64,000 nt of DNA from Semisulcospira habei (lineage: Eukaryota > Mollusca > Gastropoda > Semisulcospiridae), in NCBI GenBank assembly GCA_036245525.1, contig BTPG01000001.1:223718126-223782125 (forward strand), read 5' to 3'. The position numbers and the translations under genes are program-made. Shown one piece after another: positions 1-64,000 of this stretch (position 1 is its first letter; every line of letters begins with the position of its first letter). The notes beneath the pieces were generated by a model, which saw only the letters and a program-made list of their open reading frames with translations, was not told the DNA's origin and did not search any database.

Positions 1-88
1 TTTTGTCGCAATGATCCCGACAGGAATCGTCGTGTCAAAAACAGCTACCGACTGCCAAAGTGTTAAAGGCAAAAGCGACAAGAACACG
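1..88 (-). CDS. gene A: possible further cytoplasmic exon (tentative)
   Basis: If the splice acceptor is the AG at 90-89 (…TTCCAAG), the minus strand reads in the phase left by the exon at 239-283 and stays open to the window edge. The predicted stretch is hydrophobic (VFLSLLPLTLWQ) and has no recognisable motif. A second acceptor-like AG nearby gives an immediate stop. The real next exon may lie outside the window. Confidence 0.2.
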
Positions 89-238
89 CTTGGAACAATA
101 ATGCAGGTATGTTACTTGGCGCTGCATCTCCTTTGAAGAGGAATCCCCCAAGATTAATAAGGTAAAACAATACAAACATGCGTGTAATTAAGATTAGAAA
201 TATTATACGTTATATATTATTATTTAGTTTTTACTTAC

Positions 239-283
239 GGTGAAGGTTCGATGCGTTCCCACTTCTTGGATTTACACTTGCGT
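239..283 (-). CDS. gene A: cytoplasmic juxtamembrane exon
   Basis: This 45-nt exon lies between a TTTTCAG acceptor and a perfect GTAAGT donor. Joined in phase 2 to the transmembrane exon (780-873), it adds a split Ile and then RKCKSKKWERIEPS. This basic stretch straight after a hydrophobic helix is a typical stop-transfer signal, which places the N-terminus outside the cell. It ends in phase 2, so the cytoplasmic tail continues further left. Confidence 0.7.
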
Positions 284-370
284 CTGAAAATGTCGAAACG
301 ATTGTTTTTGTACATAATCAACTAAAACTGGTTATACGCAGGATATTTTTTTCGGAGAGGGGGTAAGTAG

Positions 371-447
371 GTCGTTGGCCCGCGCACGGCCGCGCGCGGG
401 CCAACTGTGGCCGACGTCAGCCCGATGGCCTTTTGCGCATTGGGGTG
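371..447. repeat. GC-rich palindrome family, half copy
   Basis: It contains one arm plus the centre of the family whose arms begin CCCAATGCGCAAAAGGCC and run through CGACGTCGGCC and GGCCCGCGCACG. It ends in GATGGCCTTTTGCGCATTGGGG. Fuller copies are at 33189-33287 and 45277-45384. Confidence 0.6.
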
Positions 448-779
448 TTACCCGCTGGCAATAAAAAAAGGTTATACCAAAATCAAAATTAGGTCAGAAA
501 TGACCTCGCAGTACAGTATGTGCGATCAAGCTGCACTGCGCTAGCTTTCAACAATAGAAGACATACCCTCTGTTTAGGGATGCTAGTGGACCAATGTTTG
601 CTAGCAAGAGGCGTAACCCCTTGCAGATGAGTAGGGCTGGATCGGCAACTGTCAAAACACACTACCTACAAGTCCTGTCACCAGCGGAAAGTCCTGTTGA
701 GGTGCAAGTAGTCTTTGAGGAATGATTTTGGAATCTTTCGGCAATACCACAAAACTCACTTTATTTTCTTACGACTCAC

Positions 780-873
780 ATGATAATGAAGCATAACACA
801 AGCGCCCCGATGAAGCCCAAAGCCAAGAGAGAGCCGAGGACAGCCAGCAACGTAATATCCGTACCAACCCACT
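780..873 (-). CDS. gene A: transmembrane exon
   Basis: The 94-nt exon follows a TTATTTTTCAG acceptor and ends at a GTGAGT donor. It encodes about 31 residues: WVGTDIT and then an uninterrupted hydrophobic helix (LLAVLGSLLALGFIGALVL and on). It enters in phase 1, completing a Lys codon with the A left by the sushi exon at 4290-4460, and leaves in phase 2, matching the basic exon at 239-283. The in-frame TGA seen if the donor is ignored is intronic. This makes gene A a single-pass type I membrane protein. Confidence 0.8.
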
Positions 874-883
874 CTGAAAAATA

Positions 884-3800
884 AAGATCCTTATTTTGGG
901 CACGACCACAGTGGGAGTTAGATAACTTTGGATTTGTTTGTTTGCTCGCTTGTTTCTTTCTTGGTTGTTTGGCTGCTTGCATGCTTACATCTTTGCTTGC
1001 TTGGTCGCTGCTGTTTTTGTTGTTGGCGTTGTTGTTCGCAGTTATATATTTTGACATTTACTGCAACACAGGAGCGGACGGGATCTTGGAGCGTTTCCAC
1101 ATGGCCACATAAAATGAAGAAGAGAAGAGAAAGACAAAAGAAAGGGTAAATTATATTTGGAAAATGGTTAACTTACCATCGCACTATAGTCCTCCATAGC
1201 CGTGTTCACAAGTTCCGTTGTTATTTCGATGTTGTGTTAAAATTTGTAGTATGTCTTAGTATTAGCAGGTCTTTACGGATTTCGTATACGTATCATGAGA
1301 TATTCACAGATTTCAAATTAGAATGTCTTAGTAATTCAGTAATTAATGTTTACTGAATGTTTTTTCCTTACTGTTCCCCCGTCGACAACATTGTAATTGT
1401 CCTCTAAGGGACGTGATGCTGTGCCAAAAGTTCACACCTCGAAATGGAGTAAAAAACGAAGATGAGTTGTTCAAAAGCAGACCTACACAAGGCAATGAGG
1501 GGTTCATTCCCCTATATGGATCTGCATTTGAAAAGATAACTGCTGCATGTGTATTTGAGATATGACGTGTTTTGTATGTCTACATGTTGTGTGACGCTTG
1601 TAACACAGGACACGGTAAGATGACCAATAATAAGGAATTAGAAAATAATCTCAACACACAATCTGTGCAGTTAGACCCAGTGTGATGTGCTTCAGACCTG
1701 TTATTTGTGTTAGTGTTAATATAAAGGAACCAGTGTGATGTGCTTAAGACCTGTTACTTGTGTTAGTGGTTATGAATTGATTGTGTAAAACCAAGTGTAC
1801 GGCATAAACACAGTGCACAAATGCTGGGATCTGCATGTTTGTGCTGATCGTCTTGATGGACCTAACGGATTAACATCTTCTCAGCAGTGGAGTACTTTCT
1901 GACGCTGGTGTTGCTCTAGCAGGAAAGGAACAAACATTATAGTAAGTGATAACAGTAGAGGCTAGAATGCTGCGTAGATACATCAACTTTTCATCCCACA
2001 GAAAACTGACATGCACAACAGATTGAGCTTGAAAGTTAATGCTTTTTTGTCAGTGTATGTTCATTGTATTGCAAATATAAAATGTAACTGCTTTTAGTGA
2101 AGGTGTGCTGGTAGTAAGCAGCATGGGCATGTTTAGTATAAAAAGAAAGCAAATTTTATCAGCTACAAATTTACACTCATGTTATAATGACATTCTTGAG
2201 GGGAAAAAAAGCATTTTGTGAATGTTCAGTTACTAACACTTTTTAGCGTTTCCGATGCAATACGCCGGCAGTGACAGTACTGAGGCTGTCAGCAGGAGTA
2301 GGGTAGTGACAGAGCACTGCCTTCTAGCACCATGAACAGCTCTTCCAGTCTGCCTGACCAGGCGCGCGCTAATGATTATTGCCCCCAAGTCCGGCTACTG
2401 CCACAGATGGCTTATCTTGCACTCAGTGGCACCCGTCCGCTCCTAACTAAAAGTGTGGTTCTGCACAGCCGTTTATTGTGTCCTGCGTTACAAGCGTCAG
2501 GCACTCACAAATACTCTCTCAGTCATAAACAACAATGCTATGAACCATAAGACCTCTGTGAATTTATTTGATGTGTCGTTTTCTGTTTTAAAAATACTGT
2601 ACTGTGAACACAAAAAAGGCAGATTATCCTAAATTTGTGTACACACACTTTCTGTATCATAAACAACTGTGCAATGAATTAAAAAAAACTTCCTGGTTGG
2701 TCATACGTTTTTTGAAGCATATCAAACGAGTTCTTTACAGCCAAAATGACCAAAATGTATGATGAACGACTCTATCGTTCGCTCGTAACGAAGGACAAGG
2801 ACACATCTGTGCCCCAATGATACAAGTTTTCAACGTGGTTTCCAGATAAAAATCTATGTTACCATTTGAAACGGTGCAAAACGCGTTTGATTTACATCAA
2901 TGAAACACATCGTAAATAACATTAATAAAGCAGTACAAAGAATAATATCAGTATTTTGTTGAATTAAGTGACGCTCGTAAGTATTCTAATCGCTCGTAAT
3001 GAAAGTCGCAGCCACACTGGACCAAAAAATTCTACTACGTATCTTTTCGTCGTGGAGTCGCCATTGAGGCATCTCCGCCGTGTATTGCCCAGTGTTGTTT
3101 TTGAAGTTACTTCCTGCCAAATACACTGCGAGGACACTTGCATTTGGCTCTTTCGTTTTACTATCCTTGTTTAAACGCTCGTAACGATCGGACACAAAAA
3201 AAGACCCCGAGTCTTCTTGGGTTTGACTGAGCTGCTTGGGTGCACACTTTGAAGCAGAGATCGAAAACGAGGCGTTATCGATAAATAGTATATGCAAATG
3301 AAACAGGTCAGCATGCGGTCGAGAGACACAACATGTTACGAGCGTGCGCTCGATTTTTCAGACCCCGCTGTTATTTACTACCGAGCAATCGCAAAAAGTA
3401 ATCAGTGGAAAATGATAGGATTTTAAATGATTTATATGGGTAAATAAGTCAGTTTGGAGTGAATGCAAGAGTTTATTGTGTATAACCCGATTTCAGAAGG
3501 TGCTCCCCGGTTGCGACATTTCTGAGCAGATTTCAGGTGTTCACATTCTTATTTTGAAACACTAAAACCATTCTGTCCAAAAATTTGGCATAACCATTTT
3601 AAGTATTTTACTTCTCAAACCATTTTCAAACACAATTACGCTTAAAACGTGCAAAAACAGACAAAATATTAGTGTGATATCACTTTTACTAGAGCATGCG
3701 TTTTACTGATGAACTTTTGGCACAGTATCATATACTATTTACTATTTTTTTAAAGTTCAGTTTGAATGATGACAGGGGGCGGAATCCCAACAGTTACCAC

Positions 3801-4173
3801 ACTGGAACTGACAGTCTTTGCAAATCGATAACGGCGCTTTTTGTCTGAGTTTACACAAAGTATTGTTGAGGTTTTTTTAGTCAATGGCTTAGCCGGCCCT
3901 AGGGACAATTAGTGTTTTCGGCTGTACAGAACAAATACGTTCACTCTGAGTATTTATTTTAGGGATAGTCGTCCAAAAGGTTTAGGGTTCGAATCCAGCT
4001 GGGGTCAACGTTTGTTTGTCCAGCTGGGGCCCCGTATTTGAAATCACCGGCATGGTGGACAAAAGACGTTTAGCCTTTTTAACACATCGATAAAAAACTA
4101 ATGATAAAATAACCGACCGCAAATGAAGGAAATAATGAGTCAGCCTGCTTTTAACAGATAAGATAATAAAATA
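884..4173. other. gene A intron, mostly unannotated
   Basis: This intron separates the transmembrane exon from the last sushi exon. A 52-bp-spaced direct repeat starts at about 1679 and 1731 (CAGTGTGATGTGCTT…). The motif CGCTCGTAA recurs between 2771 and 3350. A tRNA-like B box (GGTTCGAATCC) at about 3983-3993 may mark a decayed SINE. I see no exon-like reading frame. Confidence 0.5.
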
Positions 4174-4240
4174 TGTGCTGGTCTGTGATTTTTGGATCTT
4201 ACATATTTAGGCCGGAAAGTCCAAAATCACGGACCAGAAC
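4174..4240. repeat. short palindrome family P1 (TGTGCTGGTCTGTGATTTT)
   Basis: A 67-bp foldback: TGTGCTGGTCTGTGATTTTT on the left is answered by CCAAAATCACGGACCAGAAC on the right around an AT-rich centre. Relatives are at 36338, 36455, 47063, 48247, 48394 and 50041. Confidence 0.75.
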
Positions 4241-4289
4241 GTAATGTATAAACAAAAGATAGTTTTAGACGCAAGTATTTGAGACGTAC

Positions 4290-4460
4290 TAGTACAAGCT
4301 GGTTGGTTGCTCCACGTCTTGTCTGCATTGCACTTTGCTGTAGGACTGCCTTGCAGCTCATACCCAGTGTCGCACGTGTAGGTACACACCGAGGAATACC
4401 GGTTGTCGTCCGTACAGTTCCTTTGGCAGTTGGGTATCGTTGGCCAGGTACAGTTGATTA
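4290..4460 (-). CDS. gene A: sushi (CCP) domain exon, membrane-proximal
   Basis: A 171-nt phase 1-1 exon encodes one complete sushi domain. Visible landmarks are INCTWPTIP, RNCTDDN, SSVCTYTC, GYELQG, AKC, TWSN and QPAC. It has six cysteines (the usual four plus a pair at RNC and SVC) and the conserved Trp before the last Cys. A long pyrimidine tract and CAG precede it, and the donor is GTACGT. The A left at its end joins the transmembrane exon. Sushi domains are extracellular beta modules used in adhesion, complement-type recognition and receptor stalks. Confidence 0.88.
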
Positions 4461-4996
4461 CTGAAAAAAACATCAACAGAAATTCAACAGAAATTCAAAT
4501 TTCTAATTCAAATTTAACAGCATAATTCGGACAAATTGCTTTGTAATGTTTCGCTCCAAACATTGAATCCACATACGCGCGCTTGGGAAAGACATTTCTT
4601 AAACTCAAAAGGCAGACAATGAAACACACAACGCATGTACTAGAAGCCGCCTCCAGAATTTACTGGTAGCACCACTAGTACAGCGCGGATTGAGTGCATT
4701 TGTGGGCTTTGGGCGATGCCTTTGTTAATAGTAAAGAATAATTGTACCACAAAATTGCCTAGGTGTTGCCTTTTCAAAATTAGTCTGTCTGCTTATACTC
4801 TAGCTGCTGGAAACTCCACACGAATTTTGCCGCATTGCAGTAAAGAACAAAATCAAAGACGCTGGGTATTTACACCTCAAACATATCACTCCTCCCATGA
4901 CTAAGATATGTCTATGGGCCATTACTTTCATGACGTGATACGTATACGGTTTACGTCAATACATGCAGTTTAATGTATTTAGTGTTATAAATTGTA
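4461..4996. other. intron, nothing recognised
   Basis: Gene A intron sequence between a sushi exon and the first TTAA palindrome. No repeat family or coding frame was recognised. Confidence 0.5.
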
Positions 4997-5210
4997 TTAA
5001 CGCATTCAGCCCGACGGCCGTATTTCCCAAATTTTGGAGGCGTCATCTAACGACAATGCACCAGTTGCAGGAGATGGATCGACCATGATAATTCAAGGGC
5101 AGTGCCAGCTTAGCTTGGCGCCGACAGGCACCAAGATAATCTGGCACTACCCTTGAATTATCATGGTCGACCCATCTCCTGCCGTAGGGCGTCGGGGCTG
5201 AATGGGTTAA
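4997..5210. mobile_element. TTAA palindromic MITE, copy 1
   Basis: TTAA at both ends. The left arm has GCATTCAGCCCGACGGCCGT and GATGGATCGACCATGATAAT; the right arm is its complement, ending GGGCTGAATGGGTTAA. The centre is AGCTTGGCGCCGACAGGC. It is non-coding. TTAA termini suggest mobilisation by a piggyBac-like transposase (inference). Confidence 0.8.
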
Positions 5211-5217
5211 GAGTTAC

Positions 5218-5347
5218 GCTGTGCCAGTGGTTCTTGTCGAGTCGAGGGACTGATTAGGGCCGGAGTTGATGTCAAAAGGTAAAGTAGAGGGCTTTGACAC
5301 CAACTCCGCCATCGAGTCCGAGAGGTGACAAGAACCACTGGCACAGC
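5218..5347. repeat. palindrome with GTGCCAGTGGTTCTTGTC arms
   Basis: GCTGTGCCAGTGGTTCTTGTC at the left is mirrored by GACAAGAACCACTGGCACAGC at the right, with a further complementary inner stretch. A diverged relative with GGCTTTGCTAGTGGTT arms is at 43657-43780. Confidence 0.7.
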
Positions 5348-5348
5348 C

Positions 5349-5854
5349 TAAAGGCCCCGCTACACATGCCCGGTTTTGAGGCCGATTCCCGATCAGTTTC
5401 GAATCGGTAGGTGATCGGGCCGGACTAAAAAAACGTGTGCACTGCCACACATTTCCCGACTTGTTTAGCCGACCGGTTTGAACCGAAGATCAAAGTCGTA
5501 CCTGTTCTGCAAAATGGCTGCTAGTTTTGACAGTGATGATGATGTGCTTGCATTATCAGCAGTTTTGCATCATATTCGGGAAGAGGCGTGTGAAACATCA
5601 GCAACGGCGGTGGTACTGATCACAACAGGCGTGTTCCGCCATTTGCAAACTGAAACGACGTGCTTTGCGAGACGCGCTCTGATTGGTTGAAGCTTACAAC
5701 CGGGGCTGATTCGGATCGGAAAAATAGAGCAGGTTCTAGACACCTGATTTCCAGCCGATTGGGACCGGATCGGATAATTGACGTCATCCGATCGCAATCG
5801 GATCGGAATCGGCTTCACAATCTGGGCACAACCGGCACGTGTGGCGGGGCCTTA
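5349..5854. mobile_element. DNA transposon remnant with terminal inverted repeats
   Basis: TAAAGGCCCCGCTACACATG at 5349 is mirrored by CACGTGTGGCGGGGCCTTAA at 5854; the inverted similarity extends inward through CCGATTCCGATC-type sequence. The ~506-bp element contains a short plus-strand frame from 5514 (MAASFDSDDDVLALSAVLHH) that could be the start of a lost transposase. It directly abuts the previous palindrome. Confidence 0.65.
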
Positions 5855-6071
5855 ACTCGTAATACAATGATTTTGTCATGAATTGTAGGTACGTAAAAGC
5901 AAATATAACTACGAAGTATCGCCTTGAAAGTACACCTAGCTTTGTACTAGCTCGTAAAACCAAAACACGCAGGGGATACACCTTTCAGTGCCAGTTCTCT
6001 CCCTTTACCTACGGTTGCAAGAAGTCAGTATAAACTTTCTTTTGTCTGTTTCAGCTGCATTTTCACATCAA

Positions 6072-6090
6072 GCCCCCCCCCCCCCCCCCC
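6072..6090. repeat. C homopolymer
   Basis: A run of about 19 C residues. Confidence 0.85.
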
Positions 6091-6325
6091 TCAAATCAGA
6101 TTTGTTGATCTTTTCCCCATCAGACATTAGCATTGGCGTAACATTATCTCTTTCCTTACCATTATTAGACACTCCTGGGTTAAGTTTGTGCCGTAGTAAA
6201 CTCGCCGATGGCACGCTGCTACCTCAAGAATTTGAATATTTAACTGAATGGCATTTCACATCAACACAACTTCAGTTAAGTGTTTGGATGCCAAACGCCT
6301 TTGACAGTTTTAAGCTATTTATATT

Positions 6326-7208
6326 TGTTACGATTGTGGTTGTGTTATCCTGTGAGAGCGTGCATGTGTTTATCGTAGGAAACGATCTGATACTCTTTAT
6401 TTGAGCTATCATGGTTACGTTTCACGTGCCTTTTTAGTAAGATATTCTTTTGTTCGTGAGTAGAGCCGATTTCGTTTTGTTAAGTTTAGTCCAGAACGTT
6501 CTAGAAGGGTCGCACTGTCTAGTTACCTCGGTTTGTATGACGTCTGTAAATACGGAACAGTTCGTAACAGTTCGCTACTTTTTGTTTTTCAGTGCGCGTG
6601 AATTGAGCAGCCTTTATTTTGTTTTGGGAATGTTCTCGTACTTTCTAGAGCTATCATAGAACGTGGTGATAGGGCTACCATACTTTTATGTGTCTTCATT
6701 ATACATTAGGATTTAGAGCTGAAGTGAGCAGCCGAGTTTTTGTAGCCTATTTTAGTGATTCCAGAAGATTCTTATTTATGAGTTTCAGTTGCGTATTTCG
6801 TTCCGATTGGTTGCATTGTATTATTTCCGTAGATGATTCTAGAATTTAGTAGTATATATAAGGAGGGCGCTGGGAAAGCCCGTTCGTACATTGTCTTGCA
6901 ATTGTCAGTGGTAGGTACGTGGCCCGTATAGGGTGTACTTTGTGTGAGACGCTGCGTAGGAGAAGTTTTGTGTCGCAGTGTGGACATTGCAGAAAAGACT
7001 TTGTATCAGTTCGTGCATTTGAAAGTGTATTATTGTGTGGATATCGCATCGCTGAATTAAATATTGTTGGAACTGTTACTCCAGTATTGTCTACATCCTT
7101 AAGCCACGTGTGACGGATTGCAGCTGAATGAAAGTTATTTAAAAAGAACCTTACGTGCATGCGTCCGGTGTGTTTATCATACTACGACTACAACCCCACC
7201 ACGTAACA
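6326..7208 (+). mobile_element. solo LTR (Ty3/gypsy-type candidate)
   Basis: The element begins TGTTACG and ends CGTAACA, a perfect 7-bp terminal inverted repeat of TG…CA type. It is flanked by an ATATT duplication (6321-6325 and 7209-7213). Inside are a TATATATAAGG box near 6853 and no coding frame. There are no internal genes or second LTR nearby, so it looks like a solo LTR left by recombination. The superfamily is a guess from the 5-bp target duplication. A shortened inverted relative is at 28031-28454. Confidence 0.75.
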
Positions 7209-7296
7209 ATATTTATGTTGGTAAAATGGTAATTTTCTGCAGGCCGGAACAGTAAAGACAATTTCTGAAAAGTGTGAAAAAAAAAAAACCGCTTAC

Positions 7297-7467
7297 TGAG
7301 ACACAAAGGCCGGTCGCTCCATGTTTTGTTTGCTGTACACTGGACACTGGAGTTGCCGTTAAGTTCATAGGCCGTGTCGCACGCGTAGGTACATACTGAG
7401 GAATAACGGTTGTCATCTGTGCAGTTCCGCCGGCTGTTGGGTATCGTGAGCCACGTACAGTTGATTC
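7297..7467 (-). CDS. gene A: sushi (CCP) domain exon
   Basis: A 171-nt phase 1-1 exon with the same length and cysteine plan as the exon at 4290-4460: INCTWLTIP, RNCTDDN, SSVCTYAC, AYELNG, VQC, TWSD, RPLC. The acceptor is CTTTAAG and the donor GTAAGC. Its first two bases are GA, so the incoming partial codon matters: an A from the exon at 8240 gives Arg, whereas the T left by the exon at 7679 gives a TGA stop. The close match to 4290-4460 suggests recent exon duplication. Confidence 0.87.
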
Positions 7468-7678
7468 CTTAAAGCATTAGAAAAAATAAACTGAGTTAAT
7501 TTGAATTTTTTATTGCAAATTCGAAACCGAAATTCAGACAAGTCATTGGGTGTGGTTTTGTATAATTGTGGAAGAATTAATAGAAGATAAACGAACTGAT
7601 GAAAGAAATTAAGATTATGAGAGGTAGTGCGAAACATTTTCAAAACCTATCGACATCACTGAATTTAAGTACTTTAAC

Positions 7679-7854
7679 AAGGACATTTAGGGGGAGTAGT
7701 CCACGTCTTATTTGTCATACAGGTGATGTCAGCATGGCCATGGAGTTCGTGCCTCGTGTTGCACGTGTAGGAACACACTGACCCATATTCCGTGATGTGG
7801 TGCACACCCTGTGGCTCCAAAGGGCAACGTGAGGCTCCAAGGGGCAACGTATTA
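7679..7854 (-). pseudogene. gene A: damaged sushi exon (frameshift and junction stop)
   Basis: The sushi landmarks are clear (EYGSVCSYTCNT, HELHG, ITC, KTWTTPPKC) and a TTTTTAG acceptor lies at 7857-7855. Near the exon start, GGCTCCAA(A/G)GGGCAACGT is present twice in tandem (20-bp period, about 7811-7850), so the exon is 176 nt instead of 156 and loses frame. A cryptic acceptor AG at 7836-7835, created by the duplication, would restore a 156-nt phase-1 exon. At the other end the best donor (GTTAAA) leaves a single T, which joins GA of the next exon to form TGA. The exon is either decayed and skipped, or a poison/terminal exon. Confidence 0.75.
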
Positions 7855-7928
7855 CTAAAAACGAGTACATTCTGCAATATCAAATACTCGCCTCTAGTGA
7901 AGGAATATTCTTAACGTATTAAAGTTCT

Positions 7929-7944
7929 TTTTTTTTTTTTTTTT
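7929..7944. repeat. T homopolymer
   Basis: A run of about 16 T residues in the intron between sushi exons. Confidence 0.8.
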
Positions 7945-8004
7945 AAATTCATGTTTCGTGAATGATTTTCTAATTTGAACACCCAAGATGCAGTGCGATA
8001 ATGA

Positions 8005-8010
8005 GTGTGT

Positions 8011-8054
<44 letters not shown>
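8005..8054. repeat. (TG)n microsatellite
   Basis: A GT-repeat tract with some GC interruptions in a gene A intron. It is followed by an imperfect GGGCCACC…GGTGGCCC foldback to 8182. Confidence 0.9.
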
Positions 8055-8058
<4 letters not shown>

Positions 8059-8239
8059 TTGCGTGCCGCGTGCATGCGTGATTGCGTACGCAGGTGTGTG
8101 TGTGTCTATGTGTGTTTGTGCTTGTTAAAAGGCGCGGGCCACCATCCACCCACTCCTCCGTGGGGGTGGGTTGAGGGTGGCCCGTGTATTTTAACACATT
8201 TCTCTTCCTATAATGTTTATCAGTACAAAGAAACCTTAC

Positions 8240-8407
8240 TTTGACACGCAGGTTGGTTGCTCCACGTCTTGTCTGCTCTGCACTGTGCAGTAGGACTGCC
8301 CTGTAGTTCATATCCATTGTCGCAAGTGTAGGTACACACTGACGAGTACCAGTTGGCAACTGTGCAGTTGCGCTGGCTGTACAGCACTGTAGGCCACGGA
8401 CACGTTA
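8240..8407 (-). CDS. gene A: first sushi (CCP) domain exon
   Basis: A 168-nt phase 1-1 exon following CUB2. It encodes TCPWPTVLYSQRNC, then SSVCTYTCDNGYELQG, AQC, TWSN and QPAC: six cysteines and the conserved Trp. The acceptor is GATTTCAG and the donor GTAAGG. The A from the CUB exon at 9945 completes an Ile codon. Its own final A can join the exon at 7467 as Arg, so the damaged exon between them can be skipped without loss of frame. Confidence 0.88.
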
Positions 8408-8410
8408 CTG

Positions 8411-9411
8411 AAATCGATATACAGTTTTAAGTAATACTGAGTAGACGATTTCCGGAAATCCGCGGAAGTATGTCAAAATTACACGCGTTTCGACTAAAAC
8501 AGTGGATTTAAAGCCAGAACAAACATGCGATATCTAATGTTCATTAGATATTTCAGTCCACTGTTTTTGTTGAAACACTTGCAACTTTGAACTACATCTG
8601 ATTTCCGAACAATGTTCATTAGATTAAACGGCCAATGACACGATCTAGTCCTTACAAACTCGCACTGGTTATCTCCCTCGATTCGCTCCGCTGATCTCTG
8701 GAACAACTTGCGAGTCTCAATGCGCGTGTTTACACTTGCCAATTTTGACCGGTTCATTGTGGTAAGCAGACTAACAATGGCGTTTTAACAAGTCGGCAGC
8801 GATATCGTTCATGAATGCAGCCCAAATCTTAACCTGAAGACGAAGCAGCGTGAAATTTTGAAATATCGATGTGACAGTATAAGGGGCCAGTTAGTTTCTT
8901 TGCCAGCAGACTATGGACACGGCGTGTTAAAAAAAAAAAATCTACTCGATTGCTGCACGCGAAGAACAACTACATATCAACACTGAAAGAGCTCCTCCGC
9001 GGTCAAACAGTAGTTCGTTGTTTCAAAGCGGTAAATTTGTGACGCTAAACATATTTATATTTGTCTGTGTAATCAAACTCTACAGTGAATTTGGGAGGAA
9101 CGGAATGCACAATGGAGACGCAAAACTCACTATAACATTAAATTGTACAGATTCACGCAGTTTAGGGGCCAGTTGTGCCAGAGATCAGCACAGCAATCGA
9201 GGGAGACAGCCAGTGTAAAAGAAACTTTGAGTCATCCATGCAACAACACCAACATTCCGTCAGAGCCACGTACCGATGCAACACGAGTGTAACGCTCTTG
9301 CAAAAACGACAGAAAAGATTTGGTGATCAGGATCGCGTCTGCGTTGATCACTTTTAAATTATATATTTAACCAGCGCTGTTCTGTTTAAATTCGTTCGTA
9401 GAAGTTCATTG
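8411..9411. other. intron with an inverted GATCAGC…ATCGAGGGAG segment
   Basis: A ~50-bp stretch (CCAGAGATCAGC…ATCGAGGGAGA…CCAGTG) occurs at about 9172-9222 and inverted at about 8660-8710, flanking some 460 bp. This could be a degraded transposon with inverted ends. No exon is recognised. Confidence 0.45.
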
Positions 9412-9607
9412 ACCCATTTAACCCCAAGATTTTATTTCCCAAATTTTGGAGGTGCTAGTTAGGGACTATGTACCTGTTGCAGGAGATGAATCGACCATGA
9501 TAATTCAAGGGTAGTGCCAGATGAGCTTGACGCTCATCTGGCACTACCCTGAATTATCATTGTCTATCCGTCTCCTGCTGTAGGGATTTGGGGGCTAAAT
9601 GGGTTAA
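9412..9607. mobile_element. TTAA palindromic MITE, copy 2
   Basis: Ends ACCCATTTAACCCC and GGGGCTAAATGGGTTAA; arms contain GATGAATCGACCATGATAAT and its complement. The centre is shortened to GAGCTTGACGCTC. Confidence 0.75.
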
Positions 9608-9944
9608 TATAAAATAGTATTTAGATGAAAGTTACCTTTGAACAACGAGTTAAAAAAAATCCTTTATAGCAAGTTGATTATAATATTGATATCGGATATT
9701 CAGGTGATTGTAGCAAAATATTTACAGTTTGTTTTATTGGTTTGTTTTGCCACTCTAAATTGTGCATATTTTCTTTGATTAAGATCACTGCACGACAAAA
9801 AAACCGGCCATAGTCAATGACAATGTAAAACGAAACATGAAAACATGCATTGGTTTCTGTAAGACGGTTTTCCTGTAGTTGTGCACATTGTGCACGGGAT
9901 TAATACATTTAAACAGCACCATTATTGTTAACATTAACTCTTAC

Positions 9945-10063
9945 TTGCTAATGTGTAGTTAGCCTGAAAACCTCGAGGTGTAACGGAATGGTCTGTAATA
10001 AATGTCACGGTCATAAGACTTCCGCTGGAACGTAATGGTGCGGGCAGTGAGGTACCATCAAAT
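9945..10063 (-). CDS. gene A: CUB2 C-terminal exon
   Basis: A 119-nt exon between TATTTTGCAG and GTAAGA, phase 2 in and phase 1 out. It encodes FDGTSLPAPLRSSGSLMTV, then FITDHS and PRGFQANYTLA. This matches the end of a CUB domain, where a Ser/Asn-Met beta strand is followed by GF-x-A-x-Y. The usual Cys in the FCG position is Asp. It joins the exon at 14474 (…PILGR) and the first sushi exon. Confidence 0.82.
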
Positions 10064-10187
10064 CTGCAAAATATTGCGTTGATCTATTGTACATTTTGTC
10101 ATTTCTGATTGCTGCACTCTTTTCGCTGTGTAAATTAAGGAGAAAGCAATACAATGGCAAGCAATGAAAGAAGGAATGCACGCGCGT

Positions 10188-10188
<1 letters not shown>

Positions 10189-10258
<70 letters not shown>
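10189..10258. repeat. (CA)n microsatellite
   Basis: About 35 uninterrupted CA units; potential Z-DNA. Confidence 0.95.
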
Positions 10259-10261
<3 letters not shown>

Positions 10262-10467
10262 ACGCACTTTCACATAAGCATGTTTTTCGCATACGTATTT
10301 TAGGAAATATCACAAAATACACCGTAAGACCAGTGTTATACCAGACCTGGGTTTTTGACAGTCGGCATATTCTACCATTAAAACCTGACCAAAATAGCGC
10401 ACACCGTCAGAGTCGGTCATGGCGTAACACCTTCGGTACCTAGACAGGCATCAGAAAATCAAACGAC

Positions 10468-10549
10468 GCGGGGGGTGTTGGTGGGGGTGGGTGGTGGGTG
10501 GAGATATTGGTAAGGGGTGGGTGGTGGGGTGGGAGGGGGAGTGTTGTCA
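10468..10549 (+). repeat. G-rich tract
   Basis: Repeated GGGGTGGGTGGTGGG runs on the plus strand, with many closely spaced G3+ blocks capable of G-quadruplex formation. Confidence 0.6.
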
Positions 10550-11048
10550 ATCAAACAAACGGGAGGTGCATTCCTAGTGATTGAAAGTTCCCGTATTAGC
10601 TACAAAACATGATGGGATGAACCATAACCCACAAAGTTCCTTCTATATGAGAGCTGTCCTCGCTGTCAATGGTCTCTATCTTTTGTCTTTGACCTGATTC
10701 CGATGTTGAATTATCTCCTATTGAAAAGTCTCGCAGATCTGCCAATGCGTCAGTGGGTTCTATACGCGTCATTGATTTGTCAAACGTCATTTGTCATGAC
10801 GTAAGTTTTAGTTTTTACGTAATTTTATATTTTACGTGATATACGTTTCACTTTCGCTTCATAGGCTTGAGAAAATGGTGACAAAACTAGAAAGTCACGG
10901 TACAATTTCAGTCTTGCTATAATTTGTGTGAAAGCAGGTTGACTTCACCTAGCTACATGATATACTAAGTACACGGATGCATGCTCTTATAAAGCGCGTC
11001 GATGTGTGTGTGCGTGTTAGTGCGTGCATGCGCGCGCGCTCCAAACAT

Positions 11049-11109
11049 CTCCAAGAGGAACAGATCCTCATACGCCTAAAGGGCGCATGAGGATCTATTC
11101 CTCCTGGAG
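11049..11109. repeat. P2 hairpin (CAAGAGG…CCTCATG) inside R1
   Basis: CTCCAAGAGGAACAGATCCTCAT and its complement ATGAGGATCTATTCCTCCTGGAG flank ACGCCTAAAGGGCGC. Confidence 0.75.
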
Positions 11110-11122
11110 ATGCGCGCATGTT

Positions 11123-11124
<2 letters not shown>

Positions 11125-11189
<65 letters not shown>
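11125..11189. repeat. (GA)n microsatellite
   Basis: Uninterrupted GA repeat within repeat R1. Confidence 0.95.
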
Positions 11190-11192
<3 letters not shown>

Positions 11193-12149
11193 ACGTCATA
11201 TTTAGAGTATTGTGGCAGTGTCTGCGTGGTGACGGAGTTGCCTGTTTTACGTCACCATCACTGTCTGACTTTCTCTAGAAGTAAAGGTTTTTAAGTGTTT
11301 TAATTCTTTTCTGAAAATAATTAATTTTTACAAAAGAAGTTGAAAGGATACAAAGCTGGCTACGAACTCATCCAATGTCTTTCTCCAAACCAGCTATATG
11401 CAGAAGTTCAAGTAAATATGACAAAAATTACGGACTCTAATCTGGGTCAACCGACTTCCTATAAACGGTTGTTTATGTCTTCAATGAGACATTCAATTAC
11501 AATATGCTAGGAGGCTCTCTTAGCCACCCACTTAAGAAAGTATTTCGCCAAGTTTCAAGCCTTTTGTGTAAAGAAATATCGGAGATTTTCTTGTTTACAT
11601 ACATACGCACACATACATACGCACACACATACATACGCAGTCACATAAATACGCACATACGCACATTCGGCGCTTCGCGCGAAATGTACGTTTCAGTAGC
11701 GAGGTTAGCGTAACTAGACATGACGTAATTTTTATTTTGTTACTTCAATTCTTAGAGGTTTAGCCTGCCCGCCGTTGACATCATGTACATGCTATTAAAT
11801 TCGCCCCACCGCGACCCATCCTAAAACGACCCTTGTATATTAGTATATAAACAGAAAGTATCGGTGTTTCTCTTTTCTTATCGGTATCGTCTGCCGACCT
11901 TACTTTCCTTAGGGTATGTGCGTTCTAAATTACCAGTTAATGCGAACACAATCCACCAAAACTGACGACATATTACAGACCTCTACCAGCAACCGTCAAC
12001 AGGCACAGCTGGATGTATAACTTAATTTTTAATTGCAAATATTGCATTAACTACTGGGAATATTTCAGTGAAATTTTAAAAATACTTCAAGCTCATGAAA
12101 GACTACATTTTTGCCAAAATATGGTAATAATTGATGAGAAAATAAACAA

Positions 12150-12771
12150 ATAAACAATGTCTAAATTTTTCCTAAACACACAAACGATGGTGTGGGTCGG
12201 GCAGGACCCATACTTTTTAATGACTAGACTAGTTCTATTCACCGACGTTTCAACCAGGCAGTTGTTTTATAACGCACACATAAAATCCCATCTAGATTAC
12301 GCATCGACAGTATGGGATGGATGCAGCGATATTTCTTTAAAAAGAATAAATTCACTTCATAGACGTGCGGCAAAGCTTATCCTAAAAGATTCCCACACCC
12401 CTTTGACTACCGACGATAAACTAACAAAATTAAATATGTTGCCCCTTCGTAAGCACTTTTTATTCAATAAATGTGTATTTATGCGTAAGATCACACTTTC
12501 AAAATCACCTGGATATCTCGCTGCTCTCTTTAAGGCTCCCCACACTCCGTACCCGACACTGAGGAACGACCTGGTAGTGCCTAGGCCCCGCCTTGACATT
12601 TTTAAATCGGCCTTGTCATATTCAGCAGCCAAAGAATGGAATTTACTTCCAAAAGAAATAAAATCTATCACGACCATAAATGCTTTCAAGACAAGGCTTC
12701 ATCAGCATTTGCTACACTTTTGTTTTTAGAATGACGTGGTATTTTGAATTTGTCTATCTGATTATCTGAGT

Positions 12772-12810
<39 letters not shown>

Positions 12811-12827
12811 TTTGTTTGTTTTGGGTT

Positions 12828-12872
<45 letters not shown>

Positions 12873-13192
12873 ATGGTACACTTGTTAGTTGGTAGCGCAT
12901 GTATATCTCATTATGTGTATTAAATGTGTTTATGATGTTTTTGTATATGATCGCCATATGTACACACTGGCTGTATCCCTGCTGTCGCCTTCGAGCGGAA
13001 GCTGATCGAGGGGGGCAGCCAGTATGACTCGCCTTGTTGGGCGCTTATGGTGTGTCAGTGCGTGCGGCCGCGTGAGTATTTGTGTAAGTAGTTTAGCAAG
13101 GACAAGATGGAAGAAAGGTCTTCAGACCTAAATCTTTTTATCCTTGGAAAATAAAGATTCATTGTCATTGTCATTGTCATTGTCATTGTCAT

Positions 13193-13195
<3 letters not shown>
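12150..13195 (+). mobile_element. CR1/Jockey-like LINE, 3' end only
   Basis: The frame to the stop at 12729 matches the post-polymerase part of CR1/Jockey-type reverse transcriptases (HIKSHLDYASTVWDG, SLHRRAAKLIL, LPLRKHFLFNKCVFM, AKEWNLLP). Endonuclease and catalytic RT parts are missing, so it is 5'-truncated. A T-rich 3' UTR (12772-12865) and the GCTGTCGCCTTCGAGCGGAAGC region lead to AATAAAGATTCATTGTC and a 3' (ATTGTC)n tail at about 13157-13196. Tandem tails of this kind are typical of CR1/L2 elements. Confidence 0.85.
12772..12865. repeat. T-rich tract
   Basis: Two long T runs separated by GTTTGTTTGTTTTGGG within the LINE 3' UTR. Confidence 0.9.

Positions 13196-13230
<35 letters not shown>
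13157..13230. repeat. (ATTGTC)n followed by (TC)n
   Basis: Six-base tandem repeats forming the LINE tail pass directly into a TC microsatellite. Confidence 0.9.
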
Positions 13231-13232
<2 letters not shown>

Positions 13233-13389
13233 AAACATGTGTTGATTCAAGATTGGTACTATACAGTCTGCAAAGCAGGAACTGTAATACTAGGACAGAA
13301 TTAACTTACAAAATTGAATATATGATTACCTGTATTATTTCGTGAACAGTAGGTGTGCATTTTCTCTGGGTACCTTTGCACTGTGGGAT

Positions 13390-13402
13390 TTTTTTTTTTT
13401 TT

Positions 13403-13433
<31 letters not shown>
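13390..13433. repeat. T then G homopolymer
   Basis: About 22 T followed by about 19 G. Confidence 0.9.
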
Positions 13434-13434
<1 letters not shown>

Positions 13435-13604
13435 TGAAATAAGTGACAAGCTAGCAAAAATCGGTGCTGAGAAGGGAGAAAACTCACTAATACATCGCAA
13501 TAGGATACATATTTTTAGTATTATGTTGACGCTTCGAGTCAGGGGAACCATTCTTGCCATAATTTAGGTTTTCTCCCCTTGTGATGTGTCTTTGTTCTCT
13601 GTAC

Positions 13605-14290
13605 ACGCTGATCTTGGTGCGTGTACAGAGCTGTGGTCCTCACCACCCTGCTGTATGGTTCCGAGTCTTGGGCCCTCTACCGCAGCCAACTACGACTCCA
13701 CGAACGCTTCCACCAGCGCTGCCTGCGTACCATCCTGGGCATTCACTGGAGTGACTATGTCACCAACGTCGAGGTCCTTGAACAGGCTGAAACTGTGAGC
13801 ATCGAGGCTTTGCTGCTGCGGACACAGCTCCGCTGGGCGGGGCATGTCTCCAGGATGGAGGATCATCGCCTACCAAAGATCACCCTGTTCGGCGAGCTTG
13901 CTACTGGACACCGTGACAGAGGGGCACCAAAGAAGAGATACAAAGACTGTCTCAAGAAGTCACTTAGTGCCTGCCAAATCGACCACCACCAGTGGTCTTC
14001 GCTTGCTGCGGACCGTGACACCTGGCGCTCCACCATTTACAAGGCAGCTGTCTCCTTTGAGGACTCTCACAGAGCTAGCCTTAAGGACAAGCGGCTCAGG
14101 AGAAAAAACAGAGATGCCGCAGCTCAGAACCCTGGCCATACCTTCCCCTGCAGCCACTGCGGTCGAACCTGCTTGTCTCGGATTGGCCTCCGCAGCCACG
14201 AACAAGCCTGCAGACGTCGTGGGCAACTCCTATAAAATCTTCGTTCGCGAAGTCAAGCCAAGATGTGTCTTTGTAAGAGACGCATAAGCG
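13605..14290 (+). mobile_element. RTE-like LINE, 3' end with zinc knuckle
   Basis: The open frame to the stop at 14233-14235 matches the C-terminal part of a retrotransposon reverse transcriptase: LLYGSESWALYRSQLRLHERF, LRWAGHVSRMEDHRLPK, GAPKKRYKDCLK. It ends in a C-x2-C-x12-H-x3-C knuckle (FPCSHCGRTC…SHEQAC). The catalytic domain is absent. It is GC-richer than its surroundings and not closely related to the RTE at 16039. It lies in the gene A intron between exons 9945 and 14474, on the opposite strand. Confidence 0.82.
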
Positions 14291-14473
14291 ACGACAGACA
14301 ACAGGCGATGTAAATTGTACTCATACGCACAGAAATGACATATATGTTAAAACAACCAACAACAGACGCTTAAGTCGAACAACTCTGTGAAAAATTCGAA
14401 CTTATCCAAATGACCTATAAGTCGAACGACGGAAAACTAGAACGAAAAAAAATGTGACTATGGGTAAACTTAC

Positions 14474-14533
14474 CTGCCAAGAATAGGGTCATCAACGGTG
14501 CCGTCATACACCGTAACAAAATCGTAAGTATGT
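14474..14533 (-). CDS. gene A: CUB2 middle exon
   Basis: A 60-nt exon between GTTTCAG and GTAAGT, phase 2 in and 2 out. It encodes HTYDFVTVYDGTVDDPILGR with the split codons at each end. The D-x-V-x-V-Y-D-G strand is the hallmark of CUB domains and often contributes calcium-binding acidic residues. It joins LEFLEFQLE of the exon at 15018 without a gap. Confidence 0.85.
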
Positions 14534-15017
14534 CTGAAACGTAAAAAAAAAAAAAACATATCTGCAACACCAGAAGAACAGTATGATTTGACCTCCCATT
14601 TGACCTCAACCAATATATTTTACTCCTGATCATGGTACACAGTTGGCAGCAGACTGTAATTATTACCATATTCTATGTCCGTTCTTGTCTACCTATAACG
14701 TCGTCAGTTTTATGTTGGTCCAGTTTCATTTTTAAGCTATGTTGAAAATGTATCATTCTTTTGTCTAATTTTCTGTTCACTAAAAATAAAATCTTAACTT
14801 GTACACGTCACAATGAACGCGACAATTTAGTGTTTTGGACAAAACTGTCAGTGCCCAACGTGCGAATACCTCAAGCAAACCAGAACAGCAAACCACTCGC
14901 AAAATGCTCACATGAGTGCCCGATCCGCATATTAATTCTGACATTGTGTGACCTTAAACTTTTAGAAAGTGAAATTTACACCGATTTTATGATAATTATT
15001 ATACTAAATATACTCAC

Positions 15018-15168
15018 TCCAGCTGAAACTCGAGAAACTCCAGCACTATAGGCTGTGGCGATGTGGGTCTGATCTCCGTGATGTTGAAACAGTGGTTAGG
15101 GTACGATGAAGGATAATTTGGTGATTGAAGTGTGCCGGTGTTTGCAGTCATGATATGCTTGCATTGCG
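15018..15168 (-). CDS. gene A: CUB2 N-terminal exon
   Basis: A 151-nt exon between TTATTTTAG and GTGAGT, phase 1 in and 2 out. It encodes QCKHIMTANTGTLQSPNYPS, then SYPNHCFNITEI and VLEFLEFQLE. This is a textbook CUB start: Cys, G-x-x-x-S-P-N-Y-P, a second Cys about 27 residues on, then the L-x-F-x-x-F-x-L-E strand. It is the same length as the CUB1 start exon (26963-27113). Confidence 0.88.
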
Positions 15169-15566
15169 CTAAAATAAAAAAAAAAAAAACCTCCGACATA
15201 TAGCATTCCGTAAAATATAGTACAGCTGACGTCGCATATAACATGCTGGGACACAACAAAAGTCGGACCTAACAACACTTTTTCAGAGGTGCAGACAACA
15301 CCTTTTCTGTATAAATTACTTCGCGTAAGTTAACTTCGGATATAACGGCATGGTTGTTTCAAACGAATTAATTATGTGCACTTTCCTGATTCAGGGCAAC
15401 TCTAAACACATTCTAGTAAAAAAAAAAAATCCAACAAAATATACTGCGCTGCGCAAAACAGCGCGGCATATAAATGCCACGCCATTAAACAAATTGTCAA
15501 CAGAATATCACATTTCACAGATGTAAAATGTATAAGTTGAACACAATATATAAACTTTATACTTAC

Positions 15567-15712
15567 ATGAATCTTTCTCAAATATGGATGTGCCTGAGAC
15601 TGCGTACTGTGCACTAAATCCAGTACCGATAGAAGTGCTGGATGATATTACTTGCACAGTCATTAGGTTACTTGTCGAGTGGACAGCGGGTGGAACAGAA
15701 GAACCGGAAAAT
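15567..15712 (-). CDS. gene A: CUB1 C-terminal exon
   Basis: A 146-nt exon between TTTAACAG and GTAAGT, phase 2 in and 1 out. It encodes FSGSSVPPAVHSTSNLMTVQ, then GTGFSAQYAVSG and FEKDS. The CUB ending S-x-S-N-x-M-T-V plus GF-x-A-x-Y is clear. The normal FCG Cys is Ser. It joins the exon at 19391 through a 3.7-kb intron that now holds the RTE element, and runs directly into CUB2. Confidence 0.87.
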
Positions 15713-15926
15713 CTGTTAAATATGATAAAGTCGTTTAGTTGTGATAGAAAAAGGGGGATTTCATAATAATTTATGATTCAATGGCCTCTGTAAATGATTT
15801 GAGCATCACATTATCTTTCACCCTTTCTGTTGTTGTTGCTGCTGCTATTGTTGTTCTCGTTGTTTTGGTTTTGTTGTTGTTCTTCTTTTCGATATTTTGT
15901 TTTGTTTGTATTGTGTCTCTGTGTGT

Positions 15927-15952
15927 GTATGCGCGCGCGCGCGTGTGTGTGT
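15927..15952. repeat. short CG/TG alternating tract
   Basis: GTATGCGCGCGCGCGCGTGTGTG, alternating purine-pyrimidine and potentially Z-forming. Confidence 0.6.
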
Positions 15953-16038
15953 TATTGGGAAGCGGTAAACGAAGTACTAGTAAGATCTAGGATAGGCTTG
16001 TAATGTTAACGTGAATTCTACTCAGTACTCTACTCAGT

Positions 16039-19000
16039 CATCATCATCATCATCAGTCCCTTGCCCGAACTGGGCGTTGGGGGGACTGAAAGGCAGCAGC
16101 AACAGACAGTGCTCTCCACTGAGTTCTATTTTGGGCGGTGGCAAGCAAGTCTGGCATCTCGAGTTCGGTCCATTCTTTTATGTTTGCGACCCAACTCTTT
16201 CTCTGACGACCTCGCCGACGACTTCCTTCGAGAGTGCCTTGGAGGATAGTCTTGGACAAGGTGTTGTGTCGGGTCACGTGGCCAAACCAAGCAAGCTTGC
16301 GCCGTTTCACGGTTGCCAGAAGGGGTTCATGTGGGCCCACCAGGGAAGTGACGATGCTCCGTACATATTCGTTGGTCTTGTGCTCGCGGTACGAGATGCG
16401 GAGCAACTTCCTCAGGCACTTGTTCTCAAAGGCCTGGATTTTCTTTTCTGAGTCTGCAAGCAGTGTCCAAGTCTCACAGCCGTAGAGTAGAATAGACACT
16501 ACGAGGGACTTGTAAAGCCTGTACTTGATGGTGAAGCTGATGGAGTTACTTCGCCATATCCTGTCCAGCCTGGCCATTGCGGATGTTGCTGTACCTATCC
16601 TGATACGGATCTCTGCTATGCAACTACCGTCTTTGGACAGGGTGGCTCCCAAGTACTTGAAGCTATTGACCTCTTCTAGCTTCTGGCCGTTCATGTGAAT
16701 GTTGCTGCTGCTGTCGCTTGTGGTGTTGATCATCACTTTGCTTTTATCCGTACTGATCTCCATGCCATAAGACCCTGCGCTACTTGAAAGTTTGTCTGTC
16801 AGGTTTTGGAGCTCACTATTGCTGCCTGCCATGAGGTCAATGTCGTCTGCGAATCGAAGATTGCACAGGGATCTGCCACCAATAGAGATTGAAGTATGGT
16901 GGTCGTGGAGGGTTTCCTGCATGATCTTCTCCAGGAATATGTTGAAAAGGACAGGAGAGAGCAGGCATCCTTGACGGACACCGATCGTCGTCCTGAAGAA
17001 CTCGCTTGACTGATTGTTAAGTAGAACCGCGCTGCAGGCGTTCTTGTAAAGCGCTTCTATCATTTGGATCAGTCCCTCCTCTATGTTGAACGATCTCATG
17101 ACTTGCCAGAGTCCGTCGTGCCAGACGCGATCAAATGCTTTCCTGAAATCAATGAAGTTGTGGTAGAGTTCGCGCTGATGCTGCAGATGTTTCTCGATCA
17201 GGACGCGGCAGTTGAAAATCTGCTCTACAGTGCTTCTTCCAACTCTGAAGTCAGCCTGTTCTTCTGCCAGCAGTTCCTCGGCGAAAGTTTTGAGGCGGTT
17301 GAGAATGATTCTAAGCATTACTTTGCTAGGGTGACTTATCAGACTGATAGTTCTGTAGTTCTGGCACTGTTTCAAGTTTCCTTTCTTGGGGAGCGGGATC
17401 ACTAGAGACTGTGTCCATTCTACTGGCCATTTCTTTTGCTCCCAGATCTTTTGACAGAGTGTAGTGAGGACCTTCGTTGTTACTTCTCCTCCATGTTTCA
17501 ACAGTTCAGCAGGTACGTTGTCTACACCTGGAGACTTTCCTCCCTTCAGGCCGCGTACGGCTGCTTCCACCTCTTCAGCTAACACTGGCAGGTCTTCAGC
17601 CTTCCTGGCCCCAGCCTGGTTGTTTTGGAGGATGCTGGTGTCTGGCTCAGCCTTGTAGTTATACAAGTCTCGGCAGTACTCAGTCCATCTGTTTAGTACA
17701 GCAGTGTTTTCCGTAAGGAGTTGGCCGCTGCTGTCTTCGATGACTGTGGCTGTTCGCTGTTGAGTCTTGGTGAGGGTCCTTAGCGTTTCATAAGCCTTCT
17801 TGCTGTTGCCGTTTGCCATGCCCTCTTCCACGCTACAACACTGGTCTTCAATCCAATCTTCTTTGGTTTCTTTCATCCTCTTCCTGATCTTCTTGTTGAC
17901 AAGTCTGTACTTGTTTGCTGATGTGAGGTCTTGGCCTCTCTTTTTCTTCCAGGCTCTCCTCTCATCACAGAGATCGAGGATGTCATCGGTGACCCAGGGC
18001 TGTTTGCGCTTCCTCTGCTTCCCCAGCACTTCTTCTGCTGTAGAAAGTAACACCTCTTTTATATTTCCAGCAAGGGTGTCTACGTCACAGTCCAAAGTAG
18101 CCAAGGCTGCAAATCTGCCTCCCACCTGGGCTTGGAAGAGCTCTTCTACTTCCGGGTCTTTTAGCTTCTGGAGGTCGAATCTGATGCGAGGGCTCTTGCT
18201 ATCTCGTTTCAATGCCAGCTTCAACTTGAGGCTAGTAAGGACGAGGTTGTGGTCGCTGCCAATATCAGCGCCAGGAAAGGACCTCGTTTGTGCTTTGTTA
18301 ATGCTGGATTTGAATCGTCGAGGCAGCAAGATGAAGTCAATCTGGTTATGGACCAGGCCTCCTGGCGATTGCCATGTCACTGTTCTTGACTTCTTGTGTG
18401 GATGGAGGGTATTAGCAACGGTGAGACGGTGACTCTGTGCGAACTCTAAAAGTCGCAGGCCTCTGTCGTTTGTTTCTCCAAGGCCAAACTTGCCAGCTGT
18501 TCCTGCCCATTGTTGGTAGGCGTCAGGGCCGATCTTTGCATTCCAGTCACCGAGGACAGTCAGAATGTCTTTCTTAGGTGTTTTCTTGATGATGTTGTCC
18601 AGTTGTTCGTAAAATTCTTCTAATTCTTCATCATCATGATCTGCTGTTGGAGCGTATACTTGAATGATAGTGATGTTGTGCGGTCGGGCGGAGATGCGGA
18701 TGGAGATTAGTCTGCTTGACACGGGGGTGCAGCTGATGACAGTTCCAGCCACCTCTTTCCTTACGATAAAAGCTACGCCATGTTCGTGCTTGGTTTCTTT
18801 TCCGCTGAACCAGATTTTATGGCCTTCATCTGTTGTTGTTTCTCCGAAGCCTGTCCATCGAACTTCTGCAAGTCCTACAATGTCCCAGCGATAGCGCTTC
18901 AACTCGTGGGTGAGTTCCTTCACTTTGCCGCACTGGTAGAGTGTGCGAACGTTCCAAGTTCCGATAGTTATTCCTTGCGTGGGCAGCTTGATGGTGGGTT

Positions 19001-19372
19001 TGGTTCCAGTAACACACTTGTCGCCCCCACCCTGGAGACCTCCAATGGGGTGCGCGGTCGTTGGTGATCCGGGCCCCGACCGATCCGGCATGTTATTCTT
19101 ATTCTGTTGCTTGTCCATCAGTCCTTTCAATGGGCTTAGGCGAACTTGGCGGCGCCCGTCTCCTCTCCAAGTATTTCAACTGACTGAGAAACGCGTCAGC
19201 CCCTCACAACGTTTCGCCCGCCAGCAGAAGCGGTTACCGGGGTGTGGCTAGGTAAAGGACCTGGAGCCAGCTGTGAGAGTTGAGTGCCATGTGAAGACCA
19301 GTGCTCCCGCCTGCCCCAAGAGGCGCTGCTGGCAGAAAAGTCAAAGGTACTACTTCTCCATGAACACTCTAC
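16039..19372 (-). mobile_element. full-length RTE-type LINE with target duplication
   Basis: ACTCTACTCAGT flanks the element at 16027-16038 and 19373-19384. The minus-strand element has a ~240-nt 5' UTR (19131-19372), one 1025-codon ORF and almost no 3' UTR: the TGA stop runs directly into a (TGA)n tail at 16039-16055. The right-hand target duplication starts immediately after the GTAAGT donor of the CUB1 middle exon. An intact ORF and exact duplication point to a recent insertion. Confidence 0.9.
16053..19130 (-). CDS. RTE LINE endonuclease/reverse transcriptase
   Basis: This 1025-residue protein copies the element by target-primed reverse transcription. An apurinic-type endonuclease domain occupies about residues 53-300: GTWNVRTL (57-64), AEVRWTGFG, QVYAPTAD, GDWNAKIG (194-201), QIDFILLP (263-270) and GSDHNLVLT (291-299). 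Reverse transcriptase follows at about 520-860: IPLPKKGN, FIDFRKAFDRVWHD with the first catalytic Asp, GVRQGCLLSPVLFNIF and the catalytic RFADD (759-763). The C-terminus has LLYGCETW, KLAWFGHVTRH and a basic GSRRRGRQRKSW. There is no frameshift or premature stop and all catalytic residues seen are present. M5 and M14 are alternative starts. Such proteins are often mislabelled 'craniofacial development protein 2-like'. Confidence 0.93.
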   Translation of the reverse strand: MKGLMDKQQNKNNMPDRSGPGSPTTAHPIGGLQGGGDKCVTGTKPTIKLPTQGITIGTWNVRTLYQCGKVKELTHELKRYRWDIVGLAEVRWTGFGETTTDEGHKIWFSGKETKHEHGVAFIVRKEVAGTVISCTPVSSRLISIRISARPHNITIIQVYAPTADHDDEELEEFYEQLDNIIKKTPKKDILTVLGDWNAKIGPDAYQQWAGTAGKFGLGETNDRGLRLLEFAQSHRLTVANTLHPHKKSRTVTWQSPGGLVHNQIDFILLPRRFKSSINKAQTRSFPGADIGSDHNLVLTSLKLKLALKRDSKSPRIRFDLQKLKDPEVEELFQAQVGGRFAALATLDCDVDTLAGNIKEVLLSTAEEVLGKQRKRKQPWVTDDILDLCDERRAWKKKRGQDLTSANKYRLVNKKIRKRMKETKEDWIEDQCCSVEEGMANGNSKKAYETLRTLTKTQQRTATVIEDSSGQLLTENTAVLNRWTEYCRDLYNYKAEPDTSILQNNQAGARKAEDLPVLAEEVEAAVRGLKGGKSPGVDNVPAELLKHGGEVTTKVLTTLCQKIWEQKKWPVEWTQSLVIPLPKKGNLKQCQNYRTISLISHPSKVMLRIILNRLKTFAEELLAEEQADFRVGRSTVEQIFNCRVLIEKHLQHQRELYHNFIDFRKAFDRVWHDGLWQVMRSFNIEEGLIQMIEALYKNACSAVLLNNQSSEFFRTTIGVRQGCLLSPVLFNIFLEKIMQETLHDHHTSISIGGRSLCNLRFADDIDLMAGSNSELQNLTDKLSSSAGSYGMEISTDKSKVMINTTSDSSSNIHMNGQKLEEVNSFKYLGATLSKDGSCIAEIRIRIGTATSAMARLDRIWRSNSISFTIKYRLYKSLVVSILLYGCETWTLLADSEKKIQAFENKCLRKLLRISYREHKTNEYVRSIVTSLVGPHEPLLATVKRRKLAWFGHVTRHNTLSKTILQGTLEGSRRRGRQRKSWVANIKEWTELEMPDLLATAQNRTQWRALSVAAAFQSPQRPVRARD

Positions 19373-19390
19373 ACTCTACTCAGTACTTAC

Positions 19391-19444
19391 CGACCAAGTT
19401 GAGTGTCTCCAATACATCCATCATAGACAATGACAGTGTTGGAC
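19391..19444 (-). CDS. gene A: CUB1 middle exon
   Basis: A 54-nt exon between a T-rich tract ending CAG and a GTAAGT donor, phase 2 in and 2 out. It encodes SNTVIVYDGCIGDTQLGR, equivalent to the CUB2 middle exon. The RTE insertion begins six nucleotides into the following intron, leaving the donor intact. Confidence 0.83.
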
Positions 19445-19449
19445 CTGAA

Positions 19450-20680
19450 AAAAAAAAATAAAAAGAGCATTTATTACGTAGATTTCGTCAGCGGGTTCTT
19501 TTTACACAAAGCATTAATTAATGATGCAGTCGATTTCGAATAAAGATCTGTTTCGTATAAGAAGATGTGCAGTCGACGGGCAGTTCACAAAAAAAAATCC
19601 TCCAACATAAACTACTCTCGCTTTTTTGTTCTTTTTGATATAATTTAAATGAGACTGTTAGCATTTCCATTTCAATAATCATAATTTATTAAAACAAATA
19701 GCTGCTGTCCATCGGGAAAATACCCGCGAACTTCTGTAACCCTCGGTTCAAGCTTGATTTGCGTATTTGGGTTTTCGTTTTCATTTTTCTTCTAATGCGT
19801 AGTGCCAAATGTCTAGATCGCTGCAAACAAAGCCCCCTCCGTGCTTTTCGATTTTCGGCCCCTGGAAGCAAGGTATAGCGTCGGGGAGGCCTTTTGTATC
19901 AGGTTGACGGTTCCAAACAAAAAGTTGGAACCCCCCCTCCCCCAACCCAACCCCTCCCCCAAAGCGAAGTACCTAATCGGCTCCTGGCAATAAACGTCAG
20001 CGAGGTGTCAGCAGTTTATATAACTAATTTTTTTCATCCCTATGTCACGCGACCAATCCATTTAGCGCAAACTGTACCACATGACCGAGCTGCAAAAACT
20101 TTTGTAGCGACTAATTGCGGACTTTTTCTATTTGACGCGTTTTTGACTCTCGAGTACCAGCTTTGTTCGACAAAAAGAGCAAAACACACGCCAAACATCA
20201 TAGCCTCCTCGCATTGTTCGTAAAAATACGCAATCTATAGTTGTTTTAACTTCGACAACATCCAGCTTTGAACAATATTTTCCGTTGAAACGCACTAGAC
20301 TAAAAGTAGAGCAAGTCTTCCTCGGACTCGAAAATGGCGCACACAGGTCACTGTCTCAAGATCGTCGCTTCAATGCCGAATATTAAATTCTGAACTATCT
20401 TTTTTAGTGACAGAGCATTGGAAAAACACGTACTCACTGTTAAATCGCATTACTCTGACAATAATTATGTAGACAGTGAGATTCGAAAAGCGATTTCCAA
20501 AAGTCAAATTGAAATTGAGAAGCTGCCAGCAAGAGCGGTGTTTGCGTATGCTTGGGACCCCTTGAAACTGCAGGGGCTCGCTCAGAACATGTATATGTCA
20601 GCTATAGGAGATGCCACAGACGTTCGAAGTTTGATAAACTTGTCTAATTTTACGCAATTAGCGGAGGAATGAAAACCATC
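19450..20680. other. gene A intron, no recognised repeat
   Basis: AT-rich intron. A C-rich patch lies at 19930-19960. An 84-codon plus-strand frame (20418-20672, ending SLINLSNFTQLAEE) follows a TTTTTTTAG but shows no known domain and is not supported further. Confidence 0.4.
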
Positions 20681-20682
20681 TA

Positions 20683-20846
20683 CGTTATTGGTAGCTGGGG
20701 TTTGCTGCACGGACTCTTGTAAGGCCTTCGGGAGGTCAAAGTAACCATTGTACCCCTCAAGCCCTCGGCCTTCGGGGTACACTGGTTACTTTGACCTCCC
20801 GAAGGCCTACAAGGGTCCGTGTAGCAAACCCCTGCTACCAATAACT
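20683..20846. repeat. 164-bp palindrome
   Basis: GTTATTGGTAGCTGGGGTTTGCT and GGCCTTCGGGAGGTCAAAGT on the left are mirrored by their complements on the right around CCCTCAAGCCCTCGGCC. Single copy in the window. Confidence 0.75.
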
Positions 20847-20849
20847 GAT

Positions 20850-21570
20850 AATGTATGCTCTTACACTCGCACTCAGGCGTGGTCTGCTTTCAATTTTGAA
20901 CAGTTAATACGTAAATGTTTTTAAAAATTGAATTTCTTTGACGTGCTATTTGGATGAATAAAACGAATCCTGTACATATCTACATATTTCTCGGAGCCCT
21001 GATCTGGTCGGGCTTTACGAAGTGTCCAACTTATTTCTGTATAAAACGATGAAGATGCGATGTGTGAGTGATTCATTTAAGAATGTATTCATTGACGAAT
21101 ACATGTGGCTACAATTTTAGTAGACTGTCCTTGATTGTATCAGCCGAAGCATCGTGAATTTCTCTAAATGGCGCTGCAGTCAGTAACTCTTCCATCCACG
21201 TTTTTATTACAGTAGGCACTATACTAAGCAATACGTTATTCTGAATCTTAAAATCGGAGGAAAGACCCCACCAGCTATCGTGGTAGAGTGCCTAATTCTC
21301 GTCCGAAGGTTTAACTGTGAAAGTCAGGGTAGTTTTCAAATGTGTTCTTACACCTTTTAGTGCCCCGTCTTTAATTGTCTAACAATTGTAGAGGCAAAAT
21401 ACGTCAAGTCCAAAATATAAGCCAACAATGGACGAGGAGATAAGCCAGCTGGGAAGACCTGGGACGAGCTCAACTCGACGGACAGAGCTGATGATTATCT
21501 GTTGGTGCCAAATGATGCTCCATTGGAAGCAATGAGGTTAAATGAGCAAACCAGGAATAAAAAATAAAGA
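20850..21570. other. intron, nothing recognised
   Basis: No coding frame. A start-like piece of repeat R1 (GATGGGATGGACCAGCCCACAAAGT) follows at about 21580-21670. Confidence 0.4.
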
Positions 21571-21708
21571 AAAACCAAGATGGGATGGACCAGCCCACAA
21601 AGTCTCTTCTACATCAGTATATGAGCTTGCATGCTTTTTACCACTTTTTCGCAGAAACGCTCGCAGATATTACTGATAAGAAAAATAGAGGCGGTCTTCC
21701 TAAATCAA

Positions 21709-23315
<1,607 letters not shown>

Positions 23316-23429
23316 GAAAAGTGGAGTTGCGCCACGGTGGTATCAGTTTCAGCCAACTTAATAAAATTTCAAATACAAAACGATTTCCAAATACCGTCAG
23401 TAGCTCGCTTGAGCTTGCCCTTAGCACCA

Positions 23430-23586
23430 CGTGAATGTTCTGTGTTTACGTACAGTGTGTGAGTGAATGCGTGTGATTCCCGTGAGCGTGCTTGTTGGGC
23501 TCAGTTCGCGGCTACATTCTGCGCATTGAGTTATATTATAAATATGAGAAATGCGCCATATAAATGCTATGCATTATTATTATTAT

Positions 23587-23595
<9 letters not shown>
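23430..23595 (-). repeat. 3'-tail repeat ending (ATT)n
   Basis: GCGCATTTCTCATATTTATAATAT and GCATTTATATGGCGC lead into an (ATT)n stretch next to a GA tract. It has the layout of a LINE/SINE tail, similar in style to 36790-37018 and 43232-43432. Confidence 0.4.
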
Positions 23596-23798
<203 letters not shown>

Positions 23799-24058
23799 GT
23801 GAGTGAGTATAGATTGCTTTACGTCCCCCAAGCGACAAAGGCCTTCTCAGGACGTGCCTGCGCTAAATGAAGAAAAGAACTGCAAGAAGCGCAGACAGGA
23901 GGGAGAATTTCAAAAGAAAAATACAAATGAATGGACCAGAAAGACAGAAATACAAACCCCCAAAAGAGTAGAACCCACCTTGCAGGGGTTAGACAAGGTG
24001 ACCCTAGGAACTAAAAAGTAGACAACCCCACCAAGGTCTCCTAGGGCAGACCCGGTGG

Positions 24059-26338
<2,280 letters not shown>

Positions 26339-26340
26339 TA

Positions 26341-26609
26341 CTTTTTAGGAAAACGTTGAAGAGGTACAAAGCTGGTTAAAGATCTCATCCAACGTCTTTA
26401 TCTAAGCTCGCTCTATCAAAAAGTTAACGTGACTCTAACACAAATTACGGACTCAAATGCGGATCAACCGACTTCTTATAAACGGCATTTGTTTCTCTTT
26501 AATGCGACATCCAATTTAAATATGCTCGGAGGCTCTCCGAAATACATGCTTAAGGAAACAGTTTCTAAGTGTCAGACCTGTAGTTACACAAACAACGGAG
26601 ATACCCCTG

Positions 26610-26699
<90 letters not shown>

Positions 26700-26915
26700 T
26701 ACACGCACGCACGCACGCAAGCACACACGCACACACACACGCACAAACACACATACACACGGCACTTCCCGCCAAATGCACGCTCATCAGCGCGGTTAGC
26801 GTAGCCAGACATAATTTTTATCGTGTTTCTTCACTGTCAGAGTCTGATACCTGCCTGCCTGTCTCGTCATTTGCATGCTTCTGAACGCGCTCTGACCAGA
26901 CCCACCCTATAAATA
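26341..26915. repeat. dispersed repeat R1, partial copy
   Basis: Shares TACAAAGCTGG…CTCATCCAA, ATTACGGACTC, CGACTTC…ATAAACGG and GGAGGCTCTC blocks with 11340-11540 and 30800-31000. After a (CA)n tract come GCCAAATG…GGTTAGCGTA and CCAGACATAATTTTTATC. The LINE at 24194 ends against its left edge. Confidence 0.55.
26612..26765. repeat. (CA)n compound microsatellite
   Basis: CA units passing into ACGC/ACAT variants inside R1. Confidence 0.93.
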
Positions 26916-26962
26916 GAAGAGACTTAAAAAGACAAGTTAATCACAACAACGGGTTTCCGTAC

Positions 26963-27113
26963 CCTAATGTGAACGCAGAAAACGTTAGATGAATAGTCCG
27001 GAGTCCTGGGGGATTAATGAAAAAGACGTAGTTGGTTGAACCTGGATATGTACCGGGAAAGCCAGGGGAGGTAAACGTGTCAGAAGTGCTGGAAAGTATC
27101 CGGAAAGCATTAT
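26963..27113 (-). CDS. gene A: CUB1 N-terminal exon
   Basis: A 151-nt exon between CTTTCAG and a GTACGG donor, phase 1 in and 2 out, the same size and phases as the CUB2 start exon. It encodes SDTFTSPGFPGTYPGSTNYV, then INPPGLRTIHLTFSAFTLG. The F-x-S-P-G-F-P-x-x-Y-P signature is clear, but both cysteines of the usual first CUB disulfide are missing. It joins the signal-peptide exon upstream with an Asn split codon. Confidence 0.82.
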
Positions 27114-27119
27114 CTGAAA

Positions 27120-27523
27120 GTTAAAACAAATTACACAATCATCGTCAATAATGAGGTTAATGGTTTAGATTGTTATTGACTCTGTTTTCATTACACTTTC
27201 ATTATTAAAAGTATTATTGTCTCCAGTCTTTGTAATGGTTTGTCACGAACAGAAGGGCCGATATTTACGGTGTGCATGGACAATTGTCGTGCAGTCACTC
27301 CATTTTTCGACACTGTGATTAGTCTGCACGTACAAATTGCAGAGGGTTCAGGGCCCTATTTGCCGTACATGCAATTTTTAATAAGCTGACCAATCCGCAA
27401 TTCTGTTATCGCGCACGAATCTCATGTAGGTCTTTCGTCTGAACGCTTAGATCAGGGCTGTCCAGTTCCTTTCATTTTAAATAAACAGAAAACACAAAGA
27501 ATAAACGGTGATACGCAATAAGT
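27120..27523. other. gene A intron 1, nothing recognised
   Basis: No repeat family or coding frame recognised between CUB1 and the R1 copy at 27524. Confidence 0.4.
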
Positions 27524-28030
27524 AATAACAAGATGGGGATGAACCATAACCCACAAAGTCCCTTCTATAATAGAGCTGTCTTCGCTGTCAAGGGCTTGTA
27601 CCTTTTGTCTTTCACTTGATAATTCTGATTTTCAAATATCTCTTTTTGAAAAAGCCTCGCAGATGTGCCAATGCGTCATAGTGAACTCTATAAGGGGCGC
27701 ACGCTGTGCATACGCGTCATTGGTTTGTCAAACGTCATTTGTCATGACGCATTTTTTTTTTATACGTAATTTTATATTTAACGTGATATGCGTTTCGCTT
27801 TCGCTTCAAGACTTGGGAAAATGGTGACAAAACTAGAATTTTACGGTTCAATTTTAGTCTTGCTATAATTTGTCTGAAATCAGGTTGACTTTACCAAGCT
27901 ACATGCTATACTAAGTACACCTGCATGCTCTTCTGAAAGCGCGTCGATGTGTGTGTATGCATGTGTGTGTGCGTGCGTGCATGCGTGCATGCGCGTGCTC
28001 CAAACATCCTCAAGAGGCATAGATGTTCAT
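27524..28030. repeat. dispersed repeat R1, first part
   Basis: Closely matches 10598-11060 (GATGAACCATAACCCACAAAGT, CATTTGTCATGACG, ATGGTGACAAAACTAGAA, GTTGACTT…ACCAAGCTACATG). It breaks off inside a half P2 hairpin (CAAGAGGCATAGATGTTCATGAGCCC) where the LTR fragment begins. Confidence 0.6.
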
Positions 28031-28454
28031 GAGCCCTCCAACAATAGTTTAATTCAGCGATGCGATCTCCACACAATGCATTTCCAAATGCACCAACACT
28101 GATACAATGTCTCCTCTGCAAATGTCAACACTGGCGACACAATGCGTTTCTCACTCCGACGTCACACATACGAGGTCACTAGACAGCGCGACCCTTCTCG
28201 AACGTTCTGGTTTATTCTCAGCGAATCTACGCAAACAAAAACTGACCGCTCTTCCCCGTGCGACTTTGCTAGAAGCTTCAGGACTAATCTTAGCGTATCA
28301 AAACAAAACCAAATCCGCTCTACGTGCGAACAATAGAGAATCTTACTGAAAAGGTACGTGATACGTAACCATGACAGCTCAAATAAATATCGTATCGTTT
28401 CCTACGATTAACACATGCATGCTCTCACAGAACAACACAACCACAATCGTAACA
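28031..28454 (-). mobile_element. truncated LTR, relative of 6326-7208
   Basis: In reverse orientation its 5' end TGTTACGATTGTGG is at 28454. Similarity runs through CTGTGAGAG…ATGTGTTAATCGTAGGAAACGAT, TCTAGTGACCTCG and the GCATCGCTGAATTAAA region. About half the length of the full LTR is missing, including the TATA region. It separates R1 from a LINE. Confidence 0.65.
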
Positions 28455-28458
28455 AGCT

Positions 28459-30168
28459 GTAACAAACTGTTCCTCGTGTTTTGTCTTTGACTATCCAAAA
28501 TTAACATACCAAGGTAAGATGGGGTTTTATGGTGAAGAATTTTATGCATAAGTATGCATCGATTAAATGTGATCTGTTTGTTTAGGTTTAGCAGTCGGAT
28601 GGTTCTAAACTTTTCGTCGGTGGGAGAGGGACCAGGCACAGTTAACTTTACCCCTCGACGATACAATGAGTTAAGTTTCTTTAATGTACCTCACTGCATC
28701 CATCCGAGATAGTGGAGCAGTAATCACAGTGTGTCTTAATATGGGCATGGAGAAAGAGTCTTCTAGTGTCAGTGTTAACTATTTGACTTAGTTTTGATAG
28801 CATGCAGGAATAGATTTTTAGATATTGTTTTGCATATGTGGTTCCCAGCTGAGCTGGTTATCTACTGTGACTCCAAGCAAACGATGTTTCTTAACTTGAT
28901 CAAGGGGCTCAGAGTTCAGGTATAATGTTAAGGGCAGGAGACCACGTTGATGTTTTTGGCGTGAATTAATCAACATACTCTTTGTCTTTTGGACACTAAT
29001 TATCATATGATTATATTGGCACCAGCTTGAAACCTCATCAAGACTTTGCTGGAGAACTTCGTTTATTTGTGGCAATTCGCTGTTTGATGTATGTATGGTA
29101 GTGTCATCAGCAAATAAGTCACATGTTGCATCGGGATGTGAGATAGAGAATGGTAAATCATTGATAAATATGTTGAATAATAATGGGCCCAAAATTGACC
29201 CCTGAGGAACACAACACGCTACTAAACCTTCACTCGAGTAATTACCATTAAGCAAAACGTTCTGTCTTCTGTCACTTGGATAGGATGATATCAGATTACG
29301 GTATTGAAATCGATCTGAAACATCGGTAGTTTTTTTGTAATAAGATAGAGTGGTTGACTAAATCAAAGACTTTTTTAAGGTCAAGAAAAACTGCACCTGA
29401 TAACTGAGAATTATTAATGGCTTTAAGCCATTTGTCAATGATATGTATAAGGGCAGTTTGGCAAGAGTGTTGCGGGCGAAACCCAGACTGCATTTTACTG
29501 AGTAGACAGTTCTGTTCTAGAAAACTTTGCAGATGTGTATGGATATGTTTTTCAATAGGTTTCGAGATGACTGGTAGAATGGAGATAGCTCTAGAATCAT
29601 TCAATGTGTTTAAGTTTTTGCGTTTGGGAAGGGGAATGACCTTAGCTGTTTTTAACTCATCAGGGAAAATATTTCTTTGAATAGAAAGATTGTAAATGAA
29701 CGTTAGAGACTCAACTATGTAGGGCAGAGCTATTTTAAGAATTTCGCAACTGATGCCATCTGAACCACATGGCCTCTTTTTCATATTAGATATATATTTA
29801 CCCAAGTCAAAAACAGTCATTGGGGGGTGGGGGTGGGGGGGGGGGGTGGGGTGAGAAAACACAACCAGCAGTACTGTTACTGTGAAATCGTAGTTGATCA
29901 GAACATTGGTATTTCGCAGTATCATTTGTATTAGTGCGTGCTAAAGTCTCAGCTATGCTAAGAATATGAGTATTGAAGATATCTGCAGTGAGCTCAGGTG
30001 CAATGTTCACGTCTCTGTGATTGTGACCTTTAGTAAAGGTGTTGATAACTTGCCAAACAGAGCGCTGGTCCTTGCCGTCTGTAATGATCTGTTCAGCATG
30101 TTGTCTTTGAGCTTTTCGGACTAAAGATTTGACAAAATGTCTTTTTTTTTTATAGTCAACAAATTTCT
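28459..30168 (-). mobile_element. CR1/Jockey-like LINE, truncated at both ends
   Basis: Minus-strand frames in order: linker (HAEQIITDGKDQRSVWQVIN), then RT with CGSDGISCEILK, VIPLPKRKNLNT, QSGFRPQHSCQTALIHI, AVFLDLKKVFDLVNH, CVPQGSILGPLLFNIFINDL, FADDTTIH and VTVDNQLSWEPHM, then SLYRRGVKL-like and TFNRCILMHKIL. Frameshifts occur near 29290 and 28700-28820. A G-rich stretch interrupts it at 29820-29850. The left end meets the LTR fragment and the right end meets R1. Confidence 0.85.
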
Positions 30169-30455
30169 TTTGAGAGAGAAGATTACGTCATATTTAGAGT
30201 ATGTCTGCGTGGTGACGGCGTTGCTTCTTTTACGTCACCGCCACTGTCTGACTTTCTCCAGATGTCAAGACGTTTTACTGTTTTAATTTTTTCTGAAAAG
30301 AATTATTTTCTACTGAAGAAATTGAAAGCGTCTAAAGCTGTCTAACGAACTCATCCAATGTCTTTCTCCAAACTAGCTCTATCGGGTCACCTGAGTTTTC
30401 TTCTGAAAGCGCGACGATCTGCGTTAGTGCGTGCATGCGCACTCTCTCCAAACAT

Positions 30456-30516
30456 CTCCAAGAGACATAGATCCTCATGCGCTCTCCGGGCGCATGAGGA
30501 TCTATGCATCTTGGAG
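30456..30516. repeat. P2 hairpin inside R1
   Basis: CTCCAAGAGACATAGATCCTCATGCGC with complement GCGCATGAGGATCTATGCATCTTGGAG around TCTCCGG; same position in R1 as 11049-11109. Confidence 0.8.
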
Positions 30517-30530
30517 ATGCGCGCATGTCT

Positions 30531-30653
<123 letters not shown>

Positions 30654-31062
30654 GCGCGCTAGAGAGAATTACGCCATATTTAGACGGAGTTGCCTCTTTT
30701 AGTCACTGCTACTGTCTGACTTTCTCTAGAAGTCAAGTTTGGTTTTACTGTTTTAATTCTTTTTTGAAAAGAATTATTTTTTTTTACAAAAGAAGTTGAA
30801 AGGATTGAAAGCTGTCTAACGAACTCATCCAATGTCTTTTTCCAAACTAGCTATATTCAAAATTTGAAATAAATATGACAAAAAATTCCGGACTCTAATC
30901 TGGGTCAACCGACTTCCCCAAAACGATTGTTTATGTCTAAAATGAGACATTCAATTGCAATATGCTAGGAGGCTCTCTTAGCCACCCCTTTAAGAAAGTA
31001 TTCCGCCAAGTGTCAAGCTTGTGTGTACATAAATATCAGAGATTCCCTTGTTTACAAAATAC

Positions 31063-31065
<3 letters not shown>

Positions 31066-31093
<28 letters not shown>

Positions 31094-31118
31094 CATACAT
31101 ACATACATACATACATAC
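31066..31118. repeat. (ATAC)n microsatellite
   Basis: About 13 units inside R1. Confidence 0.93.
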
Positions 31119-31290
31119 GCACACACGGCACTTTGCGCCAAATGTACGTTCAGCAGCGAGGTTAGCGTAACTAGACATGACGTAATTTTTATCTTGTTAC
31201 TTCAATTGTGAGAGGTTTAGGCCCGCCCGCCTTTGAAATCATGGACATGCTATTAAATTCGCCCCACCGCGACCCGTCCTAAAAAGTCAC

Positions 31291-31945
31291 TTCTAGAAGG
31301 GACTTAAAAAGAAAAATGAGAAATATACCTTTTTTTTCGAATGACTCAAGCGGGAAACATAATACACGATATAATTAAGTCACAATTCAAACTCTGAAGT
31401 GAGACAGCTCTAAACTTCCACTGTGCGTGTCAAAACGTTTGCTGTTTAGAAAGCTACTCGCGTGCAGCAAGAAAGAACAAGAAAGAAAGAAAGAAAATGT
31501 GACAGATCTATGACAATTCAGTTTTTTTTAAAAAGATTTATTTATTGTTGAATGCATGTGTGAGCTCAGTAGATTTTGGCGAAAAAGGCCAACAATAAAT
31601 GCTTCATCTGCGAAATCAGACATACTGTATCCCGTCTCAGTCCCGCGCTCACAACTTTGGAGTTATATGGCTTCAATCCAGTGAGAAAAACCCGCACTTT
31701 CTTGCTACAGATTCTGAAACTGTCACTGGTTACTTAGAAGCAACTACCCTGGTATTCGTTTGAAATTCTAGCTAAAAAATCAAGCACATTTGCGCAAACG
31801 GACATGGTTGCCTGTGCATAAAAATTAGCGTCCCATGTGCATCACACAGAAACGATTCAGTCTGACGTCAGACAAATTTGACGTGTTACTGCTGGTGTGA
31901 CATAAAACGTCTCTGTTTCAAATGGTGAGTAGTTCGAACAGCTCG
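31291..31945. other. gene A intron 1, nothing recognised
   Basis: No coding frame or repeat family recognised. Confidence 0.4.
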
Positions 31946-31947
31946 AC

Positions 31948-32133
31948 AATGGCATTGCACTGTCTCTGTTGGGTTACTTCTCGGGTTACATCGTGGTTTG
32001 TAGTCCTGTGAAGCTGATTATCAGACCTCGGCGCCTTCGGTGTGTCGATCTGATAATCATATTCATCGGACTACAATACTATGACTATTGACGAAACCCT
32101 CGAAGTAACCCAATGCAGATGGTTCAATGCCAT
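31948..32133. repeat. 186-bp palindrome
   Basis: ATGGCATTGCACTGTCTCTGTTGGGTTACTTC-like left arm and GAAGTAACCCAATGCAGATGG…CAATGCCAT right arm, with an inner GCTGATTATCAGACC/TCTGATAATCAT pair around GGCGCCTTCGG. Confidence 0.65.
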
Positions 32134-32207
32134 ACATCAACACATTCGATATACTGTGCAAACAATGTAGGGGATATTAAGATTTCAACTTGAATGGTTA
32201 AGAAAAT

Positions 32208-32980
32208 TTTAAAATCTACGAAATTATGAGTTATGCTACCGATTAGCCAAGTCACTGTCTTACATAAGCACAATATTGGTTTTGTTGTGCAGGTCACGTG
32301 ATCAGATTGGGAGCCATGAATATGGCGTTGGGGTCTTACGGTAAAAGTCTCATGCATGATATTTCTGTGAAAATCGGGGTCATGTGTAACATTGTTAAAA
32401 CTGGTTGTCGTTTGTTAGATAATGAGGCTGCATTTCACAGGCAACTGATTATCCTTTTTAGTTAATCAGCAACAAACCGGAAGCGCTTTATTGAAGCATT
32501 CCAAATAACAATCAGAATCACCATTAGACCAAACCAGATACATACATAGAGATGCTGTTGCAGTGTGCTACAGCTGACAATGCATTTTCATTTATCTCCC
32601 CAGAGTGACCGGCGTATCTAGGGTGTGCTATAAATCTTAAGGCTAATATGATTTCTCTTTTTATTTTTTTTTCATGCACACTTCTTTCTTGTGTGCAGCG
32701 AACCAGTAAAAAGTAATGATCAGTTGCCTGTAAATTGATGCCTACTTATCTGACAATAGACAACCAGTTGCATTAACGGATTATCACAAGACAAAGCAAA
32801 ACGCAATTTAAGTTACTTTTCACAGGAATAACCTGCATGTGACTTTTAGGACCCCAACTCCACATTCACGGTTCTGAATCTGATCACGTGACCCGCACAA
32901 CAAAACCGATGTTGTGAAACTGTAGGCCAGCAGCGTGGCTAATGGATAGCCAATATAAACTCATAATTTTGCCGACTTTG
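32208..32980. mobile_element. element with ~150-bp inverted ends
   Basis: AAATTATGAGTT…ATTAGCCA and GGTTTTGTTGTGCAGGTCACGTGATCAGATT at 32218-32310 recur inverted at about 32870-32975 (AATCTGATCACGTGACCCGCACAACAAAACC). GTTGGGGTC also pairs. The interior (32360-32815) has no protein. Confidence 0.6.
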
Positions 32981-33029
32981 AAATCAAGTAAGTGGACCGA
33001 CCATAATAGCTCAATTGTGCTGTCAGAAT

Positions 33030-33030
<1 letters not shown>

Positions 33031-33076
<46 letters not shown>
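33031..33076. repeat. T homopolymer, ~46 bp
   Basis: Uninterrupted T run; could be a reversed poly(A) tail of a retroposed sequence, but none was recognised beside it. Confidence 0.9.
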
Positions 33077-33079
<3 letters not shown>

Positions 33080-33188
33080 CGATTAGAAACGCCTTGCTGT
33101 TCCGGCACAAACCTTGAGCTGTCAAAACTGATATGTGTCCTGACCTGGTATATGTGGTCTTCAGAGAATGTATGTTACATAATGGGAT

Positions 33189-33287
33189 CCCATTGCGCAA
33201 AGGCCATCGGGCCGACGTCGGCCGACGTTGTCCCGCGCACGACCAACGTCGGCCGACGTCGGCCCGATGGCCTTTTGCGCATTGGGC
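33189..33287. repeat. GC-rich palindrome family P3, full copy
   Basis: CCCATTGCGCAAAGGCCATCGGGCCGACGTCGGCC and its complement flank GTTGTCCCGCGCACGACC. Strong self-complementarity and several GACGTC sites. Confidence 0.85.
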
Positions 33288-33728
33288 TGCTATCAAGAGG
33301 AGGCTGATCGTCGTTCAGCCCTAAAACTATTTTATAACTAACTCCTCTCAAGGTATATGCTATGAAACGATCTGACCTAGGTTCCCTTTAGTTATTAGAA
33401 TATGTAATCAACATTTGTTAATGTCGAATGTATACTTCCGGGGTGGGGTGGGGTTGGGTTGGGTGGGTGTGGGGGTGGGGTGGATGGGTGGAGGGTAGTT
33501 TCCAGTGTTTTTCGGTGGGGAAGGAAAGAGGTACTTTTAAATGTGTGCTTTATACTCTTGGCTGCTAATTACGATACCATTCGGCAGAAAAGACGCTTAG
33601 TTATGTATCTTTTCCACCGAGCGATAATGCCAGGAGCAGTCAAATGGTTATACAGAGCTGGCAATGTACCAATACCCTCACACACAACGCGCTGGCTTCT
33701 TTGCCAGTCTCGTAAGCTTGTTACTTAC

Positions 33729-33795
33729 TGGGATTCTGCCCTTGTACAGTCGACAATGTCAGCAAGCAAAGAATTATTGTCACCTCCATCAGCAT
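33729..33795 (-). CDS. gene A: start codon and signal-peptide exon
   Basis: The frame opens at ATG 33795-33793 (second ATG at 33789-33787) and ends at a perfect GTAAGT donor in phase 1. It reads MLMEVTIILCLLTLSTVQGQ-NP: an acidic residue, a hydrophobic core and a small-polar end, typical of a cleaved signal peptide with cleavage likely after VQG. The leftover A fits the CUB1 exon at 27113 to give Asn. An acceptor-like CACTTCAG lies upstream at about 33823, so the 5' UTR may be split. Evidence for belonging to gene A is phase, strand and order; it lies 6.6 kb from the next exon. Confidence 0.65.
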
Positions 33796-33829
33796 CTCCG
33801 TCTCTGGGCTGTCTGTGCTTCTGAAGTGG

Positions 33830-34437
33830 GGAAAAAAACACAACAAAAACATTTTTCTGTACAAGGGAAATTCGCACTGAATATACGACAACAACTAGAG
33901 AACGCGAAATTCAAAGTTCCAAGACTGCATTTCTTTTATCCAGTATTCGGGTATGAAGGAAAGATATCAATCACAAGTTTGATGCATATTCGCTTATATG
34001 CACCCCTGATTTCACTGCTTGCTTTCCGGTACAGTGACATCACAAAGCACACAATCGTTTGCCGCTCTGGCAGCATTCTTATATCTAAATTTCCTCTTGA
34101 TAATTAAGACAGATCGATTTAGCTCAACTGTTGGTCAGACTTTTTAAAATTTCCTTTAACAAAAATAGCAGGGGCAGTAGTGTAGAGCAGGAAAATTGAA
34201 AAAGAAAGAAAAACGATCGTCATATCTCTCTTGTTTTCAAATATACGAAATGAACGCGTCATTTTTTGACAAACATAACAAAAGAAAAGTCGACACCCCA
34301 AGAAAAAATGATCACCCAAGTTAATCGCTGTACGCATACCAGTATGTACAGTGTATTATAAAAATAATAATTTGTCATAAAAACAATATTATAAAACATT
34401 ATTTGTTAGCATGATATCTTTACTTACAAGTGTAAGC
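33830..34437. other. region upstream of gene A start
   Basis: AT-rich. No clear TATA box or other promoter element could be assigned. No other gene recognised. Confidence 0.35.
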
Positions 34438-34557
34438 TTCTTTCCAACACCGTCATATAGCTGGCGTCTGGTTTCGGATAAACCCATCTCAGAGCCTCAG
34501 ACTTATATACTCTTGTATCTTCCTGGTTACTCCCATCCTAGAGTCAAAGGTCAGTTA

Positions 34558-34771
34558 TTAACTCATTCTACCCCAACACCGAAATCCCCAAATTTTGCCG
34601 TTGTCCTCTGAAGACTGCACTCTAGTGCAGGACATAGATCGACCATGATAGTTCAAGGGTGATGCCAGAATAGCTTGGCGCCCATAGGCGCCAAGCTATT
34701 CTGGCATCACCCTTGAACTATCATGGTCGATCCTTATCTTGCTGTGGTGTGTCTGGGGTAGAAAGAGTTAA
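34558..34771. mobile_element. TTAA palindromic MITE, copy 3 (with empty site)
   Basis: TTAACTCATTCTACCCCA at the left and TGGGGTAGAAAGAGTTAA at the right; centre AGCTTGGCGCCCATAGGCGCC. The duplicated locus at about 37531-37538 lacks it, showing GTTATAAAGTTAA where this copy has GTTA-TTAA…TTAA-GTTAA. Confidence 0.88.
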
Positions 34772-35239
34772 GTTAAGTTTTCTTTAAATGACATCTGCAA
34801 ATAAGGTCAGTCATAAAATACAGAATTACTAAATGTCTAAAAATACACAAGCTTCACCAGCTTTGAACTTGCGCTACCTATGCAAAGAAACAGTGCTAAG
34901 TCGAGTTTACTAGGTACGCGGAACTCTGCCATCCCCCCCTCCCCCTCCTCCTCCTCCCCCCTGACACCATTCCACTTCCCTTAAAAAAATGCGTTGGAGA
35001 AGTGTCGTAGATAATGTAGCTCTACCCCTTTTACCGGACGTGTGCAGAGCAGGAAGGAATGTGGGAAGACAGGAGTTGACGCATTTGTTTGCCATAACCT
35101 AATCTGCATGACCACCGGCGACCGACGGCGAATCATCAGCCTGAGAACGGGTGTACCTCGCGTCCGTCATTTCTTTCTAATAAAAACGCATGACATAGTA
35201 AGAATATTTAACGATGTATGGAGGAGGGTGGGGTGAGGG

Positions 35240-35258
35240 GGACACACACACACACACG

Positions 35259-35320
<62 letters not shown>
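35240..35320. repeat. (CA)n microsatellite
   Basis: CA units with minor interruptions. Confidence 0.9.
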
Positions 35321-35321
<1 letters not shown>

Positions 35322-36337
35322 CTGTAAAAGACAACAACTACACTTAAAGCCCCTACATGATGCCCCCCCCCCCCCCCCTTTCCCACCTCCTTATACGAAC
35401 GTTCGAACGTTACCATTTTCGGATGTCCGCATTTTATGAGGTTTCTGATTGGTTAACTGGTTACACATTCCTCTAGGTGTTTTATCACACATTCTTTTTA
35501 CATTGACAACGTTTTATTGCCTGACAATGATATTCAAACGTATGACGTAAATTAGTACCTCGTTCATACTTTGTAATGTCTATTTGCGCGTCTCATTCTC
35601 TTTTTTTACTAATGGCTTGTGAAATATTGATCTTTTCGATGTTTACTTGTATTTTCTTGTCTTGGAAAAAATCTCAATTCTGCATCTACAAATCTGATTT
35701 GGTTTTCACAGAAAACGTTTAGGTGTGCTACAAGCCACCGAAGATGCGGAATACGATGGGACAGAACACATAACTTTCTTAAAGAAAGCCATGACGTAAT
35801 GAGGATGGCCACACTGATAAGAAATGCTCAAAAATACATTGTTTTTAATGGTGACATTTCATGAAACGCCGTGAAAGTAAAAGCTTTCTGGTCATCTTCT
35901 TGAAAATATCCACTTCTCATTTTTGCTTTTATTGTGGGCATATTCTGCGCCCAGTGGCAGTCAAGGGATAAAGATGTCAGACAGAAAAACCTGAGGTATG
36001 CATTTAACCATTTTTCATAATTTATGTGCTCATTCTTTTTCCTTTCTCTGTCCTTTATTTTTGTACGTTTTGATTTGGTTAGATGGTTGTTCGTTGGTGG
36101 TTTGCTCTCATTTTTTTGTGCCTGCTGCTTTTTGTCTGTCTGTCTGTCTGCCTGCTTGTCATACTGTCTCGACCCGTTCTTTCTTAATTTGTTTCATGGT
36201 TTGTTGCTTGATTACCTGTCTCTTTGAGTCTCTGTTTGGTTAGTATTATGTGTTTATTTCTTTGTTTGTTTTCTTTGACTTTGTTTGTTTGTTTTTTGCT
36301 TGTTAAGTCTTAACCAGTGAACAGTCTTGAGAACAAA

Positions 36338-36390
36338 TGTGTTGATCTGTGATTTTGGACCGTAAGGTTCAAAATTACAGACCAGCACAC
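36338..36390. repeat. P1 palindrome
   Basis: TGTGTTGATCTGTGATTTTGGACCGTAAGG with complement TTCAAAATTACAGACCAGCACAC. Confidence 0.75.
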
Positions 36391-36454
36391 AGATGTAGGA
36401 AAATTGCAAGGACACAGAAATAAACTGACGACAACAAATTTCAAGAGGACGAGA

Positions 36455-36515
36455 TGTGTGGTCTCAGTGATATTGTATCCTAAGACTACAGGCCGTAAGG
36501 TCCAAAATCACAGGC
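36455..36515. repeat. P1 palindrome, diverged
   Basis: TGTGTGGTCTCAGTGATATTG…AGGCCGTAAGGTCCAAAATCACAGGC; left arm partly decayed. Confidence 0.55.
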
Positions 36516-36789
36516 AATAAAACAGATGTAGAAAAAAATGTTAAACAAAAATTTACAGATAGTGGAGATAAGAAAACATCCAGCTTGTCATGGAACTGAA
36601 CTGAAACTTGTATTAGCTGAGCTGTTTCCTGTTATCAGTTTGCGAAATGAACACTTCACTTAAAAAAAAAAAAAAAAACAAAAAGAAGAAGAAGAAGTAG
36701 AAGAGAAGAATAAAGAAAACAAAACGAAGCCGCCCCCACCCCCACTCCACCCCTCCACCCCCCCTCCCTCTCTCTCTCTTCTCCTTCCA

Positions 36790-37018
36790 GTCCGCCCTCA
36801 AAACTCACCTCTTTCAACAGTTCTAGCACTATACCACCACACTCCCCACCCTAAGAAGACTGTCGTAATGTATCTCACTATTTGTGGTACGTGAGTCGTT
36901 GTCTAAAGCGTGCGCATGCGCGCGCGAGTTGTGAGTGCGCGCTTAGAGTTATAATTACTATAAGATAAGCACATTATAAATACCTTAATTATTATTATTA
37001 TTATTATTATTATTCCCT
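36790..37018. repeat. dispersed repeat ending (ATT)n, copy 1
   Basis: TTTCAACAGTTCTAGCACTATACC, GACTGTCGTAATGTAT, GTGGTACGTGAGTC, GCGTGCGCATGCG, GCGCGCTTAGAGTTATAATTA and GCACATTATAAATA-(ATT)n closely match 43232-43432. It has the form of a LINE or SINE 3' end. Confidence 0.7.
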
Positions 37019-37120
37019 CCCAACAAAAAAGGTCGACACCCACGTTCACTCCGAATACGCCTATACGTGTAATAAAAAGTTTTAATTCGTAATAAAACTC
37101 AGAACATAAAACGTCAGCTA

Positions 37121-37332
37121 TTAACTCACTGTTTTCAAGGTACAAAATACCCACATTTTGGAGTTATCCTGAGGACTGCATTACAATTTAGGAGACAGAT
37201 CGACCATGATAGTTCAAGGGTGGTGGCAGAATTGCTTGGCGCCTATAGGCGCCAAGCAATTCTGCCACCACCTTTGAACTATCATGGTCGAGCCATACCT
37301 CGCTGTGGTGTGTCGCGGGCAGAATGAGTTAA
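37121..37332. mobile_element. TTAA palindromic MITE, copy 4
   Basis: TTAACTCACTGTTTTCA…GATCGACCATGATAGTTCAAGG…TTGCTTGGCGCCTATAGGCGCCAAGCAA…GGCAGAATGAGTTAA. Confidence 0.85.
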
Positions 37333-38270
37333 CACTATATCGCTACGTACAAGTTTGTCTTATTAAGTTGTTTTTTATATTTAATTTTTTTCATTTTTTA
37401 AATTTATTTTTTATTTTTACACCAGCGTTAAATAGCCAGCGTCTGGTTTCGGATGAACCCTTCATAGCATCAGATTTTTAAATACTATTGCATCTTCATG
37501 GTGACTATCACCCCAGAGTCAAAGGTCAGTTATAAAGTTAATTTTTCTTCATTTATAATATCAGCGAATATGGTCAGTCATAAAATACAAAATACACAAA
37601 GTATGAGATAATGCCACACGCTCCACAAACTTTGAACCTGAACTATATTTTCATTAGTGCTAAGGTCGGTTTACTTGGAATACGGAATTTCCAATTTTTG
37701 ACGCCCCCCCCCCCCCACTCTTCCCCAGTCTCTTTCCGTTATTACAAATATTTTGCAGAGCAAGAAAGTAGGAACAGAGGTGTTGACGCCTTTATTTGCA
37801 GTAAACCTAGTTTTCATGAACACCGGCGACCAACGGTGAATCGTCAGTCTGAGAACGGGTGTAACCCGCGCCTGTCATTTGTTTCAAACAAAACGTAATG
37901 GTATATAATAATATATAATGGGTAGGTGGGGGGTGGGGGAATAAGGGGGGGGGGGGGCGGGGCGCAATTACGAATTATGTCAAAGGGATGTAGGAAAGTG
38001 CCATAGAATGTCATACCAGTTCCTTCGATATTGCAGTTATTTTTGCAATTGTTGTTTTTATTTTTGTCTCTGGAGGAGGCTTGGCTAGTAGGGAGTAATG
38101 TAGCGATTGAGGAAAGAAATATGGCAACATGAAACTTTTGCATACAATGTTTAGATGTGATAATTATGACATACTTGCCACACGACAGGCTCAGCCTCCC
38201 GGTCCGGCCAAACTGAACCACTGGAACGGACTGAAGAACTATGCTCAGTTGCATGAGTGGGAACTTAGTC

Positions 38271-38333
38271 TTGCTCCAGCCACTAAGCAAGGCGCTCCGA
38301 TATAGCGGAGCGCATTGCTTAGTGGCTGGAGCA
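38271..38333. repeat. hairpin with GCTCCAGCCACTAAGCAA arms
   Basis: TTGCTCCAGCCACTAAGCAAGGCGCTCCG and CGGAGCGCATTGCTTAGTGGCTGGAGCA around ATATAG; nearly perfect. Confidence 0.8.
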
Positions 38334-38856
38334 GTACTATGCTCACTCATTGAGCCCTGGTGATTTCCCGCCTCGGCGCATGGCCGCTCTCAAATCATTT
38401 ACCGCTGAGCGCCAGTACGGCAGACGATAACTTCTTATCTAAGCTTACTACGCGCACATGACACGCAACTCATTTCATTGACTTCACTTACTCACCAAGT
38501 TTCAAACATTCACGGTTCAAATGAGAGGCCATGGTGGGCGTTCGACTTCCTTGTACTAATGGCTTGTAAAATATTGATCTTTATGACGCAAGCTTAAATA
38601 AATCTGTTCAGGTTGTTGAGTTTAAAACCCGTGTAGCAGTTGTCATAGTTCCTTCTGATTCCTGCTCTTCGCCCCACCCAACGTTCTTCAGACAGGCTAT
38701 TGCCGCTTAACAACATATAGGTCAATAGTATTGACACGCATTCTCTTGTCTTTGAAAAAACAAATCTCTCAATTTTCGATCATTACATTTCGTTACTTTT
38801 TTTGGAAGGGAATTGTGTTTCATAAGCCATCGAAGATGTGGAATAAGATGCTACAG

Positions 38857-38961
<105 letters not shown>

Positions 38962-39278
38962 CCGGCTCAGTTACAAGGCATAAGGCCGGGCCCGGCCCGG
39001 CGCTTGCGTGACCAGTATCCACATTTCACTTTCGCTGTTTTTGTCGGCAAAGGGGACATCTATGGTTAGGCTTTTGTCTGTTGCAGTGCAGACTGCAGAA
39101 ACACAATTTGCACCCTCTGGCAGCCCATCGGTTAATATGTAAGAAGTTAGCTAGAAAAGCCTGAGCTGTGCATTTAGCTATTTTTCTTAGCCGTTCACAT
39201 TGTGCAATTAAGTTGTTAGACTCGGTACAAACGTTCCAACCGTGCGAGATGAAACGTTCCAACCGTGCGAGATGCCGC

Positions 39279-39355
39279 TTAACTCATTCGAGATTTGTCG
39301 CATCAGGATACGCGGCATAAGCGTATCCGGATATCATTCGTCTCGAATGAGTTAA
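39279..39355. repeat. P4 palindrome (TTAACTCATTCGAGAC)
   Basis: TTAACTCATTCGAGATTTG…GGATACGC and GCGTATCCGGATATCATTCGTCTCGAATGAGTTAA around GGCATAA. Confidence 0.85.
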
Positions 39356-39359
39356 TCAG

Positions 39360-39703
39360 TAATATTCAGTACTCCGAATGAAGAGGCGGCAGTGGACTGT
39401 TTGAACAGGTTAACCTATCGCTGTCATACAGCTGACCCGCATGTAGTGTCGAGCAGTCTTTTTTTTGTAAGGTGAATCATTTCGCACTGAAGTAAATGTA
39501 TTGTGCCATTGCGTGCGCCTGTAAACTGAAAAATAGTCACTGACTGCTGTCGAATACTTTATGATACAGCTCTCCTGACCTCACAAGTATACATAAAAAT
39601 TATATTTTATCTATGCGCTCCAAGTAATTTGTTAGTTATTTAGTTGTTGGGGTTTAACGCTGAGCAGGCGACTAAGACCATCTCACGGAGGTCCAAGTGA
39701 ATT

Positions 39704-39760
<57 letters not shown>

Positions 39761-39762
39761 CT

Positions 39763-39811
<49 letters not shown>

Positions 39812-39909
39812 GCCGGGGGGGTGGGGGTGCGTGGGGGGGGGGGAGGTTAAAAAATAGTTTCGTTAAATAGTAGTGATCGAAGCTGTCACGATTTTTTCAT
39901 GAAGTTGTT

Positions 39910-39971
<62 letters not shown>

Positions 39972-40571
39972 ATTTCTTCTGCGAATGAAGATAAGCAGCG
40001 ACTGATCTCTCTGTTTGTTTGTCTGTTTTGACAAAGTGGATTTACCTAAAATAATAATAAATATTGTGTTGTAACCGTCTTTTCTACGCGTGTTTCTTTC
40101 TCCGTTGGGTACTTCTTTGCATTTTACACGCTTGGCAGTCACCTTTTTGGTCTGAATAATTTTTTTTGTATCTCTCTTGATTTTGGATGTGTGTTGCTAA
40201 TTAATGGTCTTAGGTTTATTTAGCGTTTTAGACCGGCTGGCGACATACATTCAATATTCTGTTCATTTTTTTTTTCACACGAATTGCTGGCACGTCCAGA
40301 AAAAGTCTTTATGCCGTCGGGACGTTTAGCAATGTACAACCAGTCGGGACGAAAGACAATAATAAGACAAGAAAACCATTGTCAACATAAAGATTTATTA
40401 CGGTGTTATTATTTCAGTGTGTATACTTGTTTTTATCTGATGTATGTATGGATCATTTTGGAAATGTCTGTAACTTTTTTGTTACTATAAAGTACACTTT
40501 GCATACTGTGCATTGTTTCAAAAGTCACAGGAAGCATAAACCTTAGCTGAGTTGGTATACCTCACCTTCTA
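39360..40571. other. intergenic, simple repeats
   Basis: A GGGGTTTAACGCTGAGCAGGCGACTAA stretch at about 39649-39690 is shared with 48587-48613. Long (TG)n tracts lie at 39709-39809 and 39915-39968. No gene recognised. Confidence 0.5.
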
Positions 40572-41222
40572 CCTAGGTTAAACGCACCAGTGGCGCCATT
40601 GTTATTATTTTTCGCACCAGACCGGTCGCTCAGACCGGCCATGTGCACCAGAACTGCGCGCGCAGGTTGGCTTCTGCACTTTTAGTGTGGTCTCGTACGT
40701 TCACGCAGAAGATTCTGATCGCAGTAAAAAAAAAGGTTTGTTTGCGGTTTTAACTTCAGCCGCGCCTTTTACCTCCCCTAACACGCCAGTTTTGTGTTGA
40801 GATGGCGGAGGCGTGTCATGCCCCACGCCACTGAATCAAGTCCATTATACATGTAGTGCGGTCATTTCTCGAACTTCAACTATGACGGTGCTTTCTGCCG
40901 CAAACAAAGCAGATGTCGCAAAATCACCTCCATTGAGGATTAAAAGAAACTATTTTTCAAATCTGCCAAATCGCGTAATGTTTCGTGGTGATAGCATAAG
41001 GATGGATGCATTATTGCCGGATTGCATATGGGAAAGGGTTTATTCTTTATTCATGTTATTTTGCAGCAATCAAACGACGGTCACGTGATTCTTTCTCCGA
41101 GGTTGCCCATTACAGGTGCAGAAAGCACACGCTCTAAACCGATCGGGTGCACCAGACCGGTCCGAACGACCGGTCTGGTGCCAAAATAGCAACATTGGCA
41201 CCGCTGGTGCGTTTAACCTAGG
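40572..41222. mobile_element. DNA transposon relic with ~60-bp inverted ends
   Basis: CCTAGGTTAAACGCACCAG…TTATTTTTCGCACCAGACCGGTCG at the left is mirrored by CGACCGGTCTGGTGCCAAAATAG…CTGGTGCGTTTAACCTAGG at the right. The inside has a short subterminal ACCGGTC pair and a 92-codon plus-strand frame (40813-41088) without recognised motifs. Confidence 0.72.
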
Positions 41223-41530
41223 CACTGGACTCGGCTAAACTTTATTGTCGCACTTGCTAGAACTCGGTATATTTCTCTCTCCATTTTATGAATAGAGGCA
41301 CATAAGTCGCTGAAACCCTTTACGTGCCGAAGGCAAGAACTAGTTTTCCTCATCACAAAGTTGCCAGAAAAAGGATTGACTGCTCTTGATTGTTTGATTT
41401 GAAGTGTTTACAAACAATTACTGTGTTTTTAAATGCATGCACCTTTGATGTGATTAATAAAGGCTGAAGTTTCAAGTGATTTCTTATGTTGTCAGTTAAT
41501 TAATTAATGTCAGTGTTCTGTTTTGTCATT

Positions 41531-41744
41531 TTAACTCATTCTACCCCAAGACCGAAATCCCCAAATTTTGAAGTCGTCCTCTGAAGATTGCGTTGCAGTG
41601 CAGGACACAGATCGACCATGATAGTTCACGGGTGATGCCAGAATAGCTTGGCGCACATAGGCGCCAAGCTATTCTAGCATCACGCTTGAACTATCATGGT
41701 CGATCTTTATTTTGTTGTGGTGTGTCTGGGGTAGAATAAGTTAA
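41531..41744. mobile_element. TTAA palindromic MITE, copy 5
   Basis: TTAACTCATTCTACCCCAAG…TAGCTTGGCGCACATAGGCGCCAAGCTA…GGGGTAGAATAAGTTAA. Confidence 0.87.
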
Positions 41745-41798
41745 GTGTCAGTTTCTTCATGTGGGTCTTTTTCTATCTTTCATATTTTTCCACACTTT

Positions 41799-42026
41799 TT
41801 AACCCGCATCGTACTGAGGCTAAAAGCTTCAAATTTGTACACTGCCATAATATGCAAGCTACATTACAATACTTACAGATGAGGACATAGACATAGATGA
41901 GGCTTTAGTTCAAGGGTGGTGCCACAATAGCTAGGCGAGAGGCGCCAAGCTATTCTGGCACTACCCTTGGACTATTTTAGTCACACTTGTTGCACACACT
42001 GGTGTATTCCGAATGATAAGGGTTAA
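41799..42026. mobile_element. TTAA palindromic MITE, copy 6, diverged
   Basis: Ends TTAACCCGCATC and GATAAGGGTTAA. The centre AATAGCTAGGCGAGAGGCGCCAAGCTATT and the TTCAAGGGTGGTGCC core are kept; the outer arms are eroded. Confidence 0.65.
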
Positions 42027-42029
42027 TAT

Positions 42030-42603
42030 TCAAAATGCTCTGTTGCTGTTTGTCTCAAACTCCAGAGTACATAAAAAAGTCCTTTAATTTCCATAATTCT
42101 CACATAAATGCCACGATAAACTGTTTTGCTGCAGAAGGACAAATCGTAGCAATGTTTTAAAGATTTCCTCTGTAAAAATCGTAATCGAAAGGCTACGGGC
42201 CAGTGTTCATTCAATTTTGCACCATACAATGTTAAAAATGTTAATGCATACATACACATTAAGTTGAAAAAAAAATTAATGTGAAAAAGAAGTATTCCAT
42301 GAACTTAACCTTATTACAGACACCTAATGTTGTGAAGACACCCATTTTCACTGTAATGCCAGTTTTTGTGTGAGAGGCACCCACTTTATTGGTAGAAACC
42401 CTTTTTTTCTCCATCTAGTGGCTCTGTTTCTAGAAAATGTCTGTTTTATTTTAAGTTATAGAGCTTAGTTATAAGGTGAGTTCTAAACATTCGCATCAAT
42501 TCCAGAACCCTAGAATAAATAGAAATATGGGAACCCATTTTCACATAAAATGGTAGGTAACCCACCCTGAGGCTTTTGTCTCCATGTGTGTGTGTGTGCG
42601 TGT

Positions 42604-42662
<59 letters not shown>

Positions 42663-43231
42663 TGTACTTTTTATGTCAACAAATGTTTATTTTACTTTTG
42701 TATAAGGACAAACAAGGAACCCTATTTTCAATGCGAATCGCACATTTAACAACAAAAAAACACATTGTCTTCTTTCAGACTCTTTACACGTTTCCTCAAT
42801 GGCCCAGCTTTATTTACCTTTCTTCCCTGGTTGACGTTTTCAAGGCAGCGGGAGTCTACATATTTCACATTACCAACAAATAACACGTGATAAAGACTCC
42901 GTACTCGCTGAGCAAAACTTCTTCCCCCAAATACGTCATTGGCCAATCACATTTGTCATTACTATCTTCATTCAGTCAAACCTCTGAGCACAATAATGCT
43001 GAGCAGTAAACAATTTACGGGGTTACAGAACAACAAGAGCTGTATGTGGGTATTATGTGATACCGTTCGTACCAATTTCATTGAAAAAACCTCAAAAATT
43101 GGACAACAAACAATTCCAAGCGAAGACTCTACGTAGGCTGTACCTACTGATCATATTCGAAACGGCGCAGAAACAAATGCTAGATAAATACAAACTGAGG
43201 GGGTCAATCAACAAAAAGTTATATGCACGCG
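42030..43231. other. intergenic, (TG)n and unique sequence
   Basis: A (TG)n tract lies at 42580-42662. No exon or repeat family recognised otherwise. Confidence 0.4.
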
Positions 43232-43432
43232 TCACCTCCTTCAACAGTTTTAGCACTATATCACCACACTCCCCACCCCAAGCTGACTGTCGTAATGTAT
43301 TTCATTATTTGTGGTACGTGAGTCATCGTCTAAAGCGTGCGCATGCGTGCGCGAGTTGTGTGTGCGCGCTTAGAGTTATAATTATTATAAGATAAGCGCA
43401 TTATAAATAGCGTAATTATTATTATTATTATT
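43232..43432. repeat. dispersed repeat ending (ATT)n, copy 2
   Basis: High similarity to 36790-37018. Confidence 0.7.
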
Positions 43433-43656
43433 TATGTTCTAATTAGGGTTTATATTTCATACAAAAATAACTCGAAATGTAATAAGTTAGACCAAACCTT
43501 CAAACAAAATTCTGACTCCAAGTGAAAGCACCTTTCCGCCTGGTAACCAGATGTAATTCACTGACATTGAGACTTAGCAGGTTTTTATTTTCAAGGGGAG
43601 CCTTCGTATATATATTTATAATTTTACAGTTGAAGACAAAATCGTATTACGCGTTG

Positions 43657-43780
43657 GGCTTTGCTAGTGGTTTATGTCGCCTCTCGGGTCCGATCAGGGA
43701 GTTTATTTCGAAATACTTTCATCTTCGAAATAAACTGCCTGATCGGACCCTCGAGGTGATAAGAACTACTGGCAAAGCCT
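43657..43780. repeat. palindrome related to 5218-5347
   Basis: GGCTTTGCTAGTGGTTTATGTC…GGTCCGATCAGG…TTTATTTCGAA and complement TTCGAAATAAACTGCCTGATCGGACC…ACTACTGGCAAAGCC. Confidence 0.75.
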
Positions 43781-43784
43781 ACCT

Positions 43785-45276
43785 TGTAATACAACTAAAA
43801 AAAAGTCATCATGTCAATTATAGAAAGTTTTTCTCACGGTCTTTATCCGTGCACCCTTCATTCCAGTGCAGACTCCTAAAAAACCCAAACTTATTATAGT
43901 AATTAGTATTGTATCAATGTATCTCAGGCCATGAGTGTTGTAATTCTGCTATATAATCATTTCATGGCCCTGACATTCACTGAGATTTAGAACAATTTGC
44001 ATTTATAGATAGAATATAAACTACTTAAGGTCGAACTACTCACTGCTACGCTGCGATTTTAAATCCATGCAAATGATTTAGGAATGGCTTCTTTACGTTC
44101 CCTAGCGTGCCGGTCGTTTATTAGACAGAATGTCTACACTAGCCAAGGTCTCCTAACATTCGTTATTATCGTAAAAAGTACGTAAGTACGCATTCGTATA
44201 TTTTTGTGTTTTGTCGTGTCTGCATCCTTAAAACTTAGTGCTTTTTTCAAGGGTTAATTACAAACAGCCACATAATTGGAAAGGCCAGTCATTTTTTGAC
44301 AGAACAGTCAAACGGAGACTGATTTGCATTAGCGGGTTTTGATTATACATCATCACACTAAATGCAGCCTTATGCCATAACCTCCAAAAGCTATCTGCAA
44401 CCGAAAGTGTATCACTATATTAACAGCTCAAAACGTTTATCATAAATGGCCTCTAAAGACCGTGTAATGTTATCACTAAAGACAATTCATGGTTGGCTTG
44501 AAATGATATGTCCAGCAAACAGTCCAATCCAGAGTGATTTGACTCTGATGAGCAGGGACTAGGTGCACTTTTGTTATATTTTCAGAACTGGCAGCAGCAT
44601 CTTGATTTTTTTTTCTTGAAAATGCCAGTAACCACAAAACCAAGGACATCCGTGTTCTTCCTCAACCATCATACAATTTGAATCTTGCCCGGAAATTGTA
44701 CATTAACAGTAGAGGATAGCGCTGTTACTGAAGGTGAAAATCTCGAGTAAATTGGTTCGACAGTTTCGGTTCTACGGCACAGCTATCATTAAATTTCTGA
44801 TCATACCTCGTAGCAGATGGAGTGTGAGAAGGAGGTTTTGTGCTATGGCGGAGCAAATGCGACTACAAGTGTGTGCGCATGCGTGAGTAAATGGACTGCT
44901 GCACTGAATACATGTCTGCCTGATCTGAATTGAAGTGTCTCCATTGTCTTGGTCTGTAAGTTCTCAATTTATTTACTGTTATAGTTGTGTTTGCATGATC
45001 CGAATGCGAGAGTCTGAGGATCGATTGTATGCATGTCTGTACTCAGTGTACGAGTGTCCTCGCCTCAGTTCTTGACAAGATGCAAGCATCTCACACAACA
45101 ACATTGTAAACACATTCAGTCAAACAACACACCAGGAGGAAAAAGGCCGTGATAGTACAATGGTAATGATACAACAGCGTGGCGCCTCTCACAGTCTTTA
45201 TAAAAGGCTTCAAAATTTGCCAGAGCCCTAACAGGCGGCTTCATAAGTACAATTATTATTATTAATATTATAGTAA
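43785..45276. other. intergenic, nothing recognised
   Basis: No coding frame, repeat family or tandem array recognised. Confidence 0.4.
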
Positions 45277-45384
45277 CCCAATGCGCAAAAGACATCGAAC
45301 TGACGTCAGCCGCCGTTGGCCCGCGCACGACCGTGCACGGGCCAACGTAGGCCGATGTCGGCCCGATGGCCTTTTGTGCATTGT
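45277..45384. repeat. P3 GC-rich palindrome
   Basis: CCCAATGCGCAAAAGACATCG…GTTGGCCCGCGCACG and CGTGCACGGGCCAACGTAGGCC…GGCCCGATGGCCTTTTGTGCATTG. Confidence 0.82.
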
Positions 45385-45573
45385 GAATAGACTCATGACG
45401 GCCGCTAGGCGTCGGATCGATAGATTGCCGCAAGGGAACAGCAGAGTTCAAACACGGTTTCCAATATGTAGAAAGGGCTCGCAATCCAAGGAAAAGGACT
45501 TAAAGAGGACATACATGCATACGTACGTAATAAGTTGATCGGAGTTAAGATCGTACTCCACAGACAAATACTA

Positions 45574-45643
45574 TACGCAAAGCGCAAAAGGCCCTGGGTC
45601 CGATGTCGGCTGACGTGGGCCCGATGGCCTTTGCTCACTGGGT
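45574..45643. repeat. P3 palindrome, shortened copy
   Basis: GCGCAAAAGGCCCTGGGTCCGATGTCGG and CGTGGGCCCGATGGCCTTTGC. The GC-rich core is deleted. Confidence 0.65.
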
Positions 45644-45649
45644 ATCTGT

Positions 45650-47062
45650 CCCAGTTTCCTCCTTACCGCCCCCCCCTCCTCCTCCTCCCCCCCCCCCCAC
45701 CTCGCTTAGTCTGTTATCACTCGCGTGAAGTGGACGTGCAATTTCTTCACTGCCACTGATCAGGAGTTTTGAGTCTGACACGAAGCACACCGACGGACAA
45801 TCGCGCGAACAACACAAGGTGTGAATGAGACCTAACAAAAAAAATGTAATAGGCAAAACGAACATAAGACTCACTCGAGACATAAATCCTCATGAGCCCA
45901 CGTCACCGAGTTTATGTCTTTCGACTGGGTAGCGCTCGCCTTTTCCCCGGCGGTAAATGGATTAAACCCACTTAACCAACAAACGAAAGTATGAGATTGA
46001 ATGACTTATCAGTTGTGAATTGTTCCAGATAGCTCCCGTCACACTTCCCGGTGTATATAAATATATATTTGTTTAACCAAGAGACGTCACACAATAGTTA
46101 CGACCAATCAGGTGGAAGTAGGAGAGGAGCAAAATAGGAAGCTGCCGGCCATAGTCGAAATATCGGTCTGTCCGGATTGCTTTAAAAATCATTTGTTTTC
46201 CACACATCAATGTTACACGATGGATCTATCCCCAAAATTAAAGTTATATGCCATACTGAATACACAAATAATAATGATGCAAATCATTGTCAAATTCTAC
46301 ATGGGACACATCAAAGTTTCATTTGTACTTGAAAAATGTAGCAAAATACAGTCTGTTTTACAAGTTATTATGAATATTTTCAAGTGAATTCTCATGTTCG
46401 GCAGTGTTGGTAAAATGCCGCCGCAGTACTGTATCAAAATACACTTTTAACTGTCAGAATTCCCTACGAATTATTGCCTGGCATCAAATCGGCAAAAGAT
46501 CATGTGATCTTTATTACAAAAATTGTTACTGAGGTCTCACTCAGTATACGTAATACATATGGAATCATGTTCTGCTGTAGTTAGTTCAGTGTGTGAGTAC
46601 TACATGTGGCCTGTTCTCGATCACCTGTACTGCTAATTGGGTCAGTCATTTCTGCGGCTGGGTTATAACGTCAGTAATTCAGTTTTACTTTTTCAGTGCC
46701 GAGAAAATCTCAACACCACCCAACTGCAAGAGGTATATAGATCCTCATGAGCCCCCCGATCTATGCCTCTTGCTGACACCAATTTGAATCCATGTTCCTG
46801 TGACAGATAAGGTTGTTTGGTGTTACTTTAACTTTGTGACTTTATGTAAATCATTTAACAATGTGTGGAAAGCACTCGATCATCAAGCAGCTGTTATTTT
46901 TTTGACAGAGGCCATCGTAACGCACAACCTTTTTTGCCTTTTGGCCTTCATCTCTCGCTCTACCATCTGATTGGCCGCAACTATTTGATGAGAAAAAAAT
47001 GTGCTTCCCGTTTTCGCAAGACTTCAGACCGTCCATGAGAAATTACTGCCGGAGACATCTAA
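45650..47062. other. intergenic with one P2 relic
   Basis: A C/T-rich patch lies at 45668-45702 and a half P2 arm (ATAAATCCTCATGAGCCC) at 45883-45900. No gene recognised. Confidence 0.4.
46725..46773. repeat. P2 hairpin, compact copy
   Basis: GCAAGAGGTATATAGATC and GATCTATGCCTCTTGC flank CTCATGAGCCCCCC. Confidence 0.7.
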
Positions 47063-47130
47063 TGTGCTAATATGTGATTTTGGACCTTACGACTACAGAC
47101 CGTAAGGTCCCAAATCAGAGACCAACACTC
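47063..47130. repeat. P1 palindrome
   Basis: TGTGCTAATATGTGATTTTGGACCTTACG and CCGTAAGGTCCCAAATCAGAGACCAACAC around ACTACAGA. Confidence 0.75.
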
Positions 47131-47247
47131 AGCTCTAGACCAAGGTCATAAACCACAGCTATAAAAACCGGCTGACAACAGTTGTAGGTTCGCAACATAC
47201 ACGCCTCTTCCTGATGATGTCTATACCCCATGTATATTGGTCCTAAA

Positions 47248-47462
47248 TTAACCCATTCAGCCCTGACGCACTATAGCAGGAGATAGATCGACCATGATAA
47301 TTCAAGGGTAGTGCCAGATTAGCTTGGCGCCTGTCGGCGATAAGCTAATCTGGCACTGCCCTTGAATTATCTTGGTCGATCTATCTCCTGCCAATGGTGC
47401 ATAGTCGTTAGATGACGCCCTCCAAAACTTGGGGATTACGGCCGTCGGGCTGAACGAGATAA
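47248..47462. mobile_element. TTAA palindromic MITE, copy 7
   Basis: TTAACCCATTCAGCCCTGACG…AGCTTGGCGCCTGTCGGCG…CCGTCGGGCTGAACGAGATAA, in the opposite orientation to copy 1. The right TTAA has become ATAA. Confidence 0.8.
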
Positions 47463-47798
47463 GGTCATTGACGATTACATGTGACTTAGGTATGTGACAA
47501 AATTTATCACACTTTATGTGCTCATTCTTTTGCCTTCCGCCTGTCCTTTCTTCTTTGCGTTTCGATTTGCTTAGGTGGTTGTTGGCTGTTGGCGGGTTGG
47601 CTCGATGGTTGGTTTTCTTTCGTTTGCTTTGTTATTTTTGTTTTCTTGCCTAGCTACTGCTTGTTGGTTGGTTTGGTTGTTTCTCTGTCAAACTTGCGTG
47701 TTCGTTTCGTTCTTAGTTTGTTTTCGTGGTGTGCTGCTTAATTGCCAATCTCTTTGGGTCTCTGTTTAGTCAATATGTATTTGTGTTTCTTTGTTTGT

Positions 47799-48012
47799 TT
47801 AACTCATTCAGCACGACGGCCGTATTTCCCAAATTTAGGAGGCGTCATCTAATGACTATGCACCAGTTGCATGAGATGGATCGACCATGATAATTCAAGG
47901 GCAGTGCCAGATTAGCTTGGCGCCGACAGGCGCCAAGCTAATCTGGCACTACCCTTGAATTATCAAGATCGACCCATCTCCTGCTGTAGTACGTCAGGGC
48001 TGAATGGGTTAA
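47799..48012. mobile_element. TTAA palindromic MITE, copy 8
   Basis: TTAACTCATTCAGCACGACGG…AGCTTGGCGCCGACAGGCGCCAAGCT…GGGCTGAATGGGTTAA. The matching place in 35990-36590 (TTTCTTTGTTTGTTTTC) lacks it. Confidence 0.88.
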
Positions 48013-48246
48013 TCGTTTGTTTCTTTTTGTTCAGTTCAAATCAGGACGGAAAGTTTTCATATGAAAAACAAAAACTTTGTTTGTTAATGGCATCAAAATA
48101 CGAATAGACATAATATCGACACAAGGAAACAAATATTATTCACGTACTACCAATAGCTTCAGTGTAAGAATGTTTTATTCTCCAATGTCAAGCACGTAAG
48201 CTTTTACAAGATTTTGTTAAATGCGACAACAGTCTAAATGAAAAAG

Positions 48247-48312
48247 TGTGCTGGTCTGTGATTTCTGACCTTACGGCCTAGGCCGTACGGTCCAACATCA
48301 CAGACCAGCACA
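48247..48312. repeat. P1 palindrome, best-preserved copy
   Basis: TGTGCTGGTCTGTGATTTCTGACC-TTACGGCCTAGGCCGTACGG-TCCAACATCACAGACCAGCACA; almost perfectly self-complementary with no loop. Confidence 0.9.
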
Positions 48313-48393
48313 CACATACAGAAACATTGTCAAGACACACAGAAATAAAATGATTTTCCTGAAGACGACAACAAATTTCACGAGGACGAGATA

Positions 48394-48470
48394 TGTGCTA
48401 GCTTGTGACTTGGTACAACTGTACCCTAAGTCTACAGGCCGTGCGGTCCAAAAATCACAGACCAGAACAC
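48394..48470. repeat. P1 palindrome
   Basis: TGTGCTAGCTTGTGACTTGG…GGCCGTGCGGTCCAAAAATCACAGACCAGAACAC. Confidence 0.65.
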
Positions 48471-48656
48471 TGATGTAGATACAAATGTCAAATGCTAAAC
48501 AGACGCAGACAGACAGTAGAAGGAAGAAAACATCCAAAGTGTGATGATAGTAAACGGTAATTGGTATACAATTTAGTTAGTCATTTGGGTTTAACGCCGA
48601 GCAGACGACTAATAGGGCCATCCCATGAACTTGGTATAAGCTGAGCTACAGTAAAC

Positions 48657-48870
48657 GTATCTCATTCAGCCCGACGGCCGTATTTCCTAAAGTTTGGAGG
48701 CGTCATCTAATGACTATGCACCAGTTGCAGGAGACGGATCGACCATGATAATTCAAGGGCAGTGCCAGATTAGCTTGGTGCCGTAAGGCGCCAAGCTAAT
48801 CTGGCACTACCTTTGAATTATCATGGTCGACCCACCTCCTACTGTAGTGAGTCAGGGCTGAATGGATCAA
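48657..48870. mobile_element. TTAA palindromic MITE, copy 9
   Basis: CTCATTCAGCCCGACGGCCG…AGCTTGGTGCCGTAAGGCGCCAAGCT…GGGCTGAATGGATCAA; both terminal TTAA are mutated. Confidence 0.82.
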
Positions 48871-49078
48871 AGGGGCTCGGGGTCAACACACAAAGGGATT
48901 TATTTTGTAGTCTTAAAGCTGTGTTTCCATATAGCAAAGCGGCAGGCGGAACACCACTTTGCGTGTTTATATATATCGGCGCGACAAAGCGATTTCGCTC
49001 CTTTGTTTTGAATGAGATAAAAGACTCCAATGTGGTGCATACTGAAAACCACGCCCTTCTTCTTCACTGCAAAATCGC

Positions 49079-49166
49079 CGCGTCTCATTCGAGACGAGCG
49101 GCATCCAGATACAAAAAAAGCAGCTCAAGCCGCGTATCTAGATGCCGTTCGTCTCAAATGAGTTAA
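49079..49166. repeat. P4 palindrome
   Basis: CGTCTCATTCGAGACGAGCGGCATCCAGATAC and GTATCTAGATGCCGTTCGTCTCAAATGAGTTAA. Confidence 0.8.
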
Positions 49167-49224
49167 TATTCCATTGTGACAGAACTGCTACTGCTCTGAC
49201 GTCAAAATTTCTTTTTGCTAGCTG

Positions 49225-49300
49225 CTGCTAGTGGCTTAGTTTGTACAGCGTTCGCCTCTCCTCCGAAGGTCGCGGGATGGAACCAGCTGGGGTCAAATTT
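49225..49300 (+). repeat. tRNA-like SINE head (tentative)
   Basis: TAGTGGCTTAGTTTGTACAGCGTTCGCCTCTC…GGTCGCGGGATGGAACCAGCTGGGGTC resembles tRNA A- and B-box order but cannot fold as an intact tRNA. AGCTGGGGTCAA also follows the B-box-like site at 3983. Confidence 0.35.
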
Positions 49301-49437
49301 TAGTCAGACCCTATTCGGTGTTGAGTCTTTCAAATCCCTTTAAAAAGACGTTACACCCTAAACGTTTCATGTGTTGTTATTGTTGTTGTGTAAGACTACA
49401 ACATAAATGTCTAAGTTGTGTTGGCTTCCGGTCCCCT

Positions 49438-49651
49438 TTAACCCTTCTAGCCCCGGATCCCTACAGCAAGAGACGGTCTGACCATGATAGTTCAAGGGTA
49501 GTGCCAGATTAGCTTGACGCCGTAAGGCGCCAAGCTAATCTGGCACTACCCTTGAATTAACATGGTCAATCCATCTCCTGCAACTGGAACATAGTCGTTA
49601 GGAAACACCTCCAAAATTTGACAAACGGGACCTTGGGGCTAAAAGGGTTAA
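49438..49651. mobile_element. TTAA palindromic MITE, copy 10
   Basis: TTAACCCTTCTAGCCCC…AGCTTGACGCCGTAAGGCGCCAAGCT…GGGGCTAAAAGGGTTAA. Confidence 0.87.
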
Positions 49652-49689
49652 TACGTTCACTGCCGACAAAATGTGGACACAATCAAAAT

Positions 49690-49741
49690 GCAAGAGACGT
49701 ATAACCACGTGATCCCCCCGCATGAGAATCTATTTCTCTTG
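49690..49741. repeat. P2 hairpin, diverged
   Basis: GCAAGAGACGTATAACCACGTGATCCCCCCGCATGAGAATCTATTTCTCTTG. Confidence 0.5.
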
Positions 49742-49849
49742 TTATCACTGTGTATCAACGTTCCTTGGAAGGCTAAATAATACGGCTCTCCGGCGGTCAA
49801 GCAAAAAAGATTTCAGAAACACAATCTGCGTTCACTGGTAATAAAGGGG

Positions 49850-49960
49850 ACAATATAAGCAAAGGTCCTTGCGCCCACGAATGGCCGCAGTGGGCCCGCG
49901 CACGGCTGTCCATGGACCCACTGCGGCCGTCGTGGGGCCGAAGACGTTTTGCTATTGGGG
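49850..49960. repeat. P3 GC-rich palindrome, diverged
   Basis: GCAAAGGTCCTTGCGCCCACGAATGGCCGCAGTGGGCCCGC and GGACCCACTGCGGCCGTCGTGGGGCCGAAGACGTTTTGC around ACGGCTGTCCAT. Confidence 0.75.
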
Positions 49961-50040
49961 TAACTATGTAAACCAAATAACACCGTAGTAACCCCTCCTT
50001 CCCTCCGGCCTCGTCCGCCTTCTGCCAAATCATAGTATAT

Positions 50041-50108
50041 CTATGCTGATCTGTAATTTGGGATCTTACGTAGCCTCGCTAAAGATACAAAATCACGGAC
50101 CAACACAC
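50041..50108. repeat. P1 palindrome, diverged
   Basis: CTATGCTGATCTGTAATTTGGGATCTTACG…AAAATCACGGACCAACACACA. Confidence 0.6.
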
Positions 50109-50109
50109 A

Positions 50110-50900
50110 TGGTTTCTCAAAATATAATATCTGTCACAAAGAAAATTTGCCATTGGCATCCAAATGCCACACTTGAAAAATAACTGGTTAAAAATCACCC
50201 TCAAACTGTCTGTGAGCTACAAGTATATTTTAGACATCAAGCTGATCTCAGATAATTCACATGAAACGCAAAAGACTTGCATGCGCCAAAAAGTACATGG
50301 TAAAACATTCACATAAGACCTAATTGTACCTCTTTATATACTGACGAAACCAAAAAATGCGACATTTTTGGATTCATCGGAAGCAATGTAGCATTTCCTT
50401 TGCTCTTCAGTATGGAACTCCAATTTATCCCTAGCTGAGCAAGGAGCTTCCGCAGGGAAGTGTCTGGAGCGTGTCCATTCTGAGCATGGATGACAAGCGG
50501 GGATGTTCATCGAGGTTAGGACTGAACCAGGTTGCTACAATAAAAAAAAAAGTAAAATAAAACGAAACACAATAGACGACTACTGGAAATCGGAAGTAGG
50601 TAAAAGGAATGGATTAAGAACGCGGACAAACATGCGACAAGGCATCTCTGTACGGGGTTTGAACCCACTGCTTTCCTCGAAACGCGTACAATTTTGACCT
50701 ACTTCAGATTTCTGAACGAATATTATTCAGAGCAGACGATTTAGTGACAGCGCGAGACCAATGATCTGCATTTACATACATCGCTGTATTGAATGTCAGT
50801 TACATTTTCCAGTGTCATGACAGCACGCGCTGGAAGTTAACCCTCTTTGGCATGCAGCTGACGGTAATTTACAGTACCGTTGGCTGCATTCCAAATGGGG
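50110..50900. other. intergenic, nothing recognised
   Basis: No repeat family or coding frame recognised. Confidence 0.4.
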
Positions 50901-51114
50901 TTAACTCATTCAGCCCGACGCACGTACTTCCCCAATCTTGGAGGCGCCATCTAACGACTATGCACCTGTTGCAAGAGATGGATCGACCTTGATTATTCAA
51001 GGGTAGTGCCAGATTAGCTTGGCGCCTGTCGGCGCCAACCTAATCTGGCACTACCCTTGAATTATCATGGTCGATCCATCTCCTGCTTTAGTGCGTCAGG
51101 GCTGAATGGGTTAA
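50901..51114. mobile_element. TTAA palindromic MITE, copy 11
   Basis: TTAACTCATTCAGCCCGACGC…AGCTTGGCGCCTGTCGGCGCCAACCT…GGGCTGAATGGGTTAA. Confidence 0.88.
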
Positions 51115-51370
51115 ACAATTGAAAACGATCCTGGAATTCTCATTGACATTCTTCAGCGAATGTGTAGGAATCAAGTACATTCCACATCTTAAAAAAAGCC
51201 AGACAAAAACATTACGTCAGAAAAAAATTAGAATTCGAAATATTACCTCATTCACACTTAATACAAGTCAGTCTCAGTATATCGCCGTACCCGGGAGCCA
51301 TAAAAGTCGGACCGCGACAGCTTTCTTGTGGTGCTGAATTTACACAGACTTGTCAAGAAACACCACTTTG

Positions 51371-51460
51371 TAAGCAAAAGGTCTTCGGGCCGACCTCAGC
51401 CTTAGCTGGCCCGCGTAATGCTGTGCGCGGGCCAACTAAGCTTGAGGTTGGCCCCAGGGA
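51371..51460. repeat. P3 palindrome, diverged
   Basis: GCAAAAGGTCTTCGGGCCGACCTCAGCCTTAGCTGGCCCGCG and TGCGCGGGCCAACTAAGCTTGAGGTTGGCCCCAGGG. The GGGAGCCAGA unit then repeats twice to 51510. Confidence 0.65.
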
Positions 51461-51809
51461 GCCAGACTCAGGCTCAGGCTGAAGTCGGCCCCAGGGAGCC
51501 AGAGACCTGTGCGCGTTATATCCGATAGCGCGGTATACTGGAGCGCGCAAAAACTGAAGCTGACCTGTAATGACCTGCACCATTTGCGGAGGCTTTATAT
51601 GTGAAGACTGTGGACGTGATCGTTCAAGTGTAGTGCCGAAAAAACTTGGCGCCCTCCTGGCCTGGTGCCATACGTTCAAAAATCACGCACCAGCACACCT
51701 TGGCCAAGTCAAAGGGACGGGCTTGCTGTACATAGTATATCCTTTGAAAGGTCCTGGTAAATCAACTTAGCACAGCTGCAGTGCGCGTGATTTGATCGGT
51801 GCTCCTGGC

Positions 51810-52009
51810 CGTCCATAGCCCGACGCACGTATTTCCCAAATTCCCATCTAACGACTATGCACCTGTTGAAGGAGTTGGATCGACCATGATTTCAAGTTTA
51901 GTGCCAGATTAGCTTGGCGCCCACAGACGCCAAGCTAATCTGGCACTACCCATGAATTATCATGGTCGACCCATCTCCTGCTGTAGTGCGTCAGGGCTGA
52001 ATGGGTTAA
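51810..52009. mobile_element. TTAA palindromic MITE, copy 12
   Basis: The left end is eroded (ATAGCCCGACGCACG); the centre AGCTTGGCGCCCACAGACGCCAAGCT and right end GGGCTGAATGGGTTAA are intact. Confidence 0.8.
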
Positions 52010-52205
52010 ACCCTGAACTAACCAACCAACATCTGCCTTGAGGAGGCACAGAAAGTATGTCTATGTTTGTGGACAGCGAGATTTTCATTGTATTACTATG
52101 GCAATCTCGCTTTTCACAAAACTGGTCTTGCTGTCTTTTGCCTTCCCAGGGCAAACTTAGTATGGCCTTCTGGCAACAGAGCGACGTTCACTCAGCCAAA
52201 TTTAT

Positions 52206-52510
52206 CAGATTTCATTGGCGGACGATGACACGTTACAAGATTTCATTGGCTGACGACGACACGTTACAAGATTTCCTTAGCTGACGACAAGTTCTGAGAT
52301 TTCCTTGGCTGACGACGACGATGACACGCTTCAATTTCGATCCTTGGCTGACGACGACACGTTTTTATATTTTATTGGCGGGCGATGACACGTTTGTAGA
52401 TTTCACTGGGTGACAATGACACGTTATACAACTTCATATTTTAGATGTCATTGGCTGGCAACAACACGTTAGTAGATTTCGTTGGCTGATGACGACATTT
52501 TTATTTTACT
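52206..52510. repeat. degenerate tandem repeat, TTTCATTGGCTGACGACGACACG
   Basis: About nine imperfect units of 30-45 bp, each with (C/T)ATTGGC(T/G)GACGA(C/T)GACACGTT followed by an AT-rich spacer with GATTT. Confidence 0.75.
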
Positions 52511-52791
52511 GAAGTCAACTATGGCACGCAGATTTGTTTGACTGGCGACCATACGTTTTTGGATGACAAGGACACTTTTTAAAAAAAATATTTGTATTCC
52601 ATTGGCTGAAAATTAAAAGCTTTTCTCTTTTATTTACTGATGATGGTAGTTACTGCATTTCTTTCCCTCTTGGGATTATGTCGCTTAATATTTCCTCGGC
52701 GACAATTCAGCCACGCTGTGCCAAGTCTTTACAAGGCAGACACAGTTTATCATTGACCACTTCATTGCTGAAAATACGAACAGAACCCAAC

Positions 52792-52860
52792 TGCAAGAGG
52801 CAAAGAACCTCATGAGCCCCCGCAGTTGCGGGGGCTCATGAGGTTCTTTACCTCTTGCTG
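52792..52860. repeat. P2 hairpin, best copy
   Basis: GCAAGAGGCAAAGAACCTCATGAGCCCCCGCA and TGCGGGGGCTCATGAGGTTCTTTACCTCTTGC with almost no loop. Confidence 0.88.
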
Positions 52861-52869
52861 GCCCTATTT

Positions 52870-53247
52870 ATGTCCGTGTACCTTTGACCGATAAAGGTTT
52901 TAGGTTCTGGATGTACTGGAATTTCAAAGACATGCTGTACTTTAAGTCAGTCCGCTGAAAATGAAGAGCTTGAACAACGAGCCACATATCAACCGAATCC
53001 AATCGCAGGATTAGCAAGCTGGTTATCTTTCCTGATTCCGAACATCAATAGGTATAAACTCGATTATATCCTATCGACACCCAGAGCGTGTCAGGGGCAC
53101 ACAACGTTTGGACTTCCTCTTCCTGTGATCCAACCACAGGCACCTACAGCTGCAAAAATCACTGTCGCTGCGAATATCTTTGGGCGAATAGCAGATAGTC
53201 AAAATGGTCAAGTGTATTCCCAGATCGGGTAGTTACGAAGCTTTGCG
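52870..53247. other. 3' flank of gene B
   Basis: Contains the 3' UTR and flank of gene B on the minus strand. A polyadenylation site could not be chosen with confidence. Confidence 0.4.
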
Positions 53248-53339
53248 TCAAGAGTATGCCTGGTGAGCCATGGCAGGACCGTCTGAGGCTTGTCTGAAGT
53301 CCATGATGTCTGGTTTGGGGTCCATGTACGTTCTCCTCG
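53248..53339 (-). CDS. gene B: last coding exon, cytoplasmic tail
   Basis: A TTTTCAG acceptor is followed by 89 coding bases and TGA (53250-53248). With the A from the exon at 54246 the frame reads TRRTYMDPKPDIMDFRQASD then GPAMAHQAYS-stop. The other two frames also run open for a while, but only this one matches the incoming phase. YMDP-type tyrosines could be phosphorylation sites (inference). Confidence 0.62.
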
Positions 53340-53354
53340 CTGAAAACCACACAA

Positions 53355-53505
53355 CAACAATGACATCATCATGCACGCAATATCAATGACATCATCAAAC
53401 ACAGAGTATCAATGACATCAAACACAGAATAGCAATGTCAAAATATTAATTGCTTCATAAAACACAAAATAGCAATGACATCATCAAGCACACATTGACA
53501 CCAAC
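53355..53505. repeat. degenerate repeat AATGACATCATCAAACACAGAATA
   Basis: About five imperfect ~25-bp units just upstream of the gene B last exon. Confidence 0.6.
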
Positions 53506-53959
53506 AAATGCAAAAGATTAATTATGGCCAGTGTGACTAAAACAGTCGTGACTAACTCAATTTACATGCCTGTAATGACATCATCATTATGGTAAATAGT
53601 GTTATCATCGACCAGAACATGATACTTACAAATATTGCCCTCATTATTTTAAATCGGTTTCACACACAAAAAAGACATCATCACTATTCCGTCAATTCCA
53701 TCATACGTTTTAACTCAAAGGAAGAGAGTGACTGATAATTAGTGTCCTTGATATTTCAAGTCGTGTTTCTTTCTTTGTTGTTTATTAAAATATTCTTCCA
53801 TGCGCGCTTTTACGCGCTGAAGGCTTTGGGCCCTAAGGTCAACACACATCAGTAAATTCCATTCTCTCCGTGTGCCACTCGAGCCCTCCATTGGCGTGGT
53901 AGGTGGTCCACGGTGATGCAAAATTTGCGATTTGAATGGAATGAGGTAAAGAATTTGAC

Positions 53960-54116
53960 ATGGCAGTCCCCAAACTGTGAAGACAGCATTACAGTTGAGG
54001 AGATAGATCGACCGATATATGATATTTAAGGGTGGTGCCAGAATAGCTTGGCGCCTTCAGGAATTATCATGATCGATTCATCCTCCGGTGTAATGTAAAG
54101 AAGCTGATTGGATTAA
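53960..54116. mobile_element. TTAA palindromic MITE, deletion derivative
   Basis: Retains GAGGAGATAGATCGACC, GGTGGTGCCAGAATAGCTTGGCGCC and GAATTATCATGATCGATTCATC. Most of the second arm next to the centre is deleted. Confidence 0.65.
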
Positions 54117-54195
54117 CTCATTCTAGACGCGAGGACTACGGAGAGGCGGCTATTTTTGCCGAGTGTCCGTACGCGGCACGTCTTAAATTAGTTAA
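54113..54195. repeat. P4-type palindrome
   Basis: TTAACTCATTCTAGACGCGAGGACTACGG and CCGTACGCGGCACGTCTTAAATTAGTTAA around GGCGGCTATTTTTGCCG; abuts the preceding MITE. Confidence 0.65.
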
Positions 54196-54245
54196 CAATA
54201 CGCTTTTCCTTATCGACCACTGCAGCTTTGCAATTACATACTTAC

Positions 54246-54395
54246 TGGGGTAAGCTCGCTTCAGTTTGCAGGCCCCTATCAAAATGAGGGCGACAAGGAC
54301 CACTGCAGCCACTCCTCCACCCCAGTAGAAAGCCTCTTTAGGCTCCTTGGATCGGCTCTCGTACATGCCGGAGTTGTGCACTGTCGAATTACCCT
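54246..54395 (-). CDS. gene B: transmembrane exon
   Basis: A 150-nt exon between TGTTTCAG and GTAAGT, phase 1 in and 1 out. It encodes GNSTVHNSGMYESRSKEPKE, then a helix (AFYWGGGVAAVVLVALILIG) followed by ACKLKRAYP. N-x-S/T sites before the helix and basic residues after it indicate type I orientation. Its phase-1 entry suits upstream symmetric domain exons as in gene A, but none was found with confidence. Confidence 0.75.
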
Positions 54396-54589
54396 CTGAA
54401 ACAGCATAGAAACACGGACATAAACAACCCTTTCTCGGCCACTCTACTCATATTGTATTTCTGAAATCTTTTTTTTTGTTGTTTCATTCAGCGCCCCAAA
54501 AAGCCTCAAAGAGTCAAGGAACATGGATACAAATTGGTCTCGGCAAAAGACATAGAACCTCATGAGCCCCCGCAACTCCCCCTCCCCAA

Positions 54590-54718
54590 CCCTCCCCCCC
54601 CCCTCAGACCACCCCTCCCCCCCAAAAAAAAACAAACCCCAAACCCCCCCCCAAAAAAAAAAAAAAAAAAAAAACCAACAAAAAACCCCACAAACAACAA
54701 CAAAAAGACCCAACAACC

Positions 54719-54750
<32 letters not shown>

Positions 54751-54931
54751 ACAAACAAACAAACAAACAAAAAGACAAAACCAAAAACAAAACAAACAAA
54801 CAATAAACAAAACAAAAAACCAACAAACACATAAAAAAAAGAAACAACAACAAAACAAAAACAAACCCCCCAAAACAAACAAACAAACAAACAAACAAAC
54901 AAACAAACAAACAAACAAACAAACAAACAAA
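54590..54931. repeat. C/A-rich low-complexity block ending in (CAAA)n
   Basis: C runs and A runs, then ACCACC, ACAACA and (AAAC)n. The last ~60 bp is a clean CAAA repeat in gene B's intron or 5' region. Confidence 0.9.
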
Positions 54932-55054
54932 CGGCTGTGGCAGAGATCGGCTCAGATTGCGGCAAATTATCCATGTGTTAAAGTGATCTGCTCAATGGTG
55001 GGCTTTGATTGCTAAAATTCGCACATACAACGAGTTATCATGTTGTCTTGCTTC

Positions 55055-55211
55055 AACTATGACTTTTCTACCCTTCTTTTCACTATCAATGTGCCTACAA
55101 GTACAAGAGGGTTTCCACTGCCTTTTGAGCCTAACTATGACTTTTCTACCCTTCTTTTCACTATCAATGTGCCTACAAGTACAAGAGGGTTTCCACTGCC
55201 TTTTGAGCGTA
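55055..55211. repeat. two tandem 78-bp units
   Basis: AACTATGACTTTTCTACCC…GGTTTCCACTGCCTTTTGAGC occurs twice almost identically. 78 is divisible by three and the minus-strand frame through both units stays open. Confidence 0.9.
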
Positions 55212-55279
55212 ACGCCGGAAGAAACTCTCATGCGTACAAAGGAGAAGAGCAGAAAAATCTTTCATCCTACGATATTCAA

Positions 55280-55905
55280 CTTCATAATGTATTAGGTTAT
55301 CTCTTTTGTCCAGCACTACTGTGACTTACTTACATTGTATTGTTCCTAACTTCATAATGTATTAGGTTATCTCTTTTGTCCAGCACTACTGTGACTTACT
55401 TCCATTGTATTGTTCCTAACTTCATAATGTATTAGGTTATCTCTTTTGTCCAGCACTACTGTGACTTACTTCCATTGTATTGTTCCTAACTTCATAATGT
55501 ATTAGGTTATCTCTTTTGTCCAGCACTACTGTGACTTACTTCCATTGTATTGTTCCTAACTTCATAATGTATTAGGTTATCTCTTTTGTCCAGCACTACT
55601 GTGACTTACTTCCATTGTATTGTTCCTAACTTCATAATGTATTAGGTTATCTCTTTTGTCCAGCACTACTGTGACTTACTTCCATTGTATTGTTCCTAAC
55701 TTCATAATGTATTAGGTTATCCCTTTTGTCCAGCACTACTGTGACTTACTTCCATTGTATTGTTCCTAACTTCATAATGTATTAGGTTATCCCTTTTGTA
55801 AGCACTACTGTGACTTACTTCCATTGTATTGTTCCTAACTTCATAATGTATTAGGTTATCCCTTTTGTCCAGCACTACCGTGACTTACTTCCATTGTATT
55901 GTTCC
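55280..55905. repeat. 70-bp minisatellite, nine copies
   Basis: The unit runs from CTTCATAATGTATTAGGTTA to TTCCATTGTATTGTTCCTAA. Copies start at about 55280, 55350, 55420, 55490, 55560, 55630, 55700, 55770 and 55839. The last three share ATCCCTTTTG and one has a one-base deletion. Confidence 0.95.
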
Positions 55906-55969
55906 TTGGCACTTGAGTGAGACAACCCGCCAAGAACACTGACAAAGGAAATACAGACTATTAACGTCT

Positions 55970-56122
55970 TTAACTCATTCTACCCCAAGACCGAACCCCC
56001 CCCCCCCCCCATTTTGAAGTCATCCTCCGAAGACTGCGTTGCAGTGCAGGACACAGATCGACCATGATAGTTCAAGGGTGATCTTTATCTTGCTGTGGTG
56101 TGTCTGGAGTAGAATGAGTTAA
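55970..56122. mobile_element. TTAA palindromic MITE, central deletion
   Basis: TTAACTCATTCTACCCCAAGACC…GACACAGATCGACCATGATAGTTCAAGGGTGATC, then CTTTATCTTGCTGTGG…GGAGTAGAATGAGTTAA. The hairpin centre is gone. Confidence 0.82.
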
Positions 56123-56210
56123 TGCTTGGAGTAAGTCGCTCTAAACGCCGCGAGCAGGGTTTGTCGCGTGATGCGTTTTGCTAGAAGGCAGCTGCCGAGG
56201 ATTTCATTGT

Positions 56211-56427
56211 TAACCCTTTTCACCCTGATACACCCACTGCTTGAAATAAATGTGACTGTGATAGTTCAAGGGTAATGCCAGAATAGCTTGGCGCCAAGGG
56301 CGCCAAGCTATTCTGGCATCACCCTTGAACTAAATCATTTGAGCCGGCTCCTAATCATTACTGTCACCTTCATAGTACAATAAGCAAATTAAAAAAAAAA
56401 AATCAGCCTCAGGATGAAATGGCTTAA
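56211..56427. mobile_element. TTAA palindromic MITE, variant ends
   Basis: TTAACCCTTTTCACCCTGA…TAGCTTGGCGCCAAGGGCGCCAAGCTA…TCAGGATGAAATGGCTTAA. Its right TTAA is the left TTAA of the next palindrome. Confidence 0.8.
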
Positions 56428-56537
56428 CTCATTCAAGGTGTCCAGGATTAATAGCTGCGAAAGTGTCGTATAGCTTTGCCGCTGACAACGCTATACGACA
56501 TTTACGCAGCTATTAATCCGGGACGCCTTGAATGAGT
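56424..56537. repeat. P4-type palindrome sharing a TTAA with its neighbour
   Basis: TTAACTCATTCAAGGTGTCCAGGATTAATAGCTGCG and CGCAGCTATTAATCCGGGACGCCTTGAATGAGT, with an inner GTCGTATAGC/GCTATACGAC pair. Confidence 0.8.
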
Positions 56538-56646
56538 GGTTGCAAATACTTCACACAGTCGCGGGTTCAGTCCAGCAATGGTAAAGGGTGTAACATTATA
56601 AACTGAGCGCTTCAGCTGAAACAGTCTCGTGTCAGTTTTTGCTCAC

Positions 56647-56713
56647 CTCTTGACGTCAGTTTGGCTTTTGCTGCCATCTTATCTGTTGCTGGCATCAGGG
56701 GCGGATCAGTTAC
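56647..56713 (-). CDS. gene B: possible upstream exon (tentative)
   Basis: A minus-strand frame VTDPPLMPATDKMAAKAKLT-SR ends at a GTGAGC donor in phase 1, which would fit the exon at 54246 (Glu split codon). The acceptor would be CCTCGAG, immediately after a (CA)n tract, which is weak. No domain is visible. Confidence 0.2.
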
Positions 56714-56717
56714 CTCG

Positions 56718-56720
<3 letters not shown>

Positions 56721-56760
<40 letters not shown>
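56721..56760. repeat. (TG)n then G run
   Basis: TG microsatellite ending in a G run; strongly G-rich purine tracts continue at 56840-56920 and 56975-57000. Confidence 0.9.
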
Positions 56761-56762
<2 letters not shown>

Positions 56763-57014
56763 GGGGGGTGTTTCCAACTTGATACAAAAGGCCTCCCTGA
56801 CGCTAGACCTTGCTTCCAGGGGCCAAAAAATCGAAAAGAAGGGGGGGGGGGGTGTGGGGCGGGGTCGGGGATGGAGAGGAAGGGGAAGGGAAGGGGGGAA
56901 GGGGGGAAGGGGGGGGGGCATGATGTGCGTGCGTCTTGACTCGCACCATTCGCCAAAATATCAGACAAAGAGGGTGAGGGGGGAGGGAGGGGGGGGGGGT
57001 CCGTACATCTGAAA

Positions 57015-57514
57015 AAGGGACTTTGTTATAGCATTTTAAAGAATTTTGGGTCGGTTGGGGGGTGGGACTGGGGGGTGGGTGGGTCCGGAACCTGTAACCC
57101 TCCCCCCCCCCCCCGCCCCATCCCCATGGGCATAAACCGGCGCCTCGTACTAAATATACACACGTAGATCATCGGTAGGCTATTTTTGACACTTTTCAGC
57201 ATAAATTTTTAGCCTGGAGTACACTTTCTAAAACACACGGTGATCTAAAATAAACAGAGGCCGACAAGAACGGAGCTGCGCAGAGCCGGCTCGCAATGGT
57301 TCGGGTTCTGCTTCACACTGGTTGTCTTCCTCGATTCGAGGGAGACAACCGCTACCGCTGATCAGCGTTAGCACATGGAGGGCGGGGAGACAACCACTGA
57401 TTGTTTTCTTTTCTCTCTGGGATAGCGCCTGGCCGAAATGCCGCGTTGTCTAACCGGCATGTAGATGTACTATCAGTAATGTTTAATTACGTGAAATGTT
57501 TTGGTGCCGTGTGC

Positions 57515-57605
<91 letters not shown>

Positions 57606-57729
57606 CGCGCTCCTGCGTAAACTATTCAATAGGTCATTGACCTTTTGACAGCCCAAGGCATCATGCGTATAATCTCTTCATATACAGAACACTCAGTTCC
57701 GTCTGCGCTCCGAGTAGAAGATATAATTG
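57015..57729. other. intergenic, (TG)n and inverted fragment
   Basis: A hairpin-like GGTTGTCTTCCTCGATTCGAGGGAGACAACC is at 57319-57350, related in sequence to the inverted segments at 8660 and 9172. (TG)n at 57517-57603. No gene recognised. Confidence 0.45.
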
Positions 57730-57793
57730 ACAAGGCACAGATTGTCATGAGCCCCTGCGACTGCAGGGGCTCATGAGAATCTATGCCTCGTGC
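57730..57793. repeat. P2 hairpin
   Basis: CAAGGCACAGATTGTCATGAGCCCCTGCG-ACTG-CAGGGGCTCATGAGAATCTATGCCTCGTG. Confidence 0.82.
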
Positions 57794-57923
57794 AGATGGA
57801 AGGGTTTGGTTTAGGCGCTCTATCTCCGAGTTAGATTCCCTTTCAGTTAGTTCAAGTTTGAGTGCTGTAGACGAAAATATCTAACATAGTAGCCCCGGGA
57901 ATAGGACAGTATGCACACTTGAG

Positions 57924-58392
<469 letters not shown>

Positions 58393-58507
58393 AGAGGCAG
58401 ACAGACACACTGTTACTATAGTTACTTATGATTATTTACCTTTAGGGAATGTTCGAAATGGAAAGAAAAAGAAAAAGAAGACCCACGTATTTGCGACTGA
58501 GGGTGAA

Positions 58508-58611
58508 ATCAACACGTCTGACTCGCTGCGGAAGTGTCTAATGACGTTTTCGTCGACAATGCTACATGACACGTCCGCAGCCACTGATGCGGGGTGCCTT
58601 TAACGAGTTAA
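58508..58611. repeat. P4-type palindrome, diverged
   Basis: ATCAACACGTCTGACTCGCTGCGGAAGTGTC…GACACGTCCGCAGCCACTGATGCGGGGTGCCTTTAACGAGTTAA. Confidence 0.5.
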
Positions 58612-59714
58612 TGTGCCCCTATTGCCCGATTCACTTTCTGTAAATAACGCAGCACTTTTTATCAAGCACACCGTAACTGACTGTCAGTCTCAAAACACAC
58701 CCAAAGACCAGAGAGAGACAATAGGAGATTTTAAAGTCAATGAATTCAATAAAGCCGCATCCATCATTAAATTACGTCATTTTTAATATTAAAATTTTTG
58801 ACCCCATTACACCCCCGTTATTACCGAATCAACCCTTTGATTTTTAAAAACTGACGACCATGACCGATGCGGCCTTATTGATCTAATTATCTTTAAATCC
58901 CCTATTGTCTCTCTCTATAACTATTGTCTCTGTCAACACCTAATCATACACTGTTAATTTAAAAAATCGCGACCATGGCCATGTTTATGAACTTTACCAT
59001 TACAGCTCTGCATTCATGGCTAGGTACACACTGAACCAGGAAGTTAAAATCGGCTGTAGACGGTAAAACCTCCAGTATCTGGTTGCCTTGTACCAAGTAT
59101 ATTGGGTTTTACATAGTCTAAGATTCTCATGAGCCTATATTTTTATAAGTGGACACAGGTCAGATCCTCAAGAACCTCGGACTCTAGCGTAACTCGCGTT
59201 TAAAAGAGTATTAGTCAACTTTTTTTGTTAGCTCTCTCATAACGAGTATGCTGGCGGGTCCTGTTTAATATTATTTTACTGCAAATACAATTTCTGAAAA
59301 GGTGACTGCCGTCTTATGTATACCCGAAATGTGTTGTACAACACAGTACAAGGTCAGGCACCGTTCTATTATAAGCAGTACTGACACACACACGCACGCA
59401 CACGCATACACACACATAAACACACATACCAACACATAAACAAACACACACGCACATGCACGTACGTACATACTAACATAAACATACATACACTGACTTG
59501 AATACATGAGTGCAAACAAGTACACGGCTCTTTGAATCAGCCCATGCATGGACAAAGCCTTTCTCGAGCATAATGGCTTGTTATGATAAAGCCATATTGA
59601 CTGCGTTATTCACTTAAACAGGACTGTGAATTAAATTTCTGAGCATTACACCACGTTGCATACGCACACACACACACACACACACGCACACATGCACTGA
59701 CACACACATACACA

Positions 59715-59761
<47 letters not shown>

Positions 59762-60873
59762 TAACACTAACACTAACACTAGCACTAGCACTAGCACTAG
59801 CACTCACACTCACACACACTCACACACACACACACACAGACACACACACACATGCATACAGACACGCACACACACACACATGTACAGACACACGTGAATA
59901 CCCCAACACATACAATAGCTCTCTCTCTCTTTCCACATAATTTTACTCACTATCTCTCTTTATGAGTAAGTTGACAGGGTTTAACTGCAAACATTTTTCA
60001 CGTCATGACTGAACCTGTAAGGTAATTTACATGTCGCCTTTAGGCTCAGAGAAAGATTTCAAGCAGTTCGATATTCACAGACTAACATGACATTCATGAA
60101 AAAACACCATGTTATGTCTAAACACGCCAAGGTATGTCTTATTTTTCATTATCGATATCGTGTCCCCCACAAAATGCTAATTGGTTTTGAACAGTGAATG
60201 GGAAAACACTCGCCCGCATAATCCCCTATGAGCTCCTCACACAGAGAGAGGCCCGTCATAAAGTCAGTGAATATACGTCTTTTACCCTTGCTGGTTTAGG
60301 TCTGTGTTTATGACAACTGACAAACACTAGTAAATCTCTGCCCTTAACGCCACACACCACATGTCACACTTGAATGTCCTATTCAATTTCAGGTGGGGGA
60401 CATATCTTTTCAAATGCAGCACGCTTATAGCTGAGAGGTGTCAGCTTAATACATCTGTCTTGTCAACAAGTCATGCATTTGTGGATGTTTCTGAAAAACT
60501 GGAAAATTGGCTACTTACAACGTGTAGGTTACCTCTGCAATTTCTTAAAAGCTTTCAAGCTGAAAAGAGACGTATTCCTCAGAAAATCATACCTTGCTTT
60601 ATACAGACAAAGTACAAAGTTCATATACAACAGATCCTCAACCCCCCCCCCCCCCCACACACACACACACACTAGCCTCACACCAGTCAGAGTGGTAAAA
60701 ATGATTCTTAAAATCTGTGGGTGTGCATATAAGTCTATGGGAGACAACTCCTGTTTAGTGGTTGACTGTGGTTTACTTTTTCAGTGATTATGTCCCATGT
60801 GCAGAAAATAAATAATGTGTTTACTGTGGTAGCAGTAATATTTTTCATTTATTATTTTGTCGGACAAATAAAA
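58612..60873. other. region left of the Polinton polymerase
   Basis: (CA)n-type tracts lie at 59386-59470 and 59663-59880, the latter with a CACTAA-to-CACTAG-to-CACTCA hexamer block at 59760-59810. A plus-strand 104-codon frame (60361-60675) has no recognised motif. No inverted end of a Polinton was found. Confidence 0.45.
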
Positions 60874-63800
60874 ATGACGGACAATGTTCAAAGCTCATCA
60901 GGCCCATCTGGTTTAAGAAACGTGTTTCACACAACAGATTTGCCTATATCAAATACTAATAATGTTATGAATCGATAGAAAACTCTTTTTCTGTCATACA
61001 AGATAATCTTCTTACAGGCAGTGTAAAGATACAGATTGTTGCTAAAATAGAATTTACTAGAGTAGACGGTAAAGTGATTGTATCGTACATAATCAACAAG
61101 ACAACACACAGTTAACACCAGAAGAGAATTAGAGAACGTGTTTAGAGACAGACTATTACCAGACTTCCTCCAAGCAATTGACAGTGCAAAAATGAAGGGG
61201 TCTGGTTGGCACGAAGGACATGTACATGAACTACAACTAAAGCAGTCAAGGTATCATCCTATATTAGGTAAAGCATGGATACCACTGCTAACAGAGGTTG
61301 CAAACAAAAAGGCTGTTGTTAACATACAGAACAATGACAATTTTTGTTTTATGTGGTGTGTGCTTGCTAAACTACATTATGTAAAAACAAGACCTGATCG
61401 AGTATCTAACTACACTAAATTTGTAAATGAACTCAACTTCAGTGGCATTGAGTTCCCTGTTAAAATAGAGGACATAGACTTGTTTGAAAAACTAAATCCT
61501 GGTATATCTGTAAATGTGTTTGTGTGGGATAATGAGTCTGTCGGCAAGTTACAACCCATTAGAGTATCACCACTTGCTCCAACCTACGGTCAGTCAGAAG
61601 ATAAGCATGTTGACATGTTGCTAATAGGCCCTGCCGGTGATAACAATAACTTTCACTACACAATTATCAGAAATATGTCACGTCTAATTCATGGGCATAC
61701 AACAAAACACAATGGTAAACAGGAAGTGTGTAAAAAATGTTTACAAAGATTTCTTCTATTGCAGTGGCACACAAACACGTCCTGCATTGTAGGTCGGCTG
61801 ATGACATACAAACTGTACTTAAGTATCCAGATCCTGGTAGTCAAGTATATTTTAAGAACTATGGGAATCAACAAAAGCTGCCGTTTGTAGTGTATGCTGA
61901 TTTTGAATCACTGGTAGTACCATATGAAGGTCCTGTTCCAGAGTCATTACCAAAGACTATAAAACTAAGTGACCAAGTGGTGTGTTCTTTTGGATACATT
62001 ATTGTTAGGTCTGATGGCCAGCATTCAGAACCTGTTATCTACAGGGGAGAAAATGCAGCATGTCTGTTTTTAACAGAAATGAGACATCTGTATAGTCAGG
62101 TAGTACAGTATCTCACAACATGTCAGATGCCTTTGGTAATGACAGAAGAAGACAAACTGAAATTTGATACAGCTGAGACGTGTTGGATTTGTGAACAACC
62201 CCTCCAGGGTGATAAAGTTCGTGACCATGATCACATAACTGGGCGTTACAGAGGTGCTGCACATAACAATTGTAACTTGTTATTAAAAACAGATCCTAAG
62301 ACATATAAGTTACCAATCTTTTTTCACAATCTCAAAGGATATGATTCACACATTATCATGCAGGCTGTGGATGAATCTTACAAAAACATAAGTTGTATAG
62401 CGCAGACAACTGAGAAATATTTGACTTTTAGGTTAGACAAATTATCATTTTATGACTCCATGCAACATTTGTCTTTAGGTCTTGCCAGTCTGGCAGAAGG
62501 TCTGACTGAGTATCCAATAACAAGTAAATATTTTGAACCAGACTTGATTAAGAAAGGTGTGTATCCGTATGAGTACATTGATCATTGGGTTGTGTTTGAG
62601 GAAACAAGACTGCCACCAAAAGAGAAATTTTATTCTACACTTAATGGTAAAGGTATTTCTGACTCTGATTACCAGCATGCACTTGATGCGTGGGGGAAGT
62701 TAGGGTGTCAGACAATTGGTGACTACCATGACCAGTACTTGAAAGCTGACGTTTGTTTGCTAGCAGACGTATTTGAAAGTTACCATGAAAAGGGTTTGTT
62801 ACACTACAAGCTTGACCCGGCTTGTTACATAACTAGTCCTGGCATGACATGGGATGCATTTTTGAAATCCAGTAAGATATCTATAGACCTGTTGTCTGAT
62901 CGTACGATGGGTGAAATGATGGAACGTGGATTGAGGGGAGGGATTAGTATTGCAGCGAACAATTACGCAAAAGCAAATAATAAATATATGGATGGTCATG
63001 GTGACCTTGGGTTTGACCCCTCAAGGTCAAGGTCATTCATTACCTATGTAGACGCTAACAATTTGTATGGCTGGGCGATGTGTGAGTTATTGCCCTTGAA
63101 AAACTTTTGTCTGCATGATTTGTCACAGTATGATGTAACAGAGTCAGGGTTAACAAACTATATTATGACTCTTGACCAAAACGATCCGAAGGGTTGGATC
63201 TTTGAAGTAGACCTGGAGTATCCACACCATCTACACGATTACCATAATGATTATCCATTAGCTGTTGAAAAAATGAGTATGACAGGTAAAAAAGAAGACA
63301 CCAAACTTGTGCCAAATTTGAATGACAAATTCAATTACGTTTGCCACTATTGATTGCTGCAGTTTTACATCAGACACGGGTTAGTACTAAAGAAAGTTCA
63401 CAGAGGAATTCAATTTGATCAGAGTGCTTTCATGAAAGATTACATAATGAAGAACACAACATTGCGTGCAAGGGACCGCAACACTGCATTTGACAAAGAC
63501 TTCTTTAAGCTTATGAACAATGCCTGTTTTGGCAAGACAATGGAAAATCCTCATCACCGCAAAGATGTGAGACTTGTCACAACTGAATCGGGTGCAATTA
63601 AACTTACAGGTAAACCACAGTACACTGGGTACAAAGAGTTTCATTCATCATTGTATGCAGTGTCACTCAAAAAAAAAAGATTGTTAAACTGGACAAGCCA
63701 GTATTCATTGGTATGGCAATTCTTGAATTATCAAAACTGTTGATGCTTGAATTTTATTATGATTACTTTAAACCAAAGTATCCTGAGTGTACTCTGCTAT

Positions 63801-64000
63801 ACACTGACACTGACTCTATGATCATTGATGTGTGTACTGAAGACTTTTATGAAGACATGAAAACAGAACTACACATGTATGATACGTCTGACTACCCTAA
63901 GGATCATCCACTGTTTAGCACACAAGACAAGAAAGTGCCTGGAAAGTTTAAGGATGAACTGAATGGTGTGCCAATAGTTGAGTACGTTGGTCTGAGATCC
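60874..64000 (+). pseudogene. Polinton/Maverick-type protein-primed family B DNA polymerase, broken, runs off the window
   Basis: This protein would replicate a large DNA transposon or its adintovirus-like relative. A candidate start is MTDNVQ at 60874. Motifs in order: CWICEQP plus DHDHITGRYRGAAH (treble-clef, endonuclease VII-like, about 62186-62275); exonuclease YADFESL (about 61890), FFHNLKGYDSH (about 62320) and YHDQYLKADVCLLADVF (about 62725); polymerase YVDANNLYGWA (about 63047), NNACFGKTMEN (about 63517) and the catalytic LLYTDTDS (about 63799). Breaks: frame changes near 60955-60985, 61105 and 61755, an in-frame TGA at 63351-63353, and a frame change at the A run near 63669-63678. 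It is therefore a recent relic, not a working gene. The rest lies to the right. Confidence 0.88.

Follow-up and report, generated by a model that had tools for sequence, protein, structure and literature searches.

We asked whether a sushi-like exon, here named Sx, in a predicted CUB-and-sushi membrane protein gene of the gastropod Semisulcospira habei is an exon in use or a remnant that is now left out of the mRNA. Sx contains a 20-bp tandem duplication, and an earlier note on this DNA had read it as an exon whose use yields either decay-prone mRNA or a secreted protein, with skipping keeping the membrane form. The window, i.e. the whole stretch of DNA analysed, comprises 64,000 nucleotides (contig BTPG01000001.1, positions 223,718,126 to 223,782,125 of the forward strand), and all positions below refer to it. 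As set out below, Sx probably once coded for a sushi domain, as one of the gene's four paralogous sushi exons; it would have ceased to do so recently, and splicing would now usually bypass it. The earlier interpretation is partly supported.

The host gene and its sushi exons

On the minus strand, from ~27.1 kb down to the low end of the window, lies an animal gene for which 11 GT-AG exons were placed as follows.

26963..27113, minus strand: CUB1 exon a (motif and splice fit)
19391..19444, minus strand: CUB1 exon b (splice fit)
15567..15712, minus strand: CUB1 exon c (splice fit)
15018..15168, minus strand: CUB2 exon a (Pfam CUB, 27.8 bits; cut-off, 21.4)
14474..14533, minus strand: CUB2 exon b (motif and splice fit)
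9945..10063, minus strand: CUB2 exon c (splice fit)
8240..8407, minus strand: sushi exon S1 (168 nt, phase 1-1, Pfam Sushi)
7297..7467, minus strand: sushi exon S3 (171 nt, phase 1-1, Pfam Sushi)
4290..4460, minus strand: sushi exon S4 (171 nt, phase 1-1, Pfam Sushi)
780..873, minus strand: transmembrane exon (hydropathy and splice fit)
239..283, minus strand: cytoplasmic exon (splice fit; the gene extends past the window)

Joined without Sx, the 11 exons encode 443 residues with no stop, and the predicted product is a membrane protein with the order CUB1 (three exons), CUB2 (three exons), S1, S3, S4, transmembrane segment and cytoplasmic segment. The transmembrane stretch stands out by a hydropathy peak of 2.68 over 19 residues, compared with at most 1.03 elsewhere in the gene model. 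The model is partial, as the signal exon and the gene end were not found in it and the long introns may hold more exons. The two CUB domains that the earlier note had placed upstream of Sx were recovered: Pfam supports one CUB exon (CUB2 exon a), as it does the sushi exons, and the remaining CUB exons were assigned by motifs and splice fit. Because S1, S3 and S4 are all phase 1-1, skipping of Sx keeps the frame, and loss of Sx takes away a single domain while sparing the protein; this bears out both the frame-neutral skipping between phase-symmetric neighbours (S1 and S3) that had been claimed and the claim that the skipped form keeps its membrane anchor, since the 443 open residues include the transmembrane exon.

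Besides exon sequence, S3 and S4 have 74 nt of upstream intron in common (7467-7541 and 4460-4534, minus strand), which is, to judge by the sequence, the trace of a tandem exon duplication. A comparison of the Sx flanks (400 nt per side) with those of the other sushi exons gave no match at E ≤1 except overlapping self-matches. Likewise, when stop-to-stop pieces of at least 18 residues in six frames were searched with a profile, no further sushi relics came up, the next best piece after S1, S3, S4 and Sx having an E-value of 0.14, and a search against Rfam returned 0 matches at gathering scores.

Other elements were observed in the window. An intron of the gene holds, at 16056-19175 on the minus strand, an ORF of 1040 residues for a reverse transcriptase/endonuclease; among the 120 matches listed of 463, none of which names an animal, it is 93% identical to a protein from an environmental contig and 87% identical to a protein filed by NCBI under a Plesiomonas shigelloides metagenome-assembled genome (MAG), and the latter is apparently an animal retroelement that was binned with a bacterium. 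By eye, long open frames at 61734-64000 on the plus strand resemble a mobile-element DNA polymerase of type B, and fold-back (inverted) repeats lie in introns at ~20690-20830 and 9490-9570.

Sx and its tandem duplication

The fourth sushi-like exon and its duplication are placed as follows.

7679..7854, minus strand: Sx, degraded sushi exon between S1 and S3, 176 nt from the original acceptor
7811..7850, minus strand: 20-bp tandem duplication, two adjacent copies

The open frame across Sx (7910-7677) matches Pfam Sushi with 29.8 bits (cut-off, 20.7), covering only positions 19-56 of the 56 of the profile. Because open runs of at least 77 codons are not in themselves rare here (88 of 3147 minus-strand runs), it is the domain match, and not the open run, that serves as evidence for Sx. 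Its residues are identical to those of S1, S3 and S4 at 15-16 of 34 positions. The in-frame form of Sx has five cysteines, compared with six, six and seven in S1, S3 and S4, respectively, and, because this count is odd, one cysteine is without a partner, so that Sx lacks the even, fully paired set of a sushi (CCP/SCR) domain. We also compared Sx with a set of 34 sushi domains, three from this gene and 31 cut by pattern from 5 of the 18 proteins of the similarity searches. In 21 of the 34, a cysteine precedes the motif C-x(1,2)-[FYSL]-x-C, and 20 of these 21 have at least two cysteines ahead of it; Sx has one.

The duplication that the earlier note had described is real: copies 7850-7831 and 7830-7811 (minus strand) adjoin and are identical at 18 of 20 positions. 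The unit pattern, with up to three mismatches allowed, matches these two places alone in the window (chance expectation, 0.07), and two unit matches occurred in none of 100 shuffles. Near-perfect adjacent duplications with units of 12-40 number 11 in the window, whereas five Markov controls had 0, 0, 0, 1 and 1, so that no special cause is required for one to fall within an exon. Among the 11, only three units reach 20 or more, and several of the short ones apparently lie in microsatellite-like stretches.

A single sequence underlies the duplication, and it could accordingly be a low-frequency allele or an assembly error, with Sx otherwise in use. There is little chance of this, as two mismatches in 20 sites between the copies are odd for an assembly error, and as the weak donors and the nearby stop described below are separate from the duplication. 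If the copies were initially exact, two differences arising within the age of a young allele would have a probability of 0.017, 0.060 or 0.12 at an assumed diversity of 1, 2 or 3%, respectively. The copy divergence of 10% (95% interval, 1-32%) fits a recent loss and, provided that the copies started out exact, mildly opposes a very young allele.

Splice outcomes at Sx

The sites that bear on the splicing of Sx are the following.

7835..7836, minus strand: cryptic AG (GAG); with the exon starting at 7834, it is in frame and 156 nt long
7671..7678, minus strand: two weak donor-like GTs, giving exon ends 7679 and 7673
7781..7782, minus strand: best internal donor-like GT, which with the acceptor at 7854 gives an open 72-nt mini-exon
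7514, minus strand: AATAAA, ~50 nt ahead of the S3 acceptor

From its original acceptor (before 7854), Sx is 176 nt long (2 mod 3), is thrown out of frame by the duplication and runs into a TGA at 7717. As had been claimed, the cryptic AG restores a frame of 156 nt, and joining this form to S3 forms TGA across the junction (T|GA). With the second GT, six bases on, the exon ends at 7673 and the sushi frame includes a TAA at 7676. Both acceptors with both expected donors therefore lead to a premature stop.

We scored donors as matches to the nine-position U1 consensus. The expected donors of Sx score 4/9 (end 7679) and 5/9 (end 7673), whereas the 11 other donors score 5, 5, 5, 6, 6, 6, 7, 7, 7, 8 and 9. 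Among the 1679 GTs in the region, 981 equal or beat the first Sx donor and 372 the second, whose score is also that of the weakest donors used in the gene model. With no other donor below 5, these scores do not sustain the view that Sx is actually used. Because the Sx donor is poor, we infer that skipping is the rule: a degraded donor would make for poor exon definition, and the spliceosome would join S1 to S3. Nothing unusual marks the original acceptor, a TAG with pyrimidines at 10 of 17 positions (9-16 in the other exons). If Sx were occasionally included, translation would stop early, ahead of several exon junctions (four in the model, including Sx-S3), and the mRNA would be a likely target of nonsense-mediated decay.

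The ordinary acceptor, and the early stop that the expected donors give with more junctions downstream in the model, would also suit a regulated poison exon, included under some conditions so that mRNA decay lowers the level of the receptor. We consider this unlikely, as both expected donors are weak and Sx resembles a domain exon that was selected as protein until recently, not a conserved non-coding exon.

The secreted form proposed earlier (CUB-CUB-S1-Sx, without membrane anchor) would arise as an alternative last exon if the cryptic AG were used, the donor were ignored, translation stopped at the TAA at 7676 and the mRNA ended after the AATAAA at 7514. In-frame Sx does end just past the last sushi cysteine, with that in-frame stop, and the AATAAA is present at 7514, but the chance of finding one in 200 nt of this sequence is 0.13. 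Moreover, this form requires a GAG acceptor 20 nt beyond the TAG, GAG being a poor acceptor when it lies behind a TAG; none of the 11 other exons has a GAG acceptor, and the cysteine count of the resulting domain is odd. These points speak against the proposal, which is very unlikely. Since no signal-peptide exon was found in the model, secretion itself would in any case have to be presumed.

Pairing 22 AG with 22 GT positions around Sx (exons of at least 20 nt) yielded nine open combinations, none of which keeps the sushi domain. In one of these, the frame change caused by the duplication makes the stretch 7854-7783 (72 nt) open, and its inclusion would add 24 residues between S1 and S3. This mini-exon is mechanically possible, so the outcomes of inclusion are not confined to decay or secretion, as the earlier note had it. 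Its phase fits, it uses the original acceptor, and its donor (6/9) is the best among 17 GTs scanned over Sx; however, 100 of the 1679 GTs in the region (6%) match U1 as well, and no domain match is expected for the peptide. That it is a used exon is highly improbable. An exon from an upstream CAG acceptor (from 7871) was rejected: when it follows S1 in phase 1, a stop can be seen by eye no more than a few codons in, and the nine open pairings do not include it. Overall, the proposal that the duplication made Sx a working switch, either from membrane to secreted form by way of the cryptic AG and a premature end or by means of the new 72-nt mini-exon, is quite unlikely as a whole, a membrane/secreted switch being possible.

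Probable loss of the exon and known systems compared

Synonymous sites of Sx differ from those of S1, S3 and S4 by 63, 74 and 59%, respectively, and nonsynonymous sites by 33, 31 and 31% (34 codons), giving Ka/Ks values of 0.32, 0.13 and 0.35, which are rough because the sites are few and Ks is near saturation. We also simulated neutral decay with 450 mutants, starting from the siblings S1, S3 and S4 and not from the ancestor of Sx. The fraction that stayed open and scored at least as well as Sx was 0.34, 0.09, 0.01 and 0.00 at 0.05, 0.10, 0.15 and 0.20 substitutions per site, respectively; neutral decay thus abolished an open, equally scoring frame within ~0.1-0.15 substitutions per site. Taken together, Ka/Ks and the simulated decay suggest that Sx was under coding selection for most of its history and that this constraint was lost recently. 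We saw no near orthologue among the 13 proteins of a first similarity search, in which the protein with the lowest E-value was 35% identical over 39%, or among the 6 of a second, in which the best was 36% identical over 96% of the query segment; contig scans did not yield one either.

Sx is impaired in frame, stop, donor and domain alike. In favour of a dead, skipped exon are its sushi homology, the stops with either expected donor, the weak donors, the odd cysteines and the 443 open residues without it. Against this stand the ordinary original acceptor, the open 72-nt exon with its 6/9 donor, a second donor equal to the weakest that the gene accepts, and a sushi frame that is open across Sx and ends right after the last cysteine like a usable secreted end. 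A dead domain exon is ordinary in kind. Here, one has probably been caught soon after its loss, in a setting where exons of the same phase make that loss harmless to the remainder, and it would offer a small natural example of the shrinkage of multi-domain receptors. If RNA showed Sx in use, we would instead be looking at an isoform switch created by one 20-bp duplication.

Poison exons, as characterised in an excerpt of PMC11062102, are skipped in the coding form and bring an early stop upon inclusion. Sx would resemble them in both respects, its skipping being predicted, but differs from a typical poison exon in its weak donors, and regulated inclusion and conservation belong to poison exons. 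Unlike symmetric exon-shuffling modules, Sx, counted from its original acceptor, has lost a length divisible by three. Same-phase modules are described in an excerpt of PMC6335736 as prone to frame-preserving skipping, with weak splice sites accompanying skipping; a reviewer printed in the same paper counters that, for the most part, exons that are skipped lie outside domains.

The known system closest to Sx is KIR2D pseudoexon 3 of humans, a domain exon retained in the gene and absent from the mRNA according to an excerpt of PMC3504360. In both, a membrane receptor with several domains has a complete domain exon that its gene keeps and its mRNA leaves out, an absence that is established for KIR2D pseudoexon 3 and predicted for Sx. 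Of the features of a domain pseudoexon, Sx shows homology to domain exons of the same gene, a coding lesion (nine short open pairings exist) and a gene that is open when the exon is skipped. The two differ in the domain, which is Ig-like in KIR2D and sushi in Sx, and in that the frame break, the junction stop and the weak donors of Sx are visible in the DNA itself.
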